Below the pieces are notes generated by a model, which saw nothing but the letters and a program-made list of their open reading frames with translations, searched no databases and had not been told where the DNA came from. Both the position numbers and the translations under genes were made by a program. Source: Phragmites australis (taxonomy: Eukaryota > Streptophyta > Magnoliopsida > Poales > Poaceae). From it: 64,000 bases of DNA. Position 1 is the first letter of the stretch. The number at the start of each line of letters is the position of its first letter. The stretch is from positions 5,869,501 through 5,933,500 of the forward strand of contig NC_084932.1 of the NCBI RefSeq assembly GCF_958298935.1. The letters are read 5' to 3'. Of this stretch, positions 1-64,000 are shown piece by piece.

Positions 1-1233
1 GAACATGGGACTGGGAACGGAAGAAATGGAACTCTAGGAGTTAGCAGCAGAGGTTAGGGGAGAACCATAGAGCTGGCAATGGGCCGAGTTAGATCTGGGT
101 GGAGAAAAATCATGCCCGATCCGAAACCCAACAGCTCCAACTTGGCTCGTACCCGAAGTACTAAACGGATGAAAATTTAAACCCAAACTTGAACCCATCG
201 GGCGCCTGTTGGGTTTCGGGTGCCCATTGGGTTCAGGCTACCGGGCGCAAGCACGACGGCCAACGATATCGACGACAAGGCAGGGCACAAACACAGAGAG
301 GGCACAATAGCGCGAAGGCCAAATACAAACCAGATAGGGCGGCCGACAACGTACCTCGTCCAACACGGCAACAACAACAAATGACTCACCAGCGTAGGCT
401 CGGAGGCCGTGACACGGCGATGACGCTCCCTCTGGCGGCGGTGCAAAGGCCAACGGCAATGAGGCCTTCGCCCTTCTCCACATCTAGGGTGGCAGTAGCA
501 GCGGCTCCGCCCGCTCTTCCCCATCTGCGCCCCCTTCTGCAGCAGATCGATTCCTTTATATAGGCATCAAATAAAGCTAGAACCAAGAGATAAAGCTCAT
601 ATTCGGTTGAGATTTGAGGGGGAAACGGCTGACGATTAAGGGGAATTCACTCTAGGGATAGAGCTTGGTTTTGATTTAGTTGGAGATAGAGTGGGGAGAT
701 CGATCTGGGCTTGGAGATAGAGAGGAAGGGCGCCTGATTGAAGATAGAGGCAAAGGCGACGCTCGGTTGGGAGAAGAAGAGGAACGCGATGCTCGGCTGG
801 GAGAAGATACGAGCGACGCTGGAGATAGAAGATGGTGACTGCCTGGGCTCGGCAGAGGTGGCTGTTGGGCGGCGGCACTGCGGCAGCGGCAGGCGGCGTG
901 GTGGGGTGATGGGGTGGCGCGGCGAGGTGACGGGGCGATGAGAGCGACCGGGCGGCAGGAGCGGCGGGGCGATAGGGTGGTACCTTGGCGCGGCGTGGCA
1001 CGGCGACCGGGAGACGGGAGCGACAAAGTGATGGGAGCGGCAGCGGGACAGTGAGAGCGGTGGGGCGATGGGGCGGCATGATGCGTCGATCGAGCTATGG
1101 GAGCGGCGGCGCGGCGTGCGAGCCGAGCGACGAGAGTGACGGGGTGTGGGGCGCTAGGAGAATTTTTTATATATTTTCTCCAAATTTTTAAAGATTGCAT
1201 GTCCGTTTTAAAAATAATGAAGTCTACCCTACG
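1..1233. other. GC-rich low-complexity region, no gene recognised
   Basis: The stretch around 60-240 carries GGGCC/GGGTTT-rich sequence of the kind seen at ends of grass hAT-like elements, but no matching second terminus was found. From about 700 to 1160 the DNA is built of GGCGGC, GCGACG and GATAGAG-like simple motifs. Overlapping reading frames on both strands are Arg/Ala/Pro-rich and come from base composition, so no protein is called. Confidence 0.5.
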
Positions 1234-1313
1234 ATCGCCCGTTCAACGGGTGAGATCTTGTCCTTGCCCGCTGAACGGGCGATACCTTCTTTTCGTCCGT
1301 TGAACAGGCGATA
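1234..1313. repeat. three imperfect short palindromes in tandem
   Basis: Three related palindromic units (1234-1251, 1265-1283, 1293-1313) have the core CCGTTCAACGGG or a variant, spaced about 30 bp apart; two are followed by GATACCTTC. Each can form a small hairpin. Such clusters are typical of subterminal transposase-binding repeats of DNA transposons, but no element ends were found, so this assignment is only a suggestion. Confidence 0.5.
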
Positions 1314-1655
1314 CCTTCGTATAATTAGTTTTAATAGAATTTGTATTCTGTAAATTGAAAAATATTGCACATTAATTTTATCAATTTTTTTATTTAGTTG
1401 CTGTAAAAGTGTGTGGAATTTTTTGTATGAAGTGACGTTGTGAGAATACAAAACCTAATTTGTTGAACAATAGTAGTTATGAAGCACAAATATCATTATA
1501 ACCCGGCACGAAGTTTACATACGCTGATAAACATTACATGGGACATGAAGTTTTTCATCGCTGCACGAATGGACCATAACTGTAAAAAGATAACAACAAA
1601 CGTTGGTATGTACGATACGTCTAAAGACTAACCTAATAGCGTGCCGCTGCTAAAC

Positions 1656-2341
1656 CTAACATGACTTAGGGAATAGAAATAGGTTGGGTACAATAGATGT
1701 TATATACTGAGTGCATTTAGGATATTTGTTTTTTCTTAGGGCATTAACCCCTGCCTTAGCACAATGGGCCCTCTCCCGATTCTTTTTCCTCTCTGCTTCG
1801 CGTGCTTGAGCCGTGGTGCGCTCCTTCGTGGCGTTCCTAATGCGCTCCTCCTCTTGCCGCTTCATCCGTAGTTCCTCCTGATGTCACTCGTACTCGCGGC
1901 ATTGGTAAGCTTCCCTCCTCCACCGCATCTCTATGTCCACCCACCGCTTCTGGTCCTCATTTTGCTCCATGTCGAGCCTTTGCATGATGTCGCAGATGTG
2001 GAGGAGACTGGACAAAAGAAACAAGAGGGAAGATTAGTAAGAGAGTGCATGAAATCGTGTGGAAAGTGCCACATGAGTGATCTATCTCGCTATATCGGTG
2101 GGTACTCATACAGTCCATGTTGAGGCTTGTCGTACTGGTAGTTGGCACACATAAAGAAGCGTAGGCCATATGTATAGGATATGTTATGGGACTCACGAAG
2201 CCTACAAGGATCCCCACATAAGCACATAGATGGTTCGACCCCCCTGAGGGATGAAAATCCCCCAATATTTCTTGGGTGGGCTTGGTGGAGCTGAGAAAGA
2301 TATTGCAGTTGAGAGAGCTGAGGAAGGAGTAGTTTATCCAT
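1656..2341 (-). pseudogene. GRF-type zinc finger / coiled-coil protein, two exons, one in-frame stop
   Basis: Exon 1 (2341-2106) encodes a GRF-like zinc-finger half: MCLCGDPC, then a YGLRFFMC block. A 98-bp intron (2105-2008, GT to a pyrimidine-tract CAG) joins in frame to exon 2 (2007-1656), which reads LLHICDIMQRLDMEQ, supplying the second zinc-finger half. A long charged coiled coil rich in E, R and K follows. Reading is open apart from one TGA after CREYE. GRF plus coiled-coil ORFs of this kind are common in grass genomes, often near transposons. A TATAAATA-like box (2357-2364, -) lies too close to the first ATG to serve it, so a downstream Met may be the real start. I see it as a transposon-associated or decayed gene; function unknown. 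Confidence 0.55.
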
Positions 2342-2364
2342 GAATGAAGGTGGGGTTATTTATA

Positions 2365-3241
2365 ATGGATGGGGGTTGGTGCATGGACTGAGTGCATGGG
2401 CTCGGCTGGGGGCTGGAGCATAGGATTCCCTATGAAAGTCAGAAAAGTTGTGGCATTGATGCTTGGCAGAGATTCCCTGTAGAAGCTGTTGTTTGGTGTG
2501 GTCATTTCATTCTGCAAAAGCTCAGCAAGTAGTTGTTATTGCCTCTGTATGTAAGGTAGGGAATCCAATGAAATCATTGGGTTTAGAAAAAACATATTGG
2601 TAGAATAATAAATCCTAACCATTTTATCGAAGAAAGTACATCACGTATAAGGGTCATCGTAAGTATTTATTGTCTGTCTGTGGCTACAGTACGTAAGGCA
2701 ATATACCCCATCATGTAACGTTTTATTGTATTTGCAAGTGTTATGGTAGTAGGGTTTTTTTATACGGAGGCCTTTTATTTTGAAAGTTGTAAGTGAACGA
2801 TTTGAAAGGGAATGACCTCATGATGGCCTTCCTTGGTATCGATCGAGAACAAAGTTAATAAAAACATGGCTGATAATAAAGATCCCACATTAACATCCAA
2901 TATGATATGACATACACATAATATAAATACTAGCACGGAGTACACGTAAAACAGTAACACATATTACTACTACATAACACCCTGAAACTAACAATGACAT
3001 AGAATCTTACAGGTTACGTATTAAGATATTCCTTGATTATAAAGGATCAAACAAAATAGAACTACGAAAGCAACCCTGATTCTCCTTCCATGAAGCGAGA
3101 TACGTAGGCGATCCTCAGCGGGGGTTTCGGGTAATTGGTTTCTAGTTTCTACTACATCCTGCAAAGTAAATGGAAGTTTCTAGCGTTTTGCTCGCTTTAT
3201 TTTGATTTTTTTTCCTGCGAACATAGGTCCCTCTTAGGCAT
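2365..3241. other. intergenic, nothing recognised
   Basis: AT-rich sequence with short frames only. No repeat ends, RNA genes or conserved protein motifs were seen. Confidence 0.5.
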
Positions 3242-3555
3242 CATATCATGCTGTTTAGTGAGTTGTTATACATTTCCTTGAGCATCCTTGAGCTAGTGAA
3301 AGTGCTCCCGACATATTTATGTATGTGTTACATATAGAGATAGTTACAAGGTAAGATTCAAATGTGTGCCTTATATTGATTTTGCATAGCAAAATCTGAC
3401 TAAGTCAAACATCTAGAAGTATTTACAAATGCACTTGAATCTTACCTCTCAACTATCTCTATATGCAACACATATATAAATGTGTGGGGGAGCACTTTCA
3501 CTAGCTCAAGGATGCTCAATGAAATGTATAACAACTCACTAAACAGCATGATATG
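3242..3555. repeat. foldback MITE-like inverted repeat, about 314 bp
   Basis: The left arm starts CATATCATGCTGTTT at 3242 and its complement AAACAGCATGATATG ends at 3555. The arms match over about 125 bp each (3242-3367 and 3431-3555) with a short loop between. There is no coding capacity. The target duplication is not clear, so the superfamily is unassigned. Confidence 0.75.
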
Positions 3556-3667
3556 TGGTATATATAGGCTAGCACCTCAAAAATAGTTGTTACCTTCAAA
3601 CACCCCGATAAATTTGATCGCAACACAAAACTCGGTCAAAACGACACTCAGGCCAATGGCTAAAAAA

Positions 3668-3820
3668 TAGGGATAGGGAGGGAGCACAAATAGATATCCA
3701 TAGATCTACTCTAATTCAACTTAATTAACTAAGTAGATAATTTTTCCACCTAGTATTATGAAGTTAGTTTGCTAAGTTAAATTAGAGTGGATCCATATAT
3801 CGCTCCACGGCCATCCCTAT
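3668..3820. repeat. small MITE-like inverted repeat
   Basis: AGGGATAGGGAGGGAGC at the left pairs imperfectly with GCTCCACGGCCATCCCT at the right. Inside, TCTACTCTAATTCAACTTAA pairs with TTAAATTAGAGTGGA. It is about 153 bp, AT-rich in the middle and non-coding. The target duplication was not resolved. Confidence 0.55.
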
Positions 3821-3878
3821 ATAAAAACTAGCCATTACAACCATTTTCAGACCTCTAGTGGTCAGACCCCTCTTAATA

Positions 3879-5489
3879 CACTACTATAGAACACCGCATA
3901 TGTAGTGCTTTATCAGTGTCGGTTCAACAGTAACCGCTACTGAAGACGTATCAGTGCCAGTTCTTAAACTCCCTGCGCGAACAATGACTGAGGAGCTAAA
4001 AACCGGGACTGATATAACTGTATCAATGCCAGTTCTAGTCACGAACCGGCACTGATATATCAGTGCTAGTTCTAGCCATGAACAGGTACTGATAATGATT
4101 ATCAGTGTCGGTTCTAGCCACGAACCGTCACTGATGATTGCTACTGTCATAGCTCATCTTAAAAAATGCATAACATTTTCACACGAAGTCGGATGGGGAA
4201 AAACGTTATATGAATACAATAGCTCTCGATGAGATCTACAACTTTGTAGTTGATTTTTTTTAATTTGAGGTGATTTAAATGCCCAAATAATTATAACAGT
4301 TCATATTAAAAAATTCATAACTTTTTCACACGAAATCGAATGGGGAAAAACTTTATATGAAAATTGTAGCTCTTGGCGAGATCTATAACTTTGTTATAAT
4401 TATACGAATGGGGAAAAACTTCTATCACTTTTTTTATTTGAAGCAATATAGATGCACAAATAAACCAATGAAAACTATCGAAGGAACTACACATAGGGTC
4501 ACAAAGTAAAATGCTAGATCTAGTGTTAAACTAGTAGGAATCATTGAAAACGCCGCATATTTGGCCATAAAGATGAAAACTACAAATTCCAAGATTTTTA
4601 TCGTAAGTTTGGTAACTCAGATTGATGAAACGTATGTACAGCACTAACTTTCAGATGAAGTACTATGTCTCACAAAATTTTCAGGCAAATCGAATAAGGT
4701 CAATTTTCGAAAAAAAAAACTTTAAAGGTCCTGTCAAGGATCTTCTGAGCCTTTTTTGGGGTCAAGAAGTGTACATTTCTAATGACTTTATATTTTTCGG
4801 ATGCGCCTCCTCGTTAGCTTCAAAAGTAGACATCGAACATCGAAATCAGACTATGTATGCATAAGTTATGATTGTTGTACTGAACATTGTACGGATTGGA
4901 CACATACTTGAAATACGAAGTCGGATAAAGAAAAACTTTATATGAAGATTGTAGAAATCGACGAGATATACAACTTTGTATTTGACAACTTTTCATTTGA
5001 GGTCATTTAGATCTCAAAGTAACCAGTCAAATGTTCGGTCAGAAGATATCAAAAGGATTTATTTTGCTACTATACTCATGAATGGACGATAGATGAGATG
5101 TCTAGAGAGGTCATGCGCATGCACCTGCTGTGAGGTCGTGAGTTCGAGTCTTGGTTGCCACATGTAAGCGAATATCGCGTGACTTTGCGAATGTTGGGCG
5201 CAGTCAGGTGAGCAGCCTCTGGTCGCGAAAAAAAATTTGAAGCTTTTTCAGCTCAAAAATGTTGAATCGGGATCGACTATCAGTGACAGTTGTTAGGTCC
5301 AACGGGACTGATAGTCCACTATCAGTGCCGGTTAGAGTCACCAACCGGCACTGATAGTGATTTTCAATGCAAGTTTCATACCCGACATTGATAGTCAGTG
5401 ACTATCAGTGCCGAACAATCAGTATCGGTTCAAAATCCATCACTGATGGTGATTTTGAACCGACACAGATGAGGGTTTCTGCAGTAGTG
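3879..5489. mobile_element. non-autonomous CACTA (En/Spm) element, complete
   Basis: The left end is CACTACTATAGAAC and the right end is TTTCTGCAGTAGTG, which is CACTACTGCAGAAA in reverse complement. Both are flanked by the same 3-bp duplication ata (3876-3878 and 5490-5492), the size expected for CACTA elements. Both subterminal zones (about 3905-4140 and 5275-5470) are packed with direct and inverted copies of a TATCAGTGCCGGTT-like motif, the usual transposase-binding repeats. The 1,611-bp body has no transposase; its short frames are not recognisable. Three diverged copies of an AAAAACTTTATATGAAnATT-type block sit in the interior. Confidence 0.9.
5085..5238 (+). repeat. possible tRNA-derived SINE inside the CACTA element
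   Basis: GTGAGTTCGAGTC matches a pol III B box (GTTCGANTC) and the segment ends in an A-run near 5229. A convincing A box and target duplication were not found, so this is tentative. Confidence 0.3.
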
Positions 5490-5492
5490 ATA

Positions 5493-7149
5493 GTATGACA
5501 TTCTATTCTATCAATCCGATCTTTTCTCCACTAATCACTGAGACCAGCAAAACGGAAGTTTCCTATATTTTATATATTTGCCTTGTACAAATCCACTTCG
5601 AATTTAGCTTGATCTCCATCTTCTAGCTTTTCATCAAATCATCATTTGGTGTGCGTGAATACATAATGATCGTGTTTTAGCTTTTCACCACATCATGCAA
5701 CGTCCATCAACACATGATATGAGGTAGCTTGATGCCCTTCAACACATGAAGTCACCTTGCCATCAATCCAAAATCTCAACATGTTAATCTTCAACATATA
5801 AGCTATCGACCTTTCACTTGATGTTAGAACTCAACCTAATATACCAACTTGTGAAAATAGTTAGTCATGTACATTCAGTTATCATTAGTCACCAAAACTC
5901 ACCCTAACACAAAATTAGGACCCTACAACCTTCACATGGTCCCACCGCCATTGACTGCCACACCACCTCACTTCGCCACACCACTGTTTGCAAAAGATCT
6001 CGTTTGTTGTAGGTATGAAAACGTGAGACAAAAAGTGTAAGTTCACTAGGCGCACTATTTGCATATTGCTCCGGACAAAACATGTTTAAATTTTCTTCAA
6101 CCATCATGTATGTTATCAGCAATGTGATTTACAACTACACGGTTTTCGGGTGGTAAAAAAGGGTGACATAAAAGTTCTCCCGAACTTTCATCCTTATACA
6201 GAGCATGCATTTTTTTTAAAAAAAGATCAGGACATCGTATATTCAAATATACGAAACGGAGTTCAAATGTAAGCTCGTTATTATAGGTTTTGGCATCAGC
6301 CATCAGCTGAACCACCTCCCACTCCCAGAGCCATCAGCTCATACACCAGAGAGACATTAGCAACGAGATTACAAAAGGTTTATGACTTTACGTTTCCAAC
6401 CTATCTTCCGCTTCCAACTTCACACATCTGTCAAGTTCAACAGACATTGTCACCATCACTTTGTCATGTTCAGTTGCAGTGGTCTCTTCATGAGATTCTC
6501 TAAGAACTCAGTAAAAGATCCGTCTCTTCCATGTTCTTGAACATTGGCCTCAATCTCTTGACGTATCTCCATATCTTTCTCCAGATTTGTTTCACACTTG
6601 ACTAGCTGTCTCCGAAAAACAGTCATTATGAAAGTTCCAGATTGCACATTAAACCACAACACAAACAATATTCCAGTTCGGGGGCTCCACGATTACAAAC
6701 CGTGCAGTCATCCTGAAGGACTGAGCGCCGTGTGTAAGTTCTTCGCTTGGCTGGTTAACCAAAACAAGGGACAACAGACCGCCTTGCTCGCAGGGGATGG
6801 CCCTGCACCGTTCTTTGTACCCACTCCAAACAGACGGCCAAGCACTCTCTTCACCTATTTGCGAAGTGCAGATTCACCAGACGAGTTTGGCAGCTTCTGG
6901 CTCTTTGGATGGGACAACCGTTTATCGTCTTAGCAAGTTGGCCACAAATATTTATGACGCACGGCTGGTGGTCGAATCGGAATTCTCTGTTTTCACCACT
7001 GTAAACTCACGGATAAACAGTGAAATAGGGGAGAATGGACAGTACTATAACTTTAAATACTGTAACAGTCCTGTAGCATCAGATCTAATTTATCCGCTCA
7101 ATGTAACGGTTCACGTCAATTTAAAGTCACCTGACTTCATCAGTTGGTG
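5493..7149. other. intergenic, no recognised gene
   Basis: The sequence is mostly AT-rich, with a somewhat coding-like patch around 6450-6930. Short frames on the minus strand at 6097-6315 and 6456-6668 match no family I recognise and lack clear splice context. Nothing is called. Confidence 0.4.
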
Positions 7150-7525
7150 AAATTAGGGGATCCCATTCCCGGGTGGCCCTCCTTGGCCAAAAGCATCACC
7201 TCTTCGTGGAAAGGCCTCAAATCACTCATTATTTTGGTTTGCCGGAAGATTTGGAATAAGAGGAACATGCATGCTTTTTAGCTGAGTAGTGCCCATCTAC
7301 TATCGTGCAACAAGGACGGCTCCTCCATCTAGGCTTTTGCGGGTGCGCCATCTCGGATGCTTGATAGCGCGAGATTAGGTGCATTTGCTCCCTTGGCTCG
7401 GGGCTTCTAGCCTAACCTCGAGTTTCTGGTTTTTTTTTCTTATCTTGCCTGTTCGGACTCCTTGCTTTTTAATATATAATATAAAATGCAGCTCTCTTGC
7501 CATTCCGTTTCAAAAAAGCACAAAC
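7150..7525 (+). mobile_element. 3' end of an L1-type LINE (truncated)
   Basis: Read with frameshifts, 7190-7300 resembles the C-terminal part of plant LINE ORF2 (a WKGLKSLIILVCRKIWNKRN-like block). A typical grass LINE 3' tail follows: T-rich, then AATATATAATATAAAATGCAG and CCATTCCGTTTCAAAAAA with a short A tail. Only the last few hundred bases remain. Confidence 0.6.
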
Positions 7526-7599
7526 AATATTATGTACATCATGTTTTTCCATAAGTGTAGAATCAACTTTATATGCCAGTCCATTACTGTTAGTTTGTA

Positions 7600-8060
7600 A
7601 GCCTTGAAAAATCTATTATCGTGGCTTACGAACCGACAGTGATAAAGAGCATCAGTGCTGGCCAATGGCTTGAATCGGCAGTGATGCCTAAATTCATCGT
7701 CACTACCGGTTAAAGCCACAGACCGATAGTAATCCTAGTGTCTCGACCCGAAATTTTTATTCATTCCGCTTTTAATCTCATGTCCGTCTCCTTATCCACT
7801 CATCGCTCTCATGCGCAAGCAGCAGCAGCAGCTCCTCCCCAGCCCCAAGCTTTGCTCAGATCCACCACAAAGGAGTACCAAAAAGCTCTTCTCTCCATTC
7901 CGGCCATCCTCTCCCTCTCCCTCGCTGTGTGGGCCGATAGACAACAGCCGGCAGGGATAGTAATCGGACTATCACTGTCCATTGTGTATAGTCGGTTCTA
8001 AAATCAATAGTAAAAATCTGTTTAGAACTTGCAGTGAATGGCTATTTTATAGTAGCGTTA
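7600..8060. repeat. degenerate CACTA-like subterminal repeats
   Basis: Several ACCGACAGTGATAA- and GGCAGTGAT-like motifs occur at 7625-7735 and 7970-8040, similar in style to the repeats of the complete CACTA element at 3879. The right margin ends TTTTATAGTAGCG, one base from the GTAGTG end. No left terminus was found, so this is probably a decayed relative. Confidence 0.45.
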
Positions 8061-8104
8061 TGTACTAATTGATTATCTTGCAATTGACTCGTAATCATTT
8101 CCAA

Positions 8105-8405
8105 ACAATCTTTGCTACCACACAGCCAAAAAAAAAAGAAGATGCTGTATTGATCCTTTTTCCATGCAGAATACACATTCTTCAGGTTTGTGAACATGTT
8201 TTTTCAGTAAATTGTCTTTAGTCATCAATTTATTATGAGAGAGAAGCCACGACGAAATATGAATCCTAGATGGCACGTTTATCTTCCACGTAGCAGGCAA
8301 TTAACCCCTCTGAAATTGATTATAGCATATTTGTTTAGCCGCACAAACCCCACTAGTTTCGTACTACCACACCAGGGCATCATCTTGGTCAGAAAAACAC
8401 ACCGA
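8105..8405 (-). mobile_element. LINE fragment: zinc-binding (zf-RVT) segment of ORF2
   Basis: The minus frame reads WKINVPSRIHISSWLLSHNK, then CVFCMEKGSIQHLLF. This is the zf-RVT pattern (C-x2-C ... H) found downstream of reverse transcriptase in plant LINEs. The fragment stops where the palindromic element at 8417 begins. There is no catalytic domain. Confidence 0.7.
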
Positions 8406-8416
8406 ATTGACAATTA

Positions 8417-9990
8417 GAGTAAAATGCACCGGCAGTCTATAAACTTATTTCAATCTATTTTTTAGAGTTCGGTGTCATCAAACTTTTTAAGTGATGCATT
8501 GCAGGTCCACACTCCTTCGGAGGGCTCTGGGAGCTGACGACTGACGTGGTCATGCCAACGTGATGTCCACATCATATTTACGATTTAAAAATAAAAAATT
8601 CGAAAAAATTCAGAGAAAATATTTAAAAATTAGGGAAAAAAGTCAAAAAATAGGAAAAAAATCAGAAAAAAGGAAAAACTAAAAAATCAGAAAAATAAAA
8701 AATAGGAAAATCAGAAAGTTTTTTTGGAAAATAGGAAAAATCAGGAAAAAGGTAAGATTTATTTTTAAAAAATCAGAAATAAAAGAAAATTCAGGAAAAA
8801 GTCAGGGGAAAATCAGAAAAAAATAAAAATATTAGGAAAATTAGGAAAAATTAAGGAAAATGTCAGATTTTTTAAAAGAACTCAGAAATAATAGAAAAAA
8901 AATCAGGAAAAAAGAATGCAGACATCAGTATGTATAATATTAAATAATGCAGATATAAATATTAGAAAGAATAAAAATTTAAAAAGTATGTAGGACGTGT
9001 TGTATGTGGTCTAGTGACATATTACGCTAAACTGCCAGTTAGTAATCAGGACGTTACATTCTATAACACATTTTACTTTTAGTAACGAATTAGAATAGGA
9101 AGGAGCGAACGAGTCTAGGCTTGTTCAAACGTAAGGACGGCCGGACTTTGAAAAGCCCGACAGGAAAACCACAATCCCGAGCGCGGTCCAAGCCTGATGT
9201 CGGGTCAGGTTTCTAAGCCCGAGCCTGGCCCAATGTAGTTCCTTTCAGGCTGGGCTTAGGCTCAAAAACAGACCCAAAACCCGAGAAAACTCGAGAAAGC
9301 TCGAAAAACCGGAGTCTAGCCCTATATTGGGTCGGGATCAGGCTTAGAAACACGGCCCGACGTCATGCTCGAGCTTGCGGTTTTCTCGTCGGGCTTTTCA
9401 AAGCCCGGCCCGACGTTTGAACAAGTCTAGACTCACTCGTTCGTTCGTTCCTATTCTAATTCCTTCCTAAAAGTAAAATGTGTTATAGAGTAGGACGTCC
9501 TGATTGCTAACTAGCAGTATAGCGTAATATATCACTAGACCACATTCAACACAATCTATATACATTTTAAAATTTTTTATTCTTTCTGGCGTGTATATCT
9601 GTATTATTTAATATTATACATACTAATGACTGCATTATTTTTTCTGATTTTTCTATTTTTCTAATTTTTTAAAAAAATCTGATTTTTTCTTTTTTTTTCT
9701 AATTTTCTGATTTTTCCTAATTTTTAATTTTTTTATTTTTTTTTAGTTTATGTGGTTTTCCTTTTTTCTGATTTTTTAATATTTTCCCTGATTTTTCTAA
9801 TTTTTCTAATTTTATTTCTAATTTTAAAATTAGGAAAAATAACGTGGACGCTACATTGGCATGGCCACTTAAGCTCCCAGAGCCCTGTGAAGAGGTACAG
9901 ACGTTTTACGACTCATAACTTTACAAAAATAGATCGTGAATCTATGTAACACAGTAAAACAAGTTTATAGACAGTCAATACATTTTACAC
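8417..9990. mobile_element. 1.57-kb foldback element with arms along its whole length
   Basis: The left end GAGTAAAATGCACCGGCAGT pairs with the right end in reverse complement, GTGTAAAATGTATTGACTGT. Complementarity continues inward: CTCTGGGAGCT (8526 and 9870 zones), GTGGTCATGCCAACGT against its complement near 9845-9875, then AAAATCAGAAAA-type arms against TTTTTCTGATTTT arms. The inner blocks around 9011-9083 and 9470-9545 also pair, with the apex near 9230-9300. Flanks share gacaat (8409-8414, 9991-9996), a possible degraded target duplication. It has no coding capacity. It may be a long-TIR Mutator-like or Foldback element. Confidence 0.75.
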
Positions 9991-9998
9991 GACAATAT

Positions 9999-10200
9999 AT
10001 AACAGATGCATTCTTGGCGTCATGCGGTGGACTGACAAACCCTGAAAACTTCCTGACTGACCTCAAGTGGACCACCTAGTTCTCCTGACTGATATACAGT
10101 TGACAACATCCTTCCCCTAGCTAGAGCGACCGAGACGAACACATCAACTAACCAGCACTCCTAATTCGACGTTCCTTGACGTAACATTGAGAGTTAATAA
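9999..10200. other. intergenic, nothing recognised
   Basis: Short unique-looking stretch between the palindromic element and the disrupted lysine-rich gene. Confidence 0.4.
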
Positions 10201-10208
10201 AGTTTTTA

Positions 10209-11753
10209 TTATAAAAAAAAATTCGATGACTCCTGGTTGCCGCTGTCCGTGTTGGGGCAGGCCTCAGTGACGATCTTCTTCGTCGTTTCGAGAACATTCA
10301 TCTTTTGCTTCTTTGAGCGCTTCATGTTTTTCTTGGCCTCACGCAGGGTTCACGTTACCGACCGGAGGTCGGTTACCGACCTCCGGCGGTAACCGAAAAA
10401 CCGCGATAACCGCGATTACCGGTCAAAAATTCAAAAAAATTCGGAGAAAATTCATTCGGCAAATTTTAAATTTTTGCGAAAAAATCATGTTTTTGCCCTC
10501 TCGGTAACCGAGCGGTTTGGGTCGGTTACCGAGCGATTTTCTCGCATTTTGGATTCGGTCGGTTACCGAGCGGTTTGGCTCGGTAACCGCTCGGTTTTCT
10601 CGATTTATCGAGCGGTTTTATCGAATTTCAGCGCAGTTCAACAAAAAACCTAAAAAAGGGTTCAATTTTGTAAAATCAATAACTAATTCATCCGAGCTTC
10701 AAATCAAGTGAAACAAATTTTGTTGGCTTCCTTGTAACATGATCTACATGATAAAAGTATTTATACTCATAAAAAAGTTCAAAATTTTCTGTGAGAAATT
10801 TTATTTGTTAAACCAAGGTAAATGCATAGTTTACTCTTTGCTAATCCAAAAATCATGAAACTAATTTTGTTAGTCTTCTTACATGATCCTATATCTTTTA
10901 AAAATATATGAACTCATGAATTAGTTATTGTAACATGCATGATTGTGTAAATGTGTTGCGACTAGATTAATTCATAACTGACCCATCACACCTTAAAAAT
11001 TAGTGAAACCACTTTCATTAGCTTATTTATATTATGATTTACGTAGAAAAAATAATAGTAGACATGAAAAAATTAATTAAAGTGATGTTTCTTAACATAT
11101 TCACTTTATGCTTGTGAACTTTGTAAAAATCATAGAGAATTTAATAAAACTCTAAATAAAGTGAAATCAATTTTAAAGGTTCTCTTAAAATACGTTTTAT
11201 ACAAGAAAAATATGTGTTTGCATGTTACACTTTTCCTTAACGTGAGTTAATAATTGAGCCGCACGCTTCAATTTTTTTCATTTTTTTCAAACTTTCTCCC
11301 TATAGAATATGATGCAAACGACATTATTTTTGAAAACTTTTTTCACAGAAGTTCTTAGAATTGTGTCTAGTTTTTTTTAAGATTTTTTTTGAATTTTTTT
11401 TGAATTTTTTTATTTTTTCGAATTTTTTGAATTCAAATTTCGGTTACCGAACGGTTTTTGAAATCGGACCGGACCGGGAAGGTCGGTAACCGCGATTTTT
11501 GAGCGGTTACCGACGGTTTTTTGAACCCTGGCCTCACGGCGCTTCCTCTTCAGCCCCTTCAGCTTGTTCGATAAACTCATATTTCCAATCTTTCAGAGCC
11601 AAAGCCATGAAACATGAATCAGATGCAAAAAAAAAACAAGTTTCTAACACTCACAATTACTGCAAAAACATGATAGTTACTACGAACCTGCTGGTCTGGA
11701 ATGTAGAGCTTGCCCTGCTTGCCCCGCACCGGGTCATTCATGACATTTTTCAT
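10209..11753 (-). pseudogene. lysine-rich protein gene disrupted by a hAT insertion
   Basis: An exon at 11753-11688 reads MKNVMNDPVRGKQGKLYIPD and ends at a GTTCGT donor; a TTTTGCAG acceptor precedes it, so more exons lie upstream. The next exon starts near 11589 after GAAAG and continues in phase as a basic K/R-rich stretch (SNKLKGLKRKRREAKKNMKR). It is split by the hAT element at 10344-11530. Removing the element and one target copy restores a continuous frame to a TAA at 10209, directly followed by an AATAAA-like signal on the minus strand. The Lys/Arg clusters suggest a nuclear or nucleolar protein, but no family was recognised. Without excision the product is broken. Confidence 0.5.
10344..11530. 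mobile_element. non-autonomous hAT element, copy 1 (1,187 bp)
   Basis: The ends are CAGGGTTCA and TGAACCCTG, flanked by a perfect 8-bp duplication gcctcacg (10336-10343, 11531-11538), diagnostic of hAT. Both subterminal zones carry many CGGTTACCG/CGGTAACCG palindromes (about 10355-10620 and 11440-11520). The AT-rich core has no transposase. The copy at 58353-59537 has nearly the same length and the same core in reverse orientation. Confidence 0.92.
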
Positions 11754-11838
11754 CTGCAAAATTAAGTGTTCGAGACAGTGCGAAACTTAGCGGTTTCTAG
11801 AAAGAACAAAGTAATGCAGAACATCCGAATCTCAGATA

Positions 11839-12519
11839 TATAGGTTGGTTCATCAACTAAAACTAGAGACCGCCCATGATTTCAGCACAAGGCAATAATG
11901 CGTTTAGGTTGAAGAATGCCAGAACCCCAGATAATTCCTTTTGGCATCTGGGCTCGAGTGCTACAAGCATCTCCTCTTTTTTAATGGAGAAGCACAATGC
12001 AGCGCGTAGAGGAGTTGATTAGGGCGAAAACAGATTACGCTTTTCCACCTACACCAAAGCCATGATTCGGTATCTCGATGGTAAGAATGTGCGAATAATA
12101 CGCGAGAACTATATATCCATGGACTGTTATCTTCCCATGTCCGATCGGCTGCTGGTTGCTGCTGATCCAAGACGGACGGTGCGAGGAGCGACCACCGGCC
12201 GGGAGAAAGGATGGAACATCTTGCGGCATGCGCCGCGTCGGAGTGGACGGCGATAGGTCCGGAAGAGGGGAAGGGAAGGGGAGGGCAGGGGAGGGAGGCT
12301 TACGACGAGCTCCGGCGCGTGCCGGCTCTCTTGCGCGGCGGCACGTTGTCGACGAGCCGGCCCCCGAGCACAGCACAGTAGTCGCGCCGCCCAAGGAACG
12401 AGCCGACCGCCCGTAAGAGATGTGGTCGATGGGATCTGTTTTTTTTCGCGTTGCTTGCGCTCGGAGTCCGATGGAAAACTCTCTATCAGACGCTTTTGAC
12501 GTTTCGTCACAACATCAAA
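11839..12519. other. GC-rich block, possible 5' region of the disrupted gene
   Basis: A CpG-rich peak spans 12150-12420 upstream (minus direction) of the lysine-rich gene. It could be its promoter and first exon. Overlapping frames on both strands are composition driven; no start or motif could be fixed. Confidence 0.35.
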
Positions 12520-12925
12520 AGACAACGTCTGCAACATTGGAGAATAACATACATCAAAATAGTTCAATGCCATATGAGTTTAGAGGAATTCCCACCGTAA
12601 CATCACATTATATTTCATGCAACATCCTAGACAAATTGTATCAATAACAAATTGGTTCTGCAACAAATTGAAAAATACTGATGCAACAACTGAAAACAAT
12701 TGCTGCAGCAAATTGGTTTATCCATTGCAACATGGGCATTATAAAGAGAAAATATATAACAAATGCGAATCATGGCTGCAACAAGTGCAGTGAACTATTG
12801 CAACAAAAACACAAAAAGCATGACTTGTTGCAATGTTGAAAAATCATCAGAAACACACCAAAATTAGCATTGCAACATTTTGAAAGGCATTGTTGAAATA
12901 ATTCAATGTACCTGTTGCAACATAG
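12520..12925. repeat. cluster of TGCAACA motifs
   Basis: About ten TTGCAACA/CTGCAACA copies or close variants lie irregularly spaced in 400 bp of AT-rich DNA (for example 12659, 12682, 12724, 12777, 12796, 12870, 12916). It resembles the dispersed-motif interior of a grass DNA transposon, but termini were not found. Confidence 0.5.
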
Positions 12926-13159
12926 ACATATCGCCAAATTATGGATCCCGAACTCATCAGATTCGGCATGAGAGAGATTGGCTCCTCTCCAATACTCTTC
13001 TCCCCAGCAGCAGCTCACCAGGAAGCGGCTCATCAAATCATGTTGCTAGGTCGAGCTCCACTCCATCCAAACCGATGCTTGTAACTAGGATCCAGCTCCT
13101 CACCGACCAAATCAATACCCCGCCATCAGGATTGAGCTCCTAACCGCCTGAATCGACAC

Positions 13160-13530
13160 CTGTCGGTGATATGGGATCCGGGGGTTCCCGAGTCCCGAGG
13201 CCAGAGCAGCACAGTGCCACATGGCGCATTCCCTCGGGGACCATCTCCCCGAGGGCCCAAGGGAAAAGCAAGGTCCGGGAGTGGGTGCTCGGGGCCGAGA
13301 ACAGTTGGTCCCCAGGTACCTAGAGAGCTCCGAGGACCCAAGGGAAGCAAAGTCCGGGAGTGGGTGCTCGGGGCAAAGAACAGTTGGTCCCCGAGTACCC
13401 AGAGAGCCCCGAGGACTCGAGGGAAGCAAGGTCCTGGAGTGAGTGCTCGGGGCCAAAAACAGCTGATCCCCGAGTACCCAGAGAGCCCTGAGCACCCGGC
13501 AAGCCCCATGCCGGTGGACCCCGCAGAGGC
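13160..13530 (+). repeat. LTR fragment with a three-copy 80-bp tandem repeat
   Basis: It begins TGTCGGTGATATGGGATCC, a plausible TG start of a grass Gypsy-type LTR. Three copies of a roughly 80-bp unit follow (13271, 13351, 13429), each with GTCCGGGAGTGGGTGCTCGG-like and CCCCGAGTACCCAGAGAGCC-like blocks. A related array in the opposite orientation lies at 60591-60985. Long frames on both strands here come from the repeat length being near a multiple of three or from lack of stops in GC-rich DNA, not from a protein. Confidence 0.65.
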
Positions 13531-14070
13531 TTCACGATATTATTTGAATTTTAAGAGCATTGGAATGAAGTGTTTTTATTTTTTTTAACTTGTTTGTTTA
13601 TTTTTTAAAACCTATCATCCGTTGAAAGGATGATAATAGCCTATTTTTTTAATTTTTTTCAAGTGGACACCTATTTTTTTAAAGAAAATTAAAATATCAA
13701 AATATTCTGATTGCCCCAGTCGGTCACTGTCACATAGGACTACTCGAGGCATCCATCCATGCCAATGGCATCTCCTTTCATGAGCGTCGTCACCTCACAC
13801 TTTGAGTTCGCGCCTCTCCTCTTTTCTTGAAAAAGAGCAGATCGGTCTGTCACAAATCAGTTCAATCAACACTAATTAAAGCATGAATGTGTTATTCCAG
13901 TTCAATAATCGACAGCGTGAAATGCCTTAGTTCATACATATTGTTGCCCAAGCTCAGGCCCCTGACACGATCACAGAAAGAGAGAGAAATAATATGGAGA
14001 GAACGAAATTTATGCTGGAAGTAGAATTCTTCATTGAACACATTACATGGTACGTACAAGCGGATCTTCC
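13531..14070. other. intergenic, nothing recognised
   Basis: T-rich sequence, with a short palindrome around TATCATCCGTTGAAAGGATG (13612). It includes the probable 3' flank of the small ORF that follows. Confidence 0.4.
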
Positions 14071-14340
14071 CTATGCATGGTATATCACTTTTAAAGCTAA
14101 GTACATCAGCCCGAAGGCGGCCGCGGTGCAGGAGAGCACCTGCACAACATCGATAAATTCCATCCCTGCGATCACTCGACCCAGCAAGGAGGCCATTAAC
14201 GGAGGCGTGGATGGAGGCTGTTGTTGTCCCAGCTCGACGTCCACGAACTGGCCATCCTCGTGTACTTCTAGCGGCAACCCTGCAGGCAGCAGCGGCGCCG
14301 ACGGTGGCGGATCTGGAGGAGGGACCGGAGCGCGGGGCAT
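14071..14340 (-). CDS. small hypothetical protein with C-terminal hydrophobic segment
   Basis: This 89-codon ORF has a proline-rich N-terminus (PRAPVPPPDPPPSAP), a glutamine/proline linker, and a C-terminal stretch of about 20 residues (VVQVLSCTAAAFGLMYLALK) that could span a membrane. The ATG follows a leader of about 100 bases. A TATA-like sequence (14433-14441, CTTTATATG on the minus strand) sits upstream; on the plus strand the same site reads TATAAA, so it could serve either direction. No family was recognised. The uninterrupted frame and plausible promoter spacing favour a real small membrane-anchored protein, but chance cannot be excluded because the region is GC-rich. Confidence 0.4.
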   Translation of the reverse strand: MPRAPVPPPDPPPSAPLLPAGLPLEVHEDGQFVDVELGQQQPPSTPPLMASLLGRVIAGMEFIDVVQVLSCTAAAFGLMYLALKVIYHA

Positions 14341-14559
14341 CGAGAGTTAGAGAAGACGCAGCTGTATCGCCTGACGGGTTGATGCCTCGATCTGTGCGTG
14401 AGATGGCTGTGGCGGCCTGAGGGGTGCATTGGCATATAAAGGCATCAGAGGCGGCTCAACAAGTCCGATGAGGATTCGAGAGCGGGTACGAAACGAAGAC
14501 GGCAACTACGCCTACGTGCATGACTGAATCCGATACTTGCACGGAAAGTCACGCGGACG

Positions 14560-15170
14560 GAGTGCGACATGCGTTCACCAGGACCCACCCCTGCTGGCGC
14601 GTCTGCAACTAGATCTCTCTACTTCGCTAAGGCCGAGCGCATCAGCGACTCTCTTCTTCGACGAGATGGAGACGGCGACGGAACCGGCCACGGGCTATAC
14701 AAGCGCCGAGGCTGGGCGGCGGCGGCACTCCTACGCCGCGGTGCGGTACGGTGGGCGAATATCTTGTACCGGGAAGACGGCAACATGAGGAGGCGCGCTC
14801 GTCTGCGGAGCGCACTACCCGACCATCTACCGGGCGTGGATCGCGCTGGAGGCGGACCATGCGGGCAGCTTCGCCACCGCCCGGACGCTCTTCGAGGAGT
14901 GGCGCGCCCGGTACGCCGCGGAGAGGACGTCGCCAGCCAGGACGAGGGCGGCTTCTGGTGCCCCCACATCGCGTTCGAGCTCGCCCACGGGACCCCGCGG
15001 TGTACGCGAGGTACAACAAGGCGCTGCGCCTGGGCCACGCCGACCGCGCGCGCGCCGTCTTCGCCGCGGACGAGAAAGCCGGCGCGTGGGAGTCAGGGAG
15101 TGGATCAGGGGAGGTGAAGAGGTACAACACTATGCGCCAGGGGAGGCTGAGGATGACAGCAGCCGCGTGA
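14560..15170 (+). pseudogene. frameshifted fragment of a helical-repeat-like protein
   Basis: Pieces of one apparent protein lie in different frames: ILYREDGN, then TIYRAWIALEADHAGSFATA followed by RTLFEEWRARYAAE, then FWCPHIAFELAHG, then AVYARYNKALRLGHADRARA. The pattern of aromatic and small residues (W..Y..LE....A..R.LFE) resembles HAT/TPR-type helical repeats of RNA-processing proteins, but I cannot name the family. At least two frameshifts break it, so it is a gene remnant or captured fragment. A plus-strand TATAAA at 14435-14440 is upstream. Confidence 0.35.
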
Positions 15171-15174
15171 CAGG

Positions 15175-16780
15175 TGCGCCATATGGATGGCCGTCCCGTT
15201 GTATTTTCATGTTCTTTTGTTTGTAAATTATATACGATCGAACACAAGTTCATATGATCTTTTTCCTCAGATTAATACTCAATCCGATAGAGAGTTCGTC
15301 TTCTACTTACTTTGGACTTTGGTTGATTCAGAAAGTTAGCTCTGATTTCCTCTTCAGAAAGAAAGATGAATCAACTTGCATTGTTATTAATTGGCGGAGC
15401 AAAAACATCTCTCACTTCTACCGGTTTCTATGAATTTATGATTTAAGATGTAACTTTTGACCCTACTTGAGAGATAAATATCACAATATACAAATATCTA
15501 GGATCTAATCAAATTACTTTACTTTGCTTTATCCCAGTTAACTATTTTATACCCTACTTGGGAGATAAATATCCACCGTGGTAATTATCGTGGTGCCTGC
15601 TCCATGAAGTGTGACGAGCCGATCGCCAATTGCGGCCCGATGCCGCACTGTCAGGGGTGTCAGGATAGTCTCCATTACGCTGAGGTGTCAGAGCGACGTT
15701 CACCAACCTAGACGTTTAATGCCGGTCACTTCCTTACTTGTAAAGCATGACCGGTGCTTCTTTTCCGGCAAATCTTTCTTAAAGCCGGCTGACTCACCTC
15801 GTAGCCTCCGGGAAGTTGGCCCGAGCAGCTGGAGACGGGGGCCTCGGGAAGCATGACTGCAGGAGGTGAAGGCTTCAGGAGGCTGGGTCTTGGGAGGCTG
15901 AGCCTTCGAGAGGCTAGGCCGGTTAAGTTAAGGGAAGGCTTCGCAGGTACGAAGAGGTACCGCGAAGGGATCTGATGACTTCGAAGGTTAAGCCTTTAGC
16001 TGAGTGTCCGAAGATCAAGGTTCCAGAGTAACCTACATAGTAATCTTCAACCATTATCCTCAAACTGATTTATTTTCTCTCAACATCTACTATTTTCCAA
16101 ATGTAAATCGTTTTAAGAGTTCATGGTAACTTTGTCTCCACTTGTTCCAGTTTTAACCTTCCTTAATTGCTTCTTTGACTGATCTCTTTTCCGTGTAATC
16201 TCTATTCCCGATGCACTCTACTCCAATATGAAGGAAGATAAGCCTCTCATATCAAAGGACAAAGATGATATCAAGTTGCAGATTCCAAAAGAAGGGAGTG
16301 CTTTCGTCGTCCACATCACCAACGATAAACAACATAGATGACGATGTTTACATGTTTAATTTGAATAGGAAGATATACTACTGCAAGGTGACCTCTATCC
16401 CGATAAGTTGACCCAAGGAGTTATCCTGAATTTTAAAAAAGGAATTTATGACTTGTTGATCATAGACCAAACGGTATTGTTTTCCCGAGCCTGACAGAGC
16501 TCCGATTTTGCATCGCCAAATATTGACCTGACTGAGAGCATTGACCTGGCTAGTTGGGAGACAAACAAAGCAGGCCCAACTTGGACTTGGTTCATGTCCT
16601 GGCCAGATACGGCGGCACACACCCAACACGTCTCGGACTCAGCAACCCAAGCTCCACACCGGCCCACGCTCTGCTGGACGGCAAGATCGGAACGTCCACG
16701 AATCCAACGGCCGAGAAAGCCTAGATGACGTAGCGGCGGCCCTCCTCCAATCCCGTAGTGGGTCCGCGTGAAAGCATCGT
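15175..16780. other. mixed LTR-like debris and GATA gene upstream region
   Basis: A CCCTACTTGrGAGATAAATATC block occurs twice (near 15461 and 15550). From 15600 to 16050 the AGGCTTCnGGAGGCTG-type repeats look like retrotransposon LTR sequence. No protein domain was recognised. The last few hundred bases precede the GATA gene and probably contain its promoter. Confidence 0.4.
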
Positions 16781-16794
16781 ATCGTAACAAATTT

Positions 16795-16865
16795 TTCTCT
16801 CTCTCCCTTCTAGAACCGTGTCGTCCCTATCTCGGTATCTCTCTCTCTCCTCTCCCTCTCGCGTT
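16795..16865 (+). promoter_or_regulatory. pyrimidine-rich 5' leader of the GATA gene
   Basis: CT-dinucleotide tracts (TCTCTCTCTC at 16797 and 16848) lie 120-190 bases before the GATA start codon. Y-patches of this kind are common in plant core promoters and leaders. No convincing TATA box was seen upstream. Confidence 0.4.
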
Positions 16866-16985
16866 CATATTTAGCCGCCAAAGCCCAGAGAACAGAAACC
16901 CTAAACCTAGCAACGCGAGCAGTAAACCTACGGGGATAAGGAGGAAGAGGAGGAGGAGGAGGAGGAGCGTGGTTTCAGCGACCGC

Positions 16986-18098
16986 ATGCGCACGTCCGTC
17001 CCCTTCCTCTCTCTCCACGAGGTCCCTGATGACCTCGCCGACTGCGACGGCTCGTGCTGCCCCGGCGGCGGGCTGTGCTGCCCGGACGACCCGCTCGACG
17101 CCGTCATGCGGTACCTCCCGGTCGTTGACGACGCGTTGCTGGAGGCGCTCGGGATAGGAGGCTCGCCGCCGCGTTCCGGGGGGCGCGGCCACGACGATGC
17201 CGTGCTGGAGGATGCGCTGGACGCGGGCGCCTGCATGGTGGATGCCGCGGCGAGCGAAAGAGGCGGCGTCGGGGAGCAAGACATGCGCGGGTTGTCCCGT
17301 GGCGTCCCGGAGGTCCATGATGAGGTCGTCGACGTCGACATGTTTTTTGAAGGCGGCGCGCCAGATGACGGCAGCTGCGGCGGCGGTGACTCGAACCTGT
17401 GCAATAGCATGTCCTGCCACACGCCGCTTACCTCGGCGTTGCCGGCGGGTGGTCTGGACGCGCGCGGCACGGTGGACGGCTTTGTCTCTGACGCCGCGCT
17501 GTCAGCCAGGCCGTTGACAACGTCCAGCACGTCATCGGGCAGCCTCTCATCGACGACCTGGGAGACCGAGTCGCCGGCGCCTGTCTCCTTACCCGGCGCC
17601 TGGGTTTGGCCAAGGAAACAGCGGCACCAACCAGTCATTCGCCGTAACCAGTCCTGGTTGGCGAAGCCCCGGCTCGACGATGTGCCGGACGCACCTCACG
17701 ACAGTCCCACCAGCCACAAGAGTGGCAATGACGCCCGTATACGCCGCCGGAGCCCTGAGCCGCGTAAGAGGAATAGGCCGGCCCAGAGGGTGTGCAGTCA
17801 TTGCCACTCCTCGGACACGCCGCAGTGGCGCGCAGGTCCGCGAGGTCGGGGCACTCTCTGCAACGCATGCGGCATCCGCTACAAGAACCAAAGGTTACTG
17901 CCAGAGTATCGACCGTCGACGAGCCCTAGCTTCCGGAGCGGCGAGCACTCCAACCGCCACAGGAAGGTCGTAAAGCTCAGGGAGCAGAAGGCGAAGGAGG
18001 AAATCCTGAAAATGATGGCCGATACTGTGCCGGCGCCGCCGAAGAACCGCGGGGGTGGTGAGTTCATGGATGTGTGCACGTACATATCAACAGGCTAG
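16986..18098 (+). CDS. GATA-type zinc-finger transcription factor
   Basis: This 370-residue single-exon ORF has one C-terminal GATA finger, C270-x2-C273-x18-C292-x2-C295. It carries TPQWRAGP, TLCNACGIRYK and the basic tail RLLPEYRPSTSPSF, as in plant subfamily I (x18) GATA factors that bind WGATAR sites in nuclear DNA. Residues 1-60 are rich in Cys, Gly and Asp. The middle is acidic and Ser-rich (possible activation region), and a basic patch (RIRRRSPEPRKRNRPAQR) just before the finger could act as a nuclear signal. After the finger comes a K/R/E-rich helix (RKVVKLREQKAKEE). The start ATG is the first in a long open frame after a CT-rich leader. No breaks are seen; codon use is strongly GC3, as in many grass genes. 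Specific role unknown; plant relatives act in light, nitrogen or growth responses. Confidence 0.93.
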   Translation: MRTSVPFLSLHEVPDDLADCDGSCCPGGGLCCPDDPLDAVMRYLPVVDDALLEALGIGGSPPRSGGRGHDDAVLEDALDAGACMVDAAASERGGVGEQDMRGLSRGVPEVHDEVVDVDMFFEGGAPDDGSCGGGDSNLCNSMSCHTPLTSALPAGGLDARGTVDGFVSDAALSARPLTTSSTSSGSLSSTTWETESPAPVSLPGAWVWPRKQRHQPVIRRNQSWLAKPRLDDVPDAPHDSPTSHKSGNDARIRRRSPEPRKRNRPAQRVCSHCHSSDTPQWRAGPRGRGTLCNACGIRYKNQRLLPEYRPSTSPSFRSGEHSNRHRKVVKLREQKAKEEILKMMADTVPAPPKNRGGGEFMDVCTYISTG

Positions 18099-19629
18099 TG
18101 ACATCCATTCAATTTAATTGTAGTCTAATAGTTATCTTTGTTTGGGATTTTAGAGACGATAGTGTACCAACTACCAAGTAGCGATGTTTTCATCCATGAG
18201 ATGGATGTTCAGGTCATGCATGATTTTTATATGTTCTTGGCTTGTTCGATTTATTTGTTAGTTCCTTATGATAGAATTGGTTATGTAAATACATATAAAT
18301 TAAGTTCGGTGATATCGCTGTTGGTCATATGCTGCCTCTTTGGATGGTTCATGTTATTTATACATGTTTCTGCATTTTTTTTTGTGATTCGAGTTTATAT
18401 TTGTTCCTTTCGCACCGTTTTGAGTGCTGGGTGTGTCAATTGTATGGTAATGTATAAATCATGTTCGATGGCTTGGCTAATGGAGGAGTTGGTGCTCTAG
18501 GTAGTTTTTCTTCTCTCTTTGGATGAAAGAGTTCACATGTGCTCTTCTTTTGTCCATAGGAGTTTGCACTTATTTACTAGTCCTCAAAGACAATGTTTGC
18601 CTTTGAAGTTTCATCCCCTTATCAATTTGAAATAATTATAAAGACTTGATCTCAATCCTCCAAGCTTTCCCACTGGATCCTTAATATGGTTTTGTGCGTC
18701 GGGTTGTATAGAAGTTGCGTATATGTTGTAATGTAAAAAAAAATGATTGCTTCAAAAAACATACTGAGCAAAAGTTCCTTCTTGTTTTTTTAAATTACAT
18801 TTTGCACATTTTGTGGTTATAAGTTATATCCTTTAGCTTAATTGGATGTATTGTACCGAAAAGAGGAGGAAACTAGATATTGCATATTTTCCTGTATTAA
18901 ATGCAAGAGTATAAATAGATGTGTCAACTAACTTAACAAAAAGAAAACATCTGATTCATACTCTTTTTGCTTCACATTTAAGAAATTTTGAATTTATCGT
19001 AAACTTTTAGATAGGAATTTGAAATCCACTGCAACATAACCCACTTCCGCAAAGTGCTCGACAGCTTGGGATTAGTGGTTTTTACAGCGGCAGTTCCGGT
19101 GATGTCGATATATCAGTTCACAAATAGTAGTACCGCTTTAGAAATCAGCTATTGTAATATGTAGTACCGCTGTGAAATGTACAGGCTATTGCAAGCGGTA
19201 ACACTGGTAGCCAATTTGTTACATTTGTTGTGGAAACGTATTGGCGGGAGACGAAATTGTTGTGGCGCGCGTGCAGTTCTCAAAAGGAATTAGATAGTAT
19301 GTGGGTCCCAGTGAACAGTTTAGTGAAAATAAAAAAAAAAAAACTCCAGCAAAGAGAAGCCAGGCAGCCACGTTACTCCTTCCCCTTCCATTTGTTGCCT
19401 TCCCCTCTTTGCTCCCAATCTCCCATGGCTGCTGCTCAATCCAGGGGTTAGGGAGCCACTACAACCTCCCCACACCACCATCCCTCGGTACACAGGACCT
19501 CCAATCGGTGCCATGCTCCCTGGATTGAGGTCTCCACCATCGGTAGCAGCAGCTGCACACTCTTCATCCACTCCATCAGCAGCTAGGTCGGTGTGTTCCG
19601 TCCACTAGGTTTTCCAGCAAGTTCGTCAA
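18099..19629. other. GATA gene 3' flank and intergenic DNA
   Basis: The T-rich sequence just after the stop is probably 3' UTR; its frame at 18138-18500 has no recognisable domain. At 19080-19215 two GTAGTACCGCT motifs hint at decayed DNA-transposon repeats. Nothing else is called. Confidence 0.4.
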
Positions 19630-21840
19630 TGAAAGTACATCTAGCCATTATGTGTGATTTTGGTAATTAATGATAATACATATGGACTAATAATGGTGTT
19701 GAGTTTGTTAGTAGGTTGTTCCATAGGTAATGCATTGAGAGATATGTATAAGCTCTAGGTGTATAGGGAGACTAAAAATACATCAAGATGAATGAGCTCT
19801 AGGTGATACTCGTGTAAGTGATGACAATACCTATGGACTAACAATTGTATTAAGAATTGTTATTAGGTTATTTCATTGGAGATGCATAAGTGATGAATTA
19901 TGGATTTCTTGAGAAATACCATGAGAACAAAAGAAATACATTGTTGTCATTGAGCTCCTAGTGATGCTCATAAGGAGAAGAAAAAGCTCAATAATATTGA
20001 CAGTAAACTTGAAGACTAAGTTACTTGTGGAGATCACGTAACTAAAGGTATGATATTGTCAATAAGTTTTATGAACTTAACCCATGTGTTTTGTTCTTGA
20101 GAGTGAGTTAGGGTTAGGATCTATAAGAAGGCATAAGTGGAATCGAAATTATATATGCCAAGAGTAAAGAACAAGAATGGACTCCATATTTGATAAAGTT
20201 AATTCCTTGAAGATGTTGAATACAAAGTGGTTTTCTATGGCAAGACGGTGAAGGGCAAGCAAGACACGGCTGCGATGGACCATCCGGTGGTGAAGGGCAA
20301 GCAAATAGCTTGGCACCGAAGTACCAAGGTGGTGGTGAAGAGCGAGTGAAAGTTTTGTGCCAATGGACCGTGTGAGGTCATGGGAAGCTATGAGCGATTC
20401 GCATCAATCATATGAAGAATTAAGAAAAGATAGAGTGAAGAATATATGAAAGTTGGCAACTCTCAAGGTTTGAATGAAAGAAGCGGTACTTGAAAGTTAT
20501 TCAAAGGCTCAAAGTGGTTTAAACGAGTTTTATCTTTGAATTTGAGTATAAGTATGCCACACATTAAGAGTGATGCAATGTAGAGCTAATTATTGTATCT
20601 CAGTGCTCAAGAGTTTCTAACCAAACCTAAGTGAAAGTTCTTTTTAGAAATCCCTATGTGGAAAGTGTGAAAGTGTTCAAATTAGGTTTCAGAGTGTTCC
20701 TAATTTTATCCAATATGTTTGAGGTCATGAATTCAGTTGGGATGTGTAGCCCTCTGAATAAGCTTTCTATAGAGTCTAAAATCGTCGAAATCAGCCTTCT
20801 GGATCAAAAGTTATGGCCATTTTAGATGGTCAGATGTGCTGAACCTGGATACTTCGGGTTGACCCGGATGCTCCGGGTTGTCCGGAGTCTCCGAGGGGAG
20901 GTCTCGGTTTGGGGCTGTTTAGTTCACCCGGAGTCTCCGGGTGGATCTGGATACTCCGAGTTCCGGAGTTTCTAGGTTGAGTTCCGGTCAGGGGTTCTCG
21001 GTTAAGCTTTCCTGTGCCAACCCGGAGTAGACTCGGATACTCCGGGTCAGTACAGAAAAGCCTGTAACACCTAGTTTTTGAGGTGGGCTATAAATAGCCC
21101 CTCACCCTCATCCTTTGGGGCTGCTGCAACGACACGAAAGAGAACATTTTTAGAGCCAAAAGAAATCTCTCCTACTCTATTTTAGTGTAAGATTTGAGAA
21201 GATTGAGTGCAAGTGGGCTAAAATCCATTCTTAAGCACTTGATTTCATCTGCAAGAAGTTCGTGAAGCATTTGTTACTCTTGGAGGTAAAGTCTCTTAGC
21301 CGGCTAGGTGTTGCCCGACGAGCTCCCATGAGTGTGGTTAGCCGCGGGAAAGTTTGTGAAGGTCGATCTCGCCTTTGCAAGGGAAGAGATAAAACTAGTG
21401 GATCGAGAAAAGCGGTTGAAAGAGACTCGACTCGTTGGAGCTTCCTTAGCGGAGACGTATGATTCATGGTGGTGAATCTGAACTTCTGGAAACAAATCCT
21501 TATGTCTCCACTTCGATTTGTTTACATTTGAGTTCTTGCTCAATATTTATGCATATTGCTCGATCTACTTGCTCATGTGAATTTGATTGTAGGTTCTCCG
21601 TGGATCTACATGGAATCATCACTTGGAACACACGACTTTATTTGGTTTGAGCTAGAACTTTTTACCTGTTGTTTAATTTCAGTTTTCGGGCTAGTTTCTG
21701 TACAGACCCCGGAGATTCCGGATTTACCTGGAGATTCTGGAACTGTACAACCCGGATATTTCGATGAACAGTGTTTTCAGCATTTTTCAATTAATATTTT
21801 CTTGCATATCTTTTGCTAGAATTGAATAATTTTTGTCACA
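19630..21840 (+). repeat. Copia LTR-like sequence
   Basis: It begins near TGTGTGATTTTGGTAATTAATG, as in SIRE/Maximus-type grass LTRs, followed by several GGACTAA..TTGAG..TTAGTAGG-type blocks. A central array of GGATACTCCGGG/CCGGAGTCTCCGGG motifs lies at 20845-21045, then GGGCTATAAATAGCCCCTC (21089-21107), which holds a TATA box inside a hairpin. No coding domains. The exact ends are not resolved. Confidence 0.5.
21086..21110 (+). promoter_or_regulatory. TATA box within a palindrome in the LTR-like region
   Basis: GGGCTATAAATAGCCC places TATAAATA in the middle of a perfect palindrome. The position, after the repeat array and before a 5'-UTR-like stretch, suits the U3 promoter of an LTR. Confidence 0.5.
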
Positions 21841-22127
21841 ATATTAAAAATTGAGCGAATGGTTCAAAAGAAACAATTCAAAAGAAAAAAGTTGAGCGAG
21901 ACAATCAACTACACAAGCTAGTAACATCTTCTAGAACAAAGGAACCGAGACATAATTTCAGCTTTCCCAAAAGTGGTATCCAAGTTTCTCCCATACTAAC
22001 ATTGCAAGGCTCAATGTCATATTTAGAACATTTTTAAGGTTTAGATATTGCTAAAGTTAACTTTTGGACGATTTAATTTGAATGCACTGTATACTATATT
22101 TGGACTTCCAATTGAATTGAACACATG

Positions 22128-22292
22128 CATGTCAAAGAAGGTCTGGAGCTTGGTGTCAAAGCCTGGATCAGAGAGCTACTCCCATAACTCGCAGACCTGA
22201 TCCTTGGTCAGCACTGAGCTGCAATCCCCCCTTCGCTGTGCAAGCACGCTGAAGATCTGTGCCGTGAACTCCTTAGATCCAACCATTCCTAT
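22128..22292 (-). pseudogene. RBOH (NADPH oxidase) gene fragment, one in-frame stop
   Basis: The minus frame reads IGMVGSKEFTAQIFSVLAQR, then a linker, CELWE, a TAG stop, LSDPGFDTKLQTFFDM. This matches the EF-hand-proximal N-terminal region of plant respiratory burst oxidase homologs, where a Gln normally follows WE, so a single CAG to TAG change explains the stop. Family proteins are about 900 residues with six membrane helices and FAD/NADPH domains; none of those is present. The fragment lies directly downstream, same strand, of a LIFEGUARD-like fragment, which suggests capture of two genes by one element. Confidence 0.7.
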
Positions 22293-22762
22293 AGCATTAG
22301 GTGCAGAATTTCAGATAATTCTTTTTTTTCCAAATGGTTCCAAGTTTGAGTGAAATGAAGGGCTCATGGATGCATTGGCCGAACCGTGACCAGAGGAGGT
22401 TGTTCAACTGAATAGAACACCACGTCCACTATATGCTTGTGGAACATTTTCCCAATGTTAAGAGTGGATTCCGTTCATTGGACCAATAATTCAGCATTGA
22501 CTTGCGTAACCGTTTTGAATGCTAAAGTACATCAAATGGAAGAATCCAATTATTTAGTTACAGGATCATGAAAGAAGGGGATTCCTAATGCTAACAACAA
22601 CTCCCACTCATTAGAAAGAATCACCAATCGACTCGAACAAATATTTTAGATGCAGAGATGCTCAATTGGAACAACTACATAATTTCATTCTACCAGTCAC
22701 ATCTAAACATGATGTAGAAGTTTAAACAAGTAGAAATTGAACAAGGAAAGCTAAGATGTTAC

Positions 22763-23220
22763 CGCCAGTGAAGGCAAATGCCATGCCGAAGGTGAAGCTG
22801 ATGGTGACGGTGAAGAGGCCAAGCAGCAACAGATTGATCGGATGCTTCTGGTGGTAGTAGTGCAGAGGACACAACACTGCACGTGAACCGATCAAGGCAT
22901 CAACACACAAATTTCAGTTGAAAAAAAAAAATAATGGAGACAGAGAGAAGGGGGAGCTGAGCTGAACCGACCGATGAGGGGCAGGATGATGAGGAAGATG
23001 TATAGCGCGATCCTGGTGTTGGATGAGATGAAGAACTCAGAGATGGCGCGCACCTTGATGACGAAGGCGGCGATGACAACGGTCATGGCGAGCTAGACAT
23101 AGATCTTGTGGATGAGCGCCCACCGCAGGTCAGGGCTCTCCATCATCCCTGGGTATAGCAACGCCGACCCCCTATTGGTCTCGAGGTCCGACACCTTCTA
23201 GTACTCGAACATCACCGTTA
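22763..23220 (-). pseudogene. LIFEGUARD / BI-1-like (TMBIM) gene fragment with intron and stops
   Basis: Exon A (23220-22972) reads YPGMMESPDLRWALIHKIYV, stop, LAMTVVIAAFVIKVRAISEF, then SNTRIALYIFLIILPLI. A 95-bp intron (22971-22877, GT to GTGCAG) follows. Exon B (22876-22763) reads VLCPLHYYHQKHPINLLLLG, then LFTVTISFTFGMAFAFTGG up to a GTAACA donor. These are the first transmembrane helices of plant LIFEGUARD proteins, multi-pass membrane suppressors of cell death. Two in-frame TAGs and loss of the remaining helices make it non-functional. Retention of a proper intron shows copying from DNA, not from mRNA. Confidence 0.75.
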
Positions 23221-23930
23221 GCCTCTCTCGCTCGCATCTATAGGGTTTCATGGGTCGACGGAGATGACGATGTGGACAGGGAGGAAGCAATCGAATGCTT
23301 GGTTGGATACTTGGATCAGGAAGAAGACAAGCAACTTGCACCGTGTCCCACTCGAACAACCTCATGAAGAACCCCGCCCCGGCGGCCTCATCCTTGCCCT
23401 CCGACTCGGACCCCTCATCGTCATCCGAGCAGAGGTTGGAGAAGAACTCCTCCATGGCGTGAGCGAGCCAGGTGGCGGCGGAGGCTTCGCTGGGGAGGAG
23501 GCGGAGGCATCGGGCCAGGCTTTGGGAGAGGCGGGTGGAGATGGCTCGAAAGGCCACTCAAACCTGGCGTCCTTGGGCTTGGCTGGGCTGCTCTCCAGCC
23601 TGTGACGCTTGCGCCTACTGGCCTTGCGGTGGATGGAGCGGGACGGGATGGGGGCGATGGCGGGGACCAGGATGTGTGCAGGTGCAGGTGCGGGTGCGGG
23701 TGCGGGTGCGAGGGCGGGAGGGCCGTGGCGCCATAGCGAGTGGAGGTAGTGGATGGGAGAGAAGGGAGAGGCGATGGGATGCTGTGGTGGTGGGGAGCAG
23801 CAGGGGAGGAGAAAGGCGAGCGACGTGGGGATGAGGACGGTTGAGGAGGACAGGTGAGGCCCACATGTCGGTGCTGGGTGGGAGGGGCATGACGTCTTGT
23901 GTGGTCTTGGAACGACTAATATGTCTTTTT
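23221..23930. other. GC-rich segment upstream of the LIFEGUARD fragment
   Basis: The overlapping frames are Pro/Ser/His- or Gly/Arg-rich and include a (GGTGCG)n microsatellite near 23680-23710. A minus-strand stretch reading MEEFFSNLCSDDDEGSESEG could be another captured exon, but it is unrecognised. It ends at TTTTTTAAGTAGTAGAGAT near 23940. Confidence 0.35.
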
Positions 23931-24298
23931 TAAGTAGTAGAGATAATAAATCCTATATGTTATATGGTTTAATCTAGTGGACTATTCTATGTCAATGATA
24001 TAATAGAAAAAAACTAGCCAATTTAACCACCTGGATTTTAGTGGTTAGTAGTAAGGGTGCAAATATGGGCGGATCACAACATATCATAGCTGTTTATCAT
24101 TTTCAACAAATATGATCACAACACACGCGCTTGAGGTACTATTAACAATGCCCCTAGGGTGTGGAGCCAAATGTGTTGAAGCTTGGACCTAAGATCATAG
24201 GTTTAGAGTTCTAGTGAATATGTACATATACTTATATAAAATGCACTAGTGGTGGTAGATCCGACCGATCTCCACCATCAACCCGAATTGATCATAAG

Positions 24299-24516
24299 CA
24301 GGGCGGGGCATAATGCAGAGGAGGCCAGGGCAGGGAGTGTAGCAACTAACGAGCACCGTGGGGATGATGGAGGGTGCAGGATGCAAGCCTTTGAGACCTG
24401 AGTCCCTGCCACCACTATTATGAGCATAATACGGAGGAGGCTAGGGCTGGGGAGTGAGGCAACTGGCGATCACCGTGGGGATGGTGAAGGGCGCGAGCCC
24501 CTAAGACCTGAGTCCC
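24299..24516. repeat. tandem repeat interrupted by a hAT element
   Basis: Units of about 100-120 bp share GGAGGCCAGGGCnGGGAG, CACCGTGGGGATG, and GACCTGAGTCCCTGCC. Copies start near 24300 and 24422, and a third resumes at 25411-25475 on the far side of the hAT element. Confidence 0.65.
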
Positions 24517-25410
24517 TAGGGGTGGAAATGAGTAGAGCCGAACCAGGCTTGGCACAGCTCGCACAAGCTCGTTTTTGGATGAGATGAGTCAGGCTCGGCT
24601 CGACTACTTGACCGAGATAGAAACAGGGCTTAGCTCGGGCTCGTAGTTGGCTTGAGCTGGCTCAGTATGGCTCAGGAGCCAAGTTTGTTGGAGCCTAGAG
24701 CTGATGCTTCATCTTCTGGTGCATCAGCTTCATGCCTTCACCATGCTCTCGGAGGCGCACCTCGACGCCTTCCACCTGCACGGGGGTTGGGGCCGCGCTA
24801 TCGATGCCGCCGGATCCGACACCGAGTAGGCACCACATCGAGCATGAGCAGTGACGTGGCCATCGCGACGGCGAACGTGCATCATGACCTCGGTAACGGC
24901 GGTAACCTTTCCACTTGGTGGCTGGGGTGGGGGTCAACAATGGCATGGCCGCAGGGGGGAGGTGACAACAGGCGGGCAAGCTACAGTGGGCTGGCAACAG
25001 CCGAGGAGGGTGGTGGCGCATTGTGGCAGCAAGGAGGAGGAGAAGGAGGCACCTGCTTGGCCTTTCCTCTTGGTGGTCGGGGCAGGGGGCAGCGGTGGCA
25101 TGGCCGTGGGTGGGTGAGCACATGGCGCGTGCGGCGGGGTGTGGGATGACTGTGGCCATGTGGCAGCTGGGCTCATGGATTTGGGAATTCTATGACTCTG
25201 TGGTGGAACCCTGAACCTATAGGGCAGAAGCAACACGCACGGGCTGGACCATTGGGGGCGACTAGGCTCCTTGGGCTAGGCTGGTGACTGAGCCAACGAG
25301 CCACTCGTGAACCAGCTCAGGTTCAGCTCGTTTGGCCTCCAAGCTGAGCCAAACTGAGCCTTTTTGAGGTCGGGCTGGCTTGCGAGCCTCAAGCTTTATT
25401 TACAACCCTA
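24517..25410. mobile_element. non-autonomous hAT element (894 bp) in a tandem repeat
   Basis: The ends TAGGGGTGGAAATGAG and CTTTATTTACAACCCTA are inverted repeats with some mismatches. Flanks carry an 8-bp duplication with one change (tgagtccc 24509-24516, cgagtccc 25411-25418). The subterminal zones are rich in GAGCTCG/GGCTCG motifs. The GC-rich interior (24690-25200) has no transposase. The neighbouring tandem unit retains the uninterrupted site ctgagtccctgcc, which confirms the insertion point. Confidence 0.85.
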
Positions 25411-25549
25411 CGAGTCCCTGCCATTGCATTTCTGAGTATAACACGGAGGAGGCCAAGGTCGGGGAGGGCAGCAGCATGGGGAGAGGATGTGGTGGAGTCG
25501 GGGTAGAGGATGCTAAGTGTGAAAGGGGGTGAGGAGCCGGTAAGATATA

Positions 25550-25780
25550 GAGGCTAATTATTACTATCAGTTCACATCTATAATTAGAAGTGATATACTC
25601 CTTATCATTGCTAGTTCGTGGAATGAACTGATGGTGATATACTCCTTATCACTGCCGGTTCATGTCATGAACCAATAATGATAAGGGGTATCACTAGCGG
25701 CTCCAACGGGCTTAATTATTGATTGGCCATTGGACTGATAGCCGGTCATACATTGCTAGTTCTTTAGTAATGGGAAGATG
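25550..25780. repeat. CACTA-like repeat cluster
   Basis: Repeated TGATATACTCCTTATCA blocks and AACCAATAATGATAAGG-like inverted versions recall CACTA subterminal repeats. Terminal CACTA sequences were not found. Confidence 0.4.
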
Positions 25781-26375
25781 TGATATGTGTACGATGATCT
25801 TTTGTTGTATATTCACACAATATACATACATATATATAACACAACAAACAATAAAAAAAAGAAGAAAGCAGCCAGGGCCCGTCTTTCTCTCGGCCCAGGC
25901 TAGCCTCCACTTCTTTTCCTCCCCCCTTTTCTTTTATGCTATAGCCCAGTCGTGCTCTCTCTTTTCTCTGGGCTACGCCAGCCCAAGTTTGTACATGTGC
26001 CCTCTTCCCTTATCCCCTTCGGGACGAGCTGGCCCACCTCTCTGCGTTCCTTTTTAGCCTGAGCCGGCCTACATCACCGATCCCTCCCCCTTGTCTCTCG
26101 TTCCTACCTCACTTGGCAGCGTCACATGCCCGACCTCTCCTCTATCTCTCCTCACCTGAGCTGCCATGGTGGATTCCCACCACTCTTCCCTCTTTCTGAT
26201 GGTTGGGCCCGGGTGCTGGAGCTATCCTCTATCTCTATCTTGTTTGATTTGAGTTTATCCTAGATTATTTGGATTGGGATTTGGCGGTTGGTTTTTTGTC
26301 AAATCGTAACAGATTTGGTCTAAATCTATTTGATGGGGGCCCGAGATCCATCTGTTGGCACCGGCCAAGGCTCTA
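25781..26375. other. intergenic, nothing recognised
   Basis: Pyrimidine-rich sequence upstream of the short LTR retrotransposon. No gene is called. Confidence 0.4.
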
Positions 26376-26380
26376 AGGAC

Positions 26381-26799
26381 TGTTAGTTGTAATCATGTTG
26401 CCTGTATGAGTTGTGTTTGCATGTGTAGTTAGGTCTTGGATGTGAGCTCCCGAAGAATCGGTCAGGCCAAGCCAACGTGCAAGAGGTGGGAGTGATTAGT
26501 GGTTGCATTAGTTGTTAGACTGTTCGCACGTTCGAGTAGTGGCCGCAGGACTCGGATGTGGGATGGCATGTTTTGAGTTCACAGCAGATGAGTTAGGCTA
26601 ACTGCCCATGTAATACTTGCATCGTTTGTCTATTTAAAGGAGAATACAAGAAAAGGCTGCAAGCGAGTCGAGAGCAGCACCAAAAATCCATTTGTTCCAC
26701 TGTTTATCTCCTTCCTTGGGTTCCTGTGTGAGTTGGTGATCGGGTGATAGCATGAGTGAGTTATCTCTAGGAGAGGGGCTGTGCGATGCAGCTCCAACA
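26381..26799 (+). repeat. 5' LTR of the short retrotransposon
   Basis: 419 bp, TG...CA. It contains TATTTAAA (26631-26638), a likely TATA box, and the ATG (26752) that opens the internal ORF. It pairs with the LTR at 27688-28105. Confidence 0.93.
26631..26638 (+). promoter_or_regulatory. probable LTR TATA box
   Basis: TATTTAAA, conserved in both LTRs, lies about 115 bases before the LTR-encoded ATG. Confidence 0.6.
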
Positions 26800-27303
26800 A
26801 TTGGTATTCAGAGCCTCAAGATTCAACGGCCGAGGTGCTGCTGTCGGGAGCTTGCACGTCCATGGTGCGGTGGAGGATCTGCACGGTGGAGCTGCAGTCG
26901 AGGCGTTGTGGAGGCACGGAGGCTCAGCGCGTTGTGGTGGGCGCAGAGGCGAGGAGGCCATGGAGGCGCTGCGTGGAGGCGCGGAGGCCACAGTGTTGGA
27001 CGTCCTGAGGGGCATCCACCTTGGTTCTTCGATTCAGTCCTTGACAACTACTGCTCGAACGTCAGGGAGGTCATCAAGGGGGTGCGGCGCGAGGTGCTGC
27101 GCGGCTGCATGGTGGCATTCAGCCGAGTGATCCCCCTCGAGGTTTGCACCGAGGAGCACCCCGTGTGGAGGTTCACCCAGCGGCTCATTACCATCTGTGC
27201 CATGGATGTCAATGCAACGGTCGCCCATGTCGTCGCGCTGGATCCAGGGACTGAGAAGGCGGTGCAGGCGATCCACATTGAAGAATTAATATGTCAAGAT
27301 TAG
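26752..27303 (+). CDS. LTR-initiated chimeric ORF with BRCT-like segment of a CTD-phosphatase homolog
   Basis: This 183-codon ORF starts in the 5' LTR (MSELSLGEGLCDAAP), reads through the primer-binding site (TIGIQSLK) and an Arg/Gly/Trp-rich spacer. Near residue 95 it enters a segment reading VLDNYCSNVREVIKGVRREV, LRGCMVAFSRVIPLE, HPVWRFTQRL, CAMDVNATVAHVVALDPGTE. The RGC..FSRV, HP.W and THVV..D.GTEK-like positions match the BRCT domain after the catalytic FCPH domain in FCP1/CPL-type RNA polymerase II CTD phosphatases. The catalytic DxDxT domain is absent and the BRCT end is missing. If expressed, the product would be a BRCT decoy-like peptide; that is inference. No intron is visible in the captured part, which would fit capture through RNA. 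Confidence 0.6.
   Translation: MSELSLGEGLCDAAPTIGIQSLKIQRPRCCCRELARPWCGGGSARWSCSRGVVEARRLSALWWAQRRGGHGGAAWRRGGHSVGRPEGHPPWFFDSVLDNYCSNVREVIKGVRREVLRGCMVAFSRVIPLEVCTEEHPVWRFTQRLITICAMDVNATVAHVVALDPGTEKAVQAIHIEELICQD
26802..26814 (+). other. primer-binding site (tRNA-Met type, one-base insertion)
   Basis: TGGTATTCAGAGC lies two bases after the 5' LTR. It differs from the usual plant initiator-tRNA-Met complement TGGTATCAGAGC by one extra T. Confidence 0.85.
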
Positions 27304-27672
27304 GGGTAATCTTGACAGGTAGTATTTGCATGCTGGTTAAATGTGTTTACTAGCATGTAGTGGTACGGGTGCATGTGTTGCATGCTCAGTTAGTGTATCC
27401 ATGACCGAGCGAGTAAAGATCATGATGTGCCTAGTCGTCGCATGCGTCAAGCTAGCTGCTAGGTGGGCTCGGTGGTAGACTGAGTTAGAATACGTGTGGC
27501 ATGGCATAGTGCCTAGATCGGCAGTGAGTAGAGAGCGGATCGGCAGGCAGGAGGTGAGTGCACGTATGTGTCATTTGGAGATAGCCATGCATGTGTTTGA
27601 GGCCTCTTGTCGAGCTGAGTAGAGGAGCTCCGTCCGAATATTGGCATCATCTAGGTCAAGTTAGGGCATCAT
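27304..27672 (+). other. internal non-coding part of the short retrotransposon
   Basis: Sequence between the ORF and the polypurine tract. It has GCATG-rich stretches and no domain. Confidence 0.5.
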
Positions 27673-27687
27673 AATTAGGGGGTGATT
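27673..27687 (+). other. polypurine tract
   Basis: AATTAGGGGGTGATT directly precedes the 3' LTR, the expected site of plus-strand priming. Confidence 0.75.
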
Positions 27688-28105
27688 TGTTAGTTATAAT
27701 CATGTTGCCCGTATGAGTTGTGTTTGCATGTGTAGTCAGGTCTTGGATGTGAGCTCCCGAAGAATCGGTCTGGCCTAGCCAACGTGCAAGAGGTGGAGTG
27801 ATTAGTGGTTGCATTAGTTGCTAGCCTGTTCGCACGTTCGATTAGTGGTCGCAGGACTTGGACGTGGGATGGCACGTTTTGAGTTCGTGGCTGATGAGTT
27901 GGGCTAACTGCCCATGTAATACTTGCATCATTTGTCTATTTAAAGGAGAATACATGAAAAGGCTGCAAGCGAGTCCAAAGTAGCACCAAAAATCCATCTG
28001 TTCCATTGTTCATCTTCTTCCTCGGGTTCCTGTCTGAGTTGGTGATCGGGTGATACCATGAGCGAGTTATCTCTAGGAGAGAGGCTGCGCAATGCAACTC
28101 GAACA
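27688..28105 (+). repeat. 3' LTR of the short retrotransposon
   Basis: 418 bp, TGTTAGTTATAATC to CTCGAACA. It differs from the 5' LTR at roughly 35 positions by eye. The same ATG (28058) is kept and opens a chance frame into flanking DNA. Confidence 0.92.
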
Positions 28106-28110
28106 AGGAC

Positions 28111-28639
28111 TGCGTCTTTCTGCTGTCATCGTCGGTCAAGGTTCCAACGTTGGACATGGACTTCTTTGCTGGCCATCGCTTTCCTTGATGGAAGCGTTCC
28201 CCTCCAGTCATCGCCAGCCAAGGCTCTGATGCTGGCCAATGCTTTGCTGCCAGCTGGGTGTCGGTGCCGCCGTACTCATACTGATAGCTGGGAACCTAAG
28301 CGCCTCGCTTGTTGCTGCCATATGGACGTTGCCATGTTCTTTGTTCAGTTCATTCTGCTGGGTGCTACCGGTGATGATGCCGCCCCTTTTCAGTTGACCG
28401 GCTGCGGCGCTGCTGGGTTTTACTGCTCTGCTGCTTTGGGAAGCCGGCGGTGTGTGCCAATGTTCTGCACGGGCTCTTGTTTCTAATTGCCTTGGTTGTC
28501 GATTTTCCCTATTGCTGGATGCTTGCTATTCTCTATGATGGTGGCCTCGGGCATCTTGTAGCTAGGGAGTATGGGCATGTGTTTGGCCGCCCTGTTGGTT
28601 ATGTGATGGTCAAATGATGGGAGCTTTCACTCTGCAGCA
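28111..28639. other. flank between LTR element and LINE, nothing recognised
   Basis: Sequence with GCTGCTG/GCCAATGCT-type composition continuing from the target of the LTR element. No domain was recognised. Confidence 0.4.
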
Positions 28640-31600
28640 TTTTTTTAAGGTATTACACCCTGAAAGGGCAGTTCATTCATAAGCATGAAACATTACAAGG
28701 TTTAGTCTATCGAGGCCAAGTACATAATTTTTCTTTCAGGGGGCAACTATTGTAATTGTTGTAATTAGAACAATTAAAACTAGGGTTGCCAAAGTCTATT
28801 GAAGAGGCATTTCTAGCTAAACCATCCACAATGCAATTGTCTTCTTTTGGAATATGATAAAAGTTTAGATTGGTCATTCTTGTGATTTCCTCCATGTCCT
28901 TGATTGTGTGCCTTACTATCCAATGTGGGATGACATCTTGGGGATTTTTCAAACATGAAATAAGGCACAAGTTGTCTGAGAGAAAATCACATTCTTGAAC
29001 CTGTAATTTATCTATAACAAAGAAGCCGAGAAACAGACTCAAAGCTTCTGCATGTAAACAAGATTCAGCTTGTGATGTCTTGCTTGAATTTGTAAGGTCC
29101 ATCGAATTTGGTCTCCTTGAGTAAGTTATTTGAATACCAAGACCAACCTCCCTTCCTGCATTAAAAGAAGCATCCGATCTACAACAACAAATTGATCTGG
29201 AAAAAGATTGCAGACCAAGATGATTCAAGTTTGAAGATTCATGGATGGAGTCTTCACATATTTGCTCAATGTCGTAGGCATCATATTGAGCCTTTTGAGC
29301 TGCCTTTGCCTGAAAGATTACAGAGTGAATAGAACAATCTTTATTGTAAAATATATGAGCATTCATCGCCTTCCAAATAAACCAGAGAATGTAATAGATG
29401 AGATCTTTATCATTTAGATTTTTTAGGCAACTGAAAATAAAATGCAGAATATTTGAGCAAGAGCCAAAATGTTATGTGATTTGATAGCAAAAGGAGAAGC
29501 AAACTAAACGGCTACTGCAAAAGAGCAATGGAAGAAGATGTGCTCATCGTTTTCAACGGAATGACATCGAGAACAATTAGGAAAAACATTCTTAATTCTT
29601 CTATGAACTCGTTGCGCATTCGCAATGTTTTTAGTCATGACCCTCCAAACAAAAATTTGAACTCTTGGTAGGATATTTTTATTCTTCCAGATAAAATCAA
29701 TAATAATCTTTGTTTGATTTGACCTATTTAGTTTGGTTACTGTTTTTTAATGTTCTCTTGATGAAGAAGCTTGTAAGCACTTTGTGCTGTCCATATACCT
29801 TTCTTATTTGGCTTCCAAATTAAAATGTCTTGACCTCCAACTTGAAAAAGAGGAATCTGCATAAGCTGATTAACAAATTCAACATCAAAAATAGAAGAAA
29901 GCAAATGCTCATTCCATCTTTTTGGATTGGAAAGCCACAAATCTGCAACTTTGACTGGAAGACTAAGGCTCAAAGCTTCTTGATTAATGTGTCCATGAAT
30001 GTTTTCCCAATCTGGACACCAGGGCTGATTCCAAATCAAAATATTACCATCAAAGAGTTGTCATTGAACAGCCTTGGAGAGAATGTTTCTTACGTTGAGG
30101 ATAGAGTCCCAAGTCTAGGATTTGGAGCTTTGATTGCTCACTCTCCAGTAAGATGAAGTAGGGAAATACTTGCCTTTCATAATTTCGGACCATAGTGCTT
30201 CTGGAATGTTGAGCATCCTCCAAGCTAAACCTGTAATCAGAGCTATGTTCAAGGTTATTAAATCTCTAAAACTAAGCCCACCCTTTCCTTTAGGGATGTA
30301 GAAGTTTTCCCAAGCTGTGAGGCAGAGAGGCTTTTTATTATTGTCTGAATAATTGCCTTTCCACCAAAAATGTCTGATGATTGCAGCGAGCTCATCTTTT
30401 AAAGATTTTGGAAGAATAACATGGGACATGTAATATATAGGAATAGAAGAAAACACAGATTTAATAAGAGTGGAACGACCAGCATGAGAAATCATATTGG
30501 CTTTACAATCATTAAATTTAGACTTGAAATTGTTTTTAAGGAAAGCATAGACCTTAGATTTAGAAATATGAGCTGTAAACAGGGGATGACAAAGGTGAGT
30601 GAAGTTATGATCCATATTGGTGACCTGAAAAAGATTCTTAATATTATCATGCAGATCATAAGGGGTGTTAATATTGAAAGGAATAGAAGATTTATTCCAA
30701 TAAGGCATTTGACCTGATTATTTACAAATTTTTTCTAAAATATCTTTGATTACTTGAGCTTCATGCGTGGTAGCTTGACAACATATGATAACATCATCTG
30801 CAAACAACAGAGAATGAATGGAAGGAGCCTCGTGAGCCAGACTAACACCTGATATTCTGTTATTTGCCACCACATCTCTCAACCTGCAAGTCAGTTAATT
30901 AATAGCAATGATGAAAAGTAGGGAGAGAGAGGACATCCTTGTCGTATTCCCCTGGAGCTTCTGAATCTTCCAAAGGGTTGGCCATTAATAACAATAGAGA
31001 AAATATGCCATTCAACGCAGACTGCAACTATGTCAATAAAACATTCATTGAAACCAAGGCGACGCATGGCAAACTTAATAAAATTCCACTCAAGTTTGTC
31101 GAAAGCTTTAGCCAAATCTAACTTTAGCATAAAAGCCTTGATGTCCCATTTCTTAAGATGAAAGGAATGAATGATTTCATGGGTTATAATAATATTCTCT
31201 GAGATTCTTCGCCCTTTGACAAAAGCATATTGGGAATTGATGATATAATTAGGTAAGAAAGGTTGCTTTTTTAAAGCTAGGGATTTAGCAATAATTTTGT
31301 AAATAACATTACACAAACTTATAGGCCTATAGTCTAAAGGAGTGGAGCAGATAGGTTTTTTGGGATAAGAACAATATTAGTTTTCTTCAGACCAGCAGGT
31401 AAAGATTTATTCAATAAAAGGATCTTACCAAATTATGAACATCATCACCTATCCAGCTCCATGTGGATATGTAAAAAGTGACATTAAAGCCATCAAGCCC
31501 TGGAACTGCATTCCCTCTCATTGACTTAAGGATGCCATAAATTTCCTCTTTAGTTGGAGCAGCTATAAGAGAATCTTCTTGCATTTCCCCTCTCAAGGTT

Positions 31601-32750
31601 ATTTCGTGTGTTTCTTCGTAATCTTGCAAGGAAGAGGTGAACATGTCTTCAAAATAGTTTATGAAGCATGCTGCAATATCTTTATTTGTATTGATCGTAA
31701 GACCATCAGAATTGGTTATGAAGTTGATCCTTTTTTCCCTTCTTCTTTTGATCATGTTGCTGTGAAAGAAGGAAGTATTCCTATCTCCTTGGGCGATCCA
31801 CTTTTTTTTGCATCTCTGCGTGTAATATTCAGTGATCTTGCTTTGAATGTGAGCATGCTTACTGGATAATTCATCTTCTAAAGCATGATTTTCATAACTA
31901 GGAGGAAGAGCTTGCAAATTAGCAATGTTATCCTCGGTTTGTTTAAACTGATCATTAACCGAATGTTTATTCCTCCTAGACCATTTGACAAGATTATAAC
32001 CTAATAGCTTGCTCTTTTATGAAAATGGAGGTAATCATACCTGTTCCAAGTACCCTTGCTCACCTTTTGGAAATCTTTCTCAAGAAGCCACCAGTTTTCA
32101 AATTTAAAATTCCTTTTCCTTCTTACGTTGCTAGAGAAAGGAATGGCTAAAATAGGAGCATGATCCCCATAGATGAGTGGGAGATGATAAACATTTGTGT
32201 TTGGAAAAAGGCTGCACCAAGCTACATTTGCAAGGCATCTATCTAGTCTTTGAAAGGTAGGTTTAGAAGAGAAACGCTTGTTAGTCTAAGTATAAGCAGG
32301 TCTATTATAGCCCAGATCAATAAGACCACAATTATTAATAATACTACAAAGAAGAAATACGATTAATATTAGGAAGAGTATCACTTAACTTCTCATTGGC
32401 ATTAAGGAGCTCATTAAGGCCTCCATACAGAAGAGGGGGCTATTATCTACACTCACAAAAGCTGCCATATCAGCCTAAATATTATCAGTTTTTACATGAT
32501 AAGGATCCCCATACAGACAAACAAGCCTAAAATTAATATTAGCCTGATTAACACTAACATTGGCTAGAATATAGTTAGGATTAGATTTGGCTACTTAAAT
32601 ATCAACATCTTCAGTCCACAAAAGCCACAAACCACCAGAGATACCTTCAGCAGGGATGATATAACTATCATGAAAAGAAAAGTTTTTAATTAGATCATTA
32701 GGAGAGAATTTATTAGTTTTAACTTCTGATATAAATGTTACCTTCGCATT

Positions 32751-32883
32751 GCGGACGGACATGAAGCCCAGTGGCAAGACTCGATAGGACGAGTCGAACC
32801 AGCAGGGGCTCAAGCCCCCGTCCCCCACCCTCTGGCCTTCAAAGAAGGCCGCACAGTGGGGAGATGCTAATAAAAAAAAAAGA
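32751..32883 (+). mobile_element. SINE inserted in the LINE endonuclease
   Basis: A 133-bp insertion ending in a 10-base A run is flanked by a perfect 13-bp duplication ttaccttcgcatt (32738-32750, 32884-32896). TGGCAAGACTCG may be the A box and GGGCTCAAGCCC the B box of a tRNA-like head; a GGCCTTCAAAGAAGGCC hairpin lies in the body. It has no coding capacity, and its family was not identified. Confidence 0.88.
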
Positions 32884-32982
32884 TTACCTTCGCATTAGTA
32901 GAATATATAAGCCATCTAAGGTGGCTCATTTTAGAATTGCGAAGGGAGCCACCAACCCCTCGGTAGTTCCAGGATAGAAGAT

Positions 32983-32986
32983 TCAT
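32983..32986 (-). promoter_or_regulatory. ATGA overlap of LINE ORF1 stop and ORF2 start
   Basis: The ORF1 TGA and ORF2 ATG share two bases (CCATGAATC on the minus strand), a layout that permits termination-reinitiation. Confidence 0.75.
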
Positions 32987-34845
32987 GGCGCCTGTGGCGC
33001 CTTAAGGGCTGGCACCATTGCCCCGTCAGCAGAAGTTGCATCAGTTGAGGGAACTCCTTGAACAACGGGCATAACATGACCTTGATCATCACTATGGCTT
33101 GGATCCGGAGGCTCACAGCCACTGGCAACAGAGGTGCCCAATCCAGTCTGGGAGCAACCACCTTCAACTTGAGCATGGTGGAGATGTTTGCCGTCATCAC
33201 CGCCACTGGCCTCTCGGTCCCACCGACTAATGTGACTTTCATTGCGTCTTCTTGACCTCCGGTTGGGATCTTGAGAGTTTTGTATAGAGGGAAACATGTG
33301 AGACGGTGAAGAGATCAGAGGAGAAGAAGGGCAAGGGGATAATGACTTTGATGGGTGGAGGAGAGAAGGGCCGGTGAGTTTCTTAGATGCAGGCATCAGA
33401 AGAGGGGATCCTTGTCTTTTATAGGATTGATTAGAGGCTGAAATTAGTGGATTTCCCCTGGAAGTACGATGAAGGGATCTAGTTTTCTTGTAAAGATTGT
33501 TCCGCTGTGGGATCTGAAAAGCTTCCTGATTAAAATTGAATATGCTATCCATAGATGCAGAGGAAGGGGAGTGATATTGAATGTTATCACCTGCAGGGGA
33601 GGTAGAGCTTTGTTGTTGATGTGGTGGGGTAGCAGCCTCGGGAGGGGGAAGAGCATGCACATGGCTAGGAGCAATCATCTCTTGTTCCTGACAATTAGAG
33701 TTCTGCAGGTTCATCTGCTGCTGCCCCTGTTGATTGGGAAGAAAGGGATTATGGAATTGCCATTGCCTATTCTGGGTCTGCAACTGTTGGGCCTGAAAAT
33801 TGAAAACTCCAATAGCTGCTTGAGAGGGCCTTTGCCCTGGCATATTCTGGTGTCCTTGTGTTCCATGGCCCATCTGAGAATGCACAGGTGAAGAGCAAGG
33901 AATATTCCTTCCCACTTCAATTTCCCGCTCTTTCACTCCAAATTGCCTTTGCTCGGTTCCTTGAGGAAACTGCCAGTTACTTCCCACTGTTCCTTGCATT
34001 GTGGAATTTCCTGAAAAGCCTAATAAACTTGTCGATTTTTGGAAGAAATCTCTGAAGTATTTTTGAATTTCTTGCTCCTGAGTTCTCCATCGACCATAGA
34101 CTTCTTCAGGAACTTTAGCAGCTTCATTTGGACTTAGTTTCCAAATAATTTGTTGTCTCTGGAGGCAGCTTCAAACATTGTGAAAAAGATGATCACAGAA
34201 ATTGCAGATCTTAATCAATTTCTCATAATGTACATAGACCTTGATCTTCTTTTCTTTTGAAATACTGATCATGACACTATCAAGAACCTGCTTGCTTGCA
34301 TCTAAAATGACCCAAGCTATCATATACTCAGGAATTCTAAACATTAAGCTTTCTGTGAAGACTACGGAGATATCCTTGATTTCGATTTTCTCAATTATCT
34401 TATCAACTAGATCAATGGAACGCAAAGATTTGGGAATACCATATAGATGAATTGTGACCGGAAGATACCTGAAAGTATAAGATTCCATTGGTCTTCCTCC
34501 CCTTGGATCAATCCACTCCACCAGCATAGTCTCTCTTTCAGCTATCCATGGTTGCCTTTGCCAAACAGATTGGGAATAATCTGTGTCACCTTGTAGAATC
34601 TGCAACCCCAGGCAGACCTCATTGCCTTCTCAAACATGAATAGAGTGACATTCCTCGAAACAGGACCATTTGGAGGACTTACTTTGGATAGAAGATTGAA
34701 AGGAGTTTGGATTTGTTCTTGGTTTTGATCTTCGAAATCAATCTGAACCTCCTATTTGTGAGAGGTTGATGCTTTGGAAGTTGAAATCTAGATCTTCAGA
34801 GAGGTTGAATGGATTTGACGGTGGAAAGCCTGGTTCTAGAACCAT
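32983..34845 (-). pseudogene. LINE ORF1: nucleic-acid-binding protein
   Basis: A start near 34845 (MVLEPGFPPSNPFNLSED) is followed by a disturbed frame. Open sequence resumes at 34605 with a DUF4283-like fold region (VTIHLYGIPKSLRSIDLVDK) and a zinc knuckle near 34185-34160. There C-x2-C-x4-H-x4-C spacing is kept but one spacer codon is TGA. The same frame continues into a 330-residue Gln/Pro/Ser-rich tail (32983-33999). Its TGA stop overlaps the ORF2 ATG. The protein would coat LINE RNA. Broken by the internal TGA and by frameshifts near the N-terminus. Confidence 0.75.
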
Positions 34846-34925
34846 GGAGTTGGGGAAAACAGAAGTGGAGGAATCAGAAAGATCTGATGTGACGAGGGAT
34901 GAGAAGAAGTTGGAGACTATATTTG

Positions 34926-36663
34926 TAAGGACGAGAATGACGACCAGAGAAGAGGTGAATAAACGTTTTAATAACTTTCTTGCGAAATCGATGATCTTCT
35001 CTTATTTAGATCACCTAACGTACCTTAAAATTTAAACGGAAGCAAAAATAGAGAGAAGTTTTAACAAGAGAAAATCGAGACAACACTACTTCATAGATGG
35101 TATATGAACTATATGTTCCATTTAAGATCAATCCATGTGTCTTAGCACTCGAAAGATCACAACTTGCAAAGAAAAAAAAAAGATGAACACCAAGGTCTCC
35201 AAGTTGATTGTTTAGAGGCAAGGGATTCAAGACACCATCACACAAGCGTGTGTATGTGAATTTTATATCTCTAGAAATAAGAAAAATGACCTCACAAGAT
35301 GCTGAAATTTCAGGTAAAAACCAAAATGAAAATCAAAACCGAAAATCAAAAAACTTGTTAACTTACAAAGGAACCAATAGAGGGAAACTAAAATGAGAAA
35401 AATTCAAGCATATGTAAAAAAATAAACTTCATTACTCAAAGAGGTCAGCCCCATTTTAGGTGAATTACAAAGATTTATCTCTCAAAACTCTCACCTATTA
35501 CATAGGCTAAGCACTTATCCTTCTCTCATCTAAAACTCTTATCTTTAAGCTCTCAAATAGGTAGCACAAGTGGGGCTCAAGTGGCTGATTCTAACTCTCC
35601 TATAGCCCTACTCTTCTCTTTATACGTCTAGAAAATTTGACCCCTAAGTTTTCTAACTTTTTCATAAAATACCCCTCTTGTAGTACACTCTTACCTACCA
35701 CCGAGGGCATTTTGGTCCATTTTCTTCTCTATTCATCGGACGACCGCGGCGCCTTCACAACTTGGCTTCGCCTTGACGCAAGCTTCGCGATGGTGCCACG
35801 TACTACTCCAGTCCTCCCACAGTTTTGAGACCAAACCGCGAAACCGCCTGCACGCTTTTTAAAGCGTGACTCACCCGCTTGCTTACACCTTAAGCAAGCG
35901 CTTCGATGTGACGCCTGTACTCCATCATAAGATCCTGACCGCCGGCAAGTCTCTCCCGCTCCCGATCCCTAGAGCCACCTTGTCATTTGCACCGGCATCC
36001 CCTTCGCTTGACTTTGTCAACACGCCATCTTCATCCGCCTACAATGCTTTGCTTGACCTTCACGTGTTCAGCTAGGATCACCCTTGACTCTGCCCAGCCT
36101 CCTTGATTATCTGGCACAAAGCACTCCGCTTGGCCCTGATCATCCTGCCGTCGATCGCCAAATTGCATCCATCACATGTATACCATGAGATAAGCAGGGT
36201 CGGCCCTGAGAGGGGGGGGGTGGCCGTTCTGGGCCCCTAAAACCCAGGGGCCCCATATGTATATGTATACTACTGTGTATGTGTTCTGTCTGGCCTAAAA
36301 GTAAACTGATATGTATATTACTGTATACACTGGTATACTACTGCTATTTGTTTCATATAAAAAATATAACGCTATTGCTTTGAACCACTGTGCTATATAA
36401 ATATTTTAAAATTTATATTTAATAGGACCCATTTTTAATCTCGCCTCGGACCACCGAAATGTCAGAACCGGCCATGGAGATAAGCAAACACATATCTCCA
36501 ACTCCAATTCCAATTAGTCCATAATCAATATGCTCAAATGAATCCCAAATCAATTCAAATCACATCAAAACTCATGCAAAACCGAAGATCATCAAACCAA
36601 ATAAATGACAATATCAATCACTCATCACAAGTAAACCAAAGCACATTTCAACTTAGTTTCTCA
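34926..36663 (-). repeat. Copia (SIRE/Maximus-like) 3' LTR, interrupted by a hAT MITE
   Basis: On the minus strand it begins TGAGAAACTAAG just after the polypurine tract. It ends near 34930 with the block AGGTGATCTAAATAAGAGAA followed by TTCACCTCTTCTCTGGTCG, typical of this lineage. A diverged copy of the last 300 bases lies at 57630-57950 on the plus strand. The LTR is about 1.45 kb once the nested MITE (36195-36476) is removed. Confidence 0.7.
36195..36476. mobile_element. hAT-type MITE (282 bp) nested in the Copia LTR
   Basis: The ends CAGGGTCGGCCCTGAG and AACCGGCCATG are near-inverted repeats of the CAGGGCCGGCCC type. A perfect 8-bp duplication gagataag flanks it (36187-36194, 36477-36484). 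It is AT-rich inside and non-coding. Confidence 0.88.
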
Positions 36664-36664
36664 A

Positions 36665-36674
36665 TCTCCCCCTT
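36665..36674 (-). other. Copia polypurine tract
   Basis: AAGGGGGAGA on the minus strand, preceded by CAACTCATC, directly upstream of the LTR start at 36663. Confidence 0.75.
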
Positions 36675-36679
36675 GATGA

Positions 36680-38022
36680 GTTGCATTGACAACCCTCAAA
36701 GCACAAATATTTTGGTTTGAAGAAACTAAAGCAAGATAAGCTCATCCAAGTGACAAAAACTCAAGAAATAGCAAAATATGTCACTTGGCATAAGAAATGT
36801 TGCAAAAGCCCTAAGAGAGGTAAAGACGAGCCAAAAACCTCAAAAGAGCAAGAAAAACTCAAAAACCCCAAAACACATGCTCCTCCTTGATGATTGCGCA
36901 TTTTCTATTTTCCCCCTTTCATTTCTAGATAAATGCAATTTTCTCCTCTTTATTGAATATTTGTGCATAATATCTTTGGGCATATTTTCTCCCCCCTTTA
37001 ACAATGCAAACATCAAAGATAACAGACTATGCAAAAGATGTGCAAATGAAATACAAGTCTACAAAGCTTCACATATAGATTGTAAAACACTTGCAAGTAC
37101 TAGAGATATCAAAGCACTAGAAAGAGTAAACAATATAAATCAAAGGCGCATAAAGTCTCGAAGGAGTGAAACAAGTTTTGATCATGTTGTTCAATTATCC
37201 AAAAGATGTCATAACAAAAGCATCAACAGTTTCATGATCAGTGCAAAGATTAGAGAAACTAGTGTTATGTCAAGTTCAAACTAGGCAACCAAGTTCAACA
37301 CGACGGGCTATGCAAACACCCACATATCAATCAAAGCCTTAGTTTGACAGCATGAAAAGACCATTCTTAGCACATTAAAAAGCACAAGTTAACTTTCTTA
37401 TTTGATCATTTAACTATCCTCAAGTGAGTTTTAAGCAACCATGGGTTCACTTCTTTGGCAAACCATATGAAGTCTTAAGCCACTGTATTGGATTCAATTT
37501 TAGCTCAAAACTTGATCATTCATTTTATTGACTCAACATAGGATTCAAGATATGCAATTTTTCACAAAACCAAAATAAGTTATGCCTTCGTGACACATAA
37601 GAACACATGTTCTCCCTAGGGTTAATCATGGGCTAAACATTTACATAGACGAACGTCAAAGACCCCCAATCCGCTGAACTGAACAAAGCGGCCTAGCACA
37701 AGCTTTTCACAAAACTAGCCCTAATTTAAGCATTGATCAAGCTAAAGCAAACACTCAATGGTGACAAGAGATTATGTTCACATTTCAAGTTCATTCTTAG
37801 AAAAGACAAGCTTGCTCAACAGATTTTATGCCATGTTTCACTAAGAGCCTAAGTTTGCACAAATTGTTATACATGCACTACATTTAGCATAAATTTACAA
37901 CTAGTACAAGAAAGTGCAAAGAACATATAAGTGAAGCTTGCTAACATGATCATCTTACAAAAATGTTATGCAAAGCAAATGCAACAAAAGAAAGATAGAG
38001 TATGTACAAAGGTAACTCCCCC
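36680..38022 (-). other. Copia 3' untranslated region between RNase H and polypurine tract
   Basis: AT-rich sequence with frames lacking domains. A long spacer here is common in SIRE/Maximus-type elements, some of which carry an extra ORF; none is recognisable. Confidence 0.5.
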
Positions 38023-38940
38023 TCACACAATGCTATAGGGATGGCACATATCAAGCTCTCCCCTAAAAAAGGCAAACCTTGTTACATCTAGAGGCTTGGT
38101 AAAGATATCGGCTAGCCGGTTTTGGGTATCTATGTAGCTCAACTCAATGTCTTCCTTCTCATTATGGTCTCTCAGGAAGTGGAATCTCACATTTATATGT
38201 TTGGTTCTAGAGTGTTGAACTGGGTTATTGGCTAAACTTATGGCACTGGTGTTGTCACACAAAAGTGGCACACTCCTGAAATCTAACCCAAAATCTCTCA
38301 AGGTAGCAACCATCCATAAAATCTGAATAAGTAAGAAATCATTTCCATGCCTAGCTACTGGTGTAAAGGTCTCTCCAAAGTCTATCCCCTCTACCTGAGT
38401 GAAACTCTGAGCTACTAGTCTAGCCTTGTTTCTTACTATAGACCCATCCTCCCCTTGTTTGTTTTTGAAAACCCATTTGATGCCTATGGTGTGAACATTT
38501 GGGGGTAGCTCTACTATGACCCAAACTTAGTTTCTCTCAAAGTTTTCAAGCTCTTCATGCATAGCATTGACCCAACTCGAATCAGATAAAGTATATCCAA
38601 CATCATACGGCTCAAAGGAAGCAAAAAATATAGAATCAGTGAAATGGGCATGAGAAGCAGATTTTGACCTAGTTACCTCTCACCAAGGTCACCGATCATC
38701 AGCTGTGGGGGATGTCACCACTGAATGTGTTGAGGGGCTTCGCGCTGCGAGATGACCTCCCCCTCAAACACTACTGGTGTAGGCTCGAAAGTAGCTGAGG
38801 TGGAAGTAGAGCCTGCAGGACTCTCTGCCGGTGTCAAGGAAGCAGGAACCAGCTCGAGAGCGAGTGTAGTAGTAAGAAGTAGTGGATCATCCTCGTCATC
38901 CCCGAAAGGTGGAATAGACGATTCGAGTCTTCAAGTGAGC
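38023..38940 (-). pseudogene. Copia pol 3' part: RT start joined to RNase H, RT core deleted
   Basis: Reading down the minus strand: a Ser/Pro/Glu-rich hinge, then WVIVELPPNVHTIGIKWVFK, GEDGSIVRNKARLVAQSFTQ and EGIDFGETFTPVAR, the beginning of the Copia reverse transcriptase. Immediately after comes ILWMVATLRDFGLDF and RNase H motifs LCDNTSAISLANNPVQHSRT, KHINVRFHFLRDH, RLADIFTKPL. The catalytic YVDD block and palm are missing between 38345 and 38315, a clean internal deletion. Several stops are also present. Non-functional. Confidence 0.8.
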
Positions 38941-39632
38941 CGACTGGAAATAGAACTCGCGCTTGTCACCTTTCTCTGAGCAAACATCGATGTGTTTGCG
39001 TGACAACCGTCTGACATGCCCGGTATCCCTAGGGAGGTAATTGAGCACAAACTAGCTATTCGGCCTGACGCAAAGCCGATTAAGCAGAAACTCCGGCATT
39101 TGCACCTGACCGGAAGGAAGCAATCAAAGAGGAAATTGAAAGGCTCACTAAGGCAGGATTCATTCGAGAGGTCGATCATCCCGAGTGGCTCGCCAACCCT
39201 GTCATGGTTAAAAAATCAAACAGCAAGTGGTAGATGTTTGTTGACTTCACCGATCTCAATAAATCTTGCCCTAAAGACGCTTTTCCTCTACCACGAGTAG
39301 ATCCAATAGTTGACTACACCTCTGGCTGTGACTATTTAAGCCTTCTCGATGCCTACTTCGGTTATCACCAAATTATCATGCATCCCGAAGATGAGGCAAA
39401 TACCTCCTTTATCAATCTATTTGGTGTCTATTACTATGTCAAGATTCCCTTTGGATTGAAGAATGCCGGTGCCAAATACCAACGAGGAATGAAGATAACA
39501 CTCCATGACCAGATCAATCGGAATGTCGAGATCTACATTGATGATCTCATCGTCAAAACCAAAAAGAAGGAAGATCTCATCTCAGACCTACAAGAAACAT
39601 GTGAGGATCTGTCCAAATTGTATTCGAATTAA
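38941..39632 (+). pseudogene. Gypsy reverse transcriptase fragment
   Basis: The frame-corrected reading gives ANIDVFA, stop, QPSDMPGIPREVIEHKL, EWLANPVMVKKSNSKW, stop, MFVDFTDLNKSCPKDAFPLP, LLDAYFGYHQI, FGLKNAGAKYQRGM, and YIDDLIVKT, the catalytic YIDD. It lies in plus orientation against the Copia remnant. Two stops sit where Trp and Arg are usual, and there is at least one frameshift. The sequence breaks off at LQETCEDL, just after the palm domain. Confidence 0.85.
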
Positions 39633-39639
39633 TCATTAG

Positions 39640-41950
39640 GGCGATCATTTAATAAGATGAAAGCTAGCACACACCATCTCTTGACGCGCCACTTGGTAAC
39701 CCACATCTCATGACAACAATTGTAGCCACCAATGATTAACCCGAATTCAATCCCGCTAGTCCCAATATGTGTGCTTTGATAATTTCCTAGGAGATCTATT
39801 ATCTACACATATCTCTACCAACATATATATCACAACATCACGATTATACAAAAGCGCAAAAGATTACATGTTGACAAATTAATCAAAAGACAAGTGTCAT
39901 CTAGCGTAATTATACATAAATCATAGCAGAATAAACATCTAAAAGAAAACAAAGACCGGTGACGTCATTCGCCCACAAGGCAACCGACCGGGGTTAGAGG
40001 TAGTATAGTGACTACTCATCACCACACCGCTCTCGGTGGGGCACAAGTAGGCAGCTTCTAAACTTTTCTTGCAAAATAATCAACAAAGGACGGTGAGTAC
40101 GAAGGTAGTCGTAAGACTTGCACATATGTGTATATATATCTCCGACTCTAAGGATAATACATTTGGATTAATTAGCAATGAATATGCCACAAGATTAAAT
40201 TGAATTATGCTAAAGGCAATTTTAACTTACAACGTAAACATGTGAGCACCTACATATCCTAACTCTTGGACTATCCTAGCCTAACCATCAGAACATAACC
40301 ATAACTAACATATGAATATGGTCATCTCAACATAGAACATAACCAAAACATCTCCCTTCTCCCACATATAACCACCATACCACCAATACCAAACGAGACT
40401 CTACGATGACGTCTAATTAAAATTAAGCTTGCTCATAACCAAGAGCATGACAATTTAAATTGATTTTACACCTTGCATGAGAGTACATCTTTACCTGCAC
40501 AACACGAGACCGCCTTCCATATAACCCGTTGGTTGCAAGTGATGATTCATGTGACAACCGTTCATGGACCCACCCCGAACCTTTGTTCCCATGCTCGAGT
40601 ATGCGGAGTCCACCTAGATCTACTGCTGAAGCAATCTCAGGTGCATCTACAAGCCCTCTCACTCACATGACGGGCACATGAGTCAAATGAACGAGGCGAC
40701 TTACGATACTTGGCTCATCCTTACCTTATTCAGATATGTGGTAGTACAAAAAGGTGCTAAAGTAAACAGTGCCAACGAACGGTACTTAAACGATGCAAGC
40801 GGACTATAGCATCCGGGTTCCTCTCCCGACCTACCCCTAACACCGCCCATATCTCGTTTCATTCTCACAACTCATCATCCCAACATCATTATCATCGTGA
40901 AAGTAATTAAACCTATAGCTCGTGAATGATAGAATATTCCACAGCTCGACTTCTATCGGTGACCTATGCATTACCAAGTATTTCGGATAAATTTTAAGTT
41001 ATACATTAACATGGCTATCCTCAGGTTACAAGGATTGGGATCAACAATAACATGGTAAGGATAAATGCAACAAGATAGGTTCTACTCAATCCTGACATCG
41101 ACTGGCTAAACATGCATATACGACACATAGCAATAACTAACAGATTGATCAACAATTCACCAAAATATAGGAGAAATATGATAAATGCTTGCCTTGGTGC
41201 TTTGCTTCACAAACAAGATCAACCATAAAACCTTCTCAAGAAAACCCGTCACTCTCTGGTTTGTCGATCACTAAAAGAGAGAAAAATTGCATCGCTATAA
41301 GCATGACGATATGCTATAATTATGAAATCATTTGTAAAATAAAATTTGAAATGATTAGATTAGAAAGGATCCAAACATCACATGGGATAAACTAAGTGGT
41401 ATGTGTTCTGGTTGGTTGGTGGTCAGACCGTGGGAGGTGGCGGTCAGACCGTGAGGATTAGACATAGACGAATTCGGTACTGAGTAAACCTGGTAGTTAG
41501 ACCACAGGGTCTGGCAGTCAGATCGACCAAGTGCCAGCATGACTCCTGATTAGGGAGTCTGATTCCAAAAACTAGCCAACCAAGTCCAACCCGACGGTCA
41601 GACAGCTAGGCCTGGCCGGCAACACCTCGGTGAGGATGTCAGCGAAGGCTTCGGTGATGCCTTCGACCAAGAAGGGTACCAAAACACTTTACAAGACTAG
41701 GGGGTGTTTCTTGGGTGGTTTGGGCGACATGCACGGGGCTAAAAACTTGGCTCCATGGATCGGCATCCATAGCTAAGCGGAGCTCGGTCCTATGGCTTTG
41801 GGGAGTGGGGAAAACAAGGGGGGAAACGAGGGGAAAGGAGTTGGGGAGCTTCACCTTGGTGTGGGGAAGCTTTCTTGGAGGTTAGCTAGCTTCGGGGAAG
41901 CTCCAATACGGAGATCGACTCCGGGATGCTCCGACTGGCCTAGAGGTGGA
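39640..41950. other. probable LTR debris, no gene recognised
   Basis: AT-rich sequence with many CATA/ACATAT words. At 41405-41610 there are GGTCAGACCGT-type motifs (four or more) recalling grass LTR repeats. No domains, RNA genes or clear ends. Confidence 0.4.
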
Positions 41951-42215
41951 AGAAGAGCAAAAGCTACTCGGAGTCCACCAAGTAGACCCTCATATTCGGC
42001 TACGTTATTTGTGGCCTGGCAATCAATCTACAAAGCATATTGCAGGCTTTCTCCTATTAGAGAGATCAGTATTATCCCATCCTCAACGCCTTGAAGCATT
42101 AGCGACCCGTCGAAAAATAGAGTCCATGCATTTGATAAGTTGCCGCGGTTATCCTGGGGTTGATCGAGTTCTGTCTATTCATCAACGAAGTCGGTGAGTA
42201 CTTGCGACTTGATTG

Positions 42216-43026
42216 CTATTTGAGGCATGAAGAAGATGTTAAATTCCCCAAGTTCAACAGACCACTTGGCGATTCAGCCGATTGCATCTCTGTTGTGCAG
42301 ATCTCACCGAGTGGGAACATTAATGGTACAGTGATCTTGTGAGCCTGGAAGTAGTGTTGGAACTTGCGAGAGGCCATCATTACAGCATACAATAGCTTAT
42401 GTAATTGTAGGTAGCGTTCTTTAGGACCATGGAGCACTTCACTAATATAGTACACCAGTCGCTGACTTTTCTCTCATTTGTCTTGCACATCTCTTTCGAC
42501 CACCTATACCTCACTTACAGCACGTGGCCGGTCACAATGTATAAGAATAGATCTTCATTATGGTTGGGAGCAATTAGCACAGTGGAGAAGAAAGATACCT
42601 CTTTAGATTTTTGAATGCCTCGTCTGCCTCTTTTGACCACTCAAACTTGTCATGTTGTTGTAATAGCCTGAAGAAGGGAAGTCCTCGATCTTTGAGTTGG
42701 GAAATAAAATGGCTAAGAGCTGCCATGCGCCCAGTTAGTCTTTGAACTTCTTGCACTAACCCAGGAGGTTGCATCTCTTCGATAGCTTTATTCTTCTCAG
42801 GATTGACTTTGATCCCTCGGTAGGACACCAAGTAACCAAGTAGTTTCCCTGCATCGACTCGAAATACACACTTCTTCGGGTTTACCATGACTCGATTCTT
42901 GCACAAGTTGTTGAATGTCTCTTGTAGGTCGAAGATGAGGTCTTCCTTCTTTTTGGTTTTGATAACGAGATCATCAATGTAGGCTTCGACATTCCAGTCG
43001 ATTTGGTCGTAGAGTGTTATCTGCAT
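42216..43026 (-). pseudogene. Gypsy reverse transcriptase and RNase H fragment
   Basis: It starts QITLYDQIDWNVEAYIDDLV (catalytic YIDD) and continues through the RT thumb and connection (NPKKCVFRVDAGKLLGYLVS, GIKVNPEKNKAIEEM, LTGRMAALSHFISQ). A region follows, with frameshift, reading SEVLHGPKERYLQLHKLLYA and MMASRKFQHYFQAHKITVP, the RNase H start. It is in minus orientation, the same family as the plus-strand fragment at 38941. The 5' part of pol is missing. Confidence 0.82.
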
Positions 43027-43186
43027 TCCCTGTTGGTACCCAGAGCCACAGGGCCCTACATGTTTGTTGGATCATCATCATGGTTACCCAGACCGTCACC
43101 CCCATCTCCGATGGCGAAGACTTCTCGGGGGTAACCTCCGCTAGAGGAAGTGTCTGGATCCATCATGGATTTTTCATCAGATTTCT

Positions 43187-43519
43187 CTAGATTGGTGTCT
43201 TGACAATCATGTTGTCAGAAGCTACGGGGGAGGGTACCGGCTTGTGGTGAATAGGGAATTCACCATTGTCTTGGTAGCCGAGTGATTCGAACTCGATGTC
43301 ATGATCCTTGGCGCACCGATCCATAAATCGACTTACCTCATCACTGGAGTCATCATAGGAGAGTTCCTCACCGAAGTCCACCTGATCGATCACTGGTTTG
43401 TCGGTAGGAGGGGTAAAGTTGTCGTAGAACTCCTCATCTGAAAAACCAGTCTTCGGTGCTGATGTAGTTGATGGCATATTTTGTGTAGAATCTTCAACGC
43501 CTATTGTTATGATCCCCAC
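43187..43519 (-). pseudogene. Gypsy 5' gag-leader ORF remnant
   Basis: It starts MGIITIGVEDSTQNMP right after the primer-binding region of the LTR and reads an acidic stretch (FYDNFTPPTDKPVIDQVDFG) typical of the N-terminal part of grass Gypsy polyproteins. It is followed within 160 bases by reverse transcriptase, so gag, protease and early RT have been deleted. Confidence 0.6.
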
Positions 43520-43531
43520 GAACAGCGCCAG

Positions 43532-44038
43532 CTGTCGACGATTAGTGAACTGTCGATCTTACGAATTTGTAGAATAGATGGGGGATGCTTTGATTAAATG
43601 AATCATAGGAAAACACAGAGGGGTTTTTATACAGGTTTGGGTCTCCCTTAGGATAATAACTCTACATCTTGTTTGACTTGTATCAAATAGAGCCTGTTAC
43701 AACGGGGGGTGTGGCTAGCCTAGATGGATCTAAACCTAGTCGGCAACTTCCTTGCTCGGCTTGTTCTGGTTGCAATGGCTTGTATTTGCTTGTAATAGAT
43801 CTCAATGGCCTCGTCCTCCGTAGGGGCCCAGGCTTCGTGTATATATGGGAGTGTCGTATGTCCTAGAGTCTTCCTTCCATTCTTGGAGATCAAATTCCCT
43901 GTTTACGAGATACCCTGGGCTCCTACGGGTGATTTCCTTTCATCTAGGGATCCCCTTCCCGGAGATAGAGATATACCCCAAAAATTACGGGAAACCTTGG
44001 GATACCCGGATATGGTAGTTACCCAATAGTCATCGTCA
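43532..44038 (-). repeat. Gypsy 5' LTR (approximate ends)
   Basis: On the plus strand it begins TGTCGACGATTAGTGAACTG and contains TTTATACAGGTTTGGGTCTC, common in grass Gypsy LTR or leader regions. On the minus strand its inner end is followed by CTGGCGCTGTTCGTGGGGAT, the usual TGGCGC...GTGGGGA sequence between Gypsy LTR and gag. The outer end near 44038 is estimated. Confidence 0.6.
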
Positions 44039-44045
44039 TTGTGGA

Positions 44046-45060
44046 TTACGGGATGAGGTGACATGCATGAAGATCAAGAAGGCTTGCACCGGATGAAAGC
44101 AAGTCGATGCCACAATTTGGCAAGTGTTGAAGATGGCTTGGCGGTTTGGCCTCAAAACAACACATGTTAAGAATGGAGATGCACGTGAGCACCATCATAA
44201 AGCTTGCGTTGAAGTGAAGCAAAGTGAAGAAAGGGTTGGGAGCTACCGATGAAGGGTCAATGAGATATACGAGAATGCCCTTATGAAGGGGTAGGTCTAC
44301 ATGCTGAGTTGATTGTATTTCTGAGATGTCCAAAATTACTCTAAATAAACAAGGATCTAGTTGTTCAGGCCTCTTGAGAATCCATTCAGATTTGTGCCTC
44401 ATGGTTTTAGTGAAGTGGAGATAAAGAGAGAAAGAAAGCGAGATATGTGTTCTAGTGTTCAAGTCTGAATCACTCTTGTACTCAAAACATAAGAGGGAGG
44501 GAGGGTGGTGCCCTCTTGATTTCTCCTGGTGTGAAGCTCTCCAATGATTAAATGGGTTGCAAGCTTAGTGATGTATTTTCATTCCTTTCTCCATCTTCCT
44601 GGCTCTATTTTTAAGTGTGCATGTGATTGCCACCCTTTCTTGTCAAAGTTTCTTTGGATTTTATGAGCTCTTATGTTGAGCGATGATGCGGATGTTTATC
44701 TCTTTGTGACCTAGTTGTATACCCATGTGCTCTTGAAGTGGAAGTGAGTTTTTTTTTTCGATTTTGGTTGTTTTGGTGAAAATCTCGTTTTTCCTTGAAG
44801 CTGAGGTTTTGGTGATGTTTTTGTGGTGGTTCCGACAGCAATGACATGTGAGAATGTTCCCAAAATACTTGGTCTCAAGATCCCCCTCATGAGCCCCTCA
44901 AAATCCATATTGCTCGGTTTTGTTGATTTTCTTTCCTCTTCTTCAAGTTTTCTAAAAAAAAACTCTAAACTTTCTTGAGTTTTTGGCTGAATTTTTGTTA
45001 GAAGGTTCACCTAACTTATATATTACTCCCACCAAATTTCTTGATATTTATTTGTAGTTG
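44046..45060 (-). repeat. Copia LTR-related fragment
   Basis: On the minus strand the order and wording of blocks (GGCATTCTCGTATATCTCAT, CTTCAACGCAAGCTTTATGA, GAGGCCAAACCGCC) parallel the LTR at 34926-36663 (GGCATTTTGGTCCATTTTC, CTTGACGCAAGCTTCGCGAT, GAGACCAAACCGCG). It is a diverged copy. No ends were found. Confidence 0.5.
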
Positions 45061-45261
45061 GTTTGAATTGGTTTTAAGATTTTTGCCTTTAAGCCAGACC
45101 CAATCTTGCTTCTGCATATTGGAAAACTATTTACATTTAGGGGAGATATCTATACAAAAAAAAATCAATATGTATTAGCAAGTCGTCCAATTACTGCACT
45201 TGTCGGTCTACCACCCAAGTATTTTAACCAACAAGAAAATCATCTTAAGAAAAACGTATTT

Positions 45262-45762
45262 ACTACAGCACAGTCGACTGAAATCGCCCATGATTTCAGT
45301 CGACGTGTTCTCACTAGAGTTTAGGGGAGGGTGTTTTCACCGGCGGGTCTCTGGTGAGCCTCCATGGCTGCCGGGCTTAGAAATATGTTTGGGGTAGGCA
45401 GGTCAGCCAGGCGGCGGTGGCGTGCAAGACAACAGGGCCGCGGGCTGCTGGAGATGCCGGCCGTAGGCGGCGGAAAGACAACCGGTGGGCGGGGCTAGGG
45501 CGGGGGCATCACCGGCCGAGGGGTTAGCGCGGCGGGGGCGGCAGAGGCAAACCCGGCGGCGGGGACGGCGCTCGGACAAGAGTAGGCGGTAGGTGGGGGC
45601 CAGCACGCCGATGAGCAAAAATGCGCGCGAGAGAGAGAGATCGTTGAGCGGAAGGAAGAAGAATAGAGTGCATCATCCGATTTCGATCATGCGGTCCACG
45701 TGTCGACTAAAATCGATCCATGATTTCAGTCGACTGAAAATCAGTCGCCCCTAAGAAAAATG
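45262..45762. mobile_element. small TIR element with palindromic ends and GC-rich core
   Basis: The left end has CAGTCGACTGAAATCGCCCA, then TGATTTCAGTCGACGTG. The right end has CACGTGTCGACTAAAATCGA, then TGATTTCAGTCGACTGAAAA. Each end is itself a palindrome around CAGTCGACTG, and the two ends are inverted copies. The core (45310-45640) is GC-rich, with no recognised gene. The target duplication was not resolved. Confidence 0.6.
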
Positions 45763-45769
45763 AGAAACT

Positions 45770-46314
45770 GTCCATTCATCATAACACACAGTGACCGTGG
45801 GATTGGTAACAAAAAAGCATGATCCCCTTGTTCAGGCCGTTTTGATGATCTTTACAAATGTGTATCAGGCTATATAGTCCAAATTGAAACCCAACAATAT
45901 ATTTAATAATTTCTGAGTAATATACAATTACAACAACTTAACCACATGAACAAACTGATCACCCAAACATAAAAAGAAACGAGTAAACCAAAAAGTAAAC
46001 CAAAAAAAGGAAAAGAAACCCAAGAGATGCCATTTTAAGCTACAAATCACTCTGACATCCGTTGACCACAGCTCACCACAAGCTTATCTGTCACAATATT
46101 ATTGTGACTGCTTGTTGCTGCAAAACACTTACACATTTATATCACACATCCATTCTACACACGTCAAATTACACACTTAACAACCTACTTATGCATGGTA
46201 CAAGCCCGTACCATCCATAATTGCACACTTTATCGTATAACTTGACTTAATTAAGAGTAATAAGCGTAATTAGCCTCGCAGCTGGTTCAGACTCCTGCAC
46301 TGCAAGGTCATATG
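45770..46314. other. ACC oxidase 3' flank
   Basis: AT-rich sequence downstream of the ACC oxidase stop codon, including its 3' UTR. A precise polyadenylation site was not fixed. Confidence 0.45.
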
Positions 46315-47697
<1,383 letters not shown>

Positions 47698-47838
47698 CGC
47701 CGCTAACACCACACTTCAAGCGCTATCTCCTTGGTGGATTAATTAGCTCCCAACAATGGCTGGAACTTGGAAGGCAGAAGTAGAGGAGAAGAAACGGTGT
47801 GGAAGTTGTATGGTGTTGGGGCCTGTGTAGCCCTGACC

Positions 47839-47846
47839 CTTTTATA
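47839..47846 (-). promoter_or_regulatory. TATA box of the ACC oxidase gene
   Basis: TATAAAAG on the minus strand lies about 142 bases upstream of the ATG at 47697, well placed for a leader of roughly 110 bases. Confidence 0.7.
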
Positions 47847-47849
47847 GCT

Positions 47850-48932
47850 GCACTAGCTGGGTGTCAAATGTTCTTTTATTCATAGTCTCTGTGGGAAAGC
47901 TCCAATGATCAATCAGGGTAGTGATTTGGGAGTCCTGAAATGGTTTGCAAGCCAACAAAGGCATCATTCTGGCCGGTGTTTACTTTGGTTCTTGCGATGC
48001 CTTTTTTATTTTTTATTTATGTCTGATCGATAGCGATTTTGCGTTAATGGGATTAAAGAATGTTTATATGGTCAACGCAGGGGAAGAGAATATTCAACGT
48101 GTATAACTACAGCTATTGTAGCTTCAATAATAGGGGCCTAGCTAGCTCGAGCTGTAGGACGGTTAGCTCGTGCAAACCAACTTTGGTTGATTATGAGTAG
48201 TACTCGTTTTCTCAGCGGCGAAATGTAAGATTGTGTAATGCAATGCACATAAACAACAAAATGGGCACATATAGTTGTTGCAAGGATTTGTATTTTAGGT
48301 AAGTGCAGAAGCTAAACGTTGAAGCAGAAATACAGATCACGGAATAAAAGGGTGTGCGTACTTACTCATAGGTGGCGTTTGGAATTGGATATCGGTTGGG
48401 CTAGGGAAAGGGATAGGGATATGGTGATTGAAATTCAATCCTAACCGTCCATCTCTCTTCCACTTTTTATTTTAACCCTCTATTCATTTCTCTTTCCCTA
48501 TGCCACCCCTCTTTTCCCAGTGGAGTCCATAACTCCATACTCGGTCAAGTTTCATGCATCCATCAACCAAATCATGCATGCAAAATGTTTGACACTACCC
48601 ATGGAATCCTTCCATGTTCAGCCAAGTTTCATGCATCCACTAGTTTATTTCATAGGTTTAAAGTTTCAGAGTCCGCATCCAGCCAAGTATCATCATTATC
48701 ATGCGTCGACTAGCTCGTACAAAGTTAGATGCATTGCTCGAAGACCTAGTGCGGTACATACATTGAAGCTCCACGCAAAGTTGAAACCTGAACAAGGGGC
48801 ATGGCATGAGTTACCATTGGACTCGATCTGGTTATATAGGTTGGTAACGAGCCCGGTGCATGCACCGACCAGCTTTCCCAAAGGGTTAGGATGGCAGCCA
48901 GGTGGTACTGCAGGAGGAAGCTTCTACACCAC
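47850..48932. other. ACC oxidase upstream region, nothing recognised
   Basis: It should hold the ACC oxidase promoter. A plus-strand frame at 48520-49062 has TTTCATGCATCCA repeated (48550 and 48629) and no known domain; its 3' end runs into a SINE, so it is not called. A possible small inverted repeat (GGGAAAGGGATAGGG and CTCTTTCCCTATGCC) spans 48400-48510. Confidence 0.4.
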
Positions 48933-48939
48933 GCTGCAT

Positions 48940-49070
48940 TTTTTTTTTAAAAGGAGACTCACACTCACACAGCTGTACAGGAGCTGCACGAACGCCTTCG
49001 GGGGAGTGTCAGGGCTCGAACTCGGATCGCTTCTCCGAGAGCTGCCTCTAGAAACCAGTTGATTCGGCCT
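48940..49070 (-). mobile_element. tRNA-derived SINE, minus orientation
   Basis: About 131 bp, flanked by gctgcat (48933-48939, 49071-49077). Read on the minus strand it has GATCCGAGTTCGAGCCC (B box GTTCGAGCC), a body with GTGTGAGTGTGAGTCTCC, and an A-rich tail TTTTAAAAAAAAAA. It differs in body from the SINE at 32751. Confidence 0.75.
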
Positions 49071-49079
49071 GCTGCATAG

Positions 49080-50080
49080 AATTTTTTTTCCAAAGGATTG
49101 ATGTCGTGCTGCAAAGGCATATATACTTGGAACATCTTATTTGCCTCTTATTCTTTCCGGGTGAACAGGGAATTATTTGGATCGGTAGTTGCATATAGAA
49201 ATTGGCCGGGCTTGCGACTTGGCACCCAAACAACGGTGATACATGGTTTCAGGTCTTGCATGCCCATGTGACGGCAGCTGCGAACCACCTTAGAATAACT
49301 TCAATCTTCCATCGCATTACCTCTACCGCCCCGGCCTCATGGAAACGATGGAGTTGACCTTTACGAGATGTAGATGCAGACAGGTTTGGCTTCCAAGTCC
49401 TCCTACCTGCCTACGCGCAGACACGGCGCCTCCTTCATTCCTTGGCCGTGTTGGGATCAAGGTCTTTTTGCAGTTGCACGCATCCATGCATGCATCTCGT
49501 CCTAGCTTGTACTGTTTTTACGTAAACTTTCCCGTTATCCTGGCGACCATACACAGCTGACACATTAACACTTGCAGAGTCTATTGTTAATTAGATAGTC
49601 GTTAAAGTTCCAGGCTCGTGGCTTGTTTTTGCTCTACATTTTCAAGGATGTATGAAGTCCCAACTGAGGCTAAGCATTCGAGACTCCAATGCAAGTTGAT
49701 CTTCACATTTTACACACACATGATACGAGGTGCATTTACTTACACACGCATCATACGAGGTGCATCCACAATAATTGTCATTTACGCCAAATATGGGTGG
49801 ATGCCTTCTACGAGAATTTGTGTCTAATGCCATTTTATTGTACTTTTCAATTCATACTATTGGGGACTCTTGTTGGCTTTTCATATTCTAAACTTCATAA
49901 TTTGGGACGGCTGTGTGCACAGTTGGTGCAGAAACCGGAATGAAATTCCCTTCTCCAAAAATGATACGAGATGCATTTAGGGGTGTGTGAGTGTGTGACA
50001 TGGGGATGAGTAGGCATGTGGTCATCCGTAATAAAAAATAAAGAATTTGTTCTGATGGATGGTGGCAACTCTGAAGTATT
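49080..50080. other. intergenic, nothing recognised
   Basis: Contains a short direct repeat, CATGATACGAGGTGCAT-like, three times (49719, 49750, 49960). No gene. Confidence 0.4.
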
Positions 50081-50081
50081 A

Positions 50082-50356
50082 TCTCTGTTTTCTTTTAAAT
50101 GTTATTTTAGCTTTCGGCACATAGAATAAGATTGCAATAAATTCTTTTATATATGACATGTTTACCTCTCTTGATTTCTCTAACATTCAATCAATGACAT
50201 ATAAGCCACCAATCCATCACTCACTGAATTGAAACTTCACTTTCTAATAGACTTTAATATAAGCACTCTAGTAGAACATCACCTTAAAAACCTAAAACGA
50301 CATTTATTTAAGAACAAAATCAGATTTCTAAAACGACATCTATTTAAGAACGGGAG
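50082..50356. repeat. Stowaway-like MITE
   Basis: The ends TCTCTGTTTTCTTTTAAATG and CATCTATTTAAGAACGGGAG are imperfect inverted repeats flanked by TA on both sides. About 275 bp. A partial internal duplication of CTAAAACGACATnTATTTAA occurs at the right end. Confidence 0.7.
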
Positions 50357-50359
50357 TAG

Positions 50360-50765
50360 TAGTTGGATATGGACCTCAGAGGTTAGCCCTGAGAAAACAA
50401 GCTTGGCGGGCTGGGCTTGGGTAGTACTCAACCAACCTGACAAGACCTAGGTCAGCCCAAAATGACTTTTCTTGTTTTTCTAGTGTAAAAACGTCGAGCG
50501 GCTGGACCCATCCTAGCCTGAAAATTACGGGCCCCACAGGCCTATTGGGCTAGTTCGAGGTCGGGGATCCAAGCCTGAGAGGGCCTTGGGTTCGAGGTAG
50601 GGGATCCAAGCCTGAGAGGGCCTTGGCTTTTTGTCGGCCCTACCCATCCTAAAAATAACAGGCCCTAGAGGCCGGTCTAGGTAGGCCTGGGCATGGGGTT
50701 CTAAGCCCAAGACATCTAGAGCTTTTTTCAGCCCGGCCCGGGTTTTGCTTGGATACAAAGGTTAC
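50360..50765. repeat. GGCCC/GGGCT-rich hAT-like sequence
   Basis: Repeated GGCTGGGC, CAGCCC, AGGCCTG and a 41-bp direct duplication containing TTCGAGGTnGGGGATCCAAG (50553, 50591). The wording resembles ends of grass hAT elements; no terminal pair was found. Confidence 0.4.
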
Positions 50766-50769
50766 TCAA

Positions 50770-51595
50770 CATGTAGCGATTCCAGTCGTCCCTCACCGCC
50801 AATGGCGGAGCTTGCACCAAAAATTAGGAGGGGCTGATAGTACATGAGAGATGAATTAAGCAAGGTAAAGGTGGCCACTTTGAAGGTTAATCAACAAAAT
50901 GACCTAGATATTACTACCACTCTGCCTCTGCCCGCGGCGCCAGACAATTGGACGGCCGCTTTTTTCTTACCAAGGTGGCCTATGCGAGCTGACGCGCCAA
51001 CCTTCCGTATCGAGGAAACGAATTGCCATTGCTTGCATCGATGATGTCAAGTTCTTTTAAATAACCTAACTTCTTTTTCTTAATATACCAGTATGTAAGA
51101 TGCAATGGCTAGCTTGTGAAACTATTTATAGGTTAATTCCACCTAGCTAGCAAACTAAAATCCTCGTTCACATTATATTCGAAGGAACATGCCTGATTGA
51201 ATCAACGGAAACATACAGGGATTCCATCAAACTTCAAACTCGTGTGTAGAGAAAGAAAATTGCCACAGACCGATGTACACCGACCAAAGTACAACTAGCA
51301 AATAAGGAAGCACTTCTGTCTACTAATCATTTTTATCAATTAATATGTCTTTAAATTAAGGCCGGCCCATAAGATTGATTAGCTATCCTCTTATGGTTAG
51401 CTATACACCAGTAACGTATGAGTGGCCAATCACGCCAGAAACCTTCAACCCATGCATTGCCGACTTCAGATAGTTGACTTTGCTTCGATTAATGTATTAC
51501 GTTTGACAGGCTGCAGATTTGTTTAACTCTGTCCCTTTCCATTTAGTAGAGCTGTAATTTCTGCCCTGGCAATTTGGCAAAGAAAAATGCCGTCC
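50770..51595. other. intergenic, nothing recognised
   Basis: No gene, RNA or repeat ends were seen. Confidence 0.4.
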
Positions 51596-51599
51596 TGAC

Positions 51600-54525
51600 G
51601 ACATGATCTTTCCCCCCATTCTTTTAACATGGTTAATGACTTTGTTCATCTGTGACTTGCGAGAGTGCATAAATGAGCTACATAAAAGGGTAGAGAATAA
51701 CCCTTTAACGCCTAATAAAATAGCATTTAAGAATTGCCTTGATGAAAGGTTAACTCATATGCTAAGAGAAGAAGAGCTCAAATGGTACCAAAGAGCTAAG
51801 GTTAAATAGCTACTAAAATGAGATAATAATACAAAATTCTTCCACCCAGTGGCTAATGGTAAAAATAGAAAGACAAGGATATATAAGTTGGAATATGAGG
51901 ATGGAACCGTTTTTTGGAGAGGTCAACCTTAAAAAATATATCACAAAGTATTACAAAAGCCTTTTTGGCAAACCGAAGAATAATAATTTTGCGACGGATA
52001 AATCAATAATTAATTATATCCCTCAAGTGAGTGAAAGCGAAAATAAGATCCTTACCGCCCCGTTCGGAGTGGATGAGGTAAAAAAGGCAATTTTCCAAAT
52101 GGAGCATAATAAATCTCCAGGTCCTGATAGCTTCCCTACAGAATTTTACCAAGTTTTCTAGGAAACAATCAAAGATGATCTCTTGGCTTTATTCAAAGAC
52201 TTTCACCAGGGAAATTTATCTATTTTTAGCCTGAAATTCAGTGTTATTACTCTGATTCCTAAAAAGAGTAATGCGCTAAAGATTCAAGAATATCACCCGA
52301 TGTGCCTCCTTAATGTCAGCTTTAAAATTTTCACTAAAGTTGCTACTAATCGGATAGGTACGGTGGCTGAAAAAATTATTAGTCCCTCTCAAACTGCCTT
52401 CATACCTGGTCGAAACATAATGGAAGGAGTAATAATACTCCATGAGACCATTCATGAGTTGTATAGGAAAAAACAAAATGGTGTTCGTGAAAATTGATTT
52501 CGAAAAGCATATGATAAAGTTAAATGACCCTTTATCCAACAGGCTTTGAGAATGAAAGGTTTTCAGCACAATGATGTGACTAGATCCAAAGCTTTGTGTC
52601 TAGGGGCCATATAGGAATTAAGGTCAATGATGAAGTTGGACCTTATTTTCAAACATAAAAAGGTTTGAGACAAGGAGATCCCTTATCGTCTATCCTTTTA
52701 AATATTGTAGCAGATATGCTTACAATATTAATTTCAAGAGCAAAAAAAGATGGGCAAATTATTGGAGTGGTTCCACACCTAGTTGATGATGGCTTAGCTA
52801 TTCTGCATATACAGATGACACCATCAATTTCATGGATCATAATATCGAGCAAGCAAGAAACATGAAGCTCTTGCTATTTGTGTTTGAACAACTATCTGGG
52901 CTTAAGATTAACTTCCATAAAAGTGTGATCTTTTACTACGGGGCTACTAAACAATATGAAGATCAGTACAGACAATTATTTGGATGTGATATTGGTTATT
53001 TGCCTTTCAGATATCTTGGCATTCTGATGATTCACAGGAAGCTAAGAAATAGTGATTGGAAGGGGGTCGAAGAAAAGTTTGAAAAGAAACTGAGCAGTTA
53101 GAAATGGAAACTTATGTCTGCTGGAGGTCGATTAGTACTTCTAGACTCAGTACTAAGTTGTCTCCCCGTTGTCATGATGTTCTTCTTTGAAATCCCCCGG
53201 GTGTGCTTAAAAGACTGGATTATCTTCGGTCTAGATTCTTTTGGCAAGGGGATAACCTTAATAAGAAATACCGCCTAGCTCTATGGGACATCGTTTGCCA
53301 ACCGAAAGACCGGGGTGGATTAGGCATTACTAATCTCTCGGTCTTGAACATTTGCCTCCTTAGCAAGTGGCTTTTTAGACTGCATAATAAGGATGGGGTT
53401 TAGCAAGAAATGCTCAGGAATGAATACCTAGGCGGTAAATCTATCACTTAGGTAGAAGGCAAACTAGGAGATTCTCACTTCTGGTCCAACTAATAAAAGT
53501 GAAACATGAGTTTCTCAGATGGGGGACTTTCTAGGTTCAGGATGGATGCCTGACTAGATTCTAGAATGATATCTGGTTGAGAGTTTCCCCTCTGAGTGAA
53601 CAGCTTTCATTGTTGTATAATGTGTATAGAAGAAAGCAAACTACAGTGGCGGAAGTCATGCGTTCCTTACCGCTAAATCTCTCTTTTCATAGACCTATTA
53701 TTAGGGATAAAATAATTGCTTGGCATAATATGGTGTCCAAATTGTTATATATCCAGCTATGCAATGGACATGATACCTTTCAATGGGGGTTGCATGAGAA
53801 TGGATTATTTTCAGTTCATTCTATGTACAATCAAATTTTACTTCTACCAATTTCTGCCGCAGCAAAGGACCTAAGGAAGCTTAAGGTTCCACTCAAGATC
53901 AATGTTTTCTTGTGGTACTTATGTAGAGGTGTTATTTTAACCAAGGATAACTTGGCCAAAAGAAATTAGAAAGGTAGCATCAAATGTGGCTTTTGTAATA
54001 AGAATGAAAACATTCAACATCTTTTTTTTTTACATCATTTTGCTAGGTCTATTTGGCATATAATCACTACTGCCTTGTGAATAAAGAAACCTAGAAGCAT
54101 ATGTCATATTATGAGAGATTGGCTCAGATCAAGTATAGTTGATAATAGATCGCTCCTAGTAGATGTGACTGCCATCTTTTGGTTCATATGGCTATGCCGT
54201 AATGATATTGTCTTTAATAAAAAAAACTACTATGACTATGATGCAGAGAATTTTTAAGGGTACATTTTGATTGCGCTTCTAGAGGCTGTTACAAAAGAAA
54301 TCGGAAAGGGAGGATATCCTAAAGGCTGGTCACTGTTTGTAGGTAGTGGCAATGCAAATCTTTGTCAAGAATGGATAGTCGCATAATTATAGGCTATGCT
54401 TTTAATGCCTCATAATATTTATCTTTTGGTTCTATAATTTTGAAACATTGTAATAATGAACTTGGACTGCATGCATTGAACATGCAAAAAGCTGAAACGT
54501 TGTTTCCTTTATCTTAAAAAAAGTG
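51600..54525 (+). mobile_element. 5'-truncated L1-type LINE, plus orientation
   Basis: The reverse transcriptase half of ORF2 is readable across many stops: ECINELHKRVENNPLTPNKI, then NHNKSPGPD-type (MEHNKSPGPDSFPTEFYQVF), FSVITLIPKKSNALKIQEYH, LRQGDPLSSILLNIVADML, a damaged catalytic region near 52780-52830, FKYLGI-like (FRYLGILMIHRKLRNSDWKG), FFWQGDNLNKKYRLALWDIV, and a zf-RVT segment (PLKINVFLWYLCRGVILTKD). The 3' end is ATCTTAAAAAAAG near 54515-54523. The endonuclease and ORF1 are missing. Not the same subfamily as the LINE at 28640. Confidence 0.85.
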
Positions 54526-54955
54526 TGTTATAAGGAATAAGATCCCACGATCACAGCGCGTATCACGGTACAGGGCATGCATGCATTTAGCCCAAATTTT
54601 GAAACACACAAGGAAAACAATTAACGTCGGCTAGAAATTGGTGTATTATTGCGTGTATCTTTCTGTAACACGTTTTGCCACAAATAAATTAGGTCTCATT
54701 TGGAATAAAGGAATTTTTTTCTAATTCCCCATAGGAATCGAACTGTTTTATGTGAAATTGAATGCAAAAGTCCTAATGAGTTGCTACATTCGAAACAATC
54801 TCCGGCCTAGGCCATAAAAAATGTGCCTTTCTATTTCTTCCTACGGCAGAGAGCTCAAAGTTTGGGGCTTGAACCATCTGATTTCATGTGAATTTATCTA
54901 ATCTTACCCAAGTAATGCTTTTTTGTTTGGGATTTAGGTGGCAGTGCTTAATTAG
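54526..54955. other. intergenic, nothing recognised
   Basis: AT-rich flank between LINE and MITE. Confidence 0.4.
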
Positions 54956-54957
54956 TA

Positions 54958-55213
54958 CTTCTCTGTTTCTTTTTAAGGGTGTATTAGAATTTGATAAAGT
55001 CAAACTTTATAAGTCTTGACAAACAATTAGTCAAATATATATGCATGTTTAGTGTTCAAAAGTTGAACCAATAGAATTGTATTTTACAGATATTTTAATA
55101 TGATATTAATTTGTAGCAATTGATAATATATTATAAGATAAATTAACGGTCAAAGTATATTTGTAAAGATTTTTTTTGAAATCCTAATACACCTAAAAAA
55201 GAAACGGAGGGAG
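54958..55213. repeat. Stowaway MITE
   Basis: The ends CTTCTCTGTTTCTTTTTAAG and AAAAAGAAACGGAGGGAG match the classic CTCCCTCCGTTTC terminal repeat, with TA on both sides (54956-54957, 55214-55215). 256 bp, AT-rich, non-coding. Confidence 0.88.
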
Positions 55214-55215
55214 TA

Positions 55216-57629
55216 CTAATTTCATATTGACTTTGGTTTTTCTTTTCTTCGTCCGTTCATTTCACCATGCAAATTACCCAACCACGTAACTGATAAGCAT
55301 GTCACGCCCCTCATATATAGTAACGTGGGTCCTACCAGTGCTCAGAAATCCTTCATTTGGCTGAGTTCTTTGTTTGATTTTCTTTTCGTTCCATTCATGC
55401 GTCAGCTCCTGGTTTCCTCTCAAGACACAATGATAAATCCATTGAAAGTCCAAATTGCTAATGACATATTGATTGTTAAAGAGATATATTACTTATTTTA
55501 TGTTATGGAAGTTACTCATTATTTATTAGTATTATATGTGGTTTAGTATGCTTATACTACTCTCTCTAGTCTAGAATAGATGTTTTTTTAAGAAATTGAT
55601 TATTTGGGTTTGTAAAAAGATAAAGTTTTAAGAACATTTTCCCCCAAGCACCTCCATTGATTCTTCATTGGTAACCGTATTAACTTCCTCTTGTTTTGTG
55701 TGCAACGAGCTCAAGTTATATAGTATTATAAGTACTAGATGGGACATATGCATGTTTTTTAAAAAGAAGTTTTTTTCTTTATTTCCCATTTTTCTCTTTA
55801 TCCTATGCATAATAAAAACTTTTTATGACGAGTATATTAGTGTATATTTTTTATGTGAGAAATATTAATACTTTTATGTACGTAATGACACTTTTTCGAA
55901 TATTTAACAGCACACATTCAAGAAAGACAGCTATAGAACCAAGGTAACAGTTATGGTTAACGGGTCATCTGGTAAACTCGATTTTCATCGTGACAAGCTA
56001 CATATGTGTCTTACTTGCTACAGTATCAACTGGTCAGACCATGCTACACACAATTTCTCGAAATCAGTACTAGCTTGAGATGAAGGCTAGCTTGTGCCTT
56101 GTCAACTAAGCTATACAAGCTTAACCTGAATCCACATCAGATTTGTTGGTGTCAATCCTTCCTTGCTGTGCCTTTCAGCTACTCGGTAACTCGGAGACAA
56201 AGACATCTATCTCCTCTTGGTGCATGTCAAGGCCGGCAAATTGCGCAATACTTGCTAGTGTACTACTCCATGATCAATGCCGTGTATATGCTGTAGGACT
56301 CCTGATTCAGTTATATAATCAAGTAGCTAGTTGATGGGTACTTCGAGGTAAACAACTAGTTAGAGGAAGAAGCCCGTCATATTGTTTAGTCTGCATATCA
56401 ATCTTATCATATCAGTTCTGAAAGTAGTTGATGTGGAGATTCAGGAAAGATAAGCTTCTGTTGAGACTAGCAGTCTTGGCTCTGAAGTGCCCATGGCAAC
56501 TACTGGTTGATAGCTCCAAACATCTTGGCAAGAGTAGCATCTTTTCCAGCGCGAAATGGAGTAGAAAGTTTTCAAACACCGATGAATAGAGTGGAAAATC
56601 CGAAAAAAATCGAGAGTTCAGCTTGTTTAGTTTAATGGTTATCGTTTGATTATCCTTTTTCAGGAGATCGTGCTGTTTGTTCAGTCTGAACGTAAGAGGA
56701 AGCTTGGATTTATTAGTACAGAACACAATTACAAATAAACCATGCCGTTACGAGTGTGGGGCACACTTTTTGAATCTTGGAGAAAGTTGCTTAATTTGCT
56801 GTGTTCCTAACAAGAACGGGTTTTTCAGAGGTTTTGACTTAAGTGCCCGAACCTACCAGAACCCAGAAAACCTGAACATTATAGTTGTATTATCTAAGCT
56901 TTCCTTCCATTACTAGACAAGCTTAGATAGTAGGCTAACTGTAGCACTCCAAATATTATGTCTGCAGCAGTCATCCAACTAAAGATTTTTTTTTTAAATT
57001 TCTTTCCCCCTATTTTGTTGGAAGAACTTGGTAAACAAACCGGCATTATAACCATATGAATGAAGCCTCTACCAAATACAGAGGAACAACGGTGCATGCA
57101 TGCTCTGACTCTTTGATATGCTTAAATAGTATATGCCCTGATTTGCAAACACGAACAGAAAGTCTGAACCTCCCTTCTGACTTGCAAGATTAGAAAAACA
57201 AAGCACCAAGGATGAAAACGACCGGGTTCGATTAAAAAGATCGCGCGTGCTCCACTCAAGTGAATATAATCCACAACTTGAGATCCAGAAGATAAGAACA
57301 GTATCATCGGTATGGTTGGCGCGGTTGACTCCAGAATTCAAAACTCAGCTGATGATCTGGTCTGTGCGCTCGAGCTGACAGCTGGTCGCTAATCTACTGT
57401 CTGACGATGCCTTGTTGACATGGGAGAGGGAATTAAAATTCAGGTTTAGTTCAGGTTGGGAAAAAAAAATCCAAAAATAGATAATATATATAAACGTATT
57501 TGCCAAAATAGATAACATGTCGGTGTATTTATAATTTTAACATCCGTATTCGATACCTCATTTACCGAAAAATAATTTTTGGTACACCATAACCCGATTA
57601 GCGTGAGGTCATTCTCGTTGTTGCTAGAG
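55216..57629. other. intergenic, no recognised gene
   Basis: AT-rich with only short frames. The frames at 56412-56726, 56677-56916 and 57069-57341 have no recognisable domain or splice context. Confidence 0.4.
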
Positions 57630-57950
57630 GCATAAAATTCACACACATGCTTGTATGATTGGATCTTGAATTCCCTTGCCTCTAGACAATTAACTTAGAG
57701 AGTTTTGTTACTCAGTGTTAATTTTTTCTTGCTTCTTTGCAAGTTGTGATCATTCGAGTGCTAAGATATGTGGATTAATCATTCGTGGAGTTGTATTGTC
57801 TTGATTTTTTTAGTTAAAACTTTTTTCTACTTTTATTTTCGCTTGAGTTTTAAGATATATTAGGTGATCTAAATAGGAGAAGATCATCAATTTTATAAAA
57901 AAATTATTAAAATATTTATTCATCTCTTTCTAGTCGTGGATCCGTTCCTA
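57630..57950 (+). repeat. Copia LTR 3'-end fragment
   Basis: Blocks CTTGAATTCCCTTGCCTCTA, TTTGCAAGTTGTGATCATTC, GAGTGCTAAGATATGTGGAT and AGGTGATCTAAATAGGAGAA match, in order, the minus-strand LTR end at 34930-35250. A solo or truncated copy. Confidence 0.7.
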
Positions 57951-58352
57951 CGCATTATCTTGTTGCTACCTTGTATATTTGTATTATAAGGTTGAAAACA
58001 GCTTTCAGAAAACCAGTGGTCACTTGCAAGCTGGCTACTGGTTGGTAATCTGGCATGGATATCCTGACAAGTTGTACTGAAATTTTTCCTTGTTTAATCT
58101 GTGCGATTCTTTGCATGTAGGCTCGTGTGGAAGACATAAGTTTAAACCGAGGCAGTTAGTTTCTTGGGCGCATGAAACTTCAATAGTTTACTGCATTTAA
58201 AAAAATATTGTATGAAATAGTCTAATGCCTTTGTTTTTTTTTTAAAGGAACAGTCTACTGCTTAAGCAAGGTCATTCAGATTTGACAAAAGAGGGAGGCA
58301 TATATACCAGAGGCAATGCATTCTTCAGCACCTGATGACTTCGAGTCATGGT

Positions 58353-59537
58353 CAGGGTAAACAAATTCATCGGTTACCATTTGAAATTCGTGGTAACTGA
58401 TTCTATCGCTCCGCTCCGATAATATAAACCGACCGGTTACCGAATTTGAATTGAAAAAATTCAAAAAAAGAAAAAAATCATAAAAAAACTAGAGATAAAT
58501 CTAAGAACTTATGTGAATTTTTTTTTTCAAAAATAATATCATTTGCATCATATTCTATAGGGAGGAAGTTTGAAAAAAAAAGAAAAAAATTTGAAGCGTG
58601 CAGCTCATTTATTAACTCATGTTAAGGAAAAGCTTAACATGCAAACACATATTTTTCTTGTGTAGTGCGTATCTTAGGAGTATCTTTAAAATTGGTTTCA
58701 CTTCATTTAGACTTTTATTAATTTCTCCATAATTTTTAAAATGTTCAGAAGCATGAAGTGAATATGTTAAGAAACAGTATTGTAATTAACTTTTTCCTGT
58801 CTACCATTATTTTTCCTATATAAAGCATAGTATAAGTAAACTAATAAAAGTGGATTCACTAATTTCGGAGGTGTGATGGGTTACGTATGAATTAATCTAA
58901 TTGCAATATATTTACATAATCCTGCATATTACAATAACTATTCCATAAATTCATGTATTTTTAAAAGACATATGATCATGTAAGAAAACTAACAAAATTG
59001 GTTTCATGAACTTTGGATTAGCAAAGAGTAAACTATGCATTTAACTTGGTTTAGCAAATACATTTTCTCACAGAAGATATTCAACTTTTTTATGAGTATA
59101 AATACTTTTATCATGTACATCATGTTACGAGGAAACCAACAAAATTTGTTTCACTTGATTTGAATCTTAGATGAATTAGTTATTGATTTTACAAGGTTGA
59201 GCCATTTTTTTTGGTTTTTTTAACTTCACTAAAATTCGAGAAAACCGCTCGATAAATCGCTAAATGCGGTCGGTAACCGGTGCAAAATGATCGGTTACCA
59301 AAAATGCAGAAAATGCAGAAAATCTGGTCGATAAATCCTAAATGCTATTAGTAACCGGTGCAAATCGACCGGTTACCGTTCGGTCAATTTAGTTCTAATT
59401 CTCGCCGAATTTCAAATTTGACCGAGTGAATTTTGAGCGAATTCTCACCGAATTTTGTCCAATTATCACGGTTACCACGATTTCCCAGTAACCGTTGGCG
59501 GCTGATTTTCATTGGCAAAACGAATTTGTAAACTTTG
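58353..59537. mobile_element. non-autonomous hAT element, copy 2 (1,185 bp, inverted)
   Basis: The ends CAGGGTAAACAAATTC and GAATTTGTAAACTTTG form a TIR, flanked by a perfect 8-bp duplication gtcatggt (58345-58352, 59538-59545). Subterminal GGTTACC/GGTAACC repeats and a core reading as the reverse complement of the element at 10344 (for example AAGTGAAACAAATTTTGTTG near 10707 and its complement near 59140) show it is the same family. No transposase. Confidence 0.9.
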
Positions 59538-59545
59538 GTCATGGT

Positions 59546-59709
59546 CTCCGACTATAAAAACACTCATCTTGGGAAGATGAACTCCTCAAGCGATATGCCC
59601 TCATCCTGCTCTCCAAGGTTTCACAGGTATTATATTTTATCACGTTCCTAAATGCATCTTGGTTGTCATTTGCTTACACTTATTGCTTTGTGGCAGACCT
59701 AACGGTAGC
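59546..59709. other. short unassigned segment
   Basis: Lies between the hAT element and the LTR. It may continue the interrupted target sequence to the left of 58345. No gene recognised. Confidence 0.35.
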
Positions 59710-61005
59710 TGTCGGAGGATAAACTCCTCAAGCGGGGATCCTGAGGGACCCCCTTTGAGATTCGGCCAGGGGATGATTCTGAATCTACCTCGTACGTGAA
59801 ATTAATGAGAGTATATGAGATGTAGGCATGACGGATGATCGGATGCTAGAGGGAGTAAATGCTCGAGAGATTTTTAGACAGGTTCGGGCCGCACGAAGCA
59901 TAATACCCTACTCCTGTGTGTATGCTATAAATGCTCTCGGAATGCCTTTCTCTGGATCTCTTGTGTTACAAGGTTTTCTGTCTAGGTCTAGAGCTTCGGT
60001 CTTGGTGAACCTCTGCTTGGCTTCTCAGACTTGTGCTTGAGCTTCAGCTTTGGTCTTCTAAGACATCCGTTGAACATGTTCTTCTCCGGGGTGTACTCCC
60101 CCTTTTATCCTGTCAGGGAGGCTTGGTGTGCCCAGAAAGGAGGGCACGAGTCCTCATGAGCCATAAATGGAAAGCAACCATCGTAGGGCTGCAGTTTAAT
60201 GTTACGGGGGTTGAAAGTGCGTCCCCAACCGGTCCTGTCGCCCATCATGCCACCTTTTAGCGGGTGCAGCAGGGGGGCCCACCGGGCAGCCACCGAGCAA
60301 CCCCACGTGCCCGCTCGGTCAGAGCAGGCTTGACACAGCAAGGCGGCAAGCGATATGCCTCGAGCCCAACGACGATATCTCCGAGCCGCGCAGGATGACG
60401 TGCGATGGGACCCGTCACATTAAATATCCTCACGCCTCCCTGCCAAGCGGTGGCAGGGGCTGACACCAGGCATGGGGGGAGTGGTTAGAAGTGACAGGCC
60501 ATGCTCCCTCTTAAATGCAGCATCGGGCCTCTCACCAATTGACACCTCACCGCTGACCCCTTGTGGGTTCCACCGGCAAGGGGCTTCTCAGGTCCTCGGG
60601 GAACTCTGGGTGCTCGGGGACCACTGTTTATAGCCCCGAGCACTCTCTCCCGGATACGTCTCTTCTCGGTCCTCGGGGAACTCAGGTACTCAGGGACCAC
60701 TGTTCATAGCCCCGAGCACCCTCTCCCGGAACTGTGTCTTCTCGGGTCCTCGAGGAACTCGGGTACTCAGGGACCACTGTACATGGCCCCAAGCGCCCTT
60801 TCCCGGAACTGTCTTCTCGGGTCCTCGGGGAACTCGGGTACTCAGGGATCATTGTTTATGGCCCCGAGCGCCCTCTCCCAGAACTGTCTTCTCGGATCCT
60901 TGGGGAACTCAAGTACTCGGGGACCACTGTTCATGGCCCCGAGCACACCTCCCGAAACTGGGTCTTCTCGGACCTCGGGGAAATAGTCCCCGAGGGATGG
61001 CATCA
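59710..61005. repeat. Gypsy-type LTR or LTR-flank with tandem array
   Basis: It begins TGTCGGAGGATAAACTCCTC and contains GAGAGATTTTTAGACAGGTT followed by CGGGCCGC, wording common in grass Gypsy elements, then a GC-rich part with a 75-78-bp tandem array. It joins the Copia pol sequence at about 61005. The 3' terminus and target duplication were not found. Confidence 0.55.
60591..60985 (-). repeat. 75-78-bp tandem repeat, five copies
   Basis: Units start at 60591, 60668, 60744, 60820 and 60895, each with GGTCCTCGGGGAACTCGGGT, CAGGGACCACTGTTCATGGC, CCCGAGCGCCCTCTCCCGGA and GTCTTCTCG. Read on the minus strand it matches the style of the array at 13271-13510. The frames across it (for example 60561-60986) are repeat by-products. 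Confidence 0.8.
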
Positions 61006-61301
61006 CGTGAACACCCTTACTAAGATCACCAACAATTTGATCAATAGGATGATCCTTGGCAATGGCATGGTGAACTTTCAGATGAGCTACCGGCACTTGT
61101 GAAGGAGTTAATGAAGTGGTAGCTTGTTGTAATTGATCATCCATGTCTTCCACATTTTGAGCTTGAGCTTGACCATTTGTAGTGGAAGAAGATGGAATAG
61201 CTTGAATAGAGATAGATAGATCATCCTCTAGCTCATCTTCCCTTTTTGGCTTGATGTCACGTATTGACATATTTTTATAGCACTTCTCAAGCCTTCATTA
61301 C

Positions 61302-62621
61302 CTACATCATCCAAATTTTCTTGCTCTTCTTGAGAGCCATTAGTCTCATCAAATTCAACATCATGTGTCTCTTCAACCAAACCAGATTGTAGACACAATA
61401 AGCTTTACTATTAGAAGAATAACCAAGTAAGAAACCCCCATCACATTTTCTTTGGAATTTTAATAAACAAGTACCTTTCTTGAGAATATAGCATTTGCAT
61501 CCAAACACCCGAAAATATGAAATATTTGGCTTTCTTCCAATAAGAAGTTCATATGGAGTCTTCTTCAATAGATGATGACAATATAATCTATTGGATGAAT
61601 GGCAAGCGGTATTAATAGCTTCGGCCCAAAATTTGTTCAAAACTTTATATTCTGAAAGCATTGATCTTGCCATATTAATAAGAGTCTGATTCTTTCTTTC
61701 AACTACTCCATTTTGCTCTGGAGTGTATTTTGTCGAGAATTCATGTTTGATACCCTTTTCATCACAAAAATCTTCAACCTTTGTGTTCTTGAATTCGGAG
61801 CCATTATCATTTCTCACTTTTTTTATCTTGAACTCAAACTCATTTTCGGCCATTTTTGCAAAACTTTTGAAAGTATTAAATACAATAGTCTTATCATGCA
61901 AAAAGAATACCCAAGTGTATTTAGAGAAATCATCAACAATGACAAGACAATAGCTATTATCTCTAATACTTATATATGTAGTAGGACAAAATAAATCCAT
62001 GTGTAATAATTCCAATGGTCTTGAAGTTGACATGGAGTTTTTGTAAGGATGTGAATTTTCCACTTGCTTTCTGCCTTGACAAACACTACATAGCTTGTTC
62101 TTCTCAAATTTCACATCTTTCAATCCAACTACAAGATCATACTTCAACAAACGATTTAGTTGATTCATACCAACATAACCAAGCCTTCTATGCCAAAGCC
62201 ATCCTTTCGATGTCTTTGTGAACAAACATGTACTAAGGCTTGCATCATTAGAAGAAAAATCAACTAGGTAGAGATTACCATATCTAAAACCTTTGCAAAC
62301 AACACTATTAACCTTAATGCTAGATATGATCACAACATTTTGAGAAAAAGTGCATGTAAAATCAAGATCACATAATTAAGCAACGGATAACAAATTAAAA
62401 TTCAAGGATTCAACTAGCAAGACATTTGAGATAAACAAATCATTTGAGATAGCAATTTTACCTAACCCTTTTACCTTTCTTTTGCTATTATCTCCAAATG
62501 TTATTTTGTTATACTCCGATCCATCATTGCTCATAAAAGAGAACATCCTTTGATTTTTGGTCATGTGTTGAGTGCATCCACTATCTAGCACCCAATGTCC
62601 TCCACTGGACTTATAGTTCAC
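61302..62621 (-). pseudogene. Copia pol: protease, GAG-pre-integrase and integrase
   Basis: The protease segment reads HWVLDSGCTQHMT (active Asp in DSGC). GAG-pre-integrase has WHRRLGYVGMNQLNRLLK with H and the C-x2-C of LCSVCQGRK. The integrase core has DLFCPTT (first Asp), then VIVDDFSKYTWVFFL, NDNGSEFKN (second Asp) and PEQNGVVERKNQTLINMARS (Glu). A stop separates protease from the integrase frame near 62370, and the frame decays after VFGCKCYILKKG. The enzyme would insert the element cDNA; here it is not expected to work. Confidence 0.85.
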
Positions 62622-62634
62622 CTACAAAATAAGG

Positions 62635-63996
62635 TTAAACTCTTTTAGGTACCCAAACTTGTTTGGGTCCTTTGATGTTAGTCACCAAGACTTTAGGCAC
62701 CCAAATGGCATTCTTTTTAGCACCAATTATAGGAGCAAATCTAGTTTTAACAATGCCATTAGAACATCTCTTAAGAACATAGCATGAATCAAAGGAAGCA
62801 TATGAATTATCCTTGATATTTTTGCAATTTTTCTCAATATGCCTGGTTTTCTTGCACTTCATGCAATAACCGCTACCTTTCAAAAAATAGTTTTGTGATG
62901 CATGAATGCTTTCTTACCCTTCTTAGGAACATACCCAAGGCCTTCCTTTTTGATGGAGAACCTTTGGCTATCTAAAACTTGTCTAATTTTAGATTCTCCA
63001 ATATAAAATTTTGCAAGAACATTGGTTAGTTTTTCAACCTTTTCTTTCGACATGATATTCTCATCAATAATCAAAACATCATTGCAAGATATAACTTTAG
63101 GCAAAGTAAGCAAGTCATCATGCAAGGTAGATGAACTCATACAAGGTAAAGTAGATGCATCATCAAGAATATTGCATGATATACTCATATCTACTTTTGT
63201 TTTATTAGTTTCATGAGCAATAAGAGAGTCATGACCTTCCTTAAGCATCTCATGAGTTTCTTTGAGACCCTCATGACCGTCTTTAGCTCCTCATAGGAAT
63301 TTTGAAGAAAAGTGTGTCTCTTTTTCAATTCCTTAAACTTTGCTCTTTCTTTGCTCATGAAATCATCAAAACTATTTATTAGCTCAACTAGATCATCATA
63401 TAAATATTCAACTTCATCATTTAATACCTTAGAGTCACCCTTTGCCATAAGACAATGAGGTGTGGAGAAGAGTGAAGGTGCTTCCTTGATAGCTACACCG
63501 GCAAGACCCTTTTGAGATGGCTTCTCATCATCGGAGTCAGAGCTTGAGCTTGCATCCGAATCCCACTCAACATAGCCTGCTTGACCATCTTTCTTCTTCT
63601 TGTAGTATTTGTTGAAAACTTTCTTGCCATCACTCTCCTTCTTCTTCTTGGAATGTTTTTCTTCCTCGTTCTTGTAATTTGTGGAAATATGACCCTTTTC
63701 GCCACATTCAAAGTATCTTCTTTCTTCGAAGGGATTTCCTTTTGAAGATTGTCCTTTCTTACTATATCCACCTTGATATTTCTTCTTCTTCATAATTTTT
63801 TGAATCTTCCCACAAAGAGAGCCATCTCTTCATCATCTTCATCATCATCATTACTCTCTTCAAGATCATCTTTGCCTCTTGAAGCTTGAGCCTTGAATGC
63901 GACATTCTTCTTCTTGGTATCAATAGTATCATCATGAAGATCCTCTTCTGACTTCTTGAAAATATCATGAGTGAGAATTTCACTCAAGATTTGCAT
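62635..63996 (-). pseudogene. Copia gag with two zinc-knuckle regions
   Basis: The acidic and lysine-rich middle of gag is present with frameshifts near 63790 and 63240. The first knuckle reads YFECGEKGHISTNY, where the first and last Cys positions are Tyr, so zinc binding is probably lost. A long charged coiled coil (FDDFMSKERAKFKELKKRHT) follows. A second knuckle, CMKCKKTRHIEKNC, keeps C-x2-C-x4-H-x4-C. Gag packages the element RNA; this copy is damaged. Confidence 0.75.
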
Positions 63997-64000
63997 TGTA

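What the first reader, a model, noticed from the sequence alone, without database searches (positions are those of the whole stretch)
26381..28105. Short LTR retrotransposon carrying a BRCT-like fragment of a CTD-phosphatase gene
Seen directly: paired LTRs, perfect 5-bp TSD aggac, PBS, PPT, total 1,725 bp, and no gag/pol. The 888-bp interior holds an ORF matching the BRCT part of FCP1/CPL-like RNA polymerase II CTD phosphatases. Host-gene transduction by LTR elements is known (maize Bs1 is the standard example) but rare. A TRIM-sized, structurally complete carrier with a recognisable regulatory-domain fragment deserves follow-up.
Basis: partly seen in the sequence, partly recalled or inferred. 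Interest (0 to 1): 0.9.

Follow-up and report, generated by a model that had tools for sequence, protein, structure and literature searches.

The report
Small retrotransposon carrying CPL4 gene fragment
A short grass retrotransposon, with both of its long terminal repeats but no recognisable enzyme genes of its own, carries a broken 284-base piece matching a gene for an RNA polymerase II tail phosphatase (CPL4), likely copied in from the gene's messenger RNA; it is a clear new example of a kind of gene capture already known in plants.

Summary
Window 26381-28105 is an LTR retrotransposon insertion: LTRs of 419 and 418 bp (91.4% alike), 5-bp flanks AGGAC, a near-canonical primer binding site, a polypurine tract, an 888-bp interior and no recognisable gag or pol. 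Window 27025-27261 encodes 79 residues alignable without gaps to the BRCT region of grass CPL4 proteins (up to 71% identity). The match continues upstream to about 26978 in another frame, so a one-base frameshift breaks the captured piece, and it stops before the BRCT domain ends. A tree puts it in a CPL4 paralogue group of grasses, on a long branch. It breaks 15 of 63 conserved positions (0-11 of 63-66 in 21 host proteins), which reads as decay rather than maintained function. That divergence exceeds what a roughly 3.5-My-old insertion explains, so the capture likely predates the insertion, unless the donor is an unsampled divergent paralogue. Gene capture by LTR elements, small ones included, is well documented: a new member of a known kind. 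At 1,725 bp it misses the published size limit for TRIMs. Other copies and host introns could not be checked: the genome search did not complete (13 calls).

The parts
26376..26380 (.). target site duplication AGGAC, left copy
26381..26799 (+). 5' LTR, 419 bp, TGTTAG...CAACA
26631..26639 (+). TATTTAAAG, TATA-box-like motif in the 5' LTR (function inferred)
   Evidence: the same motif lies at 27937 in the 3' LTR
26752..27303 (+). ORF from an ATG inside the 5' LTR to a TAG, 183 codons; its last part holds the BRCT-like stretch; expression untested
26802..26814 (+). primer binding site TGGTATTCAGAGC, one T more than the canonical TGGTATCAGAGC
   Evidence: canonical site in PMC7215508 and PMC3977881 (passages)
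26815..26977 (+). GC-rich 5' interior of unknown origin
   Evidence: GC 0.64 for 26800-26977 against 0.47 in the LTRs; no Pfam family in the frames over it
26978..27261 (+). captured fragment of a CPL4-like gene, about 95 codons, with a one-base frameshift near 27025
27025..27261 (+). in-frame BRCT-region stretch, 79 codons, no gaps and no stops
27262..27676 (+). 3' interior, AT-richer, no similarity to the next residues of CPL4
27292..27317 (+). perfect 11-bp stem with a GGGG loop just after the captured piece
   Evidence: folding z-score -3.16 for 27270-27340, 0 of 200 shuffles as stable
27677..27685 (+). polypurine tract AGGGGGTGA, 2 bases before the 3' LTR
27688..28105 (+). 3' LTR, 418 bp
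28106..28110 (.). target site duplication AGGAC, right copy

Best explanation
This is a 1,725-bp LTR retrotransposon insertion with no recognisable gag or pol, whose interior carries a frameshifted, truncated 284-bp fragment matching the BRCT region of grass CPL4 (RNA polymerase II CTD phosphatase) proteins, likely acquired by template switching onto CPL4 mRNA during reverse transcription and likely moved by the proteins of an autonomous, probably Copia-type, relative. Shown: the LTR pair, target site duplication, PBS-like site, PPT, the interior without recognisable gag or pol, the CPL4 similarity, the frameshift and where the similarity stops. Inferred: LTR-driven transcription, packaging in particles of a partner element, priming by initiator tRNA-Met (recalled as the match of this PBS), and RNA-level capture. 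Also inferred: the capture happened before this insertion, because the fragment differs from its nearest host proteins by more than the age of the LTRs explains. The fragment most likely does nothing as protein; it is a decaying passenger.
For: LTRs, TSD and interior. 60 of 60 collected CPL proteins match the same frame of the element by tblastn at E<=0.01 (composition correction off), best 71% over 79 residues; the 60 were collected as relatives of the ORF or of its first hit, so they are not independent. The upstream extension across the frameshift, tried with 10 of the 60 hosts, beats dinucleotide shuffles: 0 of 2000 as good with nine hosts, 1 of 2000 with the tenth; no downstream extension with any of the 10. 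Tree of 45 of the 60 proteins plus the element: inside a grass CPL4 paralogue group supported 100/98. Fcp1 is the best PDB match by sequence and by Foldseek. Decay: 15 of 63 conserved columns broken, against 0-11 of 63-66 in 21 host rows. Neutral change since insertion alone (0.045 per site) gives a mean 8.8% amino-acid difference, 0 of 3000 simulations reaching 30%; the element differs by 32% from its best host over 95 residues.
Against: No second copy has been seen, so movement after capture is inferred. Host intron positions are unknown here, so RNA-level capture is not shown. The PBS has an extra T. No partner element with these LTRs is in the window: they match only each other. The in-frame 79 codons hold no stop; simulated neutral decay of the 95 codons gives a stop in 22% of runs at 0.045 and 62% at 0.20 changes per site, so openness fits decay without proving it. 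The 32% includes the host's own divergence, and the donor could be an unsampled, fast-evolving CPL4 paralogue, which would explain the divergence without an old capture. One host row, P0028, breaks 11 of 63 conserved columns, not far from the element's 15.
Confidence: 0.75

Rival explanations
1. The fragment entered at DNA level: recombination, a nested insertion, or filler DNA during break repair placed CPL4 exon sequence between the LTRs; no reverse transcription of CPL4 mRNA was involved.
For: The captured stretch is short (284 bp) and could fit in one exon; nothing here shows a spliced junction.
Against: The element is otherwise tidy, with both LTRs and the flanking duplication. The TRIM captures surveyed in PMC4717578 held exons only (passages), which favours RNA.
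Confidence: 0.15
2. The element transcribes and translates the LTR-started ORF (26752-27303) into a short protein whose partial BRCT fold competes with host CPL4, or its transcripts feed small RNAs against CPL4.
For: The ORF runs 183 codons from an ATG downstream of a TATA-like motif in the LTR. The AlphaFold2 model has pLDDT near 90 over the BRCT part, and Foldseek finds Fcp1 first. Only 2.6% of 500 shuffles of 26800-27303 hold a run of 167 or more open codons.
Against: The captured frame is broken upstream, the last part of the BRCT domain is missing, and 15 of 63 conserved columns are lost. The model used an alignment of 41 host proteins, most of them full-length; mean pLDDT is 62.3 and residues 1-84 are below 50; TM-scores to Fcp1 are 0.33-0.36 by query length. 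No expression data.
Confidence: 0.07
3. The similarity is chance, or an ordinary retrotransposon protein resembles CPL4.
For: The ORF itself scores no Pfam family at E<=1.
Against: E=8.4e-27 in a search of 5.8 billion proteins, both hits CPL-like (the second carries the phosphatase domain PF03031); 79 residues without a gap at 71% identity.
Confidence: 0.01

Closest known systems
Maize Bs1
   Same: LTR retrotransposon with segments of cellular genes in its interior and no full-length host ORF (PMC13317346, passages).
   Different: Bs1 took segments of three host genes that were joined into a transcribed and translated chimeric gene (same passages); here one gene is recognised, the piece is frameshifted, and expression is untested.
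Soybean GmaRetroS15 and other TRIMs with gene fragments
   Same: Small, no retrotransposon proteins, 5-bp target duplications, exon fragments in the interior (PMC4717578, passages).
   Different: Those measure 1,172-1,449 bp and come from soybean and Medicago; this one is 1,725 bp with LTRs of about 419 bp in a grass. Copy number here is unknown.
LTR-captured genes of rice and sorghum
   Same: Host genes inside full-length LTR elements of grasses (PMC3726574, abstract and section 6).
   Different: The four example elements in section 6 are 9.9-15.8 kb; this is a small element with a partial domain.
SMART / FRetro129 of grasses
   Same: Small non-autonomous grass LTR element whose movement is thought to need a partner element (PMC3281118, passages).
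   Different: FRetro129 is 292 bp with 85-bp repeats and codes for no predicted protein; this one is about six times longer and holds a gene fragment.

Membership tests
LTR retrotransposon | paired direct LTRs with TG...CA ends | tested here: met
   TGTTAG...AACA, 91.4% identical over 420 columns
LTR retrotransposon | short target site duplication | tested here: met
   AGGAC on both sides
LTR retrotransposon | tRNA primer binding site after the 5' LTR | tested here: inconclusive
   TGGTATTCAGAGC, one extra T against TGGTATCAGAGC
LTR retrotransposon | polypurine tract before the 3' LTR | tested here: met
   AGGGGGTGA at 27677-27685
TRIM (criteria of PMC4717578) | element shorter than 1,500 bp | tested here: not met
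   1,725 bp; criterion
TRIM (criteria of PMC4717578) | no retrotransposon proteins | tested here: met
   19 interior frames of 40 aa or more scanned against Pfam; 2 sub-cut-off hits, neither a retrotransposon family
[quoted passage not shown]
   none in the window beyond its own LTRs; genome search unanswered in 13 tries
Copia superfamily | order of pol domains or RT phylogeny of an autonomous partner | not testable with these tools
   no pol in the element; genome search unanswered
LTR element with captured host gene (Bs1 type) | interior sequence homologous to a cellular gene | tested here: met
LTR element with captured host gene (Bs1 type) | introns of the donor gene absent | not testable with these tools
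   only host proteins, no host DNA, were available
FCP1/CPL4 CTD phosphatase | NIF-type phosphatase domain | tested here: not met
   NIF found in 40 of 42 members of alignment A2, not in the element ORF
FCP1/CPL4 CTD phosphatase | complete BRCT domain | tested here: not met
   similarity stops at the TEKA motif, before the last part of the host domain; no downstream match with any of 10 hosts tried; no Pfam BRCT hit in the ORF, against 39-41 of the other 41 members

The most novel reading that the evidence does not exclude
The element belongs to a grass retrotransposon family that has carried a CPL4 BRCT fragment through many rounds of copying, and its LTR-started ORF or its small RNAs act on CPL4, letting the element influence the phosphatase that resets RNA polymerase II.
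Probability: 0.05. Interest if true: 0.7.

Novelty: new member of a known kind. Interest (0 to 1): 0.27.

Why it matters
It adds a clean, datable case in a grass of a small LTR element without gag or pol that carries part of a regulatory gene. None of the seven gene-carrying TRIM subfamilies reported in PMC4717578 is from a grass (one Medicago, six soybean; passages). If other copies carry the fragment, the family would let one time capture against insertion and measure how fast a captured fragment decays. On present evidence the fragment is a passenger, so the wider consequence is small.

Tried and rejected
Chance similarity: rejected. Ordinary gag or pol in the interior: none in 19 frames; two sub-cut-off Pfam hits (DHODB_Fe-S_bind E=0.6, Bin2_C E=0.028) were taken as noise. 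A second captured gene in the GC-rich 5' interior: no Pfam family in the frames over it; its origin stays open. A longer upstream capture: 6 of 8 frame-aware host alignments ran on to 26943, but only with a second frameshift, and two of ten anchored extensions ran 21 rather than 16 codons; I claim only 26978. An apparent match of three proteins (two from Oryza, one unnamed) from element position 462 was not kept: for the one tested again (P0056), the frame-aware alignment began at 26976. Intact BRCT: rejected, truncated and frameshifted. Other copies in the window: none. Species: the window's GATA protein has a 100% match whose source is withheld; the nearest named one is Phragmites australis at 68%, so only 'a PACMAD grass, perhaps near Phragmites' is inferred. 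Paper search for retrotransposon + CTD phosphatase-like + BRCT + captured: 0 papers, so this capture was not found in that library by that search.

Full report
Observation. The 5' LTR is 26381-26799 and the 3' LTR 27688-28105; they match each other and nothing else in the 64-kb window at E<=1e-3. They differ by 25 transitions and 10 transversions over 418 columns, K2P 0.090, which at 1.3e-8 changes per site and year (a rate recalled from rice work) gives about 3.5 million years. AGGAC flanks both ends. The interior is 888 bp, with a PBS-like TGGTATTCAGAGC that has one T more than the TGGTATCAGAGC of PMC7215508 and PMC3977881 (passages), and a polypurine tract AGGGGGTGA two bases before the 3' LTR.

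What the interior holds. All 19 stop-to-stop frames of 40 aa or more that overlap the interior were scanned against Pfam: 3 at E<=1, 6 and 10 at E<=0.1. Two touched a family, both well under its cut-off and neither from a retrotransposon (E=0.6 and 0.028). The ORF 26740-27303 matches fission yeast Fcp1 at E=0.0016 and two grass CPL-like proteins at E=8.4e-27 and 2.2e-23, the only two hits among 225 candidates at E<=0.01. A second search, with the first of these as query, brought 58 further CPL proteins. All 60 match the same frame of the element at E<=0.01, composition correction off; the best, from Stipagrostis hirtigluma, is 71% identical over 79 residues without a gap, window 27025-27261. 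The 60 are not an independent test, since they were collected as relatives.

The captured piece is longer than its open frame. The frame-aware alignment to the Stipagrostis protein continues upstream for 16 codons to 26978 after a one-base shift near 27025; 6 of the 8 hosts aligned ran on to 26943 with a second shift, which I do not claim. Anchored extension scores, tried with 10 of the 60 hosts, beat dinucleotide shuffles of the upstream interior: 0 of 2000 shuffles as good for nine, 1 of 2000 for the tenth. Downstream nothing continues: best scores 0 to 4, matched by 592 to 2000 of 2000 shuffles. So the fragment starts before the BRCT domain, crosses a frameshift and stops before the domain ends.

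Origin. In a tree of 45 of the 60 host proteins and the element, the element falls in a grass CPL4 paralogue group (33 rows, support 100/98), apart from the group with most of the Oryza and the Pooideae proteins. Within it the element sits at a weakly supported fork (84/74) with Stipagrostis, Aristida, a long Oryza rufipogon row and three rows without an organism name. Its branch is 0.4 changes per column against a median end branch of 0.07, and the tree program warns that the place of a long row is unsure. [quoted passage not shown]

Decay or function. Of 21 host rows chosen from the same group, each breaks 0 to 11 of its 63-66 conserved columns; the element breaks 15 of 63. In the remaining, variable columns it has a residue not seen in the others at 5 of 32, the hosts at 0 to 4 of 29-32. 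Simulated neutral change since insertion (0.045 per site) gives 8.8% amino-acid difference on average and never 30% in 3000 runs, while the element differs by 32% from its best host, a figure that includes the host's own change. Either the capture is older than this insertion, with copies in between, or the donor is an unsampled divergent paralogue. The 183-codon ORF from the LTR ATG stays open, and AlphaFold2 gives its BRCT part pLDDT near 90 with Fcp1 as best PDB match at TM-scores of 0.33-0.36 by query length; but that model leaned on an alignment of host proteins, mean pLDDT is 62.3, and residues 1-84 are below 50. I read the fragment as a passenger.

Mechanism. The element has the cis signals of LTR retrotransposition and no recognisable enzymes, so it would need a partner's proteins; PMC3281118 argues the same for the small grass element FRetro129 (passages). 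Capture likely came through template switching onto CPL4 mRNA; PMC13317346 reviews abnormal template switching as a way new sequence enters LTR elements (passages). Exon-only content, which PMC4717578 reports for TRIM captures (passages), could not be tested, because no host DNA was in reach.

Known or new. LTR elements carrying host genes are well documented: Bs1 and an Arabidopsis TRIM (PMC13317346, passages), 672 genes in rice and 1,343 in sorghum (PMC3726574, abstract; section 6 of the same paper attaches 1,343 to rice), and 30 TRIM elements in seven subfamilies (PMC4717578, passages). This element is a new member of that kind. It is not a TRIM by the size criterion of PMC4717578. A search for papers holding retrotransposon, CTD phosphatase-like, BRCT and captured found none.

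Limits. The genome of the window was never searchable, so copy number, solo LTRs, the donor gene and its introns are unknown. The host is a PACMAD grass by inference from a GATA gene in the window, whose nearest named relative is from Phragmites australis at 68%.

Noticed in passing
27292-27317: Perfect 11-bp inverted repeat with a GGGG loop directly after the captured fragment; the ORF's stop codon lies at the edge of the loop. Folding z-score -3.16 for 27270-27340. Purpose unknown.
   Followed up: partly
26815-26977: GC-rich 5' interior of the element, 64% GC for 26800-26977 against 47% in the LTRs, possibly a second captured piece; no Pfam match.
   Followed up: partly
16926-18098: GATA-type transcription factor gene; nearest named relative Phragmites australis, 68% identity.
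   Followed up: partly
28707-34629, minus strand: Broken LINE-like element with RVT_3, RVT_1 and a sub-cut-off DUF4283 match, about 600 bp from the retrotransposon.
   Followed up: partly
61302-62375 and 38023-38526, minus strand: Copia-type remnants: integrase with GAG-pre-integrase, and RVT_2.
   Followed up: no
13247-13497 and 60584-60982: Tandem arrays of 79-bp and 75-bp units that are related to each other in inverted orientation, 47 kb apart.
   Followed up: no
10526-11533 and 58350-59334: An inverted pair of about 1 kb, 81% identical; possibly two copies of one mobile element.
   Followed up: no
3242-3555: A stretch of about 314 bp that matches its own reverse complement at 83%, a fold-back element by its look.
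   Followed up: no
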